A program made the translations under genes and the position numbers. Under the pieces are notes generated by a model that ran no database searches, had not been told where the DNA came from, and saw only the letters and a list, made by a program, of their open reading frames with translations. A stretch of DNA of 54,537 nt from an uncultured Myxococcales bacterium (GTDB taxonomy: Bacteria; Myxococcota_A; Polyangia; Polyangiales; Polyangiaceae): the NCBI GenBank assembly GCA_937902985.1, contig CALFNG010000161.1:1-54537 (forward strand), in the 5' to 3' direction. Positions 1 to 54,537 of this stretch are shown here, one piece after another; the stretch's first letter is position 1; the number at the start of each line of letters is the position of its first letter.

Positions 1-44
1 AGATGCCTAAGTGACTGGAGTTCAGACGTGTGCTCTTCCGATCT
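1..44 (+). other. Illumina TruSeq-type index adapter (contamination)
   Basis: Bases 11-44 match the standard Illumina read-2/index adapter (GTGACTGGAGTTCAGACGTG followed by TGCTCTTCCGATCT). Bases 1-4 (AGAT) fit the end of the P7 flow-cell sequence, and bases 5-10 (GCCTAA) sit where the six-base index belongs; its reverse complement TTAGGC is a classic TruSeq index. This is library sequence left on the contig end, not genome. Anything translated through it is artificial. Confidence 0.97.
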
Positions 45-45
45 G

Positions 46-204
46 AGCACGATGGACACGCCCGCGAACCGCGCGGCGATGCCAACGGTCGACGCCTCGA
101 CGTGGGTGTCGCTCGAGTCGGCCGCGGGGGTCGTCGCGTTCCTCTTGAGCGATGCCGCCCGCGACATCAGCGGCGCGGCGCTGCCGGTCTACGGGCGCGC
201 CTAG
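46..204 (+). CDS. SDR-family oxidoreductase, C-terminal fragment (5' partial)
   Basis: After the adapter an open frame of 52 codons runs to a TAG at 202-204. Its end ([20 protein letters not shown], then YGRA) is the classic C-terminal signature of short-chain dehydrogenases, where a VAFLxSD-aa-xxItGxxLPVdGG element closes the Rossmann fold. The cofactor-binding and catalytic parts are missing because the contig starts here. The substrate cannot be told. The gene runs in the same direction as purB, about 100 bases downstream. Confidence 0.75.
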
Positions 205-308
205 CGCTCGTCCCGCGCTTGCCTGGCGCTCGACCGCGGGCCCGGCACACTCGACCACGGCGCCGGTCGAGGCGTGTCGCTGCACGCAACCTGTGGTACG
301 GCCCCGGC

Positions 309-1613
309 GTGATCCCTCGCTACACCCCCGCCGACTTCGCCGAGCTCTGGTCCCCTGCGCGCCGCTTCGCGGTCTGGCTCGAGGTCGAGCTGGCCGCGTG
401 CGACGCCATGGAAGAGGCCGACCTCGTCCCGCGCGGCACGGCGGCCTCGATCCGCGCCAAGAAGATCGCCCTCGACCCCGCGCGCATCGACGAGATCGAA
501 CGGACGACGAAGCACGACGTCATCGCCTTTCTGACGCACGTCGAAGAGCTCGCGGGCATCGAGGCGCGCTGGCTCCATCGTGGGATGACCTCGAGCGACG
601 TGCTCGACACGTCCCTCGCGATTCTCATGCGCGACGCGGCCGACAAGCTGATCGTGCGGTGCGAGAAGGTCCTCGCCGCGTTGAGCACCCGCGCGCGAGA
701 GCACGCGAAGACGCCGATGATCGGGCGCAGCCACGGAATCTTCGCCGAACCCGTCACCTTCGGTCTCGCGCTCGCCGGGCATCACGCCGAGATCACGCGC
801 GGGCGCGGGCGACTCGAGGCCGCGAGACGCGAGATCGCGGTCGGAAAGATCGCAGGCGCCGTCGGAACGTACGCGCACCTCTCGCCCGCCATCGAGAAGC
901 GAGCGCTCACGGCGCTCGGACTCGGGGCGGAGACGGTGGCGACGCAGGTGGTCGCGCGCGACCGCCACGCGGCGTACTTCGCGGCGCTGGCGCTGGTCGC
1001 CGCGGCGATCGAGCGGCTCGCGACGAACGTGCGCCACTGGCAGCGAAGCGAGGTGGGCGAGGCCGAAGAGGCGTTCACGCTCGGGCAGAAGGGCTCGAGC
1101 GCCATGCCTCACAAGCGAAACCCCATCTTGAGCGAGAACCTCTGCGGCCTGGCCCGCATCGTTCGCGCCGCCGTCGCGCCCGCGCTCGAAGACGTGGCCC
1201 TCTGGCACGAGCGCGACATCTCGCACTCGTCCGTCGAACGGATGATCGGACCCGACGCGACGGCGACGCTCGCCTTCATGCTGGACCGCACCGCCTCGCT
1301 CATCTCGGGGCTCGTCGTGTACCCCGAGAACGCGAAGAAGAACCTCGATCGCGCCGCGGAGCTCTACTTCAGCGAGGCGATCCTCCTGGCTCTCGTGGAG
1401 GCGGGCATGCCGCGGCAAGAGGCGTACGTGCTCGTGCAGCGGAACGCGATGCGCGCTTGGTACGGAGAGGCGCGCTTCCGCGATCTGCTCGCCGCCGACG
1501 CCGACGTGACGGCGAAGCTCACCACGGCGCGGATCGCGAAGCTATTCGATCTCGATCACGCGCTGGCCCACGTCCCGGCTATCCTCGACCGGGCGCTCGG
1601 CGGCGAATCCTGA
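309..1613 (+). CDS. purB: Adenylosuccinate lyase
   Basis: A 434-residue protein of normal length for bacterial PurB, a cytoplasmic homotetramer that acts twice in purine synthesis (SAICAR to AICAR plus fumarate, and adenylosuccinate to AMP plus fumarate). The fumarase/aspartase superfamily signature [10 protein letters not shown] lies at residues 263-272, on the mobile loop that carries the catalytic serine. The N-terminus ([14 protein letters not shown]) resembles the MIxRYT start of PurB proteins. I therefore place the start at the GTG at 309, although the frame is open further upstream. The 3' end overlaps the convergent glycosyltransferase gene by 72 bases. Confidence 0.95.
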
Positions 1614-2321
1614 GAAGCGCCGCGCGGCCGCGCGCACGATGAGCCCGGCGACGATGGGCACGTGCCGGAGCTTGAGGCGGCTGACCTCGTCGGCATAGAC
1701 CGCACGAACGGGGACCTCGGCGATCCGCAGGCCCCGGACGGCGAGCTGGGAGAGGATGTCGTTGGGGTACCCGTAGCGAGGCCAGAGGGCGTCGAGATCG
1801 AGCCGTGCGCACGCGTCGCGCGCGATGGCGGTGTACCCGCACTGGCTGTCGCCAATGGGCCGCCCGATGGCGCGCGCGGTGGCCCACGAGAAGACCAGGC
1901 CGCCGAGGCGCCGTCCGAGGGGCATGGTTCGCGCGGCGCCCGGCCCGCCAAAGCGATCGCCTTTGACGTAGTCGGCGTGGCCGGTCGCAACGGGGTCCAC
2001 GAGTCGCGGCAAGTCGACGGGATCCATCTGCCCGTCGCCGGCCATGACGACGAACGCGTCGCGCGGCGAACCCCCTTCGGCGAGCGCCCTGAAGTACCCC
2101 GTGGCGATCGCCGCGCCCACGCCGCGGTTGCGCGCGTGCTGTGCGATCTCGACGCGCGCGTCCCCCACGTCGCGTGCGGCGTCGGCCGTCCCGTCGGTGC
2201 TGGCGTCGTCGACGACGACGATCGCGTCTACCCAGGTCGGCATCCCTCGCACGACGCGCGCGATCCGCGGGGCCTCGTCCCACGCCGGAACCACCACGAG
2301 CACGCGGACGCCGGACCTCAT
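1542..2321 (-). CDS. Family 2 glycosyltransferase (dolichyl-phosphate mannosyltransferase-like)
   Basis: A 259-residue GT-A glycosyltransferase. The N-terminus reads [18 protein letters not shown], followed by the nucleotide-binding [11 protein letters not shown] and the acidic pair in [10 protein letters not shown]. This pattern is usual for the DPM1/polyprenyl-phosphate glycosyltransferase group, which moves a sugar from a nucleotide sugar to a lipid phosphate at the inner face of the membrane. No membrane helices follow the catalytic domain, as in soluble DPM1-type enzymes. Sugar and acceptor are unknown. The last 24 codons lie antisense to the end of purB. The start at 2321 immediately precedes the hydrophobic first beta strand. 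Confidence 0.85.
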
Positions 2322-2361
2322 GCTCCCGATCTAGTCCAGTCTCGCGTGCTATGGCAGGCGC

Positions 2362-2961
2362 GTGCGCCGCTGGCCGATCCTCGTCGCCGTCGCCCTCGTC
2401 GGGTGCCTCGTGGCCGCGGGCGAGCACCTGATCAATCGGCGCCCGTTCCCGGCCGATACGACCCCCGAAGGCGCGTACCTGCGCCTCGTGCTGGCCGTGA
2501 GCGAGCACCGCGTACGAGACGCGTTCCCCTATCTCGAGACCGAAGCGCAGTGGGCGTCGTACACGATTCGCGACCAGCGCAAGGAGGCGTGCGAGCGAGT
2601 CCGCGCGAGTTATCCCTCGGATGAGCGGCAAAGGCTGCTCGCCGGGTGGATCGAGGAAGCGGGCGCCCACGACGGGGCCGACGTATTCGCCCTCCTCGCC
2701 CAGCAGCGGGGGTGGATCGCTCGCCTCGAGCGCGATCTCTCGGGCGCCGCGGGCGCCGAGATCCAGGGGGAGCGAGCGACGGTGATCACGGGGCGCGGGA
2801 CCCGCTACGCATTTCGCCGGCGTGAGAACGGGATCTGGGGCCTGACGACGTTCACCGCAGAACTCGCCGCGGAAGCCGAGCGGGCCGCCCGCGACCTCGA
2901 GGTCGTCGAGCGAGCCGCAAAGGACTACGACGGCGCGCGAAGGCCGGACGCCGGCCTCTAG
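2362..2961 (+). CDS. Hypothetical membrane-anchored or lipoprotein
   Basis: A 199-residue protein from a GTG start, divergent from the glycosyltransferase gene by 40 bases. The N-terminus (RRWPILVAVALVGCLVAAG) is either a lipoprotein signal with LVGC as lipobox (Cys15) or a single membrane anchor. The rest is a charged, probably helical and beta periplasmic domain with the segment TTPEGAYLRLVLAVSEHRV near residue 35, reminiscent of small periplasmic proteins of the NTF2-like/DUF4878 type. I cannot assign a family with confidence. Codon use matches the neighbours, so it is likely a real gene. Confidence 0.65.
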   Translation: MRRWPILVAVALVGCLVAAGEHLINRRPFPADTTPEGAYLRLVLAVSEHRVRDAFPYLETEAQWASYTIRDQRKEACERVRASYPSDERQRLLAGWIEEAGAHDGADVFALLAQQRGWIARLERDLSGAAGAEIQGERATVITGRGTRYAFRRRENGIWGLTTFTAELAAEAERAARDLEVVERAAKDYDGARRPDAGL

Positions 2962-2976
2962 GAGCGCTCTTCGCGG

Positions 2977-3411
2977 CTATTCGGCGGCCTGGGCGGCCTT
3001 CGAGCGGAGGTCGATCCACGAGCGACCGGCGGGCGCTCCGTCTTCGCGCGGGAGCGCGAGCTGGAGCCAGCCCTTCTCGAGCACCTGGCCGAAGGGGCTG
3101 CGCGCGCCGTCCCACCCGGCGCGCTGATCCACGACGTTGGTGAAGCCCGCGGCGACCAGCGCCTGGGCGGCCTTCAGGCTCCGCACGCCGCCCTTGCAGC
3201 CGAGGATGATTTTAGCGTCGTCGGCGAAGGCCGCCTTCATCGCGCGGATGAAGTCGGGGTTGTTGCCGTTCCGGAGCTGCCACGGCACGTTCTGCGAGCC
3301 GGCCGGGTGACCGGCCTCGAACTCTTCGACGGTCCGCACGTCGACGTACGTCCACCCGTCCGAAAGCCTGGCGCTCGCGTCTGCAGAGGAGATTCGCTCG
3401 ATGTCGCTCAT
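2977..3411 (-). CDS. Rhodanese-like sulfurtransferase
   Basis: A single-domain rhodanese of 144 residues. The active-site loop CKGGVR starts at Cys72 and matches the six-residue CxxGxR loop that holds the persulfide; the CH2A-like element YVDVRTVEEFEAGHPAGSQN lies near residues 22-41. Such proteins transfer sulfur from thiosulfate or protein persulfides in the cytoplasm, and the physiological acceptor is not evident here. The ATG at 3411 is chosen because it directly precedes the domain. On the gene's strand a TATAGT-like -10 box lies about 15 bases upstream of the ATG, so the transcript may be nearly leaderless (weak evidence). Confidence 0.88.
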   Translation of the reverse strand: MSDIERISSADASARLSDGWTYVDVRTVEEFEAGHPAGSQNVPWQLRNGNNPDFIRAMKAAFADDAKIILGCKGGVRSLKAAQALVAAGFTNVVDQRAGWDGARSPFGQVLEKGWLQLALPREDGAPAGRSWIDLRSKAAQAAE

Positions 3412-3499
3412 GGCGGTACGTCTACTATAACGGACAACGCGCGCTCGTCGAGGGGGAAAGGAGCGAATTCTTGCCTGCGCTCGGGTTGACGAGGTCGCC

Positions 3500-6061
3500 T
3501 CAGCGGCACACCGGATGCGCGGCGAGCGCCTCCTCCGCCGCAGCCCGAGCGTAAGGCGGCGCCGAAGCAGCCAGAAGAGGCGACAGACGAGCGCGCAGGT
3601 CGCGGGGCTGGAGCGCCGCCAGCCCGAGGAGGGCCCCGTAGCCGATCTGCCGCGCGTCTTCTTCGGCGGTGGGGCTCGCGAGAGCGCGCGCATACGCCGT
3701 CAACCGCTCGATCGTGTCGCGATCGTCGTCGCACACGCCCCCGAGCGCGCGCGCCGCGGCTGCGCGCACGGTCGGCTCTTCGCCGGGGTCGTCGAGGCGA
3801 TCGTTGATGGGGCCGCGCCACGACGAGGCCCGTCGCTTCGCGAGCGCGGCGAGGGCCCCTTCGCGGACGCGCACGGACCCGTCGCGAAGGGCCGCCCCCA
3901 GCGCGGCGTCGGTCTCCCTCGACGGCGGCGCGTTCACCAGCAGCGCGATGCCCTGGGCCTTCACGAACCACCACTCGTCTTGCCGGAGACGCCCGTCCTT
4001 CGCGAGGGCATCGACGGCGGCGCGAACGGCGTCGGCGGACGCCGTGCTCGAGAGCGCGCCGAGGGCAGCTTCGCGCACGCGCGGCTCCGGATCGCGGGCA
4101 GCCGCCACCAGCGGAGCGAGCGCCTCGGGCAGCCCTCGCCCGAGGCCCGCCGCACGAGCGCGAACCGGCCAGTCGGGGTCGCGTGCGATGGCGTCGGCGA
4201 TGCGCGCGGCCGCGGCTCGGTCGCCAGCGCGCGCCAGCTCGCCGAGCGGCCCGAGCACGAGGTAGCGCAGTCGCATGGGTGGCGCACCGGTCAAGAGCTC
4301 GGTGACCGTCGCCTCGCTCTCGGCGGGCGCTTCGGCCACGCGATCGCCGGCGGAGCGCAGGAGCTCGAGACGCCCGGCCGCGCTGAGCTTCGGGTCGCCG
4401 AGGAGCGCCGCGAGGGGGCCAGGCGGCGCCGTGACCAGCGCGTGGGCGAACGAGTCGCGAAGGATCGCGCGTGTATCATGGTCGTCTTCTCCCGTGGACG
4501 CGAGAGCGTCCGCGAGGGGCGCGAGGGCCAGCGTGGGCGCGATCGACGCCAGCACCGGCGCCAGGCACGCGCGAGACCCGGCGTCGTCTCGAAGCCGCTG
4601 CGCCAGCGCCGGGGCGCCGCCCCTGCAGCGTTCGAGCTTCTCGCGCGCCTTGCGAGGCGCCTGCCCCTCGGGCTCGCAGAGCCCACGGGCGAGGAGAGGC
4701 GCGGATTCTTCGCACTTCTCGTGGCTCGTTGCGACGTCGATGGCCAGGGCCCGTCCGCGAGGGTCGAGGCCGTCGTACGCGTTCGTCACGGCAGCGAGCG
4801 CCCCCTCCCCCGCGCGCTCGAGGAGCTGCGCGGCAGCGACCCCGCGCTCGCTCGAGAGTCGCTTGGCCACGTCGTCGAGGGTGGCGCCGGGCGCGTCGAA
4901 CTCGCTGTAGGCCCGGAGCTCGGCGACGCCGACGTCCGGGTGCGCGAGACCTCTCGTGAACGCGCCGTCGAGCACGAGCGCCATACACGAAGTCTCGAGC
5001 GGCTTCGGGAAGACGACCTCGTACGTCGAGCCGGCCTTCAGCCACCCGTCGGTGGGCAGCGTCACCTCGACCACGCCCGTCGTCGTCACCAGATAGAACG
5101 TCTTGGGTCCGGCGCGGTTCGCCGTCTTCGCATCGGCCGCGCCGCTGGCGGCGTCGGGCGGAGACACGATCACGTCGACGCGGGTGATGGGCACGCCCCT
5201 CGGGGCCGACATCACGACGAACTCGCCCTGCCCGACGCCGGGTCGCGCCTCGCGCCAGATCGTGGCCGGGTCGCCGTCGGTGAGCTCGGCGCCTCGAGAC
5301 CCGACGACGCTCGAACCTCGCGCGACGAGCAGGCGCGCGAGCGGCGCGTCGGTCGCCGCGGTCTTGGCCGTCACGACGGTCGCGGTGACCGCCTCGGCGC
5401 TCGCCTGCTGCTCGGCGCTCAGCCGCTGCGCGGTCGCCGGCCGGAGCTCGAGCGAGCCCGGATAGAGCGCGAGTGGATCGAGCAAGGTCGCGGACTGGCC
5501 GCAGATTCCCAGGTCTTCGCGCGTGTCACCGACCAGGATGAAGCTCGTGGCGCCGTTGGGGACGACGCGGATCGCCTTGCCGGTTCGCTCGCCGGGGTCG
5601 CCGGCGGTCGGCCCCGTCATGCCCGCGAAGATCGGGTCTCTGCGGCCTGGCGCGAAGATGCCCTCCCAGGCGGGGCCGTTCTCGCCATCGGCATCGCGCG
5701 TCGGCACGCGAACGTGAACGACCTGCTTGCCCTCGCCGATGGCGACGACCTCGACCACGACTTGGCTCTCGGGCGGAAGCGCGCCGCGCTGGATCGGAAC
5801 CGGCGATTCGACGCCGTTCGCGTTCACCACGCCCCGCGCGAGGTCGACCTTGAGGTCGAGCGCTGGCAGGCCGCCGCCGGCAGGCACCGAGGCGGAGACC
5901 TGCGCGGGCGCCGGAGCAGGGGCGGTCGCGGCCGACGCGGTCGCGGCCGCCGGCCCCGCAGGCGATCCCGGCGGCGGCGACGCGAGGAGAGGCGCCTCGA
6001 GAAGAGAAGGGGCTGCGAAGAGGAGCGCGACGGCGAACGCGACCGACCTGGCGTGGGGCAT
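3500..6061 (-). CDS. Secreted HEAT-repeat protein with discoidin-like N-terminal domain
   Basis: An 853-residue exported protein. Residues 1-30 form a signal peptide (hydrophobic run AFAVALLFAAPSL) followed by a Pro/Ala/Ser-rich stretch. Around residues 250-400, an element with ELTDGDPATIWREA resembles the ligand loop of discoidin/F5-8-type-C carbohydrate-binding domains. From about residue 410 to the end the sequence is a run of roughly 30-residue helical repeats (ARAAGLGRGLPEALAPLV, VREAALGALSS, VREGALAALAKR), typical of HEAT repeats. No catalytic motif is visible. A periplasmic or surface binding/scaffold role is inference. The start at 6061 is preferred over an upstream ATG because it begins directly before the signal peptide. 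Confidence 0.8.
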   Translation of the reverse strand: MPHARSVAFAVALLFAAPSLLEAPLLASPPPGSPAGPAAATASAATAPAPAPAQVSASVPAGGGLPALDLKVDLARGVVNANGVESPVPIQRGALPPESQVVVEVVAIGEGKQVVHVRVPTRDADGENGPAWEGIFAPGRRDPIFAGMTGPTAGDPGERTGKAIRVVPNGATSFILVGDTREDLGICGQSATLLDPLALYPGSLELRPATAQRLSAEQQASAEAVTATVVTAKTAATDAPLARLLVARGSSVVGSRGAELTDGDPATIWREARPGVGQGEFVVMSAPRGVPITRVDVIVSPPDAASGAADAKTANRAGPKTFYLVTTTGVVEVTLPTDGWLKAGSTYEVVFPKPLETSCMALVLDGAFTRGLAHPDVGVAELRAYSEFDAPGATLDDVAKRLSSERGVAAAQLLERAGEGALAAVTNAYDGLDPRGRALAIDVATSHEKCEESAPLLARGLCEPEGQAPRKAREKLERCRGGAPALAQRLRDDAGSRACLAPVLASIAPTLALAPLADALASTGEDDHDTRAILRDSFAHALVTAPPGPLAALLGDPKLSAAGRLELLRSAGDRVAEAPAESEATVTELLTGAPPMRLRYLVLGPLGELARAGDRAAAARIADAIARDPDWPVRARAAGLGRGLPEALAPLVAAARDPEPRVREAALGALSSTASADAVRAAVDALAKDGRLRQDEWWFVKAQGIALLVNAPPSRETDAALGAALRDGSVRVREGALAALAKRRASSWRGPINDRLDDPGEEPTVRAAAARALGGVCDDDRDTIERLTAYARALASPTAEEDARQIGYGALLGLAALQPRDLRARLSPLLAASAPPYARAAAEEALAAHPVCR

Positions 6062-6123
6062 ACGCCTAGACCTATACGCCCGGTGCTCCTTTCTTGCCCG
6101 CATCCGCTCGGTCGTGCCATTCG

Positions 6124-7488
6124 ATGGGGCCGATGCGTGCCTCGATGCGTGGCCGGCCCGTTCTCGCGAGCCTCGTGGGCCTGGCGGCCGCCTCGCTGCT
6201 GACCGCCGGATTGTGGTCTGCGAGCCGCGGCTGGCACCGCCACGCCGACGGGCCGGCGGCCGCGGCGAGCGGTGCCCCCGCGATCTTGCAGGTCGACCCG
6301 GTCGGTCATGGCGACGCGCACGACGAAGCTCAGGCGACGCGCGCCCCGCTCGCGCCGCTCGCCGGGCTCGATCTGTCGCGCATCACGGCGGACGCCACCG
6401 GTTCGCTCGCCCCCGCGAGCGCGGGCTCTGCCCGACTGACGCTCGACACCGACCTGCAGCGAACCGCGCTCGGGCTGATGAGCGCGCACCACTTGCCCGA
6501 GGGCGCTTTGGTCGTGATGGACGTCGCCACCGGTCACTTGCTCGTGTACGCGAGCCACGTCGACGGCGGACCTTCGCGCGATCTCTGCGCCGAGGCGACG
6601 GCCCCGAGCGCGAGCGTCTTCAAGATCGTGACCGCCGCGGCGCTCATCGAGGATGCGCACCTCGCTCCCGACACGCCGCAGTGTTACTCGGGCGGCGAGT
6701 CGCGTATCAATTCGATCGACCTGATCGACGATCCGCGGCGCGACCGCTGGTGCACGACGCTCGCGGGCGCGATGGGTCGCAGCATCAACACGGTCTTCGC
6801 GCGGCTCGCGAGCGAGCACCTCGAGCCCCTGCAGCTCGAAGCCATGGCCCGCCGGCTAGGCTACGGTCAGGGGGTCCCGTTCGACGTGCCCGTGCAGGCG
6901 AGCGCGCTGCACGTTCCGACCGAACCGCTCGAGTTCGCGCGAACGGCGGCGGGGTTCTGGAACACCACGCTCTCGCCCATGCAGGCCGCGGAGCTGAGCG
7001 CCATCGTTGCCCGCGGCGGCGACGCCGTGCGCCCGAGCATCGTCGAGAAGGTCGTGTCGACCGCGGGAGCCGTCGTCTGGACCGCGCCCGACGAGCCCGC
7101 GACCCACCGCGCGCTGGCGCGCGAGACGGCCGATCAGCTGGCGGCGATGATGGCCCACACCGTCAGCGAAGGCACGAGCTGGCACGCGTTTCACGATCTC
7201 CGCGGCGCGACGTTCCTGCCCAAGATCGAGGTCGCGGGCAAGACGGGCACGCTGACCGACGCCGAGACGCATCGCTACTACACGTGGTTCACCGGGTTCG
7301 CGCCGATGCACCCGGGGCCGTCGGAGCGGCAAGTGGCGGTCGCGGCGCTGGTCGTCAACGGCCCGACCTGGCAGGTCAAAGCGAACGTCGTCGCTCGCGA
7401 GATGCTCCGCGCCTACTTTGCGGCCCAGGGGGCCGAGGGCGTCACCAAGCCGAGCCTTGCGTCCATCGCTCGTCGCCGGCCGCACTGA
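6124..7488 (+). CDS. Penicillin-binding protein, transpeptidase domain
   Basis: A 454-residue membrane-anchored transpeptidase. The three active-site motifs are present in order with normal spacing: SVFK (Ser164), SIN (from Ser220) and KTGT (from Lys373). The N-terminus carries one membrane helix (ASLVGLAAASLLTAGLW), then a short linker before the catalytic domain. It lacks both a glycosyltransferase domain and the long dimerisation domain of FtsI/PBP2, so it is closer to compact PbpA-like enzymes. It should cross-link peptidoglycan peptides in the periplasm. Several in-frame ATGs (6094, 6124, 6133) are possible starts. It is divergent from the HEAT-repeat gene, sharing a short intergenic region. 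Confidence 0.87.
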   Translation: MGPMRASMRGRPVLASLVGLAAASLLTAGLWSASRGWHRHADGPAAAASGAPAILQVDPVGHGDAHDEAQATRAPLAPLAGLDLSRITADATGSLAPASAGSARLTLDTDLQRTALGLMSAHHLPEGALVVMDVATGHLLVYASHVDGGPSRDLCAEATAPSASVFKIVTAAALIEDAHLAPDTPQCYSGGESRINSIDLIDDPRRDRWCTTLAGAMGRSINTVFARLASEHLEPLQLEAMARRLGYGQGVPFDVPVQASALHVPTEPLEFARTAAGFWNTTLSPMQAAELSAIVARGGDAVRPSIVEKVVSTAGAVVWTAPDEPATHRALARETADQLAAMMAHTVSEGTSWHAFHDLRGATFLPKIEVAGKTGTLTDAETHRYYTWFTGFAPMHPGPSERQVAVAALVVNGPTWQVKANVVAREMLRAYFAAQGAEGVTKPSLASIARRRPH

Positions 7489-7516
7489 CGGTCGAGCGCC
7501 GCCGGCGCCGGTTCGC

Positions 7517-8326
7517 TCAGTCCGCGGTGACGTCGCGCATCAACACGAAGACGAGGCCCTCGCCGTCGGGAACGCAGACGACGGCGTCGCCCTTGGCGCG
7601 GTCGAGAACGAACGCCGCGATCGCCCAGGCAGTGAGCTCGTCGGTCGGGAAGACCGGCGTCGACAGCTCCCAGAGATCGCGCTCCTCGATGGCGTCGACG
7701 AGGGCGGCCGACGGGCGGCGCACGGCCTCGGGGGCGTGGGGGTTCGAGCTGCCCCAGCCCCATGTCCGCGCTCGAGGGGCGTACGTGCCGAGCAGCGTGG
7801 CCCGCGCGCGCATCGGAGCGCGGCCGGAGACCAGCCACGCTGCCTTCTCGGCTCCGAGATCGATGCCCATTCGATCGCTGGCGGGGCGGCCGAAGCGCTC
7901 GTGGAACGCGTCGTTCTTCGCGCGGAGCGTCGCCACGAGCTCGTCGCGCTCCCGATCGAGCGCGACGCTGGGCGCCCGCACGAGCGACGGTAGCCAGCCG
8001 AAGCGCTCGTCGGGCATGCGAACGAACGTGCCGCCGCGCACGTCGTCGAGGTCGAGCTCGTCGAGCGCGCAGAGCGCCTCGACGGCCTTCGCGAGGACCG
8101 GGAGGACGCCGCGCACGCGCTCGCCGCCGAAGGTCTCGTCGACCCGGGCTTCGTCGCCGAAGAGCTCGTCGACGTCGATGCCGGAGACGACGGGGGCTCC
8201 GTCGGGTCCGCGAACGACCTCGACGAGCACGCGCCCCCACTCGCCGGCAGCCAGCTCTTCGCGCAGGATCGCGCCGACGTCGTCGAGGATCTCCCGGCGC
8301 ATCGCGCGCACTTCGGCTTCGTCCAT
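7517..8326 (-). CDS. DUF6882-like hypothetical protein
   Basis: A 269-residue soluble protein without signal peptide. The central stretch LLGTYAPRARTWGWGSSNPH resembles the TWxWxWxNPH element of DUF6882-type proteins, followed by a segment rich in aromatic and acidic residues. The N-terminal third is acidic and helical. The function of this family is not known to me. The gene starts 6 bases after the stop of the SDR gene at 8333, so the two are probably co-transcribed. Family assignment rests on one motif and is tentative; that it is a real gene is more certain. Confidence 0.7.
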   Translation of the reverse strand: MDEAEVRAMRREILDDVGAILREELAAGEWGRVLVEVVRGPDGAPVVSGIDVDELFGDEARVDETFGGERVRGVLPVLAKAVEALCALDELDLDDVRGGTFVRMPDERFGWLPSLVRAPSVALDRERDELVATLRAKNDAFHERFGRPASDRMGIDLGAEKAAWLVSGRAPMRARATLLGTYAPRARTWGWGSSNPHAPEAVRRPSAALVDAIEERDLWELSTPVFPTDELTAWAIAAFVLDRAKGDAVVCVPDGEGLVFVLMRDVTAD

Positions 8327-8332
8327 CGCCGA

Positions 8333-9154
<822 letters not shown>

Positions 9155-9236
9155 GGGGGCTGGCAGTCTAGACCGGCCGCGGCAGGCGCACCCTCCCGCT
9201 TTGCCTCGTTTGCCCCCGTTTGCGATCAGGCGACTC

Positions 9237-9458
9237 TCAAGCTGCCGCGCGTCGCCGTTCGTGGAGGAGGATGTCGCGGAGGGCGTCGGCGAAGGCGCGC
9301 TCGAAGTCGCCTTCCAGAGCCGGCGTCGGCGGGGGCACCGCGCCCCGCGATTGAAGCTCCCGGCGTTGCCCTCGTTCGCCTCGCGCGCCTCGCGCCCCTC
9401 GCGCTGCTCCGTCGCCGCCGGTCCTGACCTCTCCCCGGTCGTTTCCCATGCGCGACAT
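9237..9458 (-). CDS. Small hypothetical protein
   Basis: A 73-codon frame in the otherwise empty 430-base gap between the SDR gene and mfd. An ATG at 9458 is preceded, on the gene's strand, by GGAG about 8 bases upstream, a good ribosome binding site. The product is Gly/Arg-rich at first and ends in a plausible amphipathic helix (FERAFADALRDILLHERRR). No family is recognised. The rest of the gap holds nothing I can call. High GC makes open frames cheap, so this could be chance. Confidence 0.4.
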   Translation of the reverse strand: MSRMGNDRGEVRTGGDGAARGARGARGERGQRRELQSRGAVPPPTPALEGDFERAFADALRDILLHERRRAAA

Positions 9459-9585
9459 GATGACCGCTCCGCGGACTAGAGACCATGCTAACTGCATGGG
9501 GCCGCTCGATATTGTGCGCGAAAGTCAGACCCGCACCGGCATAGCCCGCGAAATGGGGGGTTTCCGTGGATTCCTCTCGCGCCTG

Positions 9586-12500
9586 TCAGTCTTTCATCGA
9601 TCCCGCGAGCTCGGCGAGGGCGCTTTCGGCGTTGGCGATGCCGTCGCCGCCGTTCGCGAAGCGCCGGGTCAATCGCATATCGGGGGTCAGCTTCCAGGCG
9701 CCGCGTGACGTGCGCATCAGCACCGTGATCTTCGCCGGGTCGAGCGGGGTGTCGTCGCGAAGATGCAGGGTCACGACCCGCGCGTTCGCTTCGCAGCCGA
9801 GGGCGCGCAGCCGGCGCAGCTCGGTCTTGAGCGCCATCAGCTTCACCAGCCGGCGCGCCTCGTCGGGCGGAGCCCCGAAGCGGTCTTCCATCTCGGCGGC
9901 GATCTCCGTCACGTGCCCTTCGTCGGTCGCGCTCGCGAGGCGCTTGTAGAGCGACAGGCGTACGCCGACGTCGGTCACGTAGTCCTCGGGCAGGAGCGCT
10001 TCGACGTCGAAGCTCAACTCGGTATCGACGTCGTGCGCGACCTCGTCGCCGCGCATCTCGTGGACCGCCTCGTCGAGCATGCGGCAGAACATCTCGAAGC
10101 CGACGCTCGCGACGTTGCCCGACTGCTCGCCGCCGAGCAGGTCACCGGCGCCGCGGAGCTCGAGGTCGAGCGACGCGATCTGGAACCCGCTGCCAAGCTC
10201 GGTATGTCGCTCGAGCGCCTCGATGCGCGCGCGCGCCTCGTCGGTCATCGCGTTCGCCGGGGGCACGACCAGGTAGCAATAAGCGCGCTCGCGGCTCCGG
10301 CCGACCCGGCCACGTAGCTGATAGAGCTGCGCGAGGCCGAAGAGATCGGCCCGGTCGATGATCATCGTGTTCGCGCGCGGGATGTCGAGACCGCTCTCGA
10401 CGATCGCGGTCGACACCAGGATGTCGTAGCGCCCCTCGACGAAGTCGAGCATCGCCTCTTCGAGCGCCGCCTCGCCCATCTGCCCGTGGGCCACCGCGAT
10501 GCGCGCCGTGGGCACGAGCTCCTGGAGGCGCTGCGCTTTCTCGTAGAGCTTGTCGATGCGGTTGTAGACGTAGAAGCACTGCCCTCCGCGCGAGAGCTCG
10601 CGGGTCACGGCTTCGCGCACGACCTGGTCGTCCGATCGGGTCACGACCGTCCTGACGGCGCGGCGATCGATCGGCGCCGTGGTGATGAGCGAGAGGTCGC
10701 GCAGGCCCGTCACGGCCATCTGCAAGGTGCGAGGAATGGGCGTGGCCGTCAGCGTGAGGACGTCGACCTGCGCGCGGATCTGCTTGATGCGCTCCTTGTG
10801 CGAGACGCCGAAGCGCTGCTCTTCGTCGACGACGAGCAGACCGAGGTGCTTGAAGTGCACGTCCTTCGACAGCAAGCGGTGCGTGCCCACCACCACGTCG
10901 ACCTTCCCCTCCTTGAGGCCGATGAGCGTGTCTTCTTGCTCCTTCTTGGTCTGGAAGCGCGAGAGCGCGCGGATGTGGATGGGGTATCCGGCCGCGCGCG
11001 ACTCGAACGTCCGGTAGTGTTGCTGCGCGAGCACCGTCGTCGGGCACAGGAGCGCCACCTGGCGACCCGCCATCGCCGCGCGGAACGCAGCTCGAAGCGC
11101 GACCTCGGTCTTCCCGAAGCCGACGTCGCCGCAGACGAGTCGGTCCATGGGGCGCGCAGCTTCGAGGTCGCGGTTCACGTCGTCGATGGCGCGCGCCTGG
11201 TCGGCCGTCTCGTCGAACGGAAAGCTCGCCTCGAACGCGCGGTAGTCGTCGTCTGCCGGCGGGAGCGGATTGCCTTCGAGCGCCTGCCGCTCGGCGTAGA
11301 GCTTGAGGAGCTCGTCGGCCATCTTGCGGACCTCGCGCGCGACCCGGGCCTTGGTCCTCGAGAACGTGCTCCCGCCGAGCTTGTCGAGCTTGGGCGATCC
11401 GTGCTCGCCGCCGAGGTATTTGCCGAGCTGGTTGAGACGCCAGACCGGCAGGTACAGCTTGTCGCCGCCGCCGTACTCGATCGCGATGAGATCGACGGTG
11501 TGCCCGCCGGGGATGGCCTTGTGCACGAGTCCCTGGTAGCGGCCGATGCCATGCTCGGCGTGCACGACGTAGTCGCCGGGCGCGAGGCTCCGCAGGTCCT
11601 CGATGAAGGGGCGACTCGGGTCGCTCGTCCTGGCGCGCTCCTTTCGCCTGTGGACGCGCGCGCCGAAGATCTCCTCTTCGGTGACGAGGACGAGGCCCTC
11701 CGAGGGCAGCACCACCCCTCGCGAGAGCGGACCCACGACGATCTCCACGCCCTTCGTGGGCCCCGCGAGCCAGGCAGGATCGAATACCGCGAGGCGCGGC
11801 TTGCACTCGACGCCCTGGTGGCGAAGGAGCGTCGCGATGCGCTCGGCCTGCGTCTGGGCGCGCGCCGTGATGAAGACGCGCAGGCCGTGGCTCTGCCAGT
11901 TGGCCAGCCGCCTCACGAGCGGAGTCAGCGAGGCGTTCTTTCCCTTCGACGAACGGGCCGCCTTGACCGCGCGGGAGAGGTCTTCCTGATCGTACGACGC
12001 GAGGTCGAGCGGATCGCGCGTCGACTCGAAGGCGCTCATGCCGGGGCCGGGCGCGCCGCCGATCACGGTGCGGTGAAGTGCGATCACGCGGTGCCCCTCG
12101 AGGTCGCGGACGACCTCGGCCTCTTCGCGATAGAACGCGGTGGGCAAGAAGCTCGGGCCGCTCTTCTCGGCCACGTCGCGGGATGCGCGTTCGAGCTCGC
12201 CGCGAACCGCCTGCGTGAGGCCCGGCGGGTCGTCGAGCACGACGACCGCGTCGCCGGGAACGAAGTCGAGGAGGCCGTCGAGATCGTCGTAGTACGCGGG
12301 CAGGAATCCCTCGGCGCCGAAGAAGGCGCGCGCGTTCGTCACGTCGTCGAGCAGAGCGCGGGTCTTGGTCGTCGGCCAGTCGATCGCTTCAGCGAGCTGC
12401 GTCACGCGCTCCCGCGCGCGAGCGATGGTACTCGCCTCGAGGATCACCTCGCGAACGGGCGGCAGCCAGAGCACCTTGAGCTCGCCCGCGTCTTTGCGCG

Positions 12501-13281
12501 TCTTCTGCTCGACCGGGTCGAAGGGCTTCATCGACAGCACGAGCTCGCCGTACAGCTCGACCCGAACGGGCGAGTCGGTCGACGGCGGCCACACGTCGAT
12601 GAGCGCGCCGCGCACGGCGAACCCGCCCGGGTCTTCGACGACCGGAACGCGCAGATACCCCGACTCGGAGAGCGAGCGTACGAGGCCGTCGCGATCGATC
12701 TCGGAGTCGACCGCGATCCGATCGGCCCGCTTCGCGAGCTCCTTGCGCGGGACCACCTTGCGCGTGAGCCCGCTCGCGGGCACCACCAGCACGCGCCACG
12801 GACGATCGTGCGCCAGGTGGAACAGCGTCGCCATTCGGCTCATGGCCGACCGGCGGTCGGGGCTGACGTCGGCATACGGCGACGACTCGCTCGCCGCGAA
12901 CACCAGCACGTCGCCCTCGCCGGTGTCCTCGGCGTCGTCGTCCGACGCGCCGCGCACGAAGAAGCCGACGTCTTGCGCCGCCCGGCGAGCGGTCTCGAGA
13001 TCGGCCGTGACGAAGACCACCCGCCGCCCGTCGCGCGCAACCGCCGCAGCGACTGCCGCGCCCGCGCTGCCGCGGACGCCGGAGACGTCGACGGTGCCCA
13101 CCTTCGCCGATCGCACGCGCGCCGCGACGTCGCGAACGCGCGCGGCGACGACGCCCTCGGGCGGCAAGAGAGACGGCAGCGGCTCGAGCTCCGCGGGGGA
13201 CCCGGCGGTCGGCGCCAGGTCGTGCGCGGTCAGCCCCATACGTTCCCCGAGGCTCGAGGTCAGCGAAGGGGTGCTCGGCAT
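9586..13281 (-). CDS. mfd: Transcription-repair coupling factor
   Basis: A 1231-residue Mfd, slightly longer than the usual ~1150. It displaces stalled RNA polymerase from lesions and recruits UvrA. In order: a UvrB-like N-terminal module (GYLRVPVVEDPGGFAVRG near residue 205), the RNA-polymerase-interacting domain with DYVVHAEHGIGRYQG near residue 567, then a RecG-like helicase with Walker A DVGFGKTE near 719, DEEQ near 816, TATPIPRTLQM, and the C-terminal helicase half with the QLRGRVGRS motif, then the UvrA-binding-inhibiting C-domain. The frame stays open far upstream into glnD antisense; the ATG at 13281 is the sensible start. Convincing throughout, with no disruption. Confidence 0.97.
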   Translation of the reverse strand: MPSTPSLTSSLGERMGLTAHDLAPTAGSPAELEPLPSLLPPEGVVAARVRDVAARVRSAKVGTVDVSGVRGSAGAAVAAAVARDGRRVVFVTADLETARRAAQDVGFFVRGASDDDAEDTGEGDVLVFAASESSPYADVSPDRRSAMSRMATLFHLAHDRPWRVLVVPASGLTRKVVPRKELAKRADRIAVDSEIDRDGLVRSLSESGYLRVPVVEDPGGFAVRGALIDVWPPSTDSPVRVELYGELVLSMKPFDPVEQKTRKDAGELKVLWLPPVREVILEASTIARARERVTQLAEAIDWPTTKTRALLDDVTNARAFFGAEGFLPAYYDDLDGLLDFVPGDAVVVLDDPPGLTQAVRGELERASRDVAEKSGPSFLPTAFYREEAEVVRDLEGHRVIALHRTVIGGAPGPGMSAFESTRDPLDLASYDQEDLSRAVKAARSSKGKNASLTPLVRRLANWQSHGLRVFITARAQTQAERIATLLRHQGVECKPRLAVFDPAWLAGPTKGVEIVVGPLSRGVVLPSEGLVLVTEEEIFGARVHRRKERARTSDPSRPFIEDLRSLAPGDYVVHAEHGIGRYQGLVHKAIPGGHTVDLIAIEYGGGDKLYLPVWRLNQLGKYLGGEHGSPKLDKLGGSTFSRTKARVAREVRKMADELLKLYAERQALEGNPLPPADDDYRAFEASFPFDETADQARAIDDVNRDLEAARPMDRLVCGDVGFGKTEVALRAAFRAAMAGRQVALLCPTTVLAQQHYRTFESRAAGYPIHIRALSRFQTKKEQEDTLIGLKEGKVDVVVGTHRLLSKDVHFKHLGLLVVDEEQRFGVSHKERIKQIRAQVDVLTLTATPIPRTLQMAVTGLRDLSLITTAPIDRRAVRTVVTRSDDQVVREAVTRELSRGGQCFYVYNRIDKLYEKAQRLQELVPTARIAVAHGQMGEAALEEAMLDFVEGRYDILVSTAIVESGLDIPRANTMIIDRADLFGLAQLYQLRGRVGRSRERAYCYLVVPPANAMTDEARARIEALERHTELGSGFQIASLDLELRGAGDLLGGEQSGNVASVGFEMFCRMLDEAVHEMRGDEVAHDVDTELSFDVEALLPEDYVTDVGVRLSLYKRLASATDEGHVTEIAAEMEDRFGAPPDEARRLVKLMALKTELRRLRALGCEANARVVTLHLRDDTPLDPAKITVLMRTSRGAWKLTPDMRLTRRFANGGDGIANAESALAELAGSMKD

Positions 13282-13408
13282 GAAGCGCGAGGGTAAGTAG
13301 GGCTTGCCCGCGAGCGGCGCAACCTCGGCCCACGCCAGCTCGTGCGTCACGGGCGGCGCGTCGTGACGCGCGCTAAGAGAGTGCGCGGATGGGCTGGCTC
13401 GGCGCGCT

Positions 13409-13563
13409 TGTCTATCGGAGCGCTCGCCGTCGTGAGCGGGATCGCCGGGCTCGGCGTCGCCATCGACTACTCGCTCTTCATTGTCAGCCGCTATCGCGAG
13501 GAGCTCGCGGCCGGGCGTGGCTATCCAGAGGCGCTCGCGCGCTCGCTCGAGACCGCGGGGCGG
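13409..13563 (+). pseudogene. MMPL/RND-type transporter fragment
   Basis: About 50 in-frame codons on the strand opposite mfd and glnD, in the gap between them. The translation contains GLGVAIDYSLFIVSRYREEL followed by AAGRGYPEALARSLETAGR, the well-known helix-loop segment at the end of an MMPL transporter domain (GIDYSLFxVSRfREEL...A...TAGR). Nothing before or after continues the protein: upstream is intergenic sequence, and past TAGR the frame runs into the antisense of the glnD 3' end. It is therefore a stranded internal piece of a ~700+ residue membrane protein, not a functional gene. Confidence 0.7.
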
Positions 13564-13574
13564 CGGAGGCCTGG

Positions 13575-16301
13575 CTACTCGCTCACGGCCCGCACGAGCG
13601 CGTCGTGGATCTCTTGATGGCGAGCGCCCGGAGCCACCTTCGAGCCATCGAGTTCGGTCACGTAGAAGACGTCGGCGACCCGAGCCCCCTCGGTGTTGAT
13701 CTTGGAGAGCATGATCGACAGCTTGAGCTCGTAGAGCGTGCGCGCCAGACGGTGCAAGAGACCGCGCCGGTCCTTGGCGTAGACCTCGACGATCGTGTGC
13801 CTGGCCGAGGCACGGTTGTCGAACAAGATCTCGGTCGGCACCTCGGGGCTGGGCCGCTCGCGCCACGGCGAGAGCGAGCCGGTGCGCATCCGCAGGAGGT
13901 CCGAGGCCGTGACCCGGCCCGAGCACACGTCTTCGAGGTCTCGCGAGAGCCGAGGCAGCGCGTCGTCGACGCCCTCGGTCCCCCCGTCGCGATCGCGCAC
14001 CCAGAAGAGGTCGAGCGCTTCTCGCTCGGCGCCGACGGGGTGCGAATACACCTCGGCCGAAAGGACCTCGAGCCGGTTCGCCGTCAACGCTGCAGCGATG
14101 CTCTCGAGAAGACCCGGGCGATCGTCGGCGACGACGCACAGCTCCACCGCCTCGGGATGGCGCGATGGAACGGGCACGACCATCGCCGGCCGCTTGCCCC
14201 GCGCGCTCACGGCGAGGGCGTGTTGGACGATCGACTCGGGCCGGTTCGCGAGCAGGTACCTCTCGGGCAAAGACGCGAGCAGCGCGTCGAGCAGCGCGGT
14301 CGGTCCGGTCCACGCTGCGTGCACGGCGTCGACCACGCGCGCGAGACGCTCGGTGTCGGCGCCCGCGATCGTCCCCGTGAGGTACGCCTCGGACGCGAAG
14401 TAGAGTTCCTCGAGCATCCGCGCCTTCCACGAAGTCATCGCCGTTGGCGACGTGGTCGTCACGTCGACCATGGTGAGAAGGTAGAGATCGCGGAGGCCCT
14501 CGCGACCCCGCAGGCTCTGGCAGAACTCGGCGATTGTCGTGATGTCGTCGAGATCGCGGTGGGTCGCGACGTGGTACATCAGCAGGTGATCGCGAACGAG
14601 CTGCCGCGCGTCGGCCACGTCTTCGGGCGAGAGGCGAAGGCGCGGCAAGATGGCGTCGCAGAGCTCCGCGCCGGCGCGCGAGTGGTTCTTTCGTGAGCCC
14701 GTGGCGTCGGGGTATCCCTTGCCCACGTCGTGCAAGAGCGTCGCTAGAAAGAGCGGACGCGGACGCGCCGTCTCGGCGGCGAGGCGCGACGCGAGCGGAA
14801 ACTCGTGCGCGAGCTCTCCGCGCGCCAGCTGCCGCAGTCGATCCACGGCGGACACCGAGTGAACGTCGACGGTGTACACGTGGTAGACGTCGTGGTGCAC
14901 GCGGCCGGTGACGGGGCGAAACTCGGGCACCATCGCCAGGAGCAGCCCGGCGTCGTGCATCTCGCCCACGACGGAGCCGCGAGGCCCGCCGAGGTCGGGT
15001 ACGGTGCACACGAGCTCGACGAAAAGGTCTGCCGCCTCCGGGGTGGCACGGAGGCGCTCGCACCACCCCGCGTCGTCGGCCAGGGTGCTGATCGCGTCGC
15101 GCGCGAACGGCAGGAGCGGCGCGCGGTGCCGTACGCGCGCGACGAAGGCCCGTAGCGCGATGACGGGTTCCTTCAGCATGTCGGCTGTGCCCCCGATCGT
15201 GACGTGCCCGTCGAACAGCTGAACGCCGCCGCCGAGTTCGAGCGTGGGAATCGGCTTGTCGCGGCGGCGCTGCGGGCGCAGGCGCTCGAGGAGGCTCGAA
15301 CGCACTCGGGTCACCGTACGCGCGCAGAGATAGAACGCCTGCATCAGACGCTCGGCGGCGAGCGCGCGGTCTTCTCCGTAGCCCATCGAGACCGCGAGGA
15401 TTTCCTGGTCCTCGAAGCCGAGGCGGTCGGCTTTGCGGCCGGCGCGCACGTGCAAGCGGTTCCGCACCCGCCAGAGGAACTCCTCGGACTCGGCGATCTC
15501 GGTCGCCTCGCGGGCCACGAGGACCCCAAGCTGCACGAGCTCGTGCCAGGGCCCACGCGTAGCACGGCGAACCGGGACCGGCGCTTCTTCACCGATGCGA
15601 TAGCGCGCCCGAGCGGCCCAGCGGATGCCGTCGACGTCGCGTAGCCCGCCCGCGCCGTTCTTTACGTCGGGTTCGAGGAGATACACCGAACCGCCGAAGC
15701 GGTCGCGACGCGACGCGGTCTCGGCCTCGAGCCGATCGATGAACGTTCCGAGGTGCTCGTCGCCGAAGAGGCCCTGATTCGCGCGGGTGACGAGCGCAGA
15801 CAGGAGCGTGGCGTCGCCCGAGAGCAGCTTGAGATCGAGGAGAGCGGTCGCGGTCTCGAGATATTTTTCGGCGAGGGGCACGACCTCGTCGGCGCTCAAG
15901 ACCTGATGGCCGACGGCGAGTCCCGCGTCCCACAACGGATAGAGGAGCGCCTCGACGAGCGCGCCCGCCTCTTCCGTTCCCACCACGTGCGTGTCGACGA
16001 TCAGCACCACGTCGGCGTCGCTGTGAATCGCGACCGCACCGCGCCCGAAGCTGCCCACCGCCGCGAGCGCCACGCCGCTCGGAAGACCCAGGCTCCGCCG
16101 CGCGCCCTCGAACACCAGCTGAAAGCACGCATTGAGAAAGCGAGCGTTGGCGCGCCCGAGGTCGATACCGTCTTCTCCGCCTTCGAGCCGCTGGACGAGA
16201 CTGACCCGGTGCCGTTCCATCGAGTCGCGTAAGACGGATGTCTCGAGCGAAGTGGGCGGGATACTGAGCGATTTGTTGCTGCTGCTGGTAGTGGAAGTCA
16301 T
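13575..16301 (-). CDS. glnD: [Protein-PII] uridylyltransferase / uridylyl-removing enzyme
   Basis: A 908-residue protein with full GlnD architecture: an N-terminal nucleotidyltransferase (GSFGRGAVAIHSDADVVLIV near residue 84), a central HD hydrolase domain (LLHDVGKGYPDATGS) and two C-terminal ACT domains (VVADDRPGLLESIAAALT and VYAKDRRGLLHRLARTLYEL). It senses glutamine and uridylylates or deuridylylates the PII signal protein, controlling nitrogen metabolism. No glnB, glnE or glnA lies in the window. An in-frame GTG at 16325 would add 8 residues; neither start has a clear ribosome binding site. It is transcribed in the same direction as mfd, 293 bases upstream of it. Confidence 0.95.
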   Translation of the reverse strand: MTSTTSSSNKSLSIPPTSLETSVLRDSMERHRVSLVQRLEGGEDGIDLGRANARFLNACFQLVFEGARRSLGLPSGVALAAVGSFGRGAVAIHSDADVVLIVDTHVVGTEEAGALVEALLYPLWDAGLAVGHQVLSADEVVPLAEKYLETATALLDLKLLSGDATLLSALVTRANQGLFGDEHLGTFIDRLEAETASRRDRFGGSVYLLEPDVKNGAGGLRDVDGIRWAARARYRIGEEAPVPVRRATRGPWHELVQLGVLVAREATEIAESEEFLWRVRNRLHVRAGRKADRLGFEDQEILAVSMGYGEDRALAAERLMQAFYLCARTVTRVRSSLLERLRPQRRRDKPIPTLELGGGVQLFDGHVTIGGTADMLKEPVIALRAFVARVRHRAPLLPFARDAISTLADDAGWCERLRATPEAADLFVELVCTVPDLGGPRGSVVGEMHDAGLLLAMVPEFRPVTGRVHHDVYHVYTVDVHSVSAVDRLRQLARGELAHEFPLASRLAAETARPRPLFLATLLHDVGKGYPDATGSRKNHSRAGAELCDAILPRLRLSPEDVADARQLVRDHLLMYHVATHRDLDDITTIAEFCQSLRGREGLRDLYLLTMVDVTTTSPTAMTSWKARMLEELYFASEAYLTGTIAGADTERLARVVDAVHAAWTGPTALLDALLASLPERYLLANRPESIVQHALAVSARGKRPAMVVPVPSRHPEAVELCVVADDRPGLLESIAAALTANRLEVLSAEVYSHPVGAEREALDLFWVRDRDGGTEGVDDALPRLSRDLEDVCSGRVTASDLLRMRTGSLSPWRERPSPEVPTEILFDNRASARHTIVEVYAKDRRGLLHRLARTLYELKLSIMLSKINTEGARVADVFYVTELDGSKVAPGARHQEIHDALVRAVSE

Positions 16302-16325
16302 CGCTTCGGCCGCGTGCTTGGCCAC

Positions 16326-16375
16326 GACTTTAGTGAATCAAAATTTCGAAATGAGCTATTTCGATATGCGGTGCG
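16326..16375. promoter_or_regulatory. AT-rich divergent promoter region with ATTTCGA repeats
   Basis: A short AT-rich island in a GC-rich contig, between the divergent glnD and lipoprotein genes. It holds two direct copies of ATTTCGA (16343-16349 and 16358-16364, start-to-start 15 bases) and the palindrome TTTCGAAA. Such islands in GC-rich genomes usually mark promoters and operators. Which gene it serves, and what binds, cannot be read from the sequence. Confidence 0.4.
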
Positions 16376-16450
16376 ATGGCAATCCCGCAGCAACCGGGCC
16401 GAAACGAAAGGCTGGTACCCCGACGGCCGTGCGTCTGCTACACCTCAGCC

Positions 16451-17293
16451 ATGGCTTGGGGTCGTCGCCGATGGCGCGTCGCTGTGCTTCTCGTCGCAAC
16501 GGGCTGCATGTCGACGGGCGGGTCGGGGTCGTGCGACCCGAGCGCGATCGGGGAGGCTGGCGCCCTCGGGCGAGGGCGCTTCTACTACGTGTGCGGGGGC
16601 GTCGACGCCGACACATCGCATCCCGATCCCGACGCCTGGTGCGACACGGCCGTCGACCGGACGATCGTTCCGGACGTGGCGGTCGCGGCGCCGTTCCGGA
16701 TCGCGATCGATCAGGACAGTTCGGGAGGCCCGCAGCCTGCCGTGCCAGCCCTCGCGCAATCGACGCCGCAAGGATGGGCGCTCGTGCAGGCGGGTTGGCT
16801 CGGCTTCATCGCCTCGTCAGGCGCCGATGTGATCGACTTCTTCCACGTGCGGGCGCAGCCCGTCGCGTCGCTCGCGTACCAGGAGCCGGGGCCGAAAGTG
16901 GTCGACGGGACCCCCACGCTGTTCGCCGTCGTACCGCGCGACGGCACCGGAGCGACGCTCGGCGGCGCGATTGCGTGCGTATTCTCTGCGTCCGACCCCG
17001 CCGTGCTCGCCGTCACCAGCACGGGCCGCGTCGCGAGCGTCGTCGGACTCGCGACGGGCGACGTGACGCTCACCGCGTCCTGCGCCGGCCAGCACGTGCA
17101 GACGTCGCTGCACGTCGACTTCCCGATGGCCCCTCTCGACGCGAGCGATGACGACGGCGCCCAAGCGAGCCCGAGCGACGGCGCATTCGACGCAACCGGA
17201 GATGGCGCGCTCGACGGAGACACCGACGTTTCCGTCGATGGCGAGCCCGATGGTTTCAGCAACGCCCTTCCCGGCGACGGCGGAGAAAACTGA
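16451..17293 (+). CDS. Lipoprotein with BIG2-like domain
   Basis: A 280-residue protein beginning with a lipoprotein signal (RVAVLLVATGC, lipobox Cys19). A segment near residues 150-215 (VDGTPTLFAVVPRDGTGATL to STGRVASVVGLATGDVTLTA) has the pattern of bacterial Ig-like group 2 domains, in which a sequence value is compared against 'variation' strands. The C-terminal ~55 residues are Asp/Gly/Ala-rich and probably a flexible tail. It is likely exposed on the periplasmic or outer side of a membrane. The start at 16451 places the signal correctly; an upstream in-frame ATG does not. Its stop lies one base before the next lipoprotein's ATG. Binding partner unknown. Confidence 0.75.
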   Translation: MAWGRRRWRVAVLLVATGCMSTGGSGSCDPSAIGEAGALGRGRFYYVCGGVDADTSHPDPDAWCDTAVDRTIVPDVAVAAPFRIAIDQDSSGGPQPAVPALAQSTPQGWALVQAGWLGFIASSGADVIDFFHVRAQPVASLAYQEPGPKVVDGTPTLFAVVPRDGTGATLGGAIACVFSASDPAVLAVTSTGRVASVVGLATGDVTLTASCAGQHVQTSLHVDFPMAPLDASDDDGAQASPSDGAFDATGDGALDGDTDVSVDGEPDGFSNALPGDGGEN

Positions 17294-17294
17294 C

Positions 17295-17660
17295 ATGAAC
17301 CGAGCTCGAATCGGAATGACGCGGATGGCGCTCGGCGTCGCGGTCTTCGCCGCGGGCGGCTGCACGACGTCGACGAGAGTCGAACTCACGGCAGTGGGCA
17401 CGTCTCCTGCCGGCAGCTTCACACCGGGGCTCGCCACGATCCCGGTCGGAATCGTGCTCGGTTTCGATACGAACGTCGAGAGCTCGACGCCGGCGACCGC
17501 CGCGGTCGACGATCCCACCGTGGCGAGCATCGCACCGACGCTGAAGGCATCGCAATTCGTGCTCGTCGGCCTCGCGACCGGACAGACGACCCTTCGCGTC
17601 TTCATGAACAACCAGGAGACGACCGAGCTTCCCGTGCAGGTGATCGCGTCGGCGGAGTAG
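17295..17660 (+). CDS. Small BIG2-like lipoprotein
   Basis: A 121-residue lipoprotein (ALGVAVFAAGGC, lipobox Cys23) that is little more than one Ig-like domain. Its core (DDPTVASIAPTL followed by VLVGLATGQTTLRVFM) parallels the BIG2-like core of the preceding gene (VASVVGLATGDVTLTA), so the two probably descend from a duplicated module. The ATG is one base past the upstream stop, so the two genes are almost certainly co-transcribed and perhaps translationally coupled. No enzymatic residues are apparent; a structural or adhesive role is inference. Confidence 0.75.
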   Translation: MNRARIGMTRMALGVAVFAAGGCTTSTRVELTAVGTSPAGSFTPGLATIPVGIVLGFDTNVESSTPATAAVDDPTVASIAPTLKASQFVLVGLATGQTTLRVFMNNQETTELPVQVIASAE

Positions 17661-17840
17661 AGGCGCCCGGCGCTCGGGAGAGAGCGAGATTGGCCGTAGA
17701 GGGCGCAGAGGGCGCAGAGAAGAGATTGGGGTTCGAAGTCTCGTCTTCTGCGCGCGCCGCGAGGCCTGGTATCAAACCCGCTCTCCCTCGGCGCCCTCTG
17801 CGCCTCTGCGTCTGATCTCTCGCTCGCCGAGCGCGGCCGG
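17661..17840. repeat. Intergenic inverted repeat, copy A of a dispersed family
   Basis: The 218-base gap after the BIG2-like lipoprotein holds two facing arms. The left (about 17670-17722) contains GAGCGAGATTGGCCG (17682-17696) then GAGGGCGCAGAGGGCGCAGA. The right (about 17780-17835) is roughly its reverse complement (GGCGCCCTCTGCGCCTCTGC ... CTCTCGCTCGCCGAGCGC). The transcript could fold into a long imperfect hairpin. The core GAGCGAG(A/C)TTGGCCG recurs at 28520-28534 and, inverted, at 29554-29568. Confidence 0.6.
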
Positions 17841-17878
17841 GCCTACCCGCTAGACGCTTCCAGAGGGGGTGCCCTCGC

Positions 17879-20359
17879 CTACTCCCGGATCCCCGAGTGA
17901 GCAGCGCCGACTGCCGGCGCGATCACGCGCACCGCCGCCGGCACGACGACGAGCGCGGCCGCGAGGCCGGCCAGGACGCCAATCGCGCCCACGGCTCCGA
18001 GGTCGCGGAGGCCGTCGAACCGGCACGCGACGAGCGCGGCGAAGCCCGCCGCCGTCGTCAGGGCCGTCGCCGCGACGAGGGGGCCTTGCTCGCGCAGCGC
18101 CTCGCTCATCGAGCGGTCGCGCGCCGCGTGAAGGAGGAACATCGACTCGTCGACCGTGACGCCGAACAATACCGGCAGGACGAGCGCGTCGTATACGTGC
18201 CAGCGCACGGACAGCGCGTGCATGGCCAGCCCGACGACCCCCATCTCGCACGCCAGGGTCGCGAGCGCGACGAGCGCGTGACGCGCGCTCCGCAGCGCCA
18301 GTCGCATCGCGATCGCCACGACGACCAGCGCGACGCCCCCGACGAGAACGAGGTCCTTGGCGAGCGCGCCGCGGAGCGCCCGATCGATGGCATCGAAGCC
18401 CGTGATCGCGGCACCCGGGTCGGCCGCCAGGATCGCGTCGCGGACCTCGGCGTCGCCCGTCGGGTCGCCGGTCGGACGGACGTAGGTCGCCACGATCGGA
18501 CCGCGCGCATCGGACGACACGTGGCGAGCGAAGAGCCAGGTCGACGCGTCGTCGCCGCTGGCCGAGCTCGGCCCGATCTCCCGCGCGGGGCGCGTGAACG
18601 CGTCGAGGGCGGCCGCGAAGGCCGCGATGTCGAACCCGGCCGCGCGCAGCGATTGCTCGAGAGCGGCGCGACGCGACGGCAGGTCGAGGGCGTCGCGCTC
18701 GGCGAGTCGGGACCGCTGGGTCGCAGCCGACGGCGCGAAGGTCGCGAGCGCGTCGAAGCCTTCGATGCGACCCGCGCGCTGCAGACGCTCGAGCGCATCG
18801 GCCACACAGTCTGCGTGGGCTCGCGCATCGTCGACGTCCGCCCCGGTGCTGAGGACCACCCATTGTCCCGGTTCGCGTCCCGGTTCGCGTCCCGGTTCGC
18901 GTCCCGGTTCGCGTCCCGGTTCGCGTCCCCCTGGACTCCCGAAGAGGGCGTGAACGTGTCCTTCGACGATCAGCGGGGCCAGCGCGTGGGGCCGTATGGC
19001 AACGAGCGCGTCGGCGGGCAGCGGCCAGCCGAGCGCAGCGACGGCGACCGTCGGCAGCGCGCACACGACGAGCGCGACGAGCGCACGCGGTCGGGTCGAG
19101 GTCACGCAATCGAGCCAGACCACCCAGCGTGCGGTGCGCGACGGCGGCGGCGGTTTTCGCTCGAGCCAGATGCCAATCTCGGGAGTGACGAGCACGATCG
19201 CGATCGCGGTCAGGATCTCGCCGGCGCCGCAGAGCAGGCCAAGCTGCTGCATGGCCCGGAGGCCGCTCAGCGCCAGCGACGCGAACGCGACGGCCGCGAC
19301 GAGCGCTGCGGTCAAGGTCGGGCGCCAGGTCTCGCTGCGGGCGTGGCGCGCGGCCTCCGCGGGCGCGAGGCCGGAGCGACGGGCCTCGAGGAACGCGGCG
19401 TAGACGTGGACCCCGGTGTCGACCCCGACCCCGACGACGACCGCGGCGAACGCGATCGCGACCGCGTTGAGGCCGGCCGGAAAGAGCGCGGCGAGTCCCG
19501 TCGTCCACAAGGTGCCGAGGACGAGCGGCGGCAAGACGGCGCCGAGCGCGCGCGCGCGGCGGAACGTCGCGACGAAGGCGACTGACGCGAGGACCAGCGA
19601 GAGCGTCCCGCTCACCTCGAGGTCGCGGCGCACCATGTCTTCCGTCGCCGCGCCGATGGCGTGCCCGCCGGCGAGCCCGGTCGTCACGCCCGGCCTCGCA
19701 GCCGCCGCCGTCGCGCGCTCCACGTCGGCCACGAGGGCGCGCGCGTCGGCCGAGACGAACGCGCTGCCACGCGGCTGCGCGACGACGAGTCGCGCGCGTC
19801 CCTCGTCCGCGACGAAGCCCGCGCCGCCTGACGCCGCGACCCCCGACGCCAGCTCCGCTCGCGCCTCCCACGGAACCTGCGCGAGGCGCAGCGGATCGCG
19901 CGAGAGCAGCGCCTCGGCCTGCGCGTCGGCCGACGGCGCGAGAAGCAGCGCGCGCGTCTCGTCGAGGCGCTGGGCCATGCCTTCCGGGGTGACGATGCGG
20001 GCCAACCTCGCCCGGGCTTCGGCGCCGGCGTACGCCCAGGCCAGGGTCGGATCCCTCATCGCCGGCATCGCCGGCACGCCGGTCACGACGCTCTCGATCG
20101 ACGGCGCGTGCCGCAGCGACTCGGCCACGTCGGCGGCGACGCGCTCGACGTCGGCCGCGACGTCGCCGCGCACGAGGACGAGCGCGGGATCGCGGCCGCC
20201 GAACGCGCGCGTCCACCGGACGAGCGCGCCCGCGTCCCCGGACTCGGGGAAGAGCGTCGAGAGGTCCGTCGAGAGGCGCAGCCGGGAGACCGTCAGCCAG
20301 AGGCTCGCCGCCGTGACCGCGGCGAGCGCCAGACGGATCCAGGAGAACGAACGACGCAT
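17879..20359 (-). CDS. RND-superfamily (MMPL/HpnN-like) exporter
   Basis: An 826-residue inner-membrane protein with two copies of the RND layout: one N-terminal helix, a large periplasmic domain, then a cluster of helices, repeated. The first cluster holds VVVGVGVDTGVHVYAAFLEA and the second LPVLFGVTVDESMFLLHAA, the paired helix-4-like segments with acidic residues that carry protons in this family. The single-subunit size fits MMPL/HpnN-type exporters of lipids or hopanoids rather than AcrB pumps. The second periplasmic domain contains five tandem GREP tetrapeptides (see the repeat). The ATG at 20359 is preferred over an upstream TTG. It lies 29 bases downstream of the CNNM gene, a probable operon. 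Substrate unknown. Confidence 0.82.
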   Translation of the reverse strand: MRRSFSWIRLALAAVTAASLWLTVSRLRLSTDLSTLFPESGDAGALVRWTRAFGGRDPALVLVRGDVAADVERVAADVAESLRHAPSIESVVTGVPAMPAMRDPTLAWAYAGAEARARLARIVTPEGMAQRLDETRALLLAPSADAQAEALLSRDPLRLAQVPWEARAELASGVAASGGAGFVADEGRARLVVAQPRGSAFVSADARALVADVERATAAAARPGVTTGLAGGHAIGAATEDMVRRDLEVSGTLSLVLASVAFVATFRRARALGAVLPPLVLGTLWTTGLAALFPAGLNAVAIAFAAVVVGVGVDTGVHVYAAFLEARRSGLAPAEAARHARSETWRPTLTAALVAAVAFASLALSGLRAMQQLGLLCGAGEILTAIAIVLVTPEIGIWLERKPPPPSRTARWVVWLDCVTSTRPRALVALVVCALPTVAVAALGWPLPADALVAIRPHALAPLIVEGHVHALFGSPGGREPGREPGREPGREPGREPGQWVVLSTGADVDDARAHADCVADALERLQRAGRIEGFDALATFAPSAATQRSRLAERDALDLPSRRAALEQSLRAAGFDIAAFAAALDAFTRPAREIGPSSASGDDASTWLFARHVSSDARGPIVATYVRPTGDPTGDAEVRDAILAADPGAAITGFDAIDRALRGALAKDLVLVGGVALVVVAIAMRLALRSARHALVALATLACEMGVVGLAMHALSVRWHVYDALVLPVLFGVTVDESMFLLHAARDRSMSEALREQGPLVAATALTTAAGFAALVACRFDGLRDLGAVGAIGVLAGLAAALVVVPAAVRVIAPAVGAAHSGIRE
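18866..18925 (+). repeat. Five tandem 12-bp repeats inside the RND exporter gene
   Basis: Five perfect head-to-tail copies of TCCCGGTTCGCG. On the coding (minus) strand they encode five GREP tetrapeptides in the second periplasmic loop of the exporter. The unit is a multiple of three, so copy-number changes keep the frame. Perfect identity of the copies suggests recent expansion by slippage. Confidence 0.9.
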
Positions 20360-20388
20360 CGGCACCGGCAGAGGCAAAAACCGTACGC

Positions 20389-21711
20389 TCAAACGGCCGG
20401 GGAGCTCTCTTGCTTCTTGATCGTGATGCGCACGCGCGTCACGCGGCGTCGGCTGACACCCGTCACGACCGCCGTGGCGCCATTCCCGAAATCGACCTTG
20501 TCGCCCGCGCGAGGCAAACGCCCGAGGAGCTCGACGACGAGCGCCCCGACGTTCTCGCCGGACTCGGCCTCGGGCACGCGCACGCCCACGCTGCGGAGCT
20601 CGTCCATCGCGGCGCGGCCGTCGACCTCCCAGGTATCGTCGGCGCCGACCACTTTCACCACCCGCTGCGGCTCTTCGTCGAACTCGTCGCGGATCTCACC
20701 GACGATCTCTTCGAGGAGATCCTCCATCGTGACGATCCCGCTCGTTCCGCCGTACTCGTCGACTACGACCGCGATGGGCACTTGCTTTCGCTGCATCTCG
20801 CGCAGCACGTCGACGCCGGTCTGCACTTCGGGCACGAAGAGCACGTCGCGCCGCAGGGGACGCAGATCGGGGAGCGCCCGGGCGTCCGCGTGGAGGAGAA
20901 AGTCCTTCGCGTAGAGGTACCCGGCCAGGTCGTCGAGCGAGCGTCCGTTCGTCAACAAGATGCGCGAATACTGGTGCGACCGGACGAACTCGCCGGCCTC
21001 GATGCCCGCGGTCTGGATCGGCAGCGATACCACATCGACGCGCGGCACCATCGAGTGGCGCGCGGTCCGCTGCGAGAAGCGCATGACTCGCTCGAAGAGC
21101 TCGGTAAGGGCGCGCCCCCGGGGCGACCGCGCCGCGCTCGCCGCGAGGATCGAGAGGATCTCGTCCTGACTGAAACGGCCCTCGACGCTGGCGACGTCGG
21201 GCGAGAGGCCCACCGCCCGCAAGATGAGCCCTGACGAGCGCTCGAGGAGCCACAACACGGGAAAGAACGTGAGATAGACGACCCGGAGGGGGATCGCCGC
21301 GGCCAGCGCCGTGCCCTCGGACCGCTGGATGGCGACGAGCTTCGGGACGAGCTCGCCCAGAAGCACGTGCCCGAAGGTCAGGATCGCGAAGGCGGTCACT
21401 TCGACCGCGATCCGCAGGGCGGGGGGGGGCGGCCCGCCCGTGCGGGCGACGACGGCCCGGTCGAGAACGGCGGCCACCGCCGGCTCGCCAATCCAGCCGA
21501 GGCCGAGGCTCGCAAGGGTGATGCCGAACTGTGTGACGGACAGGTAACGGTCGAGACGGCCGACGATCGTCTCGGCAATGATCGCCTTTCTGTCCCCCTT
21601 TCGGGCGCGTGAGCGAAGCTGGGTGGCCCTAACCTTGACGAGCGCGAACTCAGCGGCGACGAAGAAGCCGTTGAGCGCCACGCACAGAGCAGCGACGACC
21701 AGGCCCCACAC
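20389..21711 (-). CDS. CNNM/CorC-family membrane protein with CBS pair
   Basis: A 440-residue protein of the 'hemolysin C' or CNNM/CorC family. It has an N-terminal CNNM transmembrane domain (FFVAAEFALVKVRATQLRSR, helices to about residue 150), two CBS domains (to about residue 330, including the conserved VVVDEYGGTSGIVTMEDLLE) and the C-terminal CorC/HlyC domain. Family members are implicated in magnesium or cobalt efflux, and the hemolysin label is historical. The GTG start at 21711 directly precedes the first helix. A run of nine C residues within the gene (plus-strand G at 21421-21429) encodes PPP. It is probably transcribed with the RND exporter downstream. Confidence 0.9.
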   Translation of the reverse strand: MWGLVVAALCVALNGFFVAAEFALVKVRATQLRSRARKGDRKAIIAETIVGRLDRYLSVTQFGITLASLGLGWIGEPAVAAVLDRAVVARTGGPPPPALRIAVEVTAFAILTFGHVLLGELVPKLVAIQRSEGTALAAAIPLRVVYLTFFPVLWLLERSSGLILRAVGLSPDVASVEGRFSQDEILSILAASAARSPRGRALTELFERVMRFSQRTARHSMVPRVDVVSLPIQTAGIEAGEFVRSHQYSRILLTNGRSLDDLAGYLYAKDFLLHADARALPDLRPLRRDVLFVPEVQTGVDVLREMQRKQVPIAVVVDEYGGTSGIVTMEDLLEEIVGEIRDEFDEEPQRVVKVVGADDTWEVDGRAAMDELRSVGVRVPEAESGENVGALVVELLGRLPRAGDKVDFGNGATAVVTGVSRRRVTRVRITIKKQESSPAV

Positions 21712-21760
21712 GGAGATGAAGCACTACCACGATGGCCGCGCCGCACGTGAATGAACCCGC

Positions 21761-23503
21761 ATGACCGAGCACGACACCCTCGTCTTCCTGCTGTCGCTCG
21801 CGGCGATGCTCGCCTCCGCACGGGTGCTCGGCGAGCTGGCGCGGTGGCTGGGGATGCCGCTCGTGGTGGGCGAGATCGCGGCCGGAATCCTGCTCGGACC
21901 CACGGTGCTGGGGCGCGTCGCGCCGGACGCGCGGGCGTGGTTGTTTCCAACAGGCGCCCCGCAAGCCATGCTCGGCGGATACACGACGGTGGCGGTCGTG
22001 CTCCTGCTCGTGGCGGTGGGCGTCGAGGTCGACCTCGGCTTGCTCCGGAGGCGAGGTCGCAGCGCGGCCTTGACGGGATTTTTGGGGATCGCCCTCCCGT
22101 TCGCCAGCGGCGCGGCTCTTGGTTTCCTCTTGCCGGCGTCGGATCTGGTCGATCCCTCGCGGCGCACGACGTTCGCGCTGTTTCTGGGCGTGGCCCTCAG
22201 CATCTCCGCGCTCCCGGTGATCGCCAAGACGCTCCTCGACCTCGGCCTCTTCAAGACCGATGTGGGACTCCTCGTGATGGCCGCGGCCACGATCGACGAC
22301 CTCGCGGGGTGGATCGGCCTCTCGCTCCTCCTCGGCCCGGTCCGCGGGGCCGGAGTCGATCTGGTGGCGTTCGGGCGCACCGTGGCCCTCGCCGCCGCCT
22401 TCACCGCGGTGCTGCTCCTCGCCGGCCGGCGCCTCATCGACGGGGCCCTCGCCCGGGTCGAGCGCGTGGCCGTCGCGGCGTCGGGGCGCGTCCTCTCCGC
22501 CGTCATTCTCCTCGCTCTCATCGGGGCCGCGGTGACGCAGGCGATCGGGCTCCACGCGATCTTCGGCGGGTTCGTCGTCGGCCTCACGGTGGGCGAGTCG
22601 TCGCGGATCACCGAGCGTACGCGCGCCGCCATCGAAGACTTCGTGTTCAACGTGTTCGCCCCGGTGTTCTTCGCGTCGATCGGTCTGCGGGTCGACTTCG
22701 CGGCGGCCTTCGACCCGCGCCTCGTGGTCCTCGTCTTCGCGCTCGCCACCCTGCCGAAGCTCGTCGGTTGCACGGTGGGCGCGCGCATCGGCGGCATGAA
22801 GTGGCGGCAGGCCACCGCCGTCGGGTTCGGCATGAATGCGCGCGGCGCGATCGGCATCCTCCTGGCCGATCTGGCGCACGAGGCGGGCCTCCTGACCGAC
22901 CAGATCTTCGTCGCCCTCGTGGTGATGGCGCTGGCGACGTCGCTCGTCAGCGGTCCCGCGATGAAGCGCCTGCTCTACGCCGAGGAGCCCGACGAAGACG
23001 TGGTGACCCTCCTCCGTCGCGGCGCGTTCGTCAGCGAGCTCCACGCGCACACGCCCAGCGAGGCGATCGCCGAGCTCGTTCGCGCCCTCGGCTCGCTGCT
23101 CACGGGCATGAAGCGGCTCGCGCGCGACGCGGCCCTCGAGCGCGAACTCGTCGCAGCGACGGGCCTGGGTGACGAGGTGGCGATACCGCACGCCGCGGTC
23201 GAGGGGCTCGACAAGCCCCTGCTCGCCCTCGGGCGCTCGACGCACGGGATCGACTTCGACGCGCCCGACGGTCAGCCGGCGCGCATCGTCTTCCTCTTGC
23301 TCATTCCGCCGAAGGAGTACGAGGAAGAAGTCCGGATCCTGGCCTCGATCGCGCGCGCCACGTACGATGTCCGCGCGCGCGCGGACCTGGTGGCAGCGAT
23401 CGGGCTCGAAGAGGTCACGCGCGTCCTGTCGGAGAGCGCGCGCCGCACGCGGGAGTCGCTGCGGCCTACGCGCGAGGGGCGTCCCGTCCGCGAGCGGCGC
23501 TGA
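21761..23503 (+). CDS. Cation/proton antiporter (CPA2) fused to a PTS EIIA domain
   Basis: A 580-residue fusion. Residues 1-400 are a KefB/NapA-type antiporter with about 12 helices, including the unwound-helix segment LSISALPVIAKTLLDLGL and the ion-binding AAATIDDLAGW (paired Asp). Residues ~415-560 form a fructose/nitrogen-type PTS EIIA domain; GLGDEVAIPHA places the phospho-accepting histidine at 477. The antiporter exchanges Na+ or K+ for protons across the inner membrane. The attached EIIA suggests control by a PTS phosphorelay rather than sugar transport (inference). No EI or HPr gene is nearby. The gene is divergent from the CNNM gene with a 49-base gap. Confidence 0.9.
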   Translation: MTEHDTLVFLLSLAAMLASARVLGELARWLGMPLVVGEIAAGILLGPTVLGRVAPDARAWLFPTGAPQAMLGGYTTVAVVLLLVAVGVEVDLGLLRRRGRSAALTGFLGIALPFASGAALGFLLPASDLVDPSRRTTFALFLGVALSISALPVIAKTLLDLGLFKTDVGLLVMAAATIDDLAGWIGLSLLLGPVRGAGVDLVAFGRTVALAAAFTAVLLLAGRRLIDGALARVERVAVAASGRVLSAVILLALIGAAVTQAIGLHAIFGGFVVGLTVGESSRITERTRAAIEDFVFNVFAPVFFASIGLRVDFAAAFDPRLVVLVFALATLPKLVGCTVGARIGGMKWRQATAVGFGMNARGAIGILLADLAHEAGLLTDQIFVALVVMALATSLVSGPAMKRLLYAEEPDEDVVTLLRRGAFVSELHAHTPSEAIAELVRALGSLLTGMKRLARDAALERELVAATGLGDEVAIPHAAVEGLDKPLLALGRSTHGIDFDAPDGQPARIVFLLLIPPKEYEEEVRILASIARATYDVRARADLVAAIGLEEVTRVLSESARRTRESLRPTREGRPVRERR

Positions 23504-23947
23504 TGATCGTCCTCCTCGGCCGAGCGCGCGCTGCCGGCGCTCACGAGAGGCCCTTTCGCGCGTCGGCGCGCCAGATTCCCGCCGTCGCCCGTGCATCGGA
23601 CGATGCGGAATCACGGAGACAGGAAAGCCGGACGTCCTCGGTAAGCAGCGGCTGCAACTGCAACGCTGGATGCGCCGCTTCCGGCTGCTGGCGGCCGACT
23701 TCGGCGGCCCGCAAGCCTCGCAAGACTGACGCCCCCGTAAGGGCGTTCCCGACGTGCGCGCACTCGGGCACCTCGAGCGCGTCCACCCGGCTCGGGCTCC
23801 CGGCTCGTGACGAAAGGCGCGCGGCTCGTCGTCGCCACGCGTGACCTCGTCGACTCCAGGTCTTTGCCGGGTTGCGCCCGTGCATCATGCTGCGGGCTGC
23901 CCGCGTCCAAAGACGCAGGCCTTATCTCGCACGAGGAGTCATCGACA
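23504..23947. other. 444-base region without a supported gene
   Basis: Between the antiporter and the DUF4397 lipoprotein I see no convincing gene. A frame overlapping the antiporter stop as TGATG encodes a 113-residue Arg/Ser/Ala-rich product that looks like chance. A short hairpin, ACGCCC/GGGCGT, sits at 23729-23746 and is not followed by a T run. The end of the region should hold the promoter of the lipoprotein gene. Confidence 0.5.
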
Positions 23948-24991
23948 ATGAGAACCTGTGTCCCGGTCGCCGCCATCGCTCTCGCCGCCGTCGCCTGCAC
24001 CGTCAACTCGACGACGAACAACAACGGCTCGCCTGTCACGGGAGACGACGGCGGGATCACAGCCACTCCCGACTCGGGAACGCCCGATGGGGCGCTCGCC
24101 GCGGCCGACGCCGACGACGGCGCGGCGCCGCAGGCCTTCGTGCGCCTCGCGCACTGGTCGCCGGACGCGCCGGCGGTCGACGTCTGTTTCAATCCGGCGG
24201 GCGGTACGTGGTCGGCGCAGTCACCTGCGCTCGGCCAGGTGGCCGTCGCTCCCGACGGGGGCGCCGCGGCTGACGCTGGCGACGCGGGAGACGACGGCGC
24301 GGCAAGCGCGACGGGAGTGACGTTCCCCTCGGTCACGTCGTATCTCATCATCGCGCCGGGGACGTACGGGGTCCGCCTGGTCGCGGCGGGGGGCGATTGC
24401 TCGACAGGGCTCGTCGATCTGCCGAGCGTGGTCCTCCGCGAGAACACGTACACCACGGTGGCCGCGCTCGGCGAAGTGACGCCGGTCGGGACCGATCAGG
24501 CCCTGAAGCTCGGGTCGTTCACCGACGACGTGACCGCCCCGGCGGCGCAGATCGCGCTCCGGTTCGTCAACGCGTCGCCGAATGCGAGCCTCGCGCAGGC
24601 CGACCTCGGCACGGGTTCGCTGGTGGTGGGCAACGGCGGCTCCCCGTCCCTCGCGCTGCCCTTCTCGGCGCTCTTCACCGGAGTCGCGTTCGGCGCTGCC
24701 GGCGCGCCGGCGGGGACCGATGCGGGCGCAGTCGACGCGAACGGTTACCTCGCCGAGGCGGCGCTCGCTGGCTCCACGCTGAGCGTGCACGCCACGAATG
24801 GCGCGCAGGACACGACGATCGCGTTGAACGACGTGACGATCAACGGCGGCTCGGCGGCGACGATTGCCCTCATCAACGGCGTCAGCAACGGCAGCGCCGC
24901 GAGCGCCGCGAAGCTGCTCCTCTGCGCCGACGCCGACGACTCTTCGAGCACGAGTCTCTTCGCCCAGTGCAGCATCGTGTCGACCGACTGA
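23948..24991 (+). CDS. DUF4397 lipoprotein
   Basis: A 347-residue lipoprotein: signal VPVAAIALAAVAC (lipobox Cys17), then an Asn/Thr- and Asp/Gly-rich linker (to about residue 60) of the kind common in myxobacterial surface proteins. Next come two DUF4397-type beta domains, the first starting AFVRLAHWSPDAPAVDVCF and the second ALRFVNASPNASLAQADLG. This domain family is widespread on cell surfaces and of unknown function. A ribosome binding site (GAGGAG at 23935-23940) lies 8 bases before the ATG at 23948, which fixes the start. Four to five cysteines in the mature part may form disulfides. Confidence 0.85.
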   Translation: MRTCVPVAAIALAAVACTVNSTTNNNGSPVTGDDGGITATPDSGTPDGALAAADADDGAAPQAFVRLAHWSPDAPAVDVCFNPAGGTWSAQSPALGQVAVAPDGGAAADAGDAGDDGAASATGVTFPSVTSYLIIAPGTYGVRLVAAGGDCSTGLVDLPSVVLRENTYTTVAALGEVTPVGTDQALKLGSFTDDVTAPAAQIALRFVNASPNASLAQADLGTGSLVVGNGGSPSLALPFSALFTGVAFGAAGAPAGTDAGAVDANGYLAEAALAGSTLSVHATNGAQDTTIALNDVTINGGSAATIALINGVSNGSAASAAKLLLCADADDSSSTSLFAQCSIVSTD

Positions 24992-25176
24992 CGCGGCGAC
25001 GCGCGGGCCGGCAGCGCTGCGCGCTCCTGCGGACCGGCTGAGCCTTTCCGCCACAGCCCGGATCGCGGCGTTAGTCCTTGCCTGTCACCTTCTCGCGGGC
25101 GTACACGCATCGGGGGGGGCGACGCAGGCGACGACGACCGCGCGCTTCACGGAGCGTCCGGCGGAGAGGTCAAGAC

Positions 25177-27387
25177 ATGGACGTGACGGCGCAGCGCTTG
25201 GTCCTCGTTTCCAATCGGCTCCCGGTGACGGTCAAGGTCGATCGCGGAGACCTCGCGGTCGTTCGGAGTGGCGGGGGCCTCGCGACGGGCCTCCGTGGCC
25301 CCCATGAACAGTCCGGGGGCCTGTGGATCGGGTGGCCCGGTGACGTCTCACGGCTCGCCGACGCGCAGCGACGCAAGCTGGACGCCCACCTCGAAGAGCT
25401 CCGGTGCGTCCCGGTGTATCTGTCCAGCGTCGAGGTGAGCCGCTACTACGACGGGTTCTCGAACGCCGTCCTCTGGCCGCTCTTTCACTATCTGCTCGAT
25501 CGTATTCCGCTCCACTCCCAGGAATGGGACGTGTACCGCGCGGTCAACGAGCGCTTCGCCGACGCCATCGCCCGCGTCTGGAAGCCCGGGGATCTGGTCT
25601 GGATCCACGACTACCAGCTGTGCCTCGTGCCCAAGATGCTGCGAGCGCGCATCCCCGGGGCGAACATCGGCTTCTTTCTACACATCCCCTTCCCTGCGTC
25701 CGAGGTCCTTCGCATCCTGCCGTGGCGGGAACAGATCCTCGAGGGCATGCTGGGCGCGGACCTCATCGGGTTCCACACGTTCACGTATCGGAGCCACTTC
25801 GCGTCTTCGATCTTGCGCGTCCTCGGCCTGTCGACGCCGGGCGATCGGGTCGTCGTCGATGGCCGCGAGATCAAGCTCGGCGTCTTCCCCATCGGCGTCG
25901 ACGCGGAGATGTTCGGCAGGCTCGCCCAGGATCCCGAGGTGCTGGCAGAGGTCGCGTCGATCCGCGCGGGCGCGCGCGGCGAGCGCATCCTCCTCGGCAT
26001 CGACCGGCTCGACTACACCAAGGGTATCCCGCGGCGGCTGCTCGCCTACGAGCGCCTCCTCGAGCGCGAGCCCCGCTGGCGCGGCAAGGTGAGGCTCGTA
26101 CAGGTGGCGGTGCCGTCGCGCGACAAGGTGCCGAGCTATCAGGAGTTCCGGAAGACCGTGAACGAGCACGTCGGCCGCATCAACGGCGCGTTCGCGCAGG
26201 TCGACTGGGTGCCGATCCACTACGTGCACCGGTCGTTGACCGAGAAGCACGTCGTCGCGCTCTATCGCGCGGCCGACGTGATGGTGGTGACGCCGCTGCG
26301 CGACGGGATGAACCTGGTCGCGAAAGAGTTCGTCACGTCGCGCCCCGACGAAGACGGCGTCCTCGTGCTGAGCGAATTCGCGGGCGCCGCGGCCGAGATG
26401 GGCGAGGCGCTGCAGGTGAACCCTTACGACATCGAGACCATGGCCCGGGTTTACTCCGACGCGCTGCGAATGCCGGAAGAAGAGCGCCACCTTCGCATGC
26501 GCGCGCTCCGCCAGCGCATCGCCTCGCGCGACGTTCACCATTGGGCGCAGAGCTTCATCGAAGCACTCCGCAGCGCCCGCGGCGCCGAGGCCGCGGCCAA
26601 GGCGGCGCTGACGTCGCCCGACGATCTCGCTGAGCTGTCCGCGCGCCTCCGGAGCGCGGAGAGGCTCGTGCTTCTGCTCGACTACGACGGAACGCTCGTG
26701 CCCTTCGCGCGCGCACCCGACCTGGCGACGCCGGACCGAGGGCTGCGCGATCTGCTCACGGCGCTCGCGGCAAAGCCCGGAGTGCGCGTGCACATCGTCA
26801 GCGGGAGGAGCCGGGAGACGCTCGAACGCTGGCTCGGCCACCTGCCCATCGGACTGCACGCCGAGCACGGCTACTGGTCGCGCGTGGCGCTCGACCGCCC
26901 GTGGATGGCCATGGCGGACATCAGCGTGGCCTGGAAGGCCGACGTCCGAAAGATCCTCGAGCAGGCGACCACCGCGACACCGGGCGCGCTGGTCGAAGAG
27001 AAGACGGCGAGCCTCGCCTGGCACTATCGCATGGCGGAGCCAGAGCTCGGGGCCGCGCGGGCCGAGGAGCTCGGTCACCGTCTCGAGATCGTACTGAAGG
27101 GGAGCCCGGTCGAGCTCCTCCGGGGCGACAAGGTGATCGAGATCCGCCCAACGGGCGTGAACAAGGGGCGCATCATCGAGCGGGTCCGCGAGGACGCCGA
27201 GCCGCCGCCCCCCACGCTCGTCGCGATGGGCGACGATCAGACCGACGAGGATCTCTTTCTGGCGCTACCGCCGCCGCCCGAAGGAATCGCCATCGGCGTC
27301 GGGTTCAGGCCCACGGTCGCCCGCTACCGTGTCGCGTCGCCCGGCGCCGCGCGCGCGCTGCTGGAGAGCCTCGTCCACGAACGGTGA
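25177..27387 (+). CDS. otsAB (fusion): Bifunctional trehalose-6-phosphate synthase/phosphatase
   Basis: A 736-residue fusion. Residues ~5-470 are a GT20 trehalose-6-phosphate synthase ([42 protein letters not shown], and the donor-binding [15 protein letters not shown]). Residues ~490-730 are a HAD-type trehalose-6-phosphate phosphatase with the nucleophile motif DYDGT (Asp502, Asp504) and the late [16 protein letters not shown]- or GDP-glucose plus glucose-6-phosphate is converted to trehalose in one polypeptide, usually for osmotic, desiccation or heat protection. GGAGAGG just upstream supports the ATG at 25177 over earlier in-frame starts. Confidence 0.95.
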
Positions 27388-27454
27388 ACGGTCGACCCGC
27401 GGCACGGCCGATTAGATCGGTCCTGGGCGCGGGCTCTCGGGTAGCCTTGCGCCG

Positions 27455-28507
27455 ATGACCGCGCCGCTTAGCGAGACCGACGGCGCCGAACTTCGCGACG
27501 TGGGCGACGGCGTGTACGCGTACCTGCAGCGCGACGGCTCGTGGGGATGGAGCAATGCGGGCCTCGTGACAAGCCGGGGCGACGCGATGCTCGTCGACAC
27601 GCTCTACGATCTCAACCTCACGCGGCGCATGCTCGACACGATGCGACGCCGCACTCCGGACGCCGCGAACATCGAGACGGTCGTGAACACGCACGCCAAC
27701 GGCGATCACTGCTGGGGCAACCAGCTCGTCGGCGGCGCCGAGATCGTCGCCTCGCGGCGCGCCGCCGACGAGATGCGCGACCTCTCGCCGGCGCTCATGA
27801 AGACGCTGGTGCGCGCGTCGCGCCTGGCGGTCGGCGCCGGCGCGGGCGCCCGGTGGGCCGCGAACCTGCTCGCTCGGCTCGGGGTCACGCGCGCGACGTC
27901 GTTCGCAGACGCCGCCCGGTTCGTGGTCGAGAAGTTCGGCGTGTTCGACTTCGAGGGCATCGAGCTCTGTCCGCCGACGACGACGTTCGACGGCGCGCTC
28001 ACCGTGACCGTCGGCGACAAGGCCGTGCACCTCATCGAAGTGGGCCCGGCCCACACGCGCGGCGATGCGATCGTCCACGTTCCCGCCGACCGCATCGTCT
28101 TCTCCGGCGACATCTTGTTCGTCGGCAGCCACCCCGTCGTCTGGGAGGGCCCGGTCGAGAACTGGATCGGCGCGTGCGATCGGATCCTCGCGCTCGACGT
28201 CGACACCATCGTGCCCGGCCACGGCCCCGTGACCGACAAGGCCGGCGTGAGCCGCGTCAAAGAGTACTGGGTGTACTTGCTGGCCGAGACGCGCGACCGG
28301 TTCGAAGCGGGCATGTCGGCCGACGAGGCCGCGCGCGACATCGCGCTCGGCGGGTTCTCCGGCTGGCTCGACGCCGAGCGCGTGGCCGTGAACGTCGACA
28401 CCATCTACCGCGACCTGTCGGGCGATCGCTCGAAGCGCGACCCGCTCCAGGCCCTCGCCCGGATGGCCTTGCTCCTCGAGGAGCGCGAAGGGCGAGCCAA
28501 ACGGTGA
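27455..28507 (+). CDS. MBL-fold metallo-hydrolase
   Basis: A 350-residue metallo-beta-lactamase-fold protein. The metal-binding motif at residues 80-85 is HANGDH, in which the second His of the usual HxHxDH is Asn. Further ligands appear in the histidines of VGPAHTRGD, the aspartate of VFSGDILF and the histidine of IVPGHGPV. The NTHANGDHCWGNQ version is typical of a subgroup of MBL proteins near alkyl-sulfatase or quorum-quenching-like enzymes whose substrates are mostly unknown. The long C-terminal helical extension (residues ~255-350) is as in that group. It lies 67 bases after otsAB in the same direction; possible read-through. Confidence 0.85.
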   Translation: MTAPLSETDGAELRDVGDGVYAYLQRDGSWGWSNAGLVTSRGDAMLVDTLYDLNLTRRMLDTMRRRTPDAANIETVVNTHANGDHCWGNQLVGGAEIVASRRAADEMRDLSPALMKTLVRASRLAVGAGAGARWAANLLARLGVTRATSFADAARFVVEKFGVFDFEGIELCPPTTTFDGALTVTVGDKAVHLIEVGPAHTRGDAIVHVPADRIVFSGDILFVGSHPVVWEGPVENWIGACDRILALDVDTIVPGHGPVTDKAGVSRVKEYWVYLLAETRDRFEAGMSADEAARDIALGGFSGWLDAERVAVNVDTIYRDLSGDRSKRDPLQALARMALLLEEREGRAKR

Positions 28508-28600
28508 GCGCGAAGACGAGAGCGAGCTTGGCCGCCGAGGCCCCGAGGGCGCAGGCGGCCCATCTCGTTCTCTCTCGCTCTTGGCTTCCGCGCGTAAGGT
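28508..28600. repeat. Intergenic repeat, copy B of the dispersed family
   Basis: Between the MBL-fold gene and the methyltransferase gene. Contains GAGCGAGCTTGGCCG (28520-28534), one mismatch from copy A, followed by a GC-rich stretch with GAGGGCGCAG. A roughly inverted right arm (CATCTCGTTCTCTCTCGCTC, about 28560-28579) follows. An imperfect hairpin is possible. Confidence 0.55.
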
Positions 28601-28615
28601 GCGCATAGTCGTCGC

Positions 28616-29500
28616 GTGCGAAGCGATACCCCGAGCTTCACGGCGCGATGGGTGGCGGGCATGCGCGGCCTCGGAGCGTTCTTGCCGGCCCCGCTCCGCC
28701 TGGTCGACGATCCCTACGGCCTCCGGTTCGCGCGCGGCCTCGGCGCGCTCATCGACGTGCCGGGCGTCGCGCGTCGAGCGCACGCCACCGCGCCGATCTG
28801 GATGCGGGGTTACGTGCGGCGCTTCGCGATCTACATGCAGCTCCGCACCCGCGTCATCGATGACGACGTGAGCGCCTTCGCTCAGGCGGGGGGGAGGCAG
28901 CTGGTGCTGCTCGGCGCGGGCTTCGACTGCCGTGCGTGGCGCCTCGCCGCGCTCTCGGACGCCACCGTCTTCGAGGTCGACCACCCGGCGACGCAGGCCA
29001 AGAAGCGCGAGATCATGGGGGCCGAGCCAGCGAAGGGCCGCGTCGTCTTCGTGCCGTGGGATTTCGAGCACGAGCCGCTGAGCGCGCTGCCCGACCGGTT
29101 GAAGCGGGAGGGGCATGACCGCGCCGCGCCCACGATGACCATTCTCGAGGGTGTCGTCATGTACCTCACGGCGGCCGCGCTCGACGCGACCTTCGATTGC
29201 ATCGCGCGCTACTCGTCGGCCGGGTCGCCACTCGCGGTGACCTACATGGAATCCGAGTTGATGCGACCCAGCGCGGCCCGGTGGATGAGCCGGCGCGCGG
29301 TCGTTCGCTTCGTCGGCGAGCCGTTCCGATCCGGCTTCGAGCCGGCGGGCTTCCCCGACTGGCTGAGCGCGCGCGGGTTCTGCCTCGAGCGCGACGAGGG
29401 CGCGGCCGAAGCGGGGGTGCGACTCCTGCGGATCGACGCGTCGCGCGCCAACCGCCTGCGCAACACGTTGAGTCACTTCGCCCTGGCCCGTCGCGGGTAG
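28616..29500 (+). CDS. Class I SAM-dependent methyltransferase (TIGR00027/PPM1-like)
   Basis: A 294-residue methyltransferase of the leucine-carboxyl-methyltransferase superfamily (PF04072, TIGR00027 type). SAM-binding motif I reads LVLLGAGFDCRAWRL (residues ~96-110), followed by the acidic loop FEVDHPATQAKKRE and later MTILEGVVMYLT. Members found in mycobacteria and myxobacteria are suspected to methylate small acids or polyketide-type products, and none of that is shown here. The GTG start at 28616 is close to the conserved N-terminus; an internal ATG would remove the first helix. Confidence 0.88.
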   Translation: MRSDTPSFTARWVAGMRGLGAFLPAPLRLVDDPYGLRFARGLGALIDVPGVARRAHATAPIWMRGYVRRFAIYMQLRTRVIDDDVSAFAQAGGRQLVLLGAGFDCRAWRLAALSDATVFEVDHPATQAKKREIMGAEPAKGRVVFVPWDFEHEPLSALPDRLKREGHDRAAPTMTILEGVVMYLTAAALDATFDCIARYSSAGSPLAVTYMESELMRPSAARWMSRRAVVRFVGEPFRSGFEPAGFPDWLSARGFCLERDEGAAEAGVRLLRIDASRANRLRNTLSHFALARRG

Positions 29501-29509
29501 AGCCAGCGC

Positions 29510-29579
29510 CGGCGTCGCGTAACGGGCGCGTCTCGACGCTCGCCGTGCCTCCGCGGCCAATCTCGCTCGCGGGCGAGCC
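29510..29579. repeat. Intergenic repeat, copy C of the dispersed family (inverted)
   Basis: In the convergent gap between the methyltransferase and the signalling operon. It carries CGGCCAATCTCGCTC (29554-29568), the exact reverse complement of the core in copy A, with adjoining Gly/Cys-rich arms. Its place between convergent genes would suit a transcription-ending or mRNA-protecting hairpin. Confidence 0.5.
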
Positions 29580-30692
29580 TCAGGCGAGCGACGATCGGGT
29601 CGAGTCGCGCTTCGAGCGGCGCGGGAGGCGGATGCCCACGGTCGTACCGTCTTCGTCGGTCGACGTCACGTCGACGCTGCCTCCATGGGCCTCGATGACC
29701 TGACGCACGATGAAGAGGCCCAGACCGAGCCCCTCGCGCGACGCCTTCTCGCGCCCGGAGCGGAAGGGGTCGAAGAGCGCGGGCAAGACGTCGGGCGGGA
29801 TGGTGCCGCGGTTGTGCACGGAGAAGGCCACCTCTTCGTGCTCGCCGTCGAGGCGCACCGTGATCGGCGCGTCGGTCACGCCGTGACGCTCGGCGTTGCC
29901 GATGAGGTTCGAGAGCACTTGCTCGAGCCGGCGGTGATCCCACTCGCCGCGGAGATCGCCCGCGGGCCGCACCTCGAACAGCCGCCGGGGATTCGCCTGC
30001 TGGTGCTCGCTCACGACGCGCTGCGCGACCGCGAGGAGATCGGTCTCGTCGGGCTCGATCGTGATCCCGCCGCCGAGCCGGACCCGCGCGAGATCGAAGA
30101 GGTCGTCGATGATCGCAGACATACGCTTGCCGCTCGATCGCAGGCGCGACGCCGTGAGTCGCGTCCGATCGTCGGTCGCCGTCATCTCGAGCAGCTGCGC
30201 TGCCGTGAGGATCGCGCTCAGCGGGTTGCGCAGATCGTGGCCCACGGCGGCCACGAAGGTCTCGTTCAACCGCAGCGTCTCCGCGAGCTGCAGGCGTTGC
30301 CGCTCGAGCTGGAAGAACGTCTCGGTCTTGTGCCGGAGGATCCGGGGATCGACCGGCTTGTGGAGGAAGTCGACGGCGCCGGCGTCGTAGCCCTGGAACA
30401 CCCGGTGCTCCTCGGAGCTCTCGGCGGTCACGAAGATGATCGGCACCGTGCGCGTCCGCACCGTGCCGCGCATCAACTCGGCGAGCTCGAACCCGTCGAT
30501 GTCGGGCATGTGCACGTCGATGAGGGCGAGCGCCACGTCGTGCACCAGCAGGAGCTCGAGCGCCTGGCGCCCCGACTTCGCCTTCAGGATCTCGAGGCCG
30601 TCGCGCCGGAGCAGCGCTTCGAGCGCGACGAGGTTCTCCTCGAGATCGTCGACGAGGAGGAATTTCACTAGCGTCAAGCTGCGATCTTTCAT
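29580..30692 (-). CDS. Response regulator-histidine kinase hybrid
   Basis: A 370-residue cytoplasmic protein: an N-terminal receiver (phospho-accepting Asp59 in ALIDVHMPDIDG, Lys112 in LHKPV), then a HisKA dimerisation helix with His152 (VGHDLRNPL), then an HATPase domain (N box NLIGNAERHG, G boxes GLGLGLFIVRQVI). The order receiver-then-kinase means it can receive a phosphate from the upstream hybrid kinase and pass it on or change its own kinase activity. It is last in the operon, and its ATG overlaps the CheB-like stop by four bases (ATGA). No output DNA-binding regulator is encoded nearby. Confidence 0.92.
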   Translation of the reverse strand: MKDRSLTLVKFLLVDDLEENLVALEALLRRDGLEILKAKSGRQALELLLVHDVALALIDVHMPDIDGFELAELMRGTVRTRTVPIIFVTAESSEEHRVFQGYDAGAVDFLHKPVDPRILRHKTETFFQLERQRLQLAETLRLNETFVAAVGHDLRNPLSAILTAAQLLEMTATDDRTRLTASRLRSSGKRMSAIIDDLFDLARVRLGGGITIEPDETDLLAVAQRVVSEHQQANPRRLFEVRPAGDLRGEWDHRRLEQVLSNLIGNAERHGVTDAPITVRLDGEHEEVAFSVHNRGTIPPDVLPALFDPFRSGREKASREGLGLGLFIVRQVIEAHGGSVDVTSTDEDGTTVGIRLPRRSKRDSTRSSLA

Positions 30693-31300
30693 CGGTGCCT
30701 CGCGATCGCGCCTGCGCGGAGCACGGCTGCAATCTCCTGCAGAGTGCCCATGGCGTCGGGTTGCGCGCGGGCCGAAGCCGCTCTCGGCATGAGCGGCATC
30801 TCCGCCGTCGCCGGATCCTGGACGATGACGATGCCGCCCGCCTCGCGGACGGCGGCCACGCCCTCGGCGCCGTCTTCGTTGGCGCCGGTGAGCACGACCG
30901 CGACGAGGTGGCGCCCGTAAGCGCTGGCGGCCGATTCGAAGAGGGCGTCGATCGAGGGCCGGCAATGATTCACCGGCGCCTCGATGGAGAGCGCGAACGT
31001 GTGGTCGGATTCGACGAGCAAGTGGTAGTTGGGCGGCGCGAACCAGGCCACGCCGCCGGTCACGTCTTCCTTGTCGCGCGGCTCGCTGATGGCGATCGCG
31101 CAGCGGCTCTTGAAGACGCTCACGATCGGGCTCGCCTCGCGCGGCGGCATGTGCACGACCACCACGACGGGGAACGGCGTCTCCGCGGGGAGCGCCGGCA
31201 AGATCACGCCGAGCGCGTTGATGCCGCCGGCCGACGTGCCGATGACCACGGCCTCGAGCCGCCCGGCTTCGACGTCCGCGATGCGCTCCCGCCTCAGCAT
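30689..31300 (-). CDS. CheB-type methylesterase (no receiver domain)
   Basis: A 203-residue stand-alone CheB catalytic domain. The triad is visible: Ser23 in IGTSAGG, His50 in VVVHMPP, and Asp143 in LTGANEDGA. Canonical CheB carries an N-terminal receiver, which is absent, so its activity is not controlled by direct phosphorylation. CheB removes methyl groups from glutamates of chemoreceptors. No receptor gene is in the window, and in this operon type the target may be the sensor kinase itself (inference). It overlaps cheR by 7 bases and the receiver-kinase by 4. Confidence 0.9.
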   Translation of the reverse strand: MLRRERIADVEAGRLEAVVIGTSAGGINALGVILPALPAETPFPVVVVVHMPPREASPIVSVFKSRCAIAISEPRDKEDVTGGVAWFAPPNYHLLVESDHTFALSIEAPVNHCRPSIDALFESAASAYGRHLVAVVLTGANEDGAEGVAAVREAGGIVIVQDPATAEMPLMPRAASARAQPDAMGTLQEIAAVLRAGAIARHR

Positions 31301-32115
31301 CGCTGGTACCACTGCTCCGCGAGCGAGGGCTGCCGAAAGGCGGTCGCGTGCGACGAGAACCTGAGGGTCTCCTTCGTGCCGAGCCCGAGGAACCCGCGCC
31401 GGCACAGCGAGTCACGCATGAGACCGAGCGCCCGATCCTGCAGGGCCTTGTCGAAGTAGATGAGCACGTTGCGGCACGTCACGAGCTGCACCTCGGCGAA
31501 GACGCTGTCGGTCGCGAGGCTGTGATCCGAGAAGACGATCTGCTTGCGGAGCGAGCGATCGAGCACCGCCGACCCGTAGGCCGCCGTGTAGTGCTCGGAG
31601 AGCGACGTCGGCGCGCCCGAGAGGCGATGGTTCTCGGTGAACGTGGGGATGCGCTCGAGCGGGTACACGGCTGCCTCGGCCTTGCGGAGCGCGTCGGGGT
31701 TGATGTCCGTTGCGTAGAACGTGGTGCGATCGAGGATGCCCTCTTCGCGGAACGCGATCGCGAGCGAGTAGACCTCTTCTCCGGTGCTGCACCCGGCGAC
31801 CCATACCTTGAGCGACGGATACGTCCGGAGCTCGGGCACGATCTCGGTACGGAGCATCGCGAAGAACGACGGATCCCGGAACAGGTCGCTTACCTGGACC
31901 GTCAGGAACTGAAGCAGCCGGGGGAAGGTCTGGGGATCGTGGAGCACCCGCTCCTGCAAGCGCGAAGTGGTCTCGCACCCGAGTTGCGCGCGCGCCTGCG
32001 CGAGGCGCCGCCGGATCGACGCCATCGAGTAGCTCCTGAAGTCGTAGTGGAAGCGGTGGTAGATCGCGTCCAGGAGCAGCCGGATTTCGATGTCTTCGTC
32101 TGGGCCGATCATCAT
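31294..32115 (-). CDS. CheR-type protein-glutamate methyltransferase
   Basis: A 273-residue CheR with the helical N-terminal domain (SIRRRLAQARAQLG) and the SAM-binding domain (VWVAGCSTGEEVYSLAI, FYATDINPDALRKA, VTCRNVLIYF). It transfers methyl groups from SAM to receptor glutamates, the reaction opposed by CheB. It starts 9 bases after the hybrid kinase stop, so the order kinase-CheR-CheB-receiver kinase forms one transcription unit. No TPR extension is present. An ATG codon lies immediately after the first, so the exact start could be either. Confidence 0.92.
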   Translation of the reverse strand: MMIGPDEDIEIRLLLDAIYHRFHYDFRSYSMASIRRRLAQARAQLGCETTSRLQERVLHDPQTFPRLLQFLTVQVSDLFRDPSFFAMLRTEIVPELRTYPSLKVWVAGCSTGEEVYSLAIAFREEGILDRTTFYATDINPDALRKAEAAVYPLERIPTFTENHRLSGAPTSLSEHYTAAYGSAVLDRSLRKQIVFSDHSLATDSVFAEVQLVTCRNVLIYFDKALQDRALGLMRDSLCRRGFLGLGTKETLRFSSHATAFRQPSLAEQWYQRC

Positions 32116-32124
32116 CCGCGAGCC

Positions 32125-35556
<3,432 letters not shown>

Positions 35557-35701
35557 GCCGCCGCCTCTTTTTCGTACCGGTCGTAGCCGCCGTGGCCAGT
35601 TCGTTGCCGTCCACCCCCCGGTCGCGAAACGGGAACCTAGCGGCCAGCTTGGGCCGGCGCCACGAATACTCGTGCCCGAGCTCGCTTCGGCCCGGGCCGT
35701 T

Positions 35702-36544
35702 CTAACGGGGTTTCGCCTGCAACTTCGCGCTCATCTCGCGCCCGAGCTCAGCGGCCCGCTTGGAGGCCACCTCCACGGCGTCGATGAGCGTCTTCCGGAG
35801 GGCGCCGCTCTCGAGCGTGTGAAGCCCGGCGATGGCCGTTCCACCGGGGCTCGTCACCATGTCCTTCAGGCGGCCCGGGTGCTCTCCGGTCTCGAGGAGG
35901 AGCAGCGCCGAACCGAACACGGTCTGCGCCGCCAGGAGCAGCGCGGTGTCCCGGTGGAGGCCGACCTTGACGCCACCGTCGGCTAGGGCCTCGATGATCA
36001 GCATCACGTACGCGGGCCCGCTGCCGCTCAGGCCCGTCACCGCGTCGAGGAGACCTTCGTCGAGGATGACGACGCGGCCCACGGCCTCGAAGAGCTCGCG
36101 CGCGATCCGGAGGTCGTCGTCCTTCGCGTGCGCTCCGCCGGAGATGGCCGTGGCGCCCGCCTGGACGGTGGCCGGGGTGTTCGGCATCGAACGGACCACG
36201 CGTGACCCGTGGGGGAGCCGCGCCTCGAGGGCGTCGATGGGCACGCCGGCCGCGACCGAGATGATGAGCTGGTCGGGGCGCACCTCGGCGCCGACCTCCG
36301 TCAGCACCTTGTCGATCACCTGCGGCTTGACCCCGAGGACGATCACGTCGCACTCCTTCAGGAGCGCGTGGTTGTCGGTCGTCGTGCGGATGCCGTGCGC
36401 GGCGTGGAGCTGCGCGAGCCGCTCGACCTTCGCGTCGCTCGCGAAGATGCGGTCGGGCGGCAAGACCTTCGCGTGCAAGAGGCCCTTGATCAGCGCGCCG
36501 CTCATGTTGCCGGCGCCCAGGAACCCGAGACGTCTCGTCTTCAT
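35702..36544 (-). CDS. proC: Pyrroline-5-carboxylate reductase
   Basis: A 280-residue ProC, normal for the family; it makes the last step to proline (P5C plus NAD(P)H). The N-terminal Rossmann motif LGFLGAGNMSGALIKG, the NADP-region KPQVIDKVL, the MPNTPATVQAGATAISGG segment and the C-terminal signature SGSGPAYVMLIIEALADGG plus SPGGTAIAGLHTLE are all present. The ATG overlaps the stop of the TerB-like gene by four bases (ATGA), so translation is probably coupled. The frame is open far upstream, but nothing there is ProC-like. Confidence 0.96.
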   Translation of the reverse strand: MKTRRLGFLGAGNMSGALIKGLLHAKVLPPDRIFASDAKVERLAQLHAAHGIRTTTDNHALLKECDVIVLGVKPQVIDKVLTEVGAEVRPDQLIISVAAGVPIDALEARLPHGSRVVRSMPNTPATVQAGATAISGGAHAKDDDLRIARELFEAVGRVVILDEGLLDAVTGLSGSGPAYVMLIIEALADGGVKVGLHRDTALLLAAQTVFGSALLLLETGEHPGRLKDMVTSPGGTAIAGLHTLESGALRKTLIDAVEVASKRAAELGREMSAKLQAKPR

Positions 36545-37746
36545 TGAAGTGTCCTCGCGACTCCCGTCAGCGACTCGGTCAACCAACGCTCGACGATCTC
36601 GCGCGGCAGAGGGTCGTCTTCTCCGAGGTCTTCGGCGAAGCGCTCCCAGCGCGCGCGGAGCAAGGCGCGCCGCCCGACGCTGGGATCGTCGACGAGCGAC
36701 GCGGCCCACGCGACGCCGAGTACGGCGCGGCGGTCGTCGGCCTCGAGACCGACGTGACGCTTCGCGAGCGCGACCGGCGCGCCCTGGGCCACGGGCGCGA
36801 GCGCTTCTTCTCGCCAGCGGCGGGGGAGCATGATCGTCGCCGTCAGCGCGGCGAGCTGCACCCCGAGGCCGGGGACGCGATCGGACAGCACGTAGCGCAC
36901 GCCGTCGACGGCCGCGACGCCCGCCCTCCGGCGCCAGTCGATGAACTCGACCGCGCTGCGCCGCGCTTCTTCGATGTCGTCCGGGGTGACGCCCATCTTG
37001 GCGCCCACCACGCGGATCGCGTGCTCTTCGCGCGGATCGATCGCGTCGCCCGCGGCGGCCAGCCAGGCGCCGCGCACGATGGCGCGCGCGACGGCGTGAT
37101 CGACCTCGCCCGGGTCGTCGAAGCTCTCGGGCGCGATCGGCGCTTCCCACCGGAGGGCGTGGGCGTCGGCCTCGGGGAGGCCCAGTGCGGCGATGACGGC
37201 TGCGATCGACCGGTACTCCTCGGGATCGAGCGATCCGTCGGCACCGAGGACGGCCCGGAGGGTGCGCACGGCGAGCGACCCGTAGCGCTTCACGCGCGCC
37301 ACGTCGCGATCGCTGGGCTTGCTCGAGAAGAGGCTCCGCAACCCGCGGGCGCCGATCTCGAGGGTCACCTTCTCGCGCACCACGCCCATCATCGGCACCC
37401 ACGCGGGCGGCGACACGGGCGCGAGCGCGTGCACCATCTCGATGTACCAGGCGTCGAACTCGGTGGTCATGCGCGCGTGCGGCTGCCCTTGCAGCGCGGC
37501 GGCATAGGCCGGTCCGCGCCGCTGGAGGACGCCGTCGAGCGCGTCTTTCGCGTCGCGCACGCCGGAGGCGAGCACGAAGATCGCGTCTTCGGCCATGATT
37601 CCCCCGAGCCGGCCCAGCGCGGCGGAGGCGAGCGCGGAGTCGCGCCCGGCCGGCGAACGCGCCACGGGCGACGCCGACGTGACCGGCCCCACCGACGAGA
37701 CAGGTCCGTCGAACCCGGCGGGAGCGACAACGGGGCGGTCGGCCAT
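36541..37746 (-). CDS. TerB-like helical protein, function unknown
   Basis: A 401-residue soluble protein. After an Ala/Pro/Val-rich N-terminal 50 residues it is almost entirely helical. The region VLGADGSLDPEEYRSIAAVI (about residue 195) and a similar DAIDPREEHAIRVVGAKMG resemble the acidic metal-binding repeats of TerB/DjlA-type domains. The family link is tentative and no function is implied beyond that. The start may be at 37746 or at an in-frame ATG at 37767. It precedes proC with an ATGA overlap, which looks like co-transcription of unrelated functions. Confidence 0.6.
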   Translation of the reverse strand: MADRPVVAPAGFDGPVSSVGPVTSASPVARSPAGRDSALASAALGRLGGIMAEDAIFVLASGVRDAKDALDGVLQRRGPAYAAALQGQPHARMTTEFDAWYIEMVHALAPVSPPAWVPMMGVVREKVTLEIGARGLRSLFSSKPSDRDVARVKRYGSLAVRTLRAVLGADGSLDPEEYRSIAAVIAALGLPEADAHALRWEAPIAPESFDDPGEVDHAVARAIVRGAWLAAAGDAIDPREEHAIRVVGAKMGVTPDDIEEARRSAVEFIDWRRRAGVAAVDGVRYVLSDRVPGLGVQLAALTATIMLPRRWREEALAPVAQGAPVALAKRHVGLEADDRRAVLGVAWAASLVDDPSVGRRALLRARWERFAEDLGEDDPLPREIVERWLTESLTGVARTLQ

Positions 37747-37816
37747 GCCAGCCGGACGGTAGCGCATTCGTCGAAAAGTTGCCTCGCGGGCCCGTCCTGA
37801 GCTTCCTTCTCTCGCC

Positions 37817-38434
37817 ATGCACCGCGCCGTCTCTCCGCCGATCGGTCGCGAGCTCTTTCTCTCCCTCTCCCGCGCGCTCGCTCCGTTCGCGTTCGTCGGT
37901 GGCCTCGGAGCGCTGGCGTTCGGGGCCGCGGCCTGCTTGCAAGACGTCAGCACGGGCACCGGAACGACCGATCCGACGGCCGCCGCGTCGACGGCGGCAT
38001 CGTCGGCCAACTCGGTGCCGAGCGGGGCGGGCTGCACCACGGACTCCGCGTCCCAGATCACGCTGTGCGAAGAGAGCAGCGTTTGCCCGATGATCGACGT
38101 CGACCAGAGCATCTTGCCGGGCTGCGGGTTCCGGCTCCGGCCGGGCGCCGTGATCGACCTCGAGTGCATGTGCGCTGACTCGCTCTGCCCGATCGGCGTC
38201 GCCGACAGCTGCGATCAGGCCCTTCAACTGCTGACGTCGGAGACGTCGGCGCTAGGCGTTTGCCAGGAGGCCTCCAACGGCCACTGCGTGCAGGTCACGG
38301 CATCGGACGCCGGCACGACCACCGGCACCGCGGCGACGACGACGACCCCCGCGGCCACCCCGAGCACTTGCGACAAGCAGTGCGAGAGCGAGTGCGCCGG
38401 GGAGCCGGACTGCATCCAGCTCTGCGGGTGCTGA
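37817..38434 (+). CDS. Cysteine-rich lipoprotein
   Basis: A 205-residue protein with a long charged N-region and the lipobox GAAAC (Cys40). The mature part has at least 15 cysteines, which suggests a disulfide-knotted exported domain (GCTTDSASQITLCEESSVCP, ECMCADSLCP, CDKQCESEC and the C-terminal CIQLCGC). A Thr/Ala-rich linker separates the two cysteine clusters. No known family is recognised. It is divergent from the TerB-like gene. The pattern fits myxobacterial secreted Cys-rich proteins. Confidence 0.7.
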   Translation: MHRAVSPPIGRELFLSLSRALAPFAFVGGLGALAFGAAACLQDVSTGTGTTDPTAAASTAASSANSVPSGAGCTTDSASQITLCEESSVCPMIDVDQSILPGCGFRLRPGAVIDLECMCADSLCPIGVADSCDQALQLLTSETSALGVCQEASNGHCVQVTASDAGTTTGTAATTTTPAATPSTCDKQCESECAGEPDCIQLCGC

Positions 38435-38449
38435 GCAGCCCGCGAAGGA

Positions 38450-39358
38450 TCACGCGCGAGGCGACGGCGCGGAGGTCGTTTCGAGCCGGCCCGCCAGCCG
38501 CTCGAGTGGCTCGAGGAATCGCTCCGGCATATAGGCGCCGACGAGGAGCGTCATCATGAGGAGCGCGAACCAGACGACGGGGCCGAAGCAAAGGCCGATC
38601 ATCGCGTGCATCCCGAGCCCGAAGACGAAGGCGAAGGGGCGCGTCCGCGCGAGACCGAACCAGAGCGGCGCGAGCACCTCGAATGCGAGCACGAGCCCCT
38701 GCATCGCCGTCCAGCTCCAGCCGGGCAGGGTCGACGCCAGCAGGAACGAGAGCCGCGTCTGGTAGCTGTCGTGCAAATGCGACCACAAGACGAGCGGCGT
38801 CGTGAGCCAGTCGCCGCGCGCCTTCGCGATGCCCGACGCGCTGTAGATCGTGACCGGCAAGAGCTGCAGGAATCGCGCGGCGCCCATGGGCTGGAATGGC
38901 TCCGGAGCCGGTCGACCGCGGCGGCTCGCGAGCCATGCGTCGAGGCCGAGCCGCGAGCCCGCCGGCGCCGCGGCGACGCCGAGGATGACGGCGGGCGACA
39001 GCTTGCTCACGGTGAAGGCCGCGAGGCGATCCGACACGGCGACGAAGACGAGCGTGGTCGCGAAGACGAGCGCGCTCGCGCGCGTCTTGTAGCCGACGGC
39101 GCAGGCGAGCCCCGCGGCGACCATCGCGGCGGCCAGCACCCAGGCGAGCGCGGAGGGCAGGGGGGGAACGTAGAGCGGCTGCCGCCAGTCGCCTCCGAGA
39201 TCGGGCACGCGAAAGCCGGCGTCCCCCACCCACTCGTCGGCGTGAGCGAGGCGGCCCGACATGAAGCCGAGGATCGCGAGCGGCGCCGCGATGCGCACGA
39301 TCTCGACGCGGAGCACCGGCAGGGGCTCGTCGAGCCAGTCCGAAAGAGCGTGGAACAT
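38450..39358 (-). CDS. HTTM-domain membrane protein (gamma-carboxylase-like fold)
   Basis: A 302-residue integral membrane protein with roughly 8-9 helices. The opening EPLPVLRVEIVRIAAPLAIL and the later SGIAKARGDWLTTPLVLWSH, together with the final GLGMHAMIGLCFGPVVWFAL, match the HTTM (horizontally transferred transmembrane) fold shared with vitamin-K-dependent gamma-carboxylase, DoxX and related proteins. Bacterial members have mostly unknown functions. The ATG is embedded in the stop of its partner (TGATG), so the pair is translationally coupled. Confidence 0.8.
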   Translation of the reverse strand: MFHALSDWLDEPLPVLRVEIVRIAAPLAILGFMSGRLAHADEWVGDAGFRVPDLGGDWRQPLYVPPLPSALAWVLAAAMVAAGLACAVGYKTRASALVFATTLVFVAVSDRLAAFTVSKLSPAVILGVAAAPAGSRLGLDAWLASRRGRPAPEPFQPMGAARFLQLLPVTIYSASGIAKARGDWLTTPLVLWSHLHDSYQTRLSFLLASTLPGWSWTAMQGLVLAFEVLAPLWFGLARTRPFAFVFGLGMHAMIGLCFGPVVWFALLMMTLLVGAYMPERFLEPLERLAGRLETTSAPSPRA

Positions 39359-40020
39359 CAGTTCGCGCCCTCGCCCTTGCCGTCGCTGCCGCCCTTGCCG
39401 CCGCCGACGGCCTTGCCGCTGCCCTCGCTCGTGTCGTCGCCGCCGCCCCTGCCGTCGCTGTCGCCGCCGCACCGCGCGGCGATCTCCGAGCGACGCGTGT
39501 GATAGAAACCGTGGCGTTCGCCGGCGGGCACATCGGCGAGCGGCACGCGGCGGCTACGCTCGAGCGGCTCGCCCGGGCTCGGCAGCGGGATGCGCAAGCT
39601 CAGCATCCGCACGCCGCCGAGGGCCTTCAGCGCGTCGATGCCATCGAGGCCCTTGCCGCTGAGGTGACGGTCGACCAGGTACGCTTCGAGCGCGCGCATC
39701 GTGGTGCGCTCGTCGCGAAAGAAGTGCATCACGCGCTGGAAGCGGTTCTCCTTGTCCTCGGGATCGATGGGAAAGTAGGGTCGCGTGTCGAGCTCCTCCC
39801 ATTTCTTGTCCGTGCAGACCCACGCCTCGGCGCGGTAGTCGATCGACATGGTCGCCGCCTTCGGGAAGAGCGCGGCCACCTGGAGGAAGTAGTTCGCGAC
39901 GCGCGGCAAGACCTGCGACGGCAACGTGCTGCCCACACCGTCGAGCCACACGCCGGCGAGATAGGCGCCCGCCAGCGCGGTGAGCGCCACCCGACCGCGA
40001 GGGCTGCGGCCGTTGCTCAA
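39358..40020 (-). CDS. Hypothetical membrane-anchored partner of the HTTM protein
   Basis: A 220-residue protein from a TTG start, with one N-terminal membrane helix (ALTALAGAYLAGVWLDGV), a soluble domain with conserved-looking DYRAEAWVCTDKKWEELDTR, and a low-complexity Gly/Asp/Ser/Lys tail of ~35 residues. Proteins of this shape often accompany HTTM genes. The start codon is uncertain. It is upstream of and coupled to the HTTM gene. A peptide of six codons ending TGA overlaps the start but is too short to call. Confidence 0.65.
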   Translation of the reverse strand: MSNGRSPRGRVALTALAGAYLAGVWLDGVGSTLPSQVLPRVANYFLQVAALFPKAATMSIDYRAEAWVCTDKKWEELDTRPYFPIDPEDKENRFQRVMHFFRDERTTMRALEAYLVDRHLSGKGLDGIDALKALGGVRMLSLRIPLPSPGEPLERSRRVPLADVPAGERHGFYHTRRSEIAARCGGDSDGRGGGDDTSEGSGKAVGGGKGGSDGKGEGAN

Positions 40021-40244
40021 GCGGAGTCGCCGTTCATGGCGAAGACGGCCTCGGCGAGGCGCAAGACTTTGCGCTCACCGGGGCGATCGAACCGAAGGGC
40101 CAGCATGAGAACGTGGAGGGCAGTAAAGGGCCAAGGCCCTCACGAGGGCAAGGCGAACGGGGGACCGGGCCCTCTCCGCCACGGGTGGCCTTCGCGCGCC
40201 GCCCGGCGTACCTAGAGAAACATGGTTGCTGCCCCGGGACGCCG

Positions 40245-41075
40245 GTGACGCCGCTCGCAACGCCGGCCGCCCTGCCCGCGCCGATCGTGTGCGGCTCGCT
40301 CTCGCGGCTCACGAGCCCGCTCGGGCGAGCGATGCACGAGGCCGGGTACCGAGCGCTCGGCCTCGCGTTCACGTACCTTCCGTTCGCGGTCACCGATCTG
40401 CCGGGCGCCATCACCGGCATGCGGGCCCTCGGAATTCGCGGCTTCGGCGTGTCGCAGCCCTACAAGCAAGAGGTCATGGCGCTGGTCGACGCCCTCGAGC
40501 CGACCGCCGCGCGCATCGGCGCCGTCAACACCGTGGTGAACACGGCGGGCCGACTCGTCGGACACAACACCGACTGGCAAGGCGCGATGCGCGCGCTCGA
40601 AGAGGTGCGCGCCCTGCGCGGTGCTCGAGTGCTCCTCATCGGGGCCGGGGGAGTGGCGCGCGCGATCGCGTTCGGCCTTCGCGACCGCGGCGCCGTCGTG
40701 ACGATCGCGAACCGCGATCGCGCGAAGGCCGAGTCTCTCGCGGCCGCCACCGGAGCGCGCGGCGCCGGCCTCGACGAAGCCGCGCGCGCTGGCGACTACG
40801 ACGTCGTGGTCAACGCGACCAGCATCGGCCAGGTCGACACCCAGGCCGAGAACCCCGTTTCCCCCGCGACCCTCCACGAAGGGCAAGTGGTCATGGACGT
40901 GGTCTACAAGCCGCTTCGCACGCCGCTCCTCGACGGCGCGGAGAAGCGCGGCGCGATGCTGGTTCACGGCGGGCGGATGCTCCTTCACCAGGCCGCGTCG
41001 CAATTCGAGCTCTACACCGGGGCGCCCGCGCCTCTCGAGGCCATGGACGCTGCGCTTCGCGCCATCACTGGGTAG
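40245..41075 (+). CDS. aroE: Shikimate dehydrogenase
   Basis: A 276-residue AroE of ordinary length; it reduces 3-dehydroshikimate with NADPH in aromatic amino acid synthesis. Recognisable elements are the substrate-binding LTSPLG (from Leu22), catalytic Lys74 in GVSQPYKQEV, VNTVVN (94-99), catalytic Asp110 in GHNTDWQGA, the NADP-binding LLIGAGGVARAIAFGL and the C-terminal QASxQFELYTG-like AASQFELYTG. The usual NVTxPxK is changed to GVSQPYK, and NPIxHS to SRLTSP, which is a divergent but intact active-site layout (possibly YdiB/paralogue-like). The GTG at 40245 places the start just before the first strand. Confidence 0.88.
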   Translation: MTPLATPAALPAPIVCGSLSRLTSPLGRAMHEAGYRALGLAFTYLPFAVTDLPGAITGMRALGIRGFGVSQPYKQEVMALVDALEPTAARIGAVNTVVNTAGRLVGHNTDWQGAMRALEEVRALRGARVLLIGAGGVARAIAFGLRDRGAVVTIANRDRAKAESLAAATGARGAGLDEAARAGDYDVVVNATSIGQVDTQAENPVSPATLHEGQVVMDVVYKPLRTPLLDGAEKRGAMLVHGGRMLLHQAASQFELYTGAPAPLEAMDAALRAITG

Positions 41076-41188
41076 GGAGAGATCATGGGGCAAAGGGACA
41101 CGTCGGCGAACGCGAACACTCCTCCCCACAGCGAAGCTGACGACCGGGCGCGCCCCTTCCCGCCTTCCTGTTCAACCCTCTCGCAGAA

Positions 41189-42355
41189 TCACCCGCGAAT
41201 GGCCTGCAAAGGCGATGTGCGCGCCGCCCGGATGGCAGGCAAGAGTCCGCCGACGAGCCCCATGCCGCACGCGAAGACGAGCGAGATCGTGATGACCCGG
41301 AGCGTCGGGTCGAAGGAGAAGACCATCTCCGACCAGCTGGCCATGTTGATCATCGAGAACTGCACGAAGCCCATGAGCATCGAGGCGGCCGCGCCCACGG
41401 CGCCGCCGACGATCGAGAGCATCACCGCCTCGAGCAAGAACGACGAGAGCACGCTGCGCCGCGAGAACCCGAGCGCGCGCAAGGTGCCGATCTCGCGCTG
41501 GCGACTCGCGACCGCGCCGTACATCGTGATCATTCCGCCGATCATCGCGCCTGCCGCGAAGAAGATCGACACGACGGTCCCGAGGACGCCGACGAACGTG
41601 GCCACCCCTTCCGACTGCTTCTCGTAGAACGCGGTCTCGCGGAGCGCCTGGAGGCCGAGGCGCTTGTCGTTCTCGACGCCCGCGCGGAACGCGTCGAACT
41701 TGGTCGGCGATTCCAGCTCGACCCGCACGCTCGAGTAGATGCCCTCGCGGTGGTAGGCCTGGCGAACGAGGTCTCCGTCGCCCCACACCTCGGACTCGTA
41801 CGACGACCCGCCGGCGTCGAACACGCCCACCACGCGCACCGGCCGGTTCTTCTTGAGGTCGAAGGTCTGATCGAGCTCGAGCCCCTCGATGCGCCCGCGG
41901 ATGCGGCTCCCGATCATGACCTCGTCGGCGCCGGGCCTGGGCGGCCGGCCCGCGACGACGTGGACCTCGGGCCGGAACGCCATTCCGCCGTCGGACAGGC
42001 CACGGATCGAGACGTTGGTGACCCCGTCGGCGCCGAGCTTGGGCATCGCCGCGACCACGACGACCTCGGAGCTGCCGAGCGGCTTGCCCTGACCGTCGAC
42101 CTTGACGCCGGGCGCGGCGAGGATGAGCGGCACGCTCGACTCTTCGATCACGCTGCCGAGCTCCGCGTCGCTGCCCATACGGAGCACGATGGCGTTGTCT
42201 GGTTTGCCCGTGGCTCCGAGCGTCTTGCGGATCCCGGCCGAGAGCATCAGCGACGCCGCGAGCACGAAGACGACGAGCGCGATACCGAACGCGGTCGCGA
42301 GGGTGGTAGCCTTGCGGACGATGAGGCTGCGCACGTTGTAGCGAATGGGGATCAT
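41189..42355 (-). CDS. ABC transporter permease (FtsX/MacB family) 2
   Basis: A 388-residue permease. One N-terminal helix (TTLATAFGIALVVFVLAASL), a periplasmic MacB-like domain of ~200 residues (residues ~50-260), then three C-terminal helices with the conserved EIGTLRALGFSRRSVLSSFL and the ending LPAIRAARTSPLQAIRG. This is the layout of MacB/LolC/FtsX permeases, which move lipoproteins, peptides or drugs from the periplasm by mechanotransmission. It is the last gene of a four-gene operon and starts 22 bases after the first permease. Together the two permeases would form a heterodimer on the ATPase. Confidence 0.9.
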   Translation of the reverse strand: MIPIRYNVRSLIVRKATTLATAFGIALVVFVLAASLMLSAGIRKTLGATGKPDNAIVLRMGSDAELGSVIEESSVPLILAAPGVKVDGQGKPLGSSEVVVVAAMPKLGADGVTNVSIRGLSDGGMAFRPEVHVVAGRPPRPGADEVMIGSRIRGRIEGLELDQTFDLKKNRPVRVVGVFDAGGSSYESEVWGDGDLVRQAYHREGIYSSVRVELESPTKFDAFRAGVENDKRLGLQALRETAFYEKQSEGVATFVGVLGTVVSIFFAAGAMIGGMITMYGAVASRQREIGTLRALGFSRRSVLSSFLLEAVMLSIVGGAVGAAASMLMGFVQFSMINMASWSEMVFSFDPTLRVITISLVFACGMGLVGGLLPAIRAARTSPLQAIRG

Positions 42356-42377
42356 GGGTCTTCCTTCCCGCTGCGCG

Positions 42378-43544
42378 TCACGCGACGCGCCGCACGGCGT
42401 CGATCACCCGGAGCTGCGAGGCCCGCCACGCGGGGATCACCGCGGCGGCCCCGCCGAGGAAGGCCGCGAGCGCCAGGGCGAGGATCATGTTCTCGGGCAC
42501 GAGGCGAAAGTAGGGGAAGAACGACCCCATGTTCTCTTCGATGTAGCGGCCCACCGCCAGGTTGATGAACGGCCACGCGAGGCCGACGCCGAGGGCCCCG
42601 CCGGCGGCGCCGAGGACGATCGACTCCGCGACGACCCAGATGGCCACGTGCTGGGGCAAGAAGCCGATCGCGCGGAGCACGCCGTACTCGCTCGTTCGCT
42701 CGCGGACGCCCATGGCGATCGTGTTGCCGAGGATGAGCGTCATGATGACGAGGATGACCGCCGACACGATGTCCATCGCCTTCAAGATGGCCGAGAACAT
42801 CGCCAGGAACGACGCGTTGAAGCTGCGCTCGTCTTGCGAGCGCGTCTGCGTGTCGCGATCGTCGAAGATCTTGTCGAGCGCAACGCCCACGTCGGCCGAG
42901 TGGCCCGGCTCGTCGACCCGGCTCACGATCCAGCCGACCATGTCCCGGCGAGCCGCGGGCATCGAGTCGTTCAGGTAGTCCCAGTGGAAGACGAAGGTCG
43001 ACCGATCGATCGAGCGCGCCGTGGCCGTGTAGATCGAGTCGACCGTGAAGGACCAGTCGCCGGGATAGATCCCGCTGTCGAGGTGGACCTTGTCGCCCAC
43101 CTTCCACCCGAGCTTCTTGGCGAGCACGTCGCCCACGATGGCGCCTTGCTTGTCGTGCTTCCAGGTGTCGAGCTGGTCGGACGGGACGCTCATCTCCGGG
43201 TACACGTCGAAGTAGGTCGTGGAGTCGACGGCGAGCGCCCCGAAGAACTCGCTGTCGTGCTTGGGGTCTTTCCCGCCGAACCAGTTCGCCCAGGTGGCCA
43301 CTTGAACGTGCGGCGCGTTGCGCACGTCTTCGACGTACTTCCTCGGGAGCGTCATCACGAACGTCACCTTGTGGCGCGTCACGACGCGGTCGCGCGCCGC
43401 GAACGCGGCGCCCGAGGCCCAGGCCCAGGTGACGGTTCGCAGGAGGAGGAACGCCACGATCGCGATCGCCACCGCGACCGCGGTCAGGATGGCGCGAAAG
43501 CGGTTTCGCGACAGATTGCGAACGGCCAGGCCGGTGAGCGTCAC
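42378..43544 (-). CDS. ABC transporter permease (FtsX/MacB family) 1
   Basis: A 388-residue permease of the same layout as its neighbour: TM1 (RAILTAVAVAIAIVAFLLL), a large extracytoplasmic domain (to about residue 270), then three helices with YGVLRAIGFLPQHVAIWVV and the ending IPAWRASQLRVIDAVRRVA. The GTG start overlaps the ATPase stop (GTGA) by four bases, so the ATPase and permease are translationally coupled. Sequence identity with the second permease is low except in the helices, consistent with an ancient pair. Substrate unknown. Confidence 0.9.
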   Translation of the reverse strand: MTLTGLAVRNLSRNRFRAILTAVAVAIAIVAFLLLRTVTWAWASGAAFAARDRVVTRHKVTFVMTLPRKYVEDVRNAPHVQVATWANWFGGKDPKHDSEFFGALAVDSTTYFDVYPEMSVPSDQLDTWKHDKQGAIVGDVLAKKLGWKVGDKVHLDSGIYPGDWSFTVDSIYTATARSIDRSTFVFHWDYLNDSMPAARRDMVGWIVSRVDEPGHSADVGVALDKIFDDRDTQTRSQDERSFNASFLAMFSAILKAMDIVSAVILVIMTLILGNTIAMGVRERTSEYGVLRAIGFLPQHVAIWVVAESIVLGAAGGALGVGLAWPFINLAVGRYIEENMGSFFPYFRLVPENMILALALAAFLGGAAAVIPAWRASQLRVIDAVRRVA

Positions 43545-44236
43545 GAGACGAGCTTTCCCTTGTCGACGCGGCGGATGATCTTCGCGCGCTCGGCGGCGGC
43601 GGGGTCGTGCGTGACCATCAAGATGGTCTTCCCGAGTTGCGAGTTCAGCTTCTCGAGGAGCGAGAGGATCTCGTCGGCCGCGGCGCGATCGAGATCGCCC
43701 GTGGGCTCGTCGGCCACGATGATGGTCGGATCGTTGACGATGGCGCGTGCGATGGCCACGCGCTGCTCCTGCCCGCCGGAGAGCTGACGCGGAAAGTGCT
43801 GCGTCCGGTCTTCGAGCCCGACGACGCGGAGCGCAGTCTGCGCGCGCTTCTTTCGCTCGGTCGAGCCGAGGCTCGTGAGCAAGAGCGGAAGCTCGACGTT
43901 CTCGAGCGCCGTGAGCACCGGCAAGAGGTTGTACGACTGGAAGACGAAGCCGATGGTGCTCGAGCGCCACTTCGCGAGCGCGCCCTCGCTCATGCCGTCG
44001 AGTCGCTTGCCCGCGACCTCGACGCTCCCCTGGCTGGGCCGATCGAGGCCGGCGATCAGGTTGAGCAGCGTGGTCTTTCCCGAGCCCGACGGGCCCATCA
44101 GGGCCTCGTACGAGCCCGCGGCGACATCGAGATCGAGCCCTTCGAGCACGTGAACGGCCTCGCCCCCGCGCTCGTAGATCTTCGATACCCCCTGGAGCCT
44201 CACGATTGACTTGCCGTCGCCCGGCGCCTCGGCCAT
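43541..44236 (-). CDS. ABC transporter ATPase (LolD/MacB-type)
   Basis: A 231-residue ATPase with Walker A GPSGSGKTT (Lys54), Q-loop FVFQSYNLLP, signature LSGGQEQR, Walker B IIVADEPTGDLD and switch His in VTHDPAAA. The YNLLPVLTALENVELPL region is typical of the LolD/FtsE/MacB branch, which drives FtsX-type permeases rather than importers. It couples by TGATG to the adaptor gene upstream and by GTGA to the permease downstream. A GTG codon just before the ATG at 44236 is an alternative start. Confidence 0.95.
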   Translation of the reverse strand: MAEAPGDGKSIVRLQGVSKIYERGGEAVHVLEGLDLDVAAGSYEALMGPSGSGKTTLLNLIAGLDRPSQGSVEVAGKRLDGMSEGALAKWRSSTIGFVFQSYNLLPVLTALENVELPLLLTSLGSTERKKRAQTALRVVGLEDRTQHFPRQLSGGQEQRVAIARAIVNDPTIIVADEPTGDLDRAAADEILSLLEKLNSQLGKTILMVTHDPAAAERAKIIRRVDKGKLVS

Positions 44237-45462
44237 CACGGACTCCTTTCTTTGATCGCCTGTCCATCGCCGAGCGTCGGGCCCGGGTCACGCACGATCT
44301 TGGTGCCGGGCGCGGGGCCCTCGGCGAGCTCGAACCCGTCGCCGAACGGCGGACCGAGCGTCACGGGCGTCATTCGTACGTGCCCCGAGTCGAGCGTGAA
44401 CACGACCTTCGCGCCGTCACGATCGACCACCGCGCGGCCGGGCACGATGCGTTTCGGCTTCTCGCTAAGCTTGGCCGCGTCGAGAGGCGCGTCGAGGAAC
44501 GACACGCGCGCCGCCATCTCCGGAAGGACCGTCGCGTCGCGATCGACGAAGCGCACTTTGACCGTGGCGGTGGCCTTGGCGCGATTGAGCTGCGGGCTCG
44601 TGTCGGCCACTTCGCCGCGCCAGCGCTTGTCGGGGTACGCGTCGAGGACGATCTCGCAAGGGCCGCCGGTCTTCACGAGGTGAAGCCGCCCCTCGGGCAC
44701 GTCGGTCTCGACGACGATCGAGTCGAAGTCGGCGATTTTGGCCATGGATGTTCCAGGGGTGACCACATCGCCCGGCTGCAGCGGCTTCGTCATCACGGTG
44801 CCGTCGATGGGGGCGTGGATCGTGGTGTTCGCGAGGTTCACTGCCAGCGCCGTGACCTCGGTCTGCGATGCGGCCACGTCGGCGTCGGTTGCGTGCACCT
44901 GCTCCTCGAGCGACTTGGCGCGGAGCGCGAGATCGTCGGCCGTGGCCGCGCCGACCGCGCCCGTCGCCGCCAGCTTCTGCTCTCGCTGGAGCTGGAGCTG
45001 CGTCTCGGCGAGCTGCGCGCGCGACGTGGCCGCGCGGGCCCGTGCCGCCGCCACGCGCGCCTGCGAGCTCGCGACCTGCGTGCGCTGGTCGCTGGGATCG
45101 AGCTCGAAGATCACGTCGCCTCGCTTCACCTTGCTGCCCTCGCGCACGGTGGATTTTTCGACGCGTCCCACGAGCTTCGACGAGACGTCGACCTCGACTT
45201 GCGGCACGACGTATCCGGTCGACGTGAGCTCGATCTGCGCCTGCGCCGGCGAGACGAGCGCGACCTCGGTGAGCGCCACTTCGGTCTTGAAGAGCTGAGC
45301 CTCGAGCATCGGCGACGCGACGTGCCACGCAACTGCCACGATCACGCCCAGGACGGCGACACCCACGATCCAGCGTACGGCGCGCCCGAACGAAGACGAA
45401 GGGGGCGGTCCGTTGCGGTCGATCCGCAGCGATGCCAGGTCCGACGAGAGGCGATCATCCAT
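44236..45462 (-). CDS. RND/MacA-type periplasmic adaptor (membrane fusion protein)
   Basis: A 408-residue adaptor, first gene of the export operon. After one N-terminal helix (IVGVAVLGVIVAVAWHVA) come the barrel-sandwich halves (TGYVVPQVEVDVSSKLVGRV and TTIHAPIDGTVMTKPLQPGD), separated by an alpha-helical hairpin (residues ~110-185, QVASSQARVAAARARAATS), then the beta-barrel and membrane-proximal domains. This order is that of HlyD/MacA proteins bridging an inner-membrane pump to an outer-membrane channel. No TolC-like gene is in the window. An in-frame ATG at 45480 may be the true start. Divergent from the RMD1-like gene. Confidence 0.92.
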   Translation of the reverse strand: MDDRLSSDLASLRIDRNGPPPSSSFGRAVRWIVGVAVLGVIVAVAWHVASPMLEAQLFKTEVALTEVALVSPAQAQIELTSTGYVVPQVEVDVSSKLVGRVEKSTVREGSKVKRGDVIFELDPSDQRTQVASSQARVAAARARAATSRAQLAETQLQLQREQKLAATGAVGAATADDLALRAKSLEEQVHATDADVAASQTEVTALAVNLANTTIHAPIDGTVMTKPLQPGDVVTPGTSMAKIADFDSIVVETDVPEGRLHLVKTGGPCEIVLDAYPDKRWRGEVADTSPQLNRAKATATVKVRFVDRDATVLPEMAARVSFLDAPLDAAKLSEKPKRIVPGRAVVDRDGAKVVFTLDSGHVRMTPVTLGPPFGDGFELAEGPAPGTKIVRDPGPTLGDGQAIKERSP

Positions 45463-45529
45463 TTCCGGGCGGCCCAGCATAGCGACGTCCAGGACAAATC
45501 GGTACGCTGCCTTCGCGAGCGCTTTTTCG

Positions 45530-46726
45530 ATGACGCAGCGCGAAGAACAGCACGCGGCTTCGCCTCGCGTCGCCGCCGAAGGTCTGGTCGAGGGCGAAGT
45601 CCTGCCGGCCGTTGCCCGGCCGCTGATCGTTCGCGAAGGCCGCGTACTCGCCTATCGGCAGCTCGACGTGGCCGACGAGATCGATCTCGCAGCGTGCCAG
45701 GCCCTGCTCCGCGACAGCGCCCCGAAGCGAGGGGTCTTGAAGCGGGAAGGGGCCCAGTCACTGGTCATTTCGTCGCCGCCGCTCGAGATCGGGCTCGGCT
45801 CGCGGGTGGTCACGCTCGCGCGCACCGGCAAGGTGCTCGAGGCCGAGGTCTCCGCCCGAGTCTTCGACTATGGCGCGGTGTCGATCTCGTTCGAGGTGCC
45901 GATCGCGCAGGGCATCGAGCTCGCCGCGATCATCCCCTGGTGCGACGAGCTGTACGACTCGTCCGAGCTCGATCTGGCCGCGCGCGAGATCGTGAGGCCG
46001 CTGCTCGCGCGGCTCGCGAGCGCCGTTCGCGGCCCCCACGACTGGAACGCCGTCGAGACGTACACCGTCGTCTTCGTGCGCCGCTTCGACGGCGACCCTC
46101 CGGCGAGCGAAGTTCTCGCGGCCCCCTCGCTCGCGAGCCTGGTGCTCGGAGAACCCGCGAGCCGCCGGCTCTCCCAGGAGCAGCGCGAAGACGTCCTCAA
46201 GCACGCGTACAGCTACTTCGACGACGACCTCGTCGTGGTCGACTGGAACTGCGCGTTCGTCCTCGAGCCCTCCGGTAGCCGCGACATTCCCGACATCCTC
46301 GAGCTCGCGTCGTCGCAGCTCCTCGAGCTTCGCTACTACGACGAGCTCTTCGACACCGAGCTCGCGCGCGTTTACCGCGAGCTCGATCGCGCGCACGGCG
46401 GTCACTTCGGGGAGGTCGTGCGCAATCCCTGGGTCGACCTCGGGCGCCGCGTCGTGCGCCGCCTCGTCGAGCTCAGCGAGTTCGCCGAGCGCGTCGACAA
46501 CACGCTCAAGGTCATCGGCGACTTCTACCTCGCGCGCGTCTACGAGAGCGCCGTGCGCCGGTTTCGAATCCGCGCGTGGCAGGCCAGCATCGACGCCAAG
46601 CAGGCGCTCCTCGCCCAGGCCTACAGCTTGATTCGAGGGCAGATCGACGCTCGCCGGACGACGCTCCTCGAGCTCGTCGTCATCGTCTTGATCGTCGTCG
46701 AGGTCCTGCTCGCACTGCGGCACTGA
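45530..46726 (+). CDS. RMD1/DUF155-like protein with C-terminal membrane anchor
   Basis: A 398-residue protein whose C-terminus ends in one membrane helix (LLELVVIVLIVVEVLLAL), preceded by a helical region with RRTTLLELVVIVLIV. The same tail (R...rLE-IIxLIxxEV) is the hallmark of RMND1/RMD1-Sif2 (DUF155) proteins, known from mitochondria, fungi and bacteria. The middle has DDLVVVDWNCAFVLEPSG and LELRYYDELFDTELARVYRE, in line with that family. RMND1 supports mitochondrial translation; the bacterial role is unknown. The start at 45530 is the ATG nearest the domain. The assignment comes from pattern memory without alignment. Confidence 0.65.
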   Translation: MTQREEQHAASPRVAAEGLVEGEVLPAVARPLIVREGRVLAYRQLDVADEIDLAACQALLRDSAPKRGVLKREGAQSLVISSPPLEIGLGSRVVTLARTGKVLEAEVSARVFDYGAVSISFEVPIAQGIELAAIIPWCDELYDSSELDLAAREIVRPLLARLASAVRGPHDWNAVETYTVVFVRRFDGDPPASEVLAAPSLASLVLGEPASRRLSQEQREDVLKHAYSYFDDDLVVVDWNCAFVLEPSGSRDIPDILELASSQLLELRYYDELFDTELARVYRELDRAHGGHFGEVVRNPWVDLGRRVVRRLVELSEFAERVDNTLKVIGDFYLARVYESAVRRFRIRAWQASIDAKQALLAQAYSLIRGQIDARRTTLLELVVIVLIVVEVLLALRH

Positions 46727-46815
46727 CGACACGCCCGGGCGAGGGGCTGTGGCGCGTTGCCCCAGCTGGCGGCCGCAACTATGCGAAATATCAGCGCTCG
46801 CCGCTGGTCCCGACC

Positions 46816-47283
46816 ATGCACCCGCGCCCACACATGGATTGGATGAACTTGACCCCGGGGTGGCTCTTCCTCGTCGCCACGTCCTTCGTGGCGGCGTGCG
46901 CCCTGTGGACCGGGTTGCTCTTCTCCGTCAGCTGGCTGACCGGCCGCGCGCGCATGATGGCCGACGGCCCCGAGCTCGCCGCCTTGGCGCTCACGCTCTA
47001 TCGCCGGTGGGCGACGCCGCTCCTCGTGGCGAGCCTCGTCACCGGGTTCGTCTCACTGGCGGGCGGCCCGAGCGACCGCCTCCGCGCCCACTGGGTCTAC
47101 GGCATCATGGCGGCGCTCGTGGCGATGATCGCCCTGCACGCGACCGTCGGCTCGCGCGCGAGGCGCGTCGTCCGCGGCAGCATGCGAGCCACCCAGGGCG
47201 AGGGCTTCCGCCGGGCCGCTCTGCTCGTGTCCTTCGGCGCGATCATCGCGTTCGCGGCGCTGCGCACGTCCCTCGTTCCCTGA
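46816..47283 (+). CDS. Small membrane protein with four helices (CopD/HemJ-like size)
   Basis: A 155-residue protein with about four membrane helices (WLFLVATSFVAACALWTGLL, PLLVASLVTGFVSLAGG, YGIMAALVAMIALHATVG, ALLVSFGAIIAFAALRT). The length and helix arrangement recall the CopD/HemJ/DUF2214 groups of small membrane proteins, but I cannot assign it more precisely. The start could also be the ATG at 46834. It lies 89 bases after the RMD1-like gene and may be co-transcribed. No charged catalytic pattern stands out other than one His in the third helix. Confidence 0.65.
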   Translation: MHPRPHMDWMNLTPGWLFLVATSFVAACALWTGLLFSVSWLTGRARMMADGPELAALALTLYRRWATPLLVASLVTGFVSLAGGPSDRLRAHWVYGIMAALVAMIALHATVGSRARRVVRGSMRATQGEGFRRAALLVSFGAIIAFAALRTSLVP

Positions 47284-47347
47284 GACGCGGGCGGCCCCTA
47301 CCTCCGCGCCCCTACCTCGGCGCCCTACTTCGGCGGTGGTTGGAGAT

Positions 47348-47646
47348 TCAGAGCGTCGTCTCGAACTCGATGTTCGAACCGGTGACGTGTCGCCCGGCCG
47401 AGAAGAAGTCGAGCGGGTACGCCTGACCGATGGTCAGCCCGAGCGAGTCGACCTTCACGGTCCTGGGGCTCCGGCCCGTGGATGCCGCATCTCGCCGCCG
47501 TCGTCGCCTGGCGGAGCGCCCTCATCCGGATGCGATCCGCTGTCGCCCGACCCTGCGGCATCGCCCCGGCACCGCCTGAGCTGCTGCCCGCAAGCAGGCA
47601 GGAGCGCGAGCGCGACAACGGGCATTGCCGCGGGCGGAAGCTTCAT
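47348..47646 (-). pseudogene. Decayed fibro-slime lipoprotein gene (N- and C-terminal remnants)
   Basis: On the minus strand an ATG at 47646 opens a lipoprotein signal (PAAMPVVALALLPACGQ) followed by a Gly/Asp/Ser linker in one frame. About 50 codons later another frame holds GIHGPEP and a third holds TVKVDSLGLTIGQAYPLDFF, ending SAGRHVTGSNIEFETTL and a stop at 47348-47350. The latter is the characteristic C-terminus of fibro-slime (PA14-like) domains (DSLGLTvGQtYplDfFfaeRHttGSNFrxxTsL). The large middle domain is gone and the parts are out of frame. A relic, not a working gene. Confidence 0.65.
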
Positions 47647-47949
47647 GATCACTCCGCGGTCCGGCCGCGTCGCTGCCGCTCGCCCGTCGCGCTGGAGACA
47701 TCCCAGCGCGAGTGTCGAGGGTCTGAACGTGACGGACCCGGTCACATGACGTCGATGGCGCCGCGCGTCAAGTAAACCGCACGCTCCGCCGGTGACCGTG
47801 ACACGGCGCTGACATGGGGCCCGCAGAGGGCTCGTGAATTGTGGGACGAATGGGCGGACGTCTTCGTCCGCTTCCGCGAATGCGGCCTCAGCTCGCGGGC
47901 GCGGCTCGAACGGCCCCGCGCGCGCACCGAGCGAACGAGAGGGCGAGCT
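47647..47949. other. Intergenic region without a supported gene
   Basis: About 300 bases between the fibro-slime relic and the cold-shock gene. I see no convincing gene, terminator or RNA. Several short open frames exist but have no ribosome binding site and no recognisable product. Confidence 0.5.
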
Positions 47950-48156
47950 TCAGGGCAAGCCGCGGACGTTCTCGGCCTGCAGGCCTTTCGGACCCTGCTT
48001 CACGTCGAACTCCACCTTCTGACCCTCTGCGAGCGAGCGGAAGCCCGTGCCCTGGATCGCGGACTGGTGGCAAAAGACGTCTTTGCCTCCACCGTCCGGC
48101 GTGATGAAGCCGAAGCCCTTGGAATCGTTGAACCACTTCACAATGCCTGTTGCCAT
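47950..48156 (-). CDS. csp: Cold-shock domain protein (CspA family)
   Basis: A 68-residue single cold-shock domain, complete from [16 protein letters not shown] (RNP1 KGFGFI, residues 13-18) through RNP2 DVFCHQ (residues 26-31) to [15 protein letters not shown]. It binds single-stranded nucleic acid and melts RNA structure. RNP2 usually reads DVFVHF or DVFCHF; the final residue here is Gln. A ribosome binding site (GGAAG) lies about 10 bases before the ATG. A perfect hairpin sits just upstream in the leader, which is suggestive of cold-responsive or growth-phase control (see separate entry). Confidence 0.97.
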
Positions 48157-48176
48157 GTTCTGCTCTTCCTTCGGAA

Positions 48177-48198
48177 GCGTAAGCGCTCTCGCTTACGC
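48177..48198 (-). promoter_or_regulatory. Leader hairpin of the cold-shock gene
   Basis: A perfect 9-bp stem (GCGTAAGCG/CGCTTACGC) with a 4-base loop, 20 bases upstream of the csp ATG and therefore in its 5' leader if transcription starts above it. Just beyond it lies the palindrome CCAACGTTGG (48220-48229) and the inverted pair ACCTG/CAGGT (48201-48219), possibly an operator. csp mRNAs of other bacteria fold in their leaders; no sequence match to a named element is claimed. Confidence 0.55.
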
Positions 48199-48329
48199 GG
48201 ACCTGCAACGTAGTCAGGTCCAACGTTGGTATCGGAAGATCCGCATCGTGTCCTCTACATTCGCGTGGACGGCCGGCGAGCGGCTCGGCGACCGCGAGGC
48301 GAAAGCCTCGGCCGGCGCCGGGTCGAACG

Positions 48330-49220
48330 TCAATTCGCAAGCGAGGCGAGCGTTTCGCGCACGGTGGCGTCGTATTCCGTCTCCAGCAGCCTTCGGAGGC
48401 GGTCGGGCTCGTAGTTCTGGAGGCGCATCAAGGCGCGCGCCGCGGCCTGCCGCGTGAGGGGCAAGTAAAAGCCCGCGCGGTTCTCGAGGACGCCCATCAG
48501 CGCGCCCGCGCTCGTGGTCTCGTCGCGCTCCGCGAGCGCAGCAATGGCGGCCAGGCTGACGAGCGCGTCGACGTCGGCCACCGCCGAGACGACCGGCGTG
48601 GCCTGGTTCGGGGGCAAGAGAACGCCGAGCGCACGCACCGCCGACGCTCGGGTCATCGGATTGAAAAAGCCGTCGCGGTTCTCGAGCACGCCCTCCAGCG
48701 CCGACCTGGCCACGTCGCCCCGGTGATTGCCCAGCGCCTCGGCGGCCTGCGCCGCGACCTCCGAGCTGGGATCGCGCAGCGCGGCCACGAGGGCCGAGGT
48801 GGTCTCGGCGTCGACCGTTTTCGACAGGGCGAGCGCCGCGCGCGCCCGGTCCGCGTAGTCGCTGGCGTCTCGCAGCTGCGCGAGGTGCGGACGATGCGAC
48901 GCTTGCGAGGGGGGCGGCGGAGCGAGCGGAGCCTGCGGAGGGGGGTCGAGCGCTGCGTGGGCTTCGCTGTCCCGCGACGCGTCTCGAGGGGCGCTGACAC
49001 TGGCTGGAGCGACGATGGGCCCCGGCGCCGCGACGGGCAAGAGGTTCAGCAGTCGCGAGAGCTGCGGCCAGCGGGCCGCGGCGGCATGGAGGGCCGTGGT
49101 CGCGAGCTGCTGCTGCGCCGGCGGGATCCGCGCGAAGAGCAGGCGGATCGCCCGTCGAGCGGGCGTGAGCAGACTGCGCACGGCGAGGAAGCGACTTTGC
49201 GGAGCGTCGTTCTGGGTCAC
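48330..49220 (-). CDS. HEAT-repeat protein
   Basis: A 296-residue protein. The first 100 residues are helical then Ala/Pro-rich. From about residue 115 come HEAT-type repeats of about 30-35 residues (SALVAALRDPSSEVAAQAAE, ALGNHRGDVARSALEGVLEN, VRALGVLLPPNQAT), ending in VRETLASLAN. A PBS-lyase-like role or a general protein-binding scaffold is possible. No signal peptide is evident. The GTG at 49220 is preferred because upstream sequence runs into the CAGGTG array. It lies downstream of the winged-helix-like gene, same strand. Confidence 0.75.
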   Translation of the reverse strand: MTQNDAPQSRFLAVRSLLTPARRAIRLLFARIPPAQQQLATTALHAAAARWPQLSRLLNLLPVAAPGPIVAPASVSAPRDASRDSEAHAALDPPPQAPLAPPPPSQASHRPHLAQLRDASDYADRARAALALSKTVDAETTSALVAALRDPSSEVAAQAAEALGNHRGDVARSALEGVLENRDGFFNPMTRASAVRALGVLLPPNQATPVVSAVADVDALVSLAAIAALAERDETTSAGALMGVLENRAGFYLPLTRQAAARALMRLQNYEPDRLRRLLETEYDATVRETLASLAN

Positions 49221-49339
49221 TGCGCGAACCCTTATCCTTCGGTCGTTTCGGCCGCGTAACCGGAAGATTGCCGGTCGGCCGCGGGTTTTCCCGCTGCCGG
49301 CACGCTGGAGAGCGCGCGGCCTCTCGGGCTCGCGCTCGT

Positions 49340-49419
49340 CACCTGACTCGGCCACCTGGGCAGTCACCTGACTCGTTCACCTGCGCGTTCACCTGGCCTT
49401 CCACCTGGGCAATCACTTG
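49340..49419. repeat. Phased CACCTG (CAGGTG) array
   Basis: Seven copies of the hexamer CACCTG (last one CACTTG) begin at 49340, 49353, 49365, 49378, 49390, 49402 and 49414, spacing 12 or 13 bases. It lies between the winged-helix-like gene's stop and the HEAT gene's start. On the minus strand the unit reads CAGGTGA/G. The even spacing is close to, but longer than, one helical turn. Confidence 0.75.
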
Positions 49420-49835
49420 GCAAAATACGTCGTCGCGCGCTTGTGGCCTACGGCGCGAATCTTCTTTCGCGAGAGCCCCTCCTTCAAGATGCGCGGCAGC
49501 TCCTTCGCTTGTAGGCTGAGCTCGGCGCGGATTTGCTCGGCGCGCAAACCGTTCTTGCGACTGCCGAGCAAAGACACCACGATCTCGAGCACCTTCGCGA
49601 TGTCTTCGGCGGAGCGACGGGGCAATCGGCCCCCGGCGGCCGACGGACTCGCGTGGATGGGCGCGGGCGTGGGACGTGCCGCCGCGCCTCGCGCGGGCCT
49701 GGATGGGGCCGACGTGGCGCTCGACGCGCTGCTGCTGACGAGCTCCTGCAAGGACGAGCTCTTGACGGCCGTGAGAACGGAGTCAACGAACGACGCCGCG
49801 AGCGCGGAAATTCGGGATTGAAGTTGGTTGGCCAT
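49413..49835 (-). CDS. Hypothetical DNA-binding-like (winged-helix) protein
   Basis: A 140-residue basic protein. The N-terminus (QLQSRISALAASFVDSVLTA) is helical, a middle Ser/Pro/Ala-rich linker with Arg follows, and the C-terminal ~55 residues (EIVVSLLGSRKNGLRAEQIR, ELPRILKEGLSRKKIRAVGH then KRATTYFAK) have the shape of a winged-helix domain with a basic wing. This architecture is frequent in myxobacteria and is likely nucleic-acid-binding; no named family is assigned. Its stop lies inside the last CACCTG-type repeat. Upstream is an A-rich stretch (A8 near 49857) likely part of the promoter shared with the LolA-like gene. Confidence 0.65.
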   Translation of the reverse strand: MANQLQSRISALAASFVDSVLTAVKSSSLQELVSSSASSATSAPSRPARGAAARPTPAPIHASPSAAGGRLPRRSAEDIAKVLEIVVSLLGSRKNGLRAEQIRAELSLQAKELPRILKEGLSRKKIRAVGHKRATTYFAK

Positions 49836-49975
49836 GATCGCGGCCAGCATACAGGAAAAAAAATGGTCGAAATACTCTTGATGACATGCGCAGAGACGGC
49901 GCTCTCGTGCGTAACCGTGGAATCCGTGGCAGCATTCCGCCGAGACGCGAAGGAAGAGAGCGAAGGAGTCAAGCC

Positions 49976-50698
49976 ATGAAGAGCACGGTCGCGCTCCTGG
50001 CGACGCTGACGGGCCTCGCTGCCGCCACGGCTTCGGCACCAGCCCTCGCGGCTCCCCCGTCGCCCGAATTGATGGACCGCATCGCGGCGTATGCCGCGGG
50101 ATTCGAAGCCATGCGCACGCGCGTGAGCTTCGCGGTCGACGGCCGCATGGAAACGCTCGATCGCGCCGGGCGGACCGATGCCGTCAAAGAGATGAAGGCA
50201 CGCATCGAGGGAGACGGGCACGACGCGAAGTTCGTCGTCTTGAAGTACACCGAAGACGGCGAAGACAAGACGGCCGAGGCAGAGAAGAAGGCGCGAGCGA
50301 GCGCCGCGGAGCGCAAGGCCCACCCCGACAAGAAGCGAATTCGTATTCCGATGCTCGCCGCGGAGCAACCGCGCTACGTCTTCGATCTCGTCGAGATCGA
50401 TCGCGCCGATCCGTCGCGCGTGCGCATTGCCTTCGTGCCGAAGACGCCGGCCGACGACGCCATCGAAGGATCCGCGTGGATCGACAGCCGAACGGGCGCG
50501 CCGATCGCCGCCGGATTCAAGATCAGCAAGACACCGATCTTCGTCGACTACGTTCACTTCACCGTCGAGTTCGGCGCGCAGGCGGGCTACGGCGCGGCGG
50601 TCTCGAAGGTGGTCGTCGACGGCGATGGCGGGGTCCTCTTCTTCCGCAAGCGCTTTCACGGCACGGCGACGCTGTCCGACTACCAGATCGTCCCGTGA
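49976..50698 (+). CDS. Secreted LolA/outer-membrane lipoprotein-sorting-like protein
   Basis: A 240-residue exported protein with signal peptide TVALLATLTGLAAATASAPA and cleavage near ALA-APP. The mature part has the beta-rich pattern of LolA/LolB-like folds (MRTRVSFAVDGRMETLDRAG; VRIAFVPKTP; AWIDSRTGAPIAAGFKISKT; VDYVHFTVEFG). These bind lipids or lipoprotein acyl chains in the periplasm. A ribosome binding site (GAAGGAG, 49962-49968) supports the ATG at 49976. It is divergent from the winged-helix-like gene. The family link is moderate, not certain. Confidence 0.7.
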   Translation: MKSTVALLATLTGLAAATASAPALAAPPSPELMDRIAAYAAGFEAMRTRVSFAVDGRMETLDRAGRTDAVKEMKARIEGDGHDAKFVVLKYTEDGEDKTAEAEKKARASAAERKAHPDKKRIRIPMLAAEQPRYVFDLVEIDRADPSRVRIAFVPKTPADDAIEGSAWIDSRTGAPIAAGFKISKTPIFVDYVHFTVEFGAQAGYGAAVSKVVVDGDGGVLFFRKRFHGTATLSDYQIVP

Positions 50699-50848
50699 TT
50701 CGCGCACCCGCCTCGGTTCACGCTCCCTTGAAGAGGGAGATGGGCCGCAGAGGGAAAGCGCCGGGAGACCGGCAGGAGGAAGTAGGTGAGCGGAAGGTGA
50801 GCAAGCAGGCATCGGAAGCAAGTCCTACCCCGGCTGTCTCCTCTCGAG

Positions 50849-52819
50849 CTACGCGGTGCCCGCGCTGGCTTGCGACACCTGGGCGAGGAGGGCGGTGATA
50901 CGCCGCGCGAAGCCGTTGGGGTCTTCGATCGGGGCGCCCTCCGCGACGAGGGCCTGGTCGTAGAGGACTTCGATCCAGTCGGCGACGTGCGCGGCGTCCC
51001 GCTCGCCTCGCTCGGCGAGCGTCTTCAGGCTGCGGACGATCGGGTGCTCGGGGTTGAGCTCCAGGATGCGCGACGACTTCGGCACGTCGCGGCCGGCTTC
51101 GCGAAGGAGGCGCTCGACGTACCCGTGCGGGCCACCGCTCGCGAGCACGAGGCATGCAGGAGAATCGGTCAGCCGGTCGCTCGGCCGCACCTCGGTGATG
51201 CGGTCGCCGAGCACTGCGCGAATGCGCGCGAAGAGCGGCCCCAGCGCCTCGGTGTCGGCTATGCGGGCCGTCTTCTCCTCGTCGGTCGCATCGATCTTCA
51301 GATCGGCGCGCATCGCCGAGACCAGGTTCTTCCCCTCGAACGTCCGGAGCGATTCGGTCGCCCACTCGTCGATCGGATCCGTCATGAGGAGCACTTCGTA
51401 TCCGCGCTTCCGCAGGCCCTCGAGGTGCGGCGCGCCTTCGAGCGCTCGGCGCGACTCGCCGATGGCGTAATAGATCGCGTCCTGGCCTTCTTTCATGCGC
51501 TTCACGTAGTCCGCGAGCGAGACGTTGCCTTCGCCGGCGGTGGTCTCGTAGCGGAGCAGCTTCGCCAGCCGGTCTTTGTATTCGAAGTCGCTCGCGACAC
51601 CTTGCTTGAGGAGCGGCCCGAACGCCTTCCAGGCGACGGCGTAGTCGTCGGGGCGTTCACTCGCCAGAGCTTCGAGCGCATCGAGCACGTGCTTCACGAG
51701 TTGCTTCTTGATCGTCCGGACGGCGGGCGACTGCTGGAGCACGTCGCGCGAGACGTTGAGCGGCAGGTCGTCGGAATCGATGACGCCGACGATGAATCGC
51801 AGCCACTCGGGAACGAGCTCTTCGCAATCCTCCATCACGAGGACGCGCTTCACGTAGAGGCGCACCCCGCGGTGCTTCATCCCTATGCGCAGCTCGAACG
51901 GCTTGTCGCGCGGAACGTAGATCAGGCCGGCGAACTCCTGCGTTCCCTCGACCTTGAAATGCGCGCGCGCGATCGGCGCTTCGCCCTCGGGGGCGTGCGC
52001 CAGGTGGCGATAGAACTCGCTGTATTGTTCTTCGGTAATCTCACCCTTGGGCCGCTGCCAGAGCGCGCTCGCGCGGTTGATCGTCTCGTACTCGGCTACG
52101 GCCTCGGCGCCGCTCGCCTCGGTCCCGTCGCTCCCCTTGCTGCCCTTGCTGCCCTTGCTCCCCTTGCGCACCAGGAGCTGGATCGGATGGCTCACGTAGT
52201 CCGAGTAGCGCTTCACGAGATCGCGGAGACGCCACTCGTCGAGGAACTCTTTCTGATCCTCGCGGAGGTGCAGCGTGATCTCGGTGCCTCGGGCGGTTCG
52301 CTCGGCGGGCGCGACGGTGAACGTGTCTTTCGCCTCCGACACCCACACGTGCGCGACCTGGCCCGCGCCCGCGGCGCGGGAGACGACCTCGACCCGGTCG
52401 GCCACGAGATACGCGCTGTAAAAACCGACGCCGAACTGGCCGATGAGGCGAGCGTCCTTCTGGCCGCGCTGCGCGAGCTGCTCGAGGAAGGCCTTCGAAC
52501 CCGATCGGGCGACGGTGCCCAGGTCGCTAACGAGCTCTTCTTCGGTCATCCCCGCGCCGGTGTCCTCGATCGTCAATGTCCCGCGGTCCCGGTCGGCCCG
52601 GATCCGGATGGCGAGGGTCGTGTCGCCCTCGAACAGGTCCGGCTCGGTGAGCGCACGGAAACGTAGCTTGTCGAGCGCGTCCGAGGCGTTCGAGACGAGC
52701 TCGCGGAGGAAGATCTCCTTGTGGCTGTAAAGCGAGTGGATCACCAGATGGAGGACCTGGCTCACCTCGGCCTGGAACGCGTGCGTGGCGGGGGCGGCGG
52801 CGGCGGTTTCTTCGGGCAT
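50849..52819 (-). CDS. htpG: Molecular chaperone HtpG (Hsp90)
   Basis: A 656-residue Hsp90. The ATP-binding motifs are intact: [28 protein letters not shown] and [17 protein letters not shown]; the middle domain has [13 protein letters not shown], and the C-terminal dimerisation domain is present. A GTG 12 bases upstream is an alternative start. A (KGS)4 repeat in the linker after the N-domain is encoded by tandem 9-bp units (52131-52166). It refolds client proteins in the cytoplasm, an ATP-driven general chaperone. Confidence 0.97.
52131..52166 (+). repeat. Tandem 9-bp repeats in the htpG linker
   Basis: Four near-identical 9-base units (CT[G/C]CCCTTG) encode four KGS tripeptides on the coding strand. 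They fall in the loop between the N-terminal and middle domains of Hsp90, a region of variable length in this family. Multiples of three keep the frame when copy number changes. Confidence 0.85.
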
Positions 52820-52874
52820 GGGCACCGACACCGGTAACGCCTGGCCTCACGGTGTCAACCCGCGCCGCTCACGC

Positions 52875-52948
52875 TAGGAGGCGGTCGCGCATAGCGCGAC
52901 CGCCTCCGTCGTGAGTTCCCAGGACGCGGACGGCTGCGCCGCCGCTAG
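52875..52948 (+). repeat. Flanking inverted repeat, left copy
   Basis: An approximately 74-base element: hairpin, spacer GTCGTGAGTTCC, then CCAGGACGCGGACGGCTGCG/CCGCCGCTAG. The last 30 bases are repeated again directly at 52950-52979. The inverted copy at 54464-54537 differs at one base in the spacer (GAGT/GACT) and in one arm of the hairpin. The two copies bracket exactly the M20 peptidase gene. Confidence 0.85.
52877..52907. repeat. Perfect hairpin in the left inverted-repeat element
   Basis: A 14-base arm GGAGGCGGTCGCGC, loop ATA, and its exact reverse complement GCGCGACCGCCTCC. It belongs to the ~74-base element (52875-52948) whose inverted copy is at 54464-54537. It lies between the start of htpG and the stop of the M20 gene, so it could also act as a terminator for the latter, without a T run. 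Confidence 0.9.
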
Positions 52949-52979
52949 GCCAGGACGCGGACGGCTGCGCCGCCGCTAG
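52919..52979 (+). repeat. Tandem 30-bp direct repeat
   Basis: Two identical copies (52919-52948 and 52950-52979), separated by one base, of the 30-base unit that begins CCAGGACGCGGACGGCTGCG and ends CCGCCGCTAG. Only the left flank carries two copies; the right flank carries one. Confidence 0.9.
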
Positions 52980-53042
52980 ACCAGGCTATTGCGCACGCGG
53001 AAGCGGTTGCTCCCGGCGGAGCGGAGGCCGCGCGGCGCCGCC

Positions 53043-54452
53043 CTACCGCGCGAGGCCGTACACGAGTTCGCGCAGGAACCGCGCGCCGTCGGGCAGCCAC
53101 TGCGATGGGTTGCGCTCGTCGGGGCCGTGCGCCGCGTGGCCGGCGAGCGCCTCGGCCTGGCTGATGGGCGTCACGTCGACGCCGTAGGCGCGAATGCCGA
53201 TGGCCCGCAGATGCCGCGAGTCCGTCGCGCCCGTCCCCAGGGTCGAGACGATCGGGACACCGGGCCACACGGCGTCGACTGCTCTCTTCATGGCTTGCGC
53301 GAACTCGCCGTCGACCGCCGAATACGGCCCGAAGCCGAAGTCGGCCGTGGGCGTGATCTCCACCGACGGATCGCCCATGATCCGCTGCAGCGTCGCCAGC
53401 GTCTGTTCGCGGGTCTCGTCGGGCATGATGCGGCAGTTCACAGTGGCCTCGGCCGTCGTCGGGAGCACGTTGTCTTGCGGGGATCCGAGGAGCTGCGTGG
53501 TCACGCACGTCGTTCGCAGGTGCGCGTTCACGAAGCGCTCCTTCGAGAGAATACGCTCGTCTTCGTCGCTGACCTGCCCCACGCGGGCCACCCGCGCTTC
53601 GACCTCGGCGATCGCGCGCGGCTCGAGCTTTGCGTCCGCGGCGAGCTGATCCTTTGCAGCGGCGATGACGCGCGGAGGGAACCGGAACTCGCCGACCTTC
53701 ACCAGCGCGCGCGACAGGGTCAGCACGGGATCGGAGTCGGTAGGCGGCACCGACGAGTGGCCGCCCTTGCCGCGAACGACGAGTCGATAGCTCTGGAACG
53801 TCTTTTCCGCGGCGCCGAGGCCCACTTGAACGACGTGCTTGCCCTCGTCGTCGAGCCTCACCGAGCCGCCCTCGTTCAGGGCGACCTCGGCGTCGATGAG
53901 GTCTCTGCGGTTCTGCGTCAGCCAGCGGGCGCCCGCGCTCCCTCCGGTCTCTTCGCCGGCCGTCAGGGCGAAGATGACGTCGCGCGAGAGCGCGGGTCTG
54001 GTGCGCCCGATCTCCATGGCCAGCGCGACGATCGCGGCGGCCATTCCCTTGTCGTCGTTGACGCCGCGGCCCCACAGAAAGCCGTCTTTCTCGGTGACCT
54101 GAAACGGCGGTACCGTCCACGGTTGACCCTCGACGGGTACGACGTCGACGTGCGCGAGCAGCAGGAGCGGTCGCCTCGCCCCCGTTCCCTTGTAGCGCGC
54201 GACGAGGTTGCCGCGGCCCGGCGCGCTCTCGACGATCTCCACCGGGAGCCACGCGCGGAGCTGCTCGGCGATGGGCCTCAGCGCGTCGGTCTCGTGGCCG
54301 TGGCTCGTATCGACGGCGACCAGGGCGTTCAGCGACGCGCGCATGGCCCCGACGAACGCCCTGACCGCCGGCGAATCGGCCGATTGCGGAGCGGGCGCGG
54401 GCCTCGCGGCGCAGGACGCGATGGCGGCCACGAGGAGCAGAGGACGGCGCAT
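53043..54452 (-). CDS. M20-family metallopeptidase lipoprotein
   Basis: A 469-residue peptidase. The N-terminus has a lipoprotein signal (LLLVAAIASC, Cys14), so it is probably membrane-anchored in the periplasm. M20 elements: LLLLAHVDVVPVEG (metal-binding His/Asp), WGRGVNDDKGMAAAIVALAM (second Asp), TAGEETGGSAGA (catalytic Glu, metal-binding Glu) and the late GTGATDSRHLRAIGIRAYG. The inserted dimerisation domain (residues ~220-340) is as expected. It resembles carboxypeptidase PM20D1/ArgE-type enzymes that cleave dipeptides or N-acyl amino acids; substrate unknown. The gene is bracketed by inverted repeats and its start lies 12 bases inside the right copy. Confidence 0.92.
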   Translation of the reverse strand: MRRPLLLVAAIASCAARPAPAPQSADSPAVRAFVGAMRASLNALVAVDTSHGHETDALRPIAEQLRAWLPVEIVESAPGRGNLVARYKGTGARRPLLLLAHVDVVPVEGQPWTVPPFQVTEKDGFLWGRGVNDDKGMAAAIVALAMEIGRTRPALSRDVIFALTAGEETGGSAGARWLTQNRRDLIDAEVALNEGGSVRLDDEGKHVVQVGLGAAEKTFQSYRLVVRGKGGHSSVPPTDSDPVLTLSRALVKVGEFRFPPRVIAAAKDQLAADAKLEPRAIAEVEARVARVGQVSDEDERILSKERFVNAHLRTTCVTTQLLGSPQDNVLPTTAEATVNCRIMPDETREQTLATLQRIMGDPSVEITPTADFGFGPYSAVDGEFAQAMKRAVDAVWPGVPIVSTLGTGATDSRHLRAIGIRAYGVDVTPISQAEALAGHAAHGPDERNPSQWLPDGARFLRELVYGLAR

Positions 54453-54463
54453 GGCCCGCGAGT

Positions 54464-54537
54464 CTAGCGGCGGCGCAGCCGTCCGCGTCCTGGGAAGTCA
54501 CGACGGAGGCGGTCGCGCTATGCGCGGGCGGCCTCCT
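54464..54537 (-). repeat. Flanking inverted repeat, right copy (contig end)
   Basis: Reverse complement of the element at 52875-52948. It runs from CTAGCGGCGGCGCAGCCGTC to the last base of the window. The outer hairpin arm is imperfect here (TATGCGCGGGCGGCCTCC), unlike the perfect left hairpin, which may reflect sequencing or assembly difficulty at a palindrome. Confidence 0.85.

What the first reader, a model, noticed from the sequence alone, without database searches (positions are those of the whole stretch)
52875..54537. M20 peptidase gene bracketed by inverted hairpin repeats, contig ends inside one
Two ~74-base elements in opposite orientation flank exactly one gene. Each contains a GC-rich palindrome (14-bp perfect stem on the left). 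This layout could be a small non-autonomous mobile unit carrying a cargo gene, an invertible segment, or a dispersed REP-like repeat. The contig terminates within it, which is typical of high-copy repeats.
Basis: partly seen in the sequence, partly recalled or inferred. Interest (0 to 1): 0.6.

Follow-up and report, generated by a model that had tools for sequence, protein, structure and literature searches.

The report
Dispersed CTAG-ended palindromic repeat family
The two inverted 74-base hairpin repeats around the peptidase gene are two of about 46 scattered copies of a small, probably mobile palindromic repeat in this Myxococcota-like genome that ends in CTAG and often sits exactly on gene stop codons; the gene between them is most likely there by chance.

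Summary
Two 74-nt elements in opposite orientation lie at 52874-52948 (plus an extra 31-nt unit to 52979) and 54464-54537, and the contig ends inside the second. They do not appear to define a cargo or invertible unit. They belong to a repeat family with 58 copies of the right-hand hairpin at about 46 loci in the 8.3-Mb genome; 14 of these loci lie at contig ends. Chance alone gives about 0.4 pairs within 1.6 kb. The element is CTAG-hairpin1-GTCGTGACTTC-hairpin2-CTAG. It is not found in two congeners, but related versions occur in two MAGs of another genus, with compensatory changes in hairpin 1; in one it forms a 285-bp element with inverted ends. At 24 of 43 loci the terminal CTAG supplies an in-frame TAG stop to a flanking gene (25% of background CTAGs do), and a congener has some of the same gene ends without the element. 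Best reading: a non-autonomous REP/REPIN- or MITE-like element that inserts at CTAG. No Y1 (RAYT) transposase is detectable in any of the three carrier genomes, so the enzyme that moves it is unknown. Ordinary in kind, with an unusual tag and host group.

The parts
52874..52948 (+). Element copy 1: CTAG + hairpin 1 (52877-52907) + linker GTCGTGAGTTC + hairpin-2 unit CCAGGACGCGGACGGCTGCGCCGCCGCTAG (52919-52948)
   Evidence: folds at -51.9 kcal/mol, z -6.1
52949..52979 (+). Extra tandem copy of the hairpin-2 unit (G + 30 nt), ending in CTAG
   Evidence: (D2, 97%)
54464..54537 (-). Element copy 2, opposite orientation, cut by the contig end; CCGCCCGCGC variant shared with copies on C31 and C561
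53043..54452 (-). M20-family peptidase gene lying between the copies; not part of the element
   Evidence: nearest relative in 23 searched genomes is in G012 at 58% identity
50849..52831 (-). htpG (HSP90) gene; copy 1 lies just upstream of its start; context only

Best explanation
The feature is two independent insertions of a short, non-autonomous, dispersed palindromic element. The element is two hairpins facing outward, each abutting a terminal CTAG, joined by a conserved linker (GTCGTGACTTC). It spreads by inserting at the rare tetranucleotide CTAG, leaving CTAG at both ends. A CTAG that is a gene's TAG stop therefore keeps its stop after insertion, and such sites are harmless landing places. 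Shown: dispersal, architecture, CTAG at both ends, excess at stop codons, lack of the element at the same gene ends in a congener, and conserved hairpin pairing across genera. Inferred: transposition by an enzyme acting in trans, of unknown type. The M20 gene is between two copies by chance.
For: Copies: 58 cores, reversed control 0; full and short copies with flanks. Tandem copies share a single CTAG (C561), as expected for insertion into the CTAG of an older copy. Internal-deletion derivatives keep both termini (L024, L026, L030, L068, C31:3238). CTAG is about tenfold depleted in this genome (0.30/kb against 2.8/kb expected), so its presence at the ends is not incidental. Right ends are in-frame TAG stops at 19/34 and left ends at 7/13, against 36/268 background CTAG sides, Fisher p about 2e-9; by locus 24/43 against 34/113 non-intragenic CTAGs, p 0.005. 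Orthologous gene ends in congener G001 without the element: L022/L232, L080/L245, L029/L223, L046/L248. Related elements in G063 and G066, reversed control 0, with hairpin covariation 0.296 against 0.094 shuffled, 0/500; 285-bp inverted-end version in G066.
Against: No transposase with matching ends was found. The Y1_Tnp family (RAYT) is absent from G000, G063 and G066. IS630-type elements in G000 are CTAG-bounded but have different terminal repeats. IS91-type genes show no element at their ends, apart from one remnant. In G000 the two ends are not clear inverted repeats of each other. The window's own two copies are upstream of gene starts, not at stops. Copies with short left ends are heterogeneous and could reflect decay rather than active movement.
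Confidence: 0.82

Rival explanations
1. The 52.87-54.54 kb stretch is a composite mobile unit: two outward-facing copies move the M20 gene as cargo.
For: The outer ends are both hairpin-1 ends, as in a composite transposon. M20 is patchy: no match at E<=1e-40 in either congener, a 58% relative in G012, and in JANYHK a 59% relative next to genes that read by eye like purE/purK rather than htpG.
Against: The two copies are different variants, and the left locus has an extra unit. No second copy of the unit exists: the only other M20 match in G000 is 34% identical. At least one such pair is expected with P about 0.33 by chance. M20 GC 0.707 and GC3 0.89 are close to htpG 0.675 and 0.88.
Confidence: 0.06
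2. The segment is an invertible switch flipped by recombination between the inverted 63-nt arms.
For: Arms are 98% complementary and 1.5 kb apart.
Against: The same element is scattered at about 46 loci, nearly all with no inverted partner nearby. The M20 gene is whole inside the segment, so inversion would only change its orientation. A site-specific recombinase at the locus was not searched for.
Confidence: 0.04
3. The hairpins are primarily regulatory RNA or transcription-stop elements kept by selection at gene ends, and their mobility is ancient or absent.
For: Stable folds (z -4.6 to -6.1), compensatory changes between genera, and excess at gene 3' ends.
Against: Two congeners lack the family; conserved stems are also expected of transposase-recognised ends; there is no T-tract after the hairpins, and the window copies precede gene starts.
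Confidence: 0.1
4. A narrower form of the best explanation: the element is a REPIN mobilised by a RAYT that is missing from this MAG because it sits between repeats on a short unbinned contig.
For: Outward-facing hairpin doublet, tetranucleotide tag, tandem arrays, and stop-codon provision all match REPs (PMC3733652, PMC3116915). Contigs do break at repeats.
Against: All three carrier genomes lack Y1_Tnp although 38 of 108 family genomes have it, including a congener without the repeat. The tag is CTAG, not GTAG.
Confidence: 0.25

Closest known systems
GTAG-tagged REPs and REPINs (REP doublets moved by RAYT)
   Same: 20-40 nt hairpins tagged by a tetranucleotide, outward-facing doublets with conserved spacer, singlets as remnants, tandem arrays, location between convergent or codirectional genes, and termini often giving the TAG stop of flanking ORFs (PMC3733652, PMC3116915).
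   Different: Tag is CTAG at both ends; about 46 loci only; no Y1 transposase found in any of three carrier genomes; Myxococcota-like hosts, not mentioned in PMC3733652.
CGTC-tagged REPs
   Same: Palindromes with no dedicated transposase known (PMC3733652); hairpin 1 here is followed by CGTC.
   Different: Published CGTC stems are 8-9 bp with loops of 4-5; here hairpin 1 is 14 bp with a 3-nt loop in G000. Membership not established.
MITEs of IS630/Tc1-type elements such as RUP and Correia elements (named from memory)
   Same: Short, non-autonomous, dispersed; TA inside CTAG fits TA-type insertion; the G066 version is 285 bp with about 45-nt inverted ends.
   Different: In G000 the two ends are not matching inverted repeats, and the IS630 element found there (C433) has unrelated terminal repeats.
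IS91-type rolling-circle elements
   Same: Tetranucleotide-specific insertion with terminal hairpins (from memory); one G063 copy abuts a remnant transposase.
   Different: No IS91-type gene examined in G000 or G066 has the element at its end.

Membership tests
REP/REPIN | Short tagged hairpins, multi-copy, mostly extragenic | tested here: met
REP/REPIN | GTAG tag at the hairpin foot | tested here: not met
   tag is CTAG in nearly all copies
REP/REPIN | Associated RAYT (Y1_Tnp) in the genome | tested here: not met
   no PF01797 match in G000 (96% complete), G063 or G066; positive controls rang. MAG incompleteness leaves a gap.
REP/REPIN | Doublets of inverted hairpins | tested here: met
   two outward-facing hairpins in each full copy; inverted-end 285-bp form in G066
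CGTC-tagged REP | Stem of 8-9 bp, loop of 4-5, CGTC tag | tested here: not met
   14-bp stem and 3-nt loop in G000 hairpin 1, although CGTC follows it
MITE | Terminal inverted repeats | tested here: inconclusive
   weak in G000; about 45 nt and clear in G066
MITE | Target-site duplication | tested here: inconclusive
   CTAG at both ends, but it cannot be told apart from an element-borne CTAG; congener sites are too diverged for base-level proof
MITE | Parent element with the same ends and a transposase | tested here: not met
   IS630-type and IS91-type ends differ; other transposase families not searched
Rfam RNA families | Match at gathering score | tested here: not met
   only two matches, far below their gathering scores

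The most novel reading that the evidence does not exclude
A family of tagged palindromic repeats that uses CTAG as its insertion site, is moved by an enzyme other than a RAYT, and has made stop codons its preferred safe landing site.
Probability: 0.3. Interest if true: 0.55.

Novelty: new variant of a known kind. Interest (0 to 1): 0.33.

Why it matters
If confirmed, it extends tagged palindromic repeats to a CTAG tag and to a Myxococcota-like group, in genomes with no detectable RAYT. It gives a clean case in which the rarity of CTAG in coding DNA steers a mobile repeat to stop codons. It also explains why this assembly breaks at these points.

Tried and rejected
Cargo or composite transposon and invertible segment: rejected as above. 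Assembly fold-back: rejected because copy 2 has its own variant shared with other loci. RAYT partner: none. IS630 partner: CTAG-bounded but different ends. IS91 partner: suggested by a remnant transposase beside the G063 C240 copy, not borne out at other IS91-type genes. Viral contigs and plasmids: no match. Family-wide BLAST matches of 19-54 nt are mostly GC-rich chance; only the G063 and G066 matches held up. Rfam: nothing. The stop-codon test uses a simple codon model trained on the window and was devised after looking at the copies. Empty sites could be sought in only 60 contigs of one congener.

Full report
Check of the observation. The window is contig C161 of an 8.3-Mb, 563-contig genome; the one named genome with a close M20 relative is a Myxococcales MAG. 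Two elements of 74 nt lie in opposite orientation at 52874-52948 and 54464-54537, with one peptidase M20 gene between them. The left copy has a perfect 14-bp stem. The left locus also has a 31-nt repeat of the right half, 52949-52979. The contig ends within the right copy.

What the element is. Copies read CTAG-GAGGCCGTCGCGC ATA GCGCGACCGCCTCC-GTCGTGACTTC-CCAGGACGCGGACGGCTGCGCCGCCG-CTAG. This is two hairpins, each beside a terminal CTAG (z about -5). The right-hand core occurs 58 times, 29 on each strand, with no match to the reversed control. Collapsed into loci there are about 46, and 14 of these lie at contig ends where about 0.6 is expected, so the contig end here is an ordinary assembly break. 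Other forms are a 30/31-nt hairpin-2 unit alone or in arrays of up to at least four, and copies that keep both ends but have lost hairpin 1. Head-to-tail copies share a single CTAG (C561).

Why the gene is bracketed. With 46 loci in 8.3 Mb about 0.4 pairs within 1.6 kb are expected, P about 0.33 for at least one. The two copies are distinct variants; the right one matches copies on C31 and C561 rather than its partner. M20 has a composition close to its neighbour's. Nothing therefore requires a cargo or inversion model, although M20 itself is patchy among relatives.

Where it inserts. CTAG is about tenfold rarer than base composition predicts (0.30 against 2.8 per kb over 450 kb). Of 134 background CTAGs, 34 are in-frame TAG stops of a coding-like frame, 21 lie inside genes, and 79 are elsewhere. 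Element ends are in-frame stops far more often: 19/34 right ends and 7/13 left ends against 36/268 background sides, or 24/43 loci against 34/113 non-intragenic sites, p 0.005. Part of this follows simply from loss of insertions inside genes. In congener G001, four orthologous gene ends lack the element. In two of them the protein ends at the same codon in both genomes while the stop differs: GCG-TGA in the element-bearing gene against GCG-TAG (L022/L232), and CGC-TAG supplied by the element against CGC-TGA (L080/L245). Those genes were not truncated. The window's two copies are not at stops; they lie upstream of htpG and of M20.

Relatives. Of 108 genomes in the family only G000, G063 and G066 match CTAGGA-N(18-32)-TCCGTCGTGAC, with reversed control 0. 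Hairpin 1 differs between genera but keeps pairing: five pairs change on both sides, covariation 0.296 against 0.094 in shuffles, 0 of 500 (the shuffle control does not remove relatedness). In G066 the same end occurs at both sides of a 285-bp element in inverted orientation, at two loci. By eye, two of these related copies (L112 in G066, L114 in G063) also place the CTAG at an apparent TAG stop.

What moves it. Unknown. REPs are moved by RAYT transposases, but Y1_Tnp is absent from all three carrier genomes while 38 of 108 relatives have it; MAG incompleteness leaves a gap. An IS630-type element in G000 is CTAG-bounded but its ends (CTAGTCTCCCGTCTGAGAA) differ. An IS91-type remnant beside a G063 copy was a lead that did not hold elsewhere. 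Other transposase families were not searched.

Comparison with what is known. Di Nocera et al. (PMC3733652) describe GTAG and CGTC tagged palindromes, doublets with conserved spacers, location near gene 3' ends, and that GTAG REP termini often provide the TAG stop. REPINs (PMC3116915) are inverted REP doublets with singlets as remnants and tandem clusters. The present family works like these but fails two REP criteria tested here, the GTAG tag and an associated RAYT. I therefore describe it as REP/REPIN-like or MITE-like, not as a member. Verdict: a real, ordinary-in-kind dispersed repeat; a new variant with modest interest.

Noticed in passing
L160 (G066:C25) 4411-4695; L158 (G066:C21) from 3308: 285-bp elements with about 45-nt inverted ends starting CTAGGAG-hairpin-CTCCGTCGTGACTG; no search for a parent element in G066 was done beyond Y1 and Y2 transposases.
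   Followed up: partly
L153/L126 (G063:C240), element at C240:4544-4587: A copy lies directly beside a decayed IS91-type (Y2) transposase remnant with an NPHLH motif (PF04986 E=0.0026, below cut-off).
   Followed up: partly
L063 (G000:C433), 52-1238: Complete IS630-type element bounded by CTAG, with 19-nt ends CTAGTCTCCCGTCTGAGAA.
   Followed up: partly
L062 (G000:C175), 2784-3464: ORF next to an IS630-type transposase that reads like a group II intron reverse transcriptase; judged by eye only.
   Followed up: no
window 52112-52165: In-frame 9-nt tandem repeat inside htpG encoding [14 protein letters not shown], an unusual insertion in HtpG.
   Followed up: no
G000, 450 kb sampled: CTAG is about tenfold under-represented (0.30 against 2.8 per kb), and a quarter of the remaining sites are TAG stops.
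   Followed up: yes
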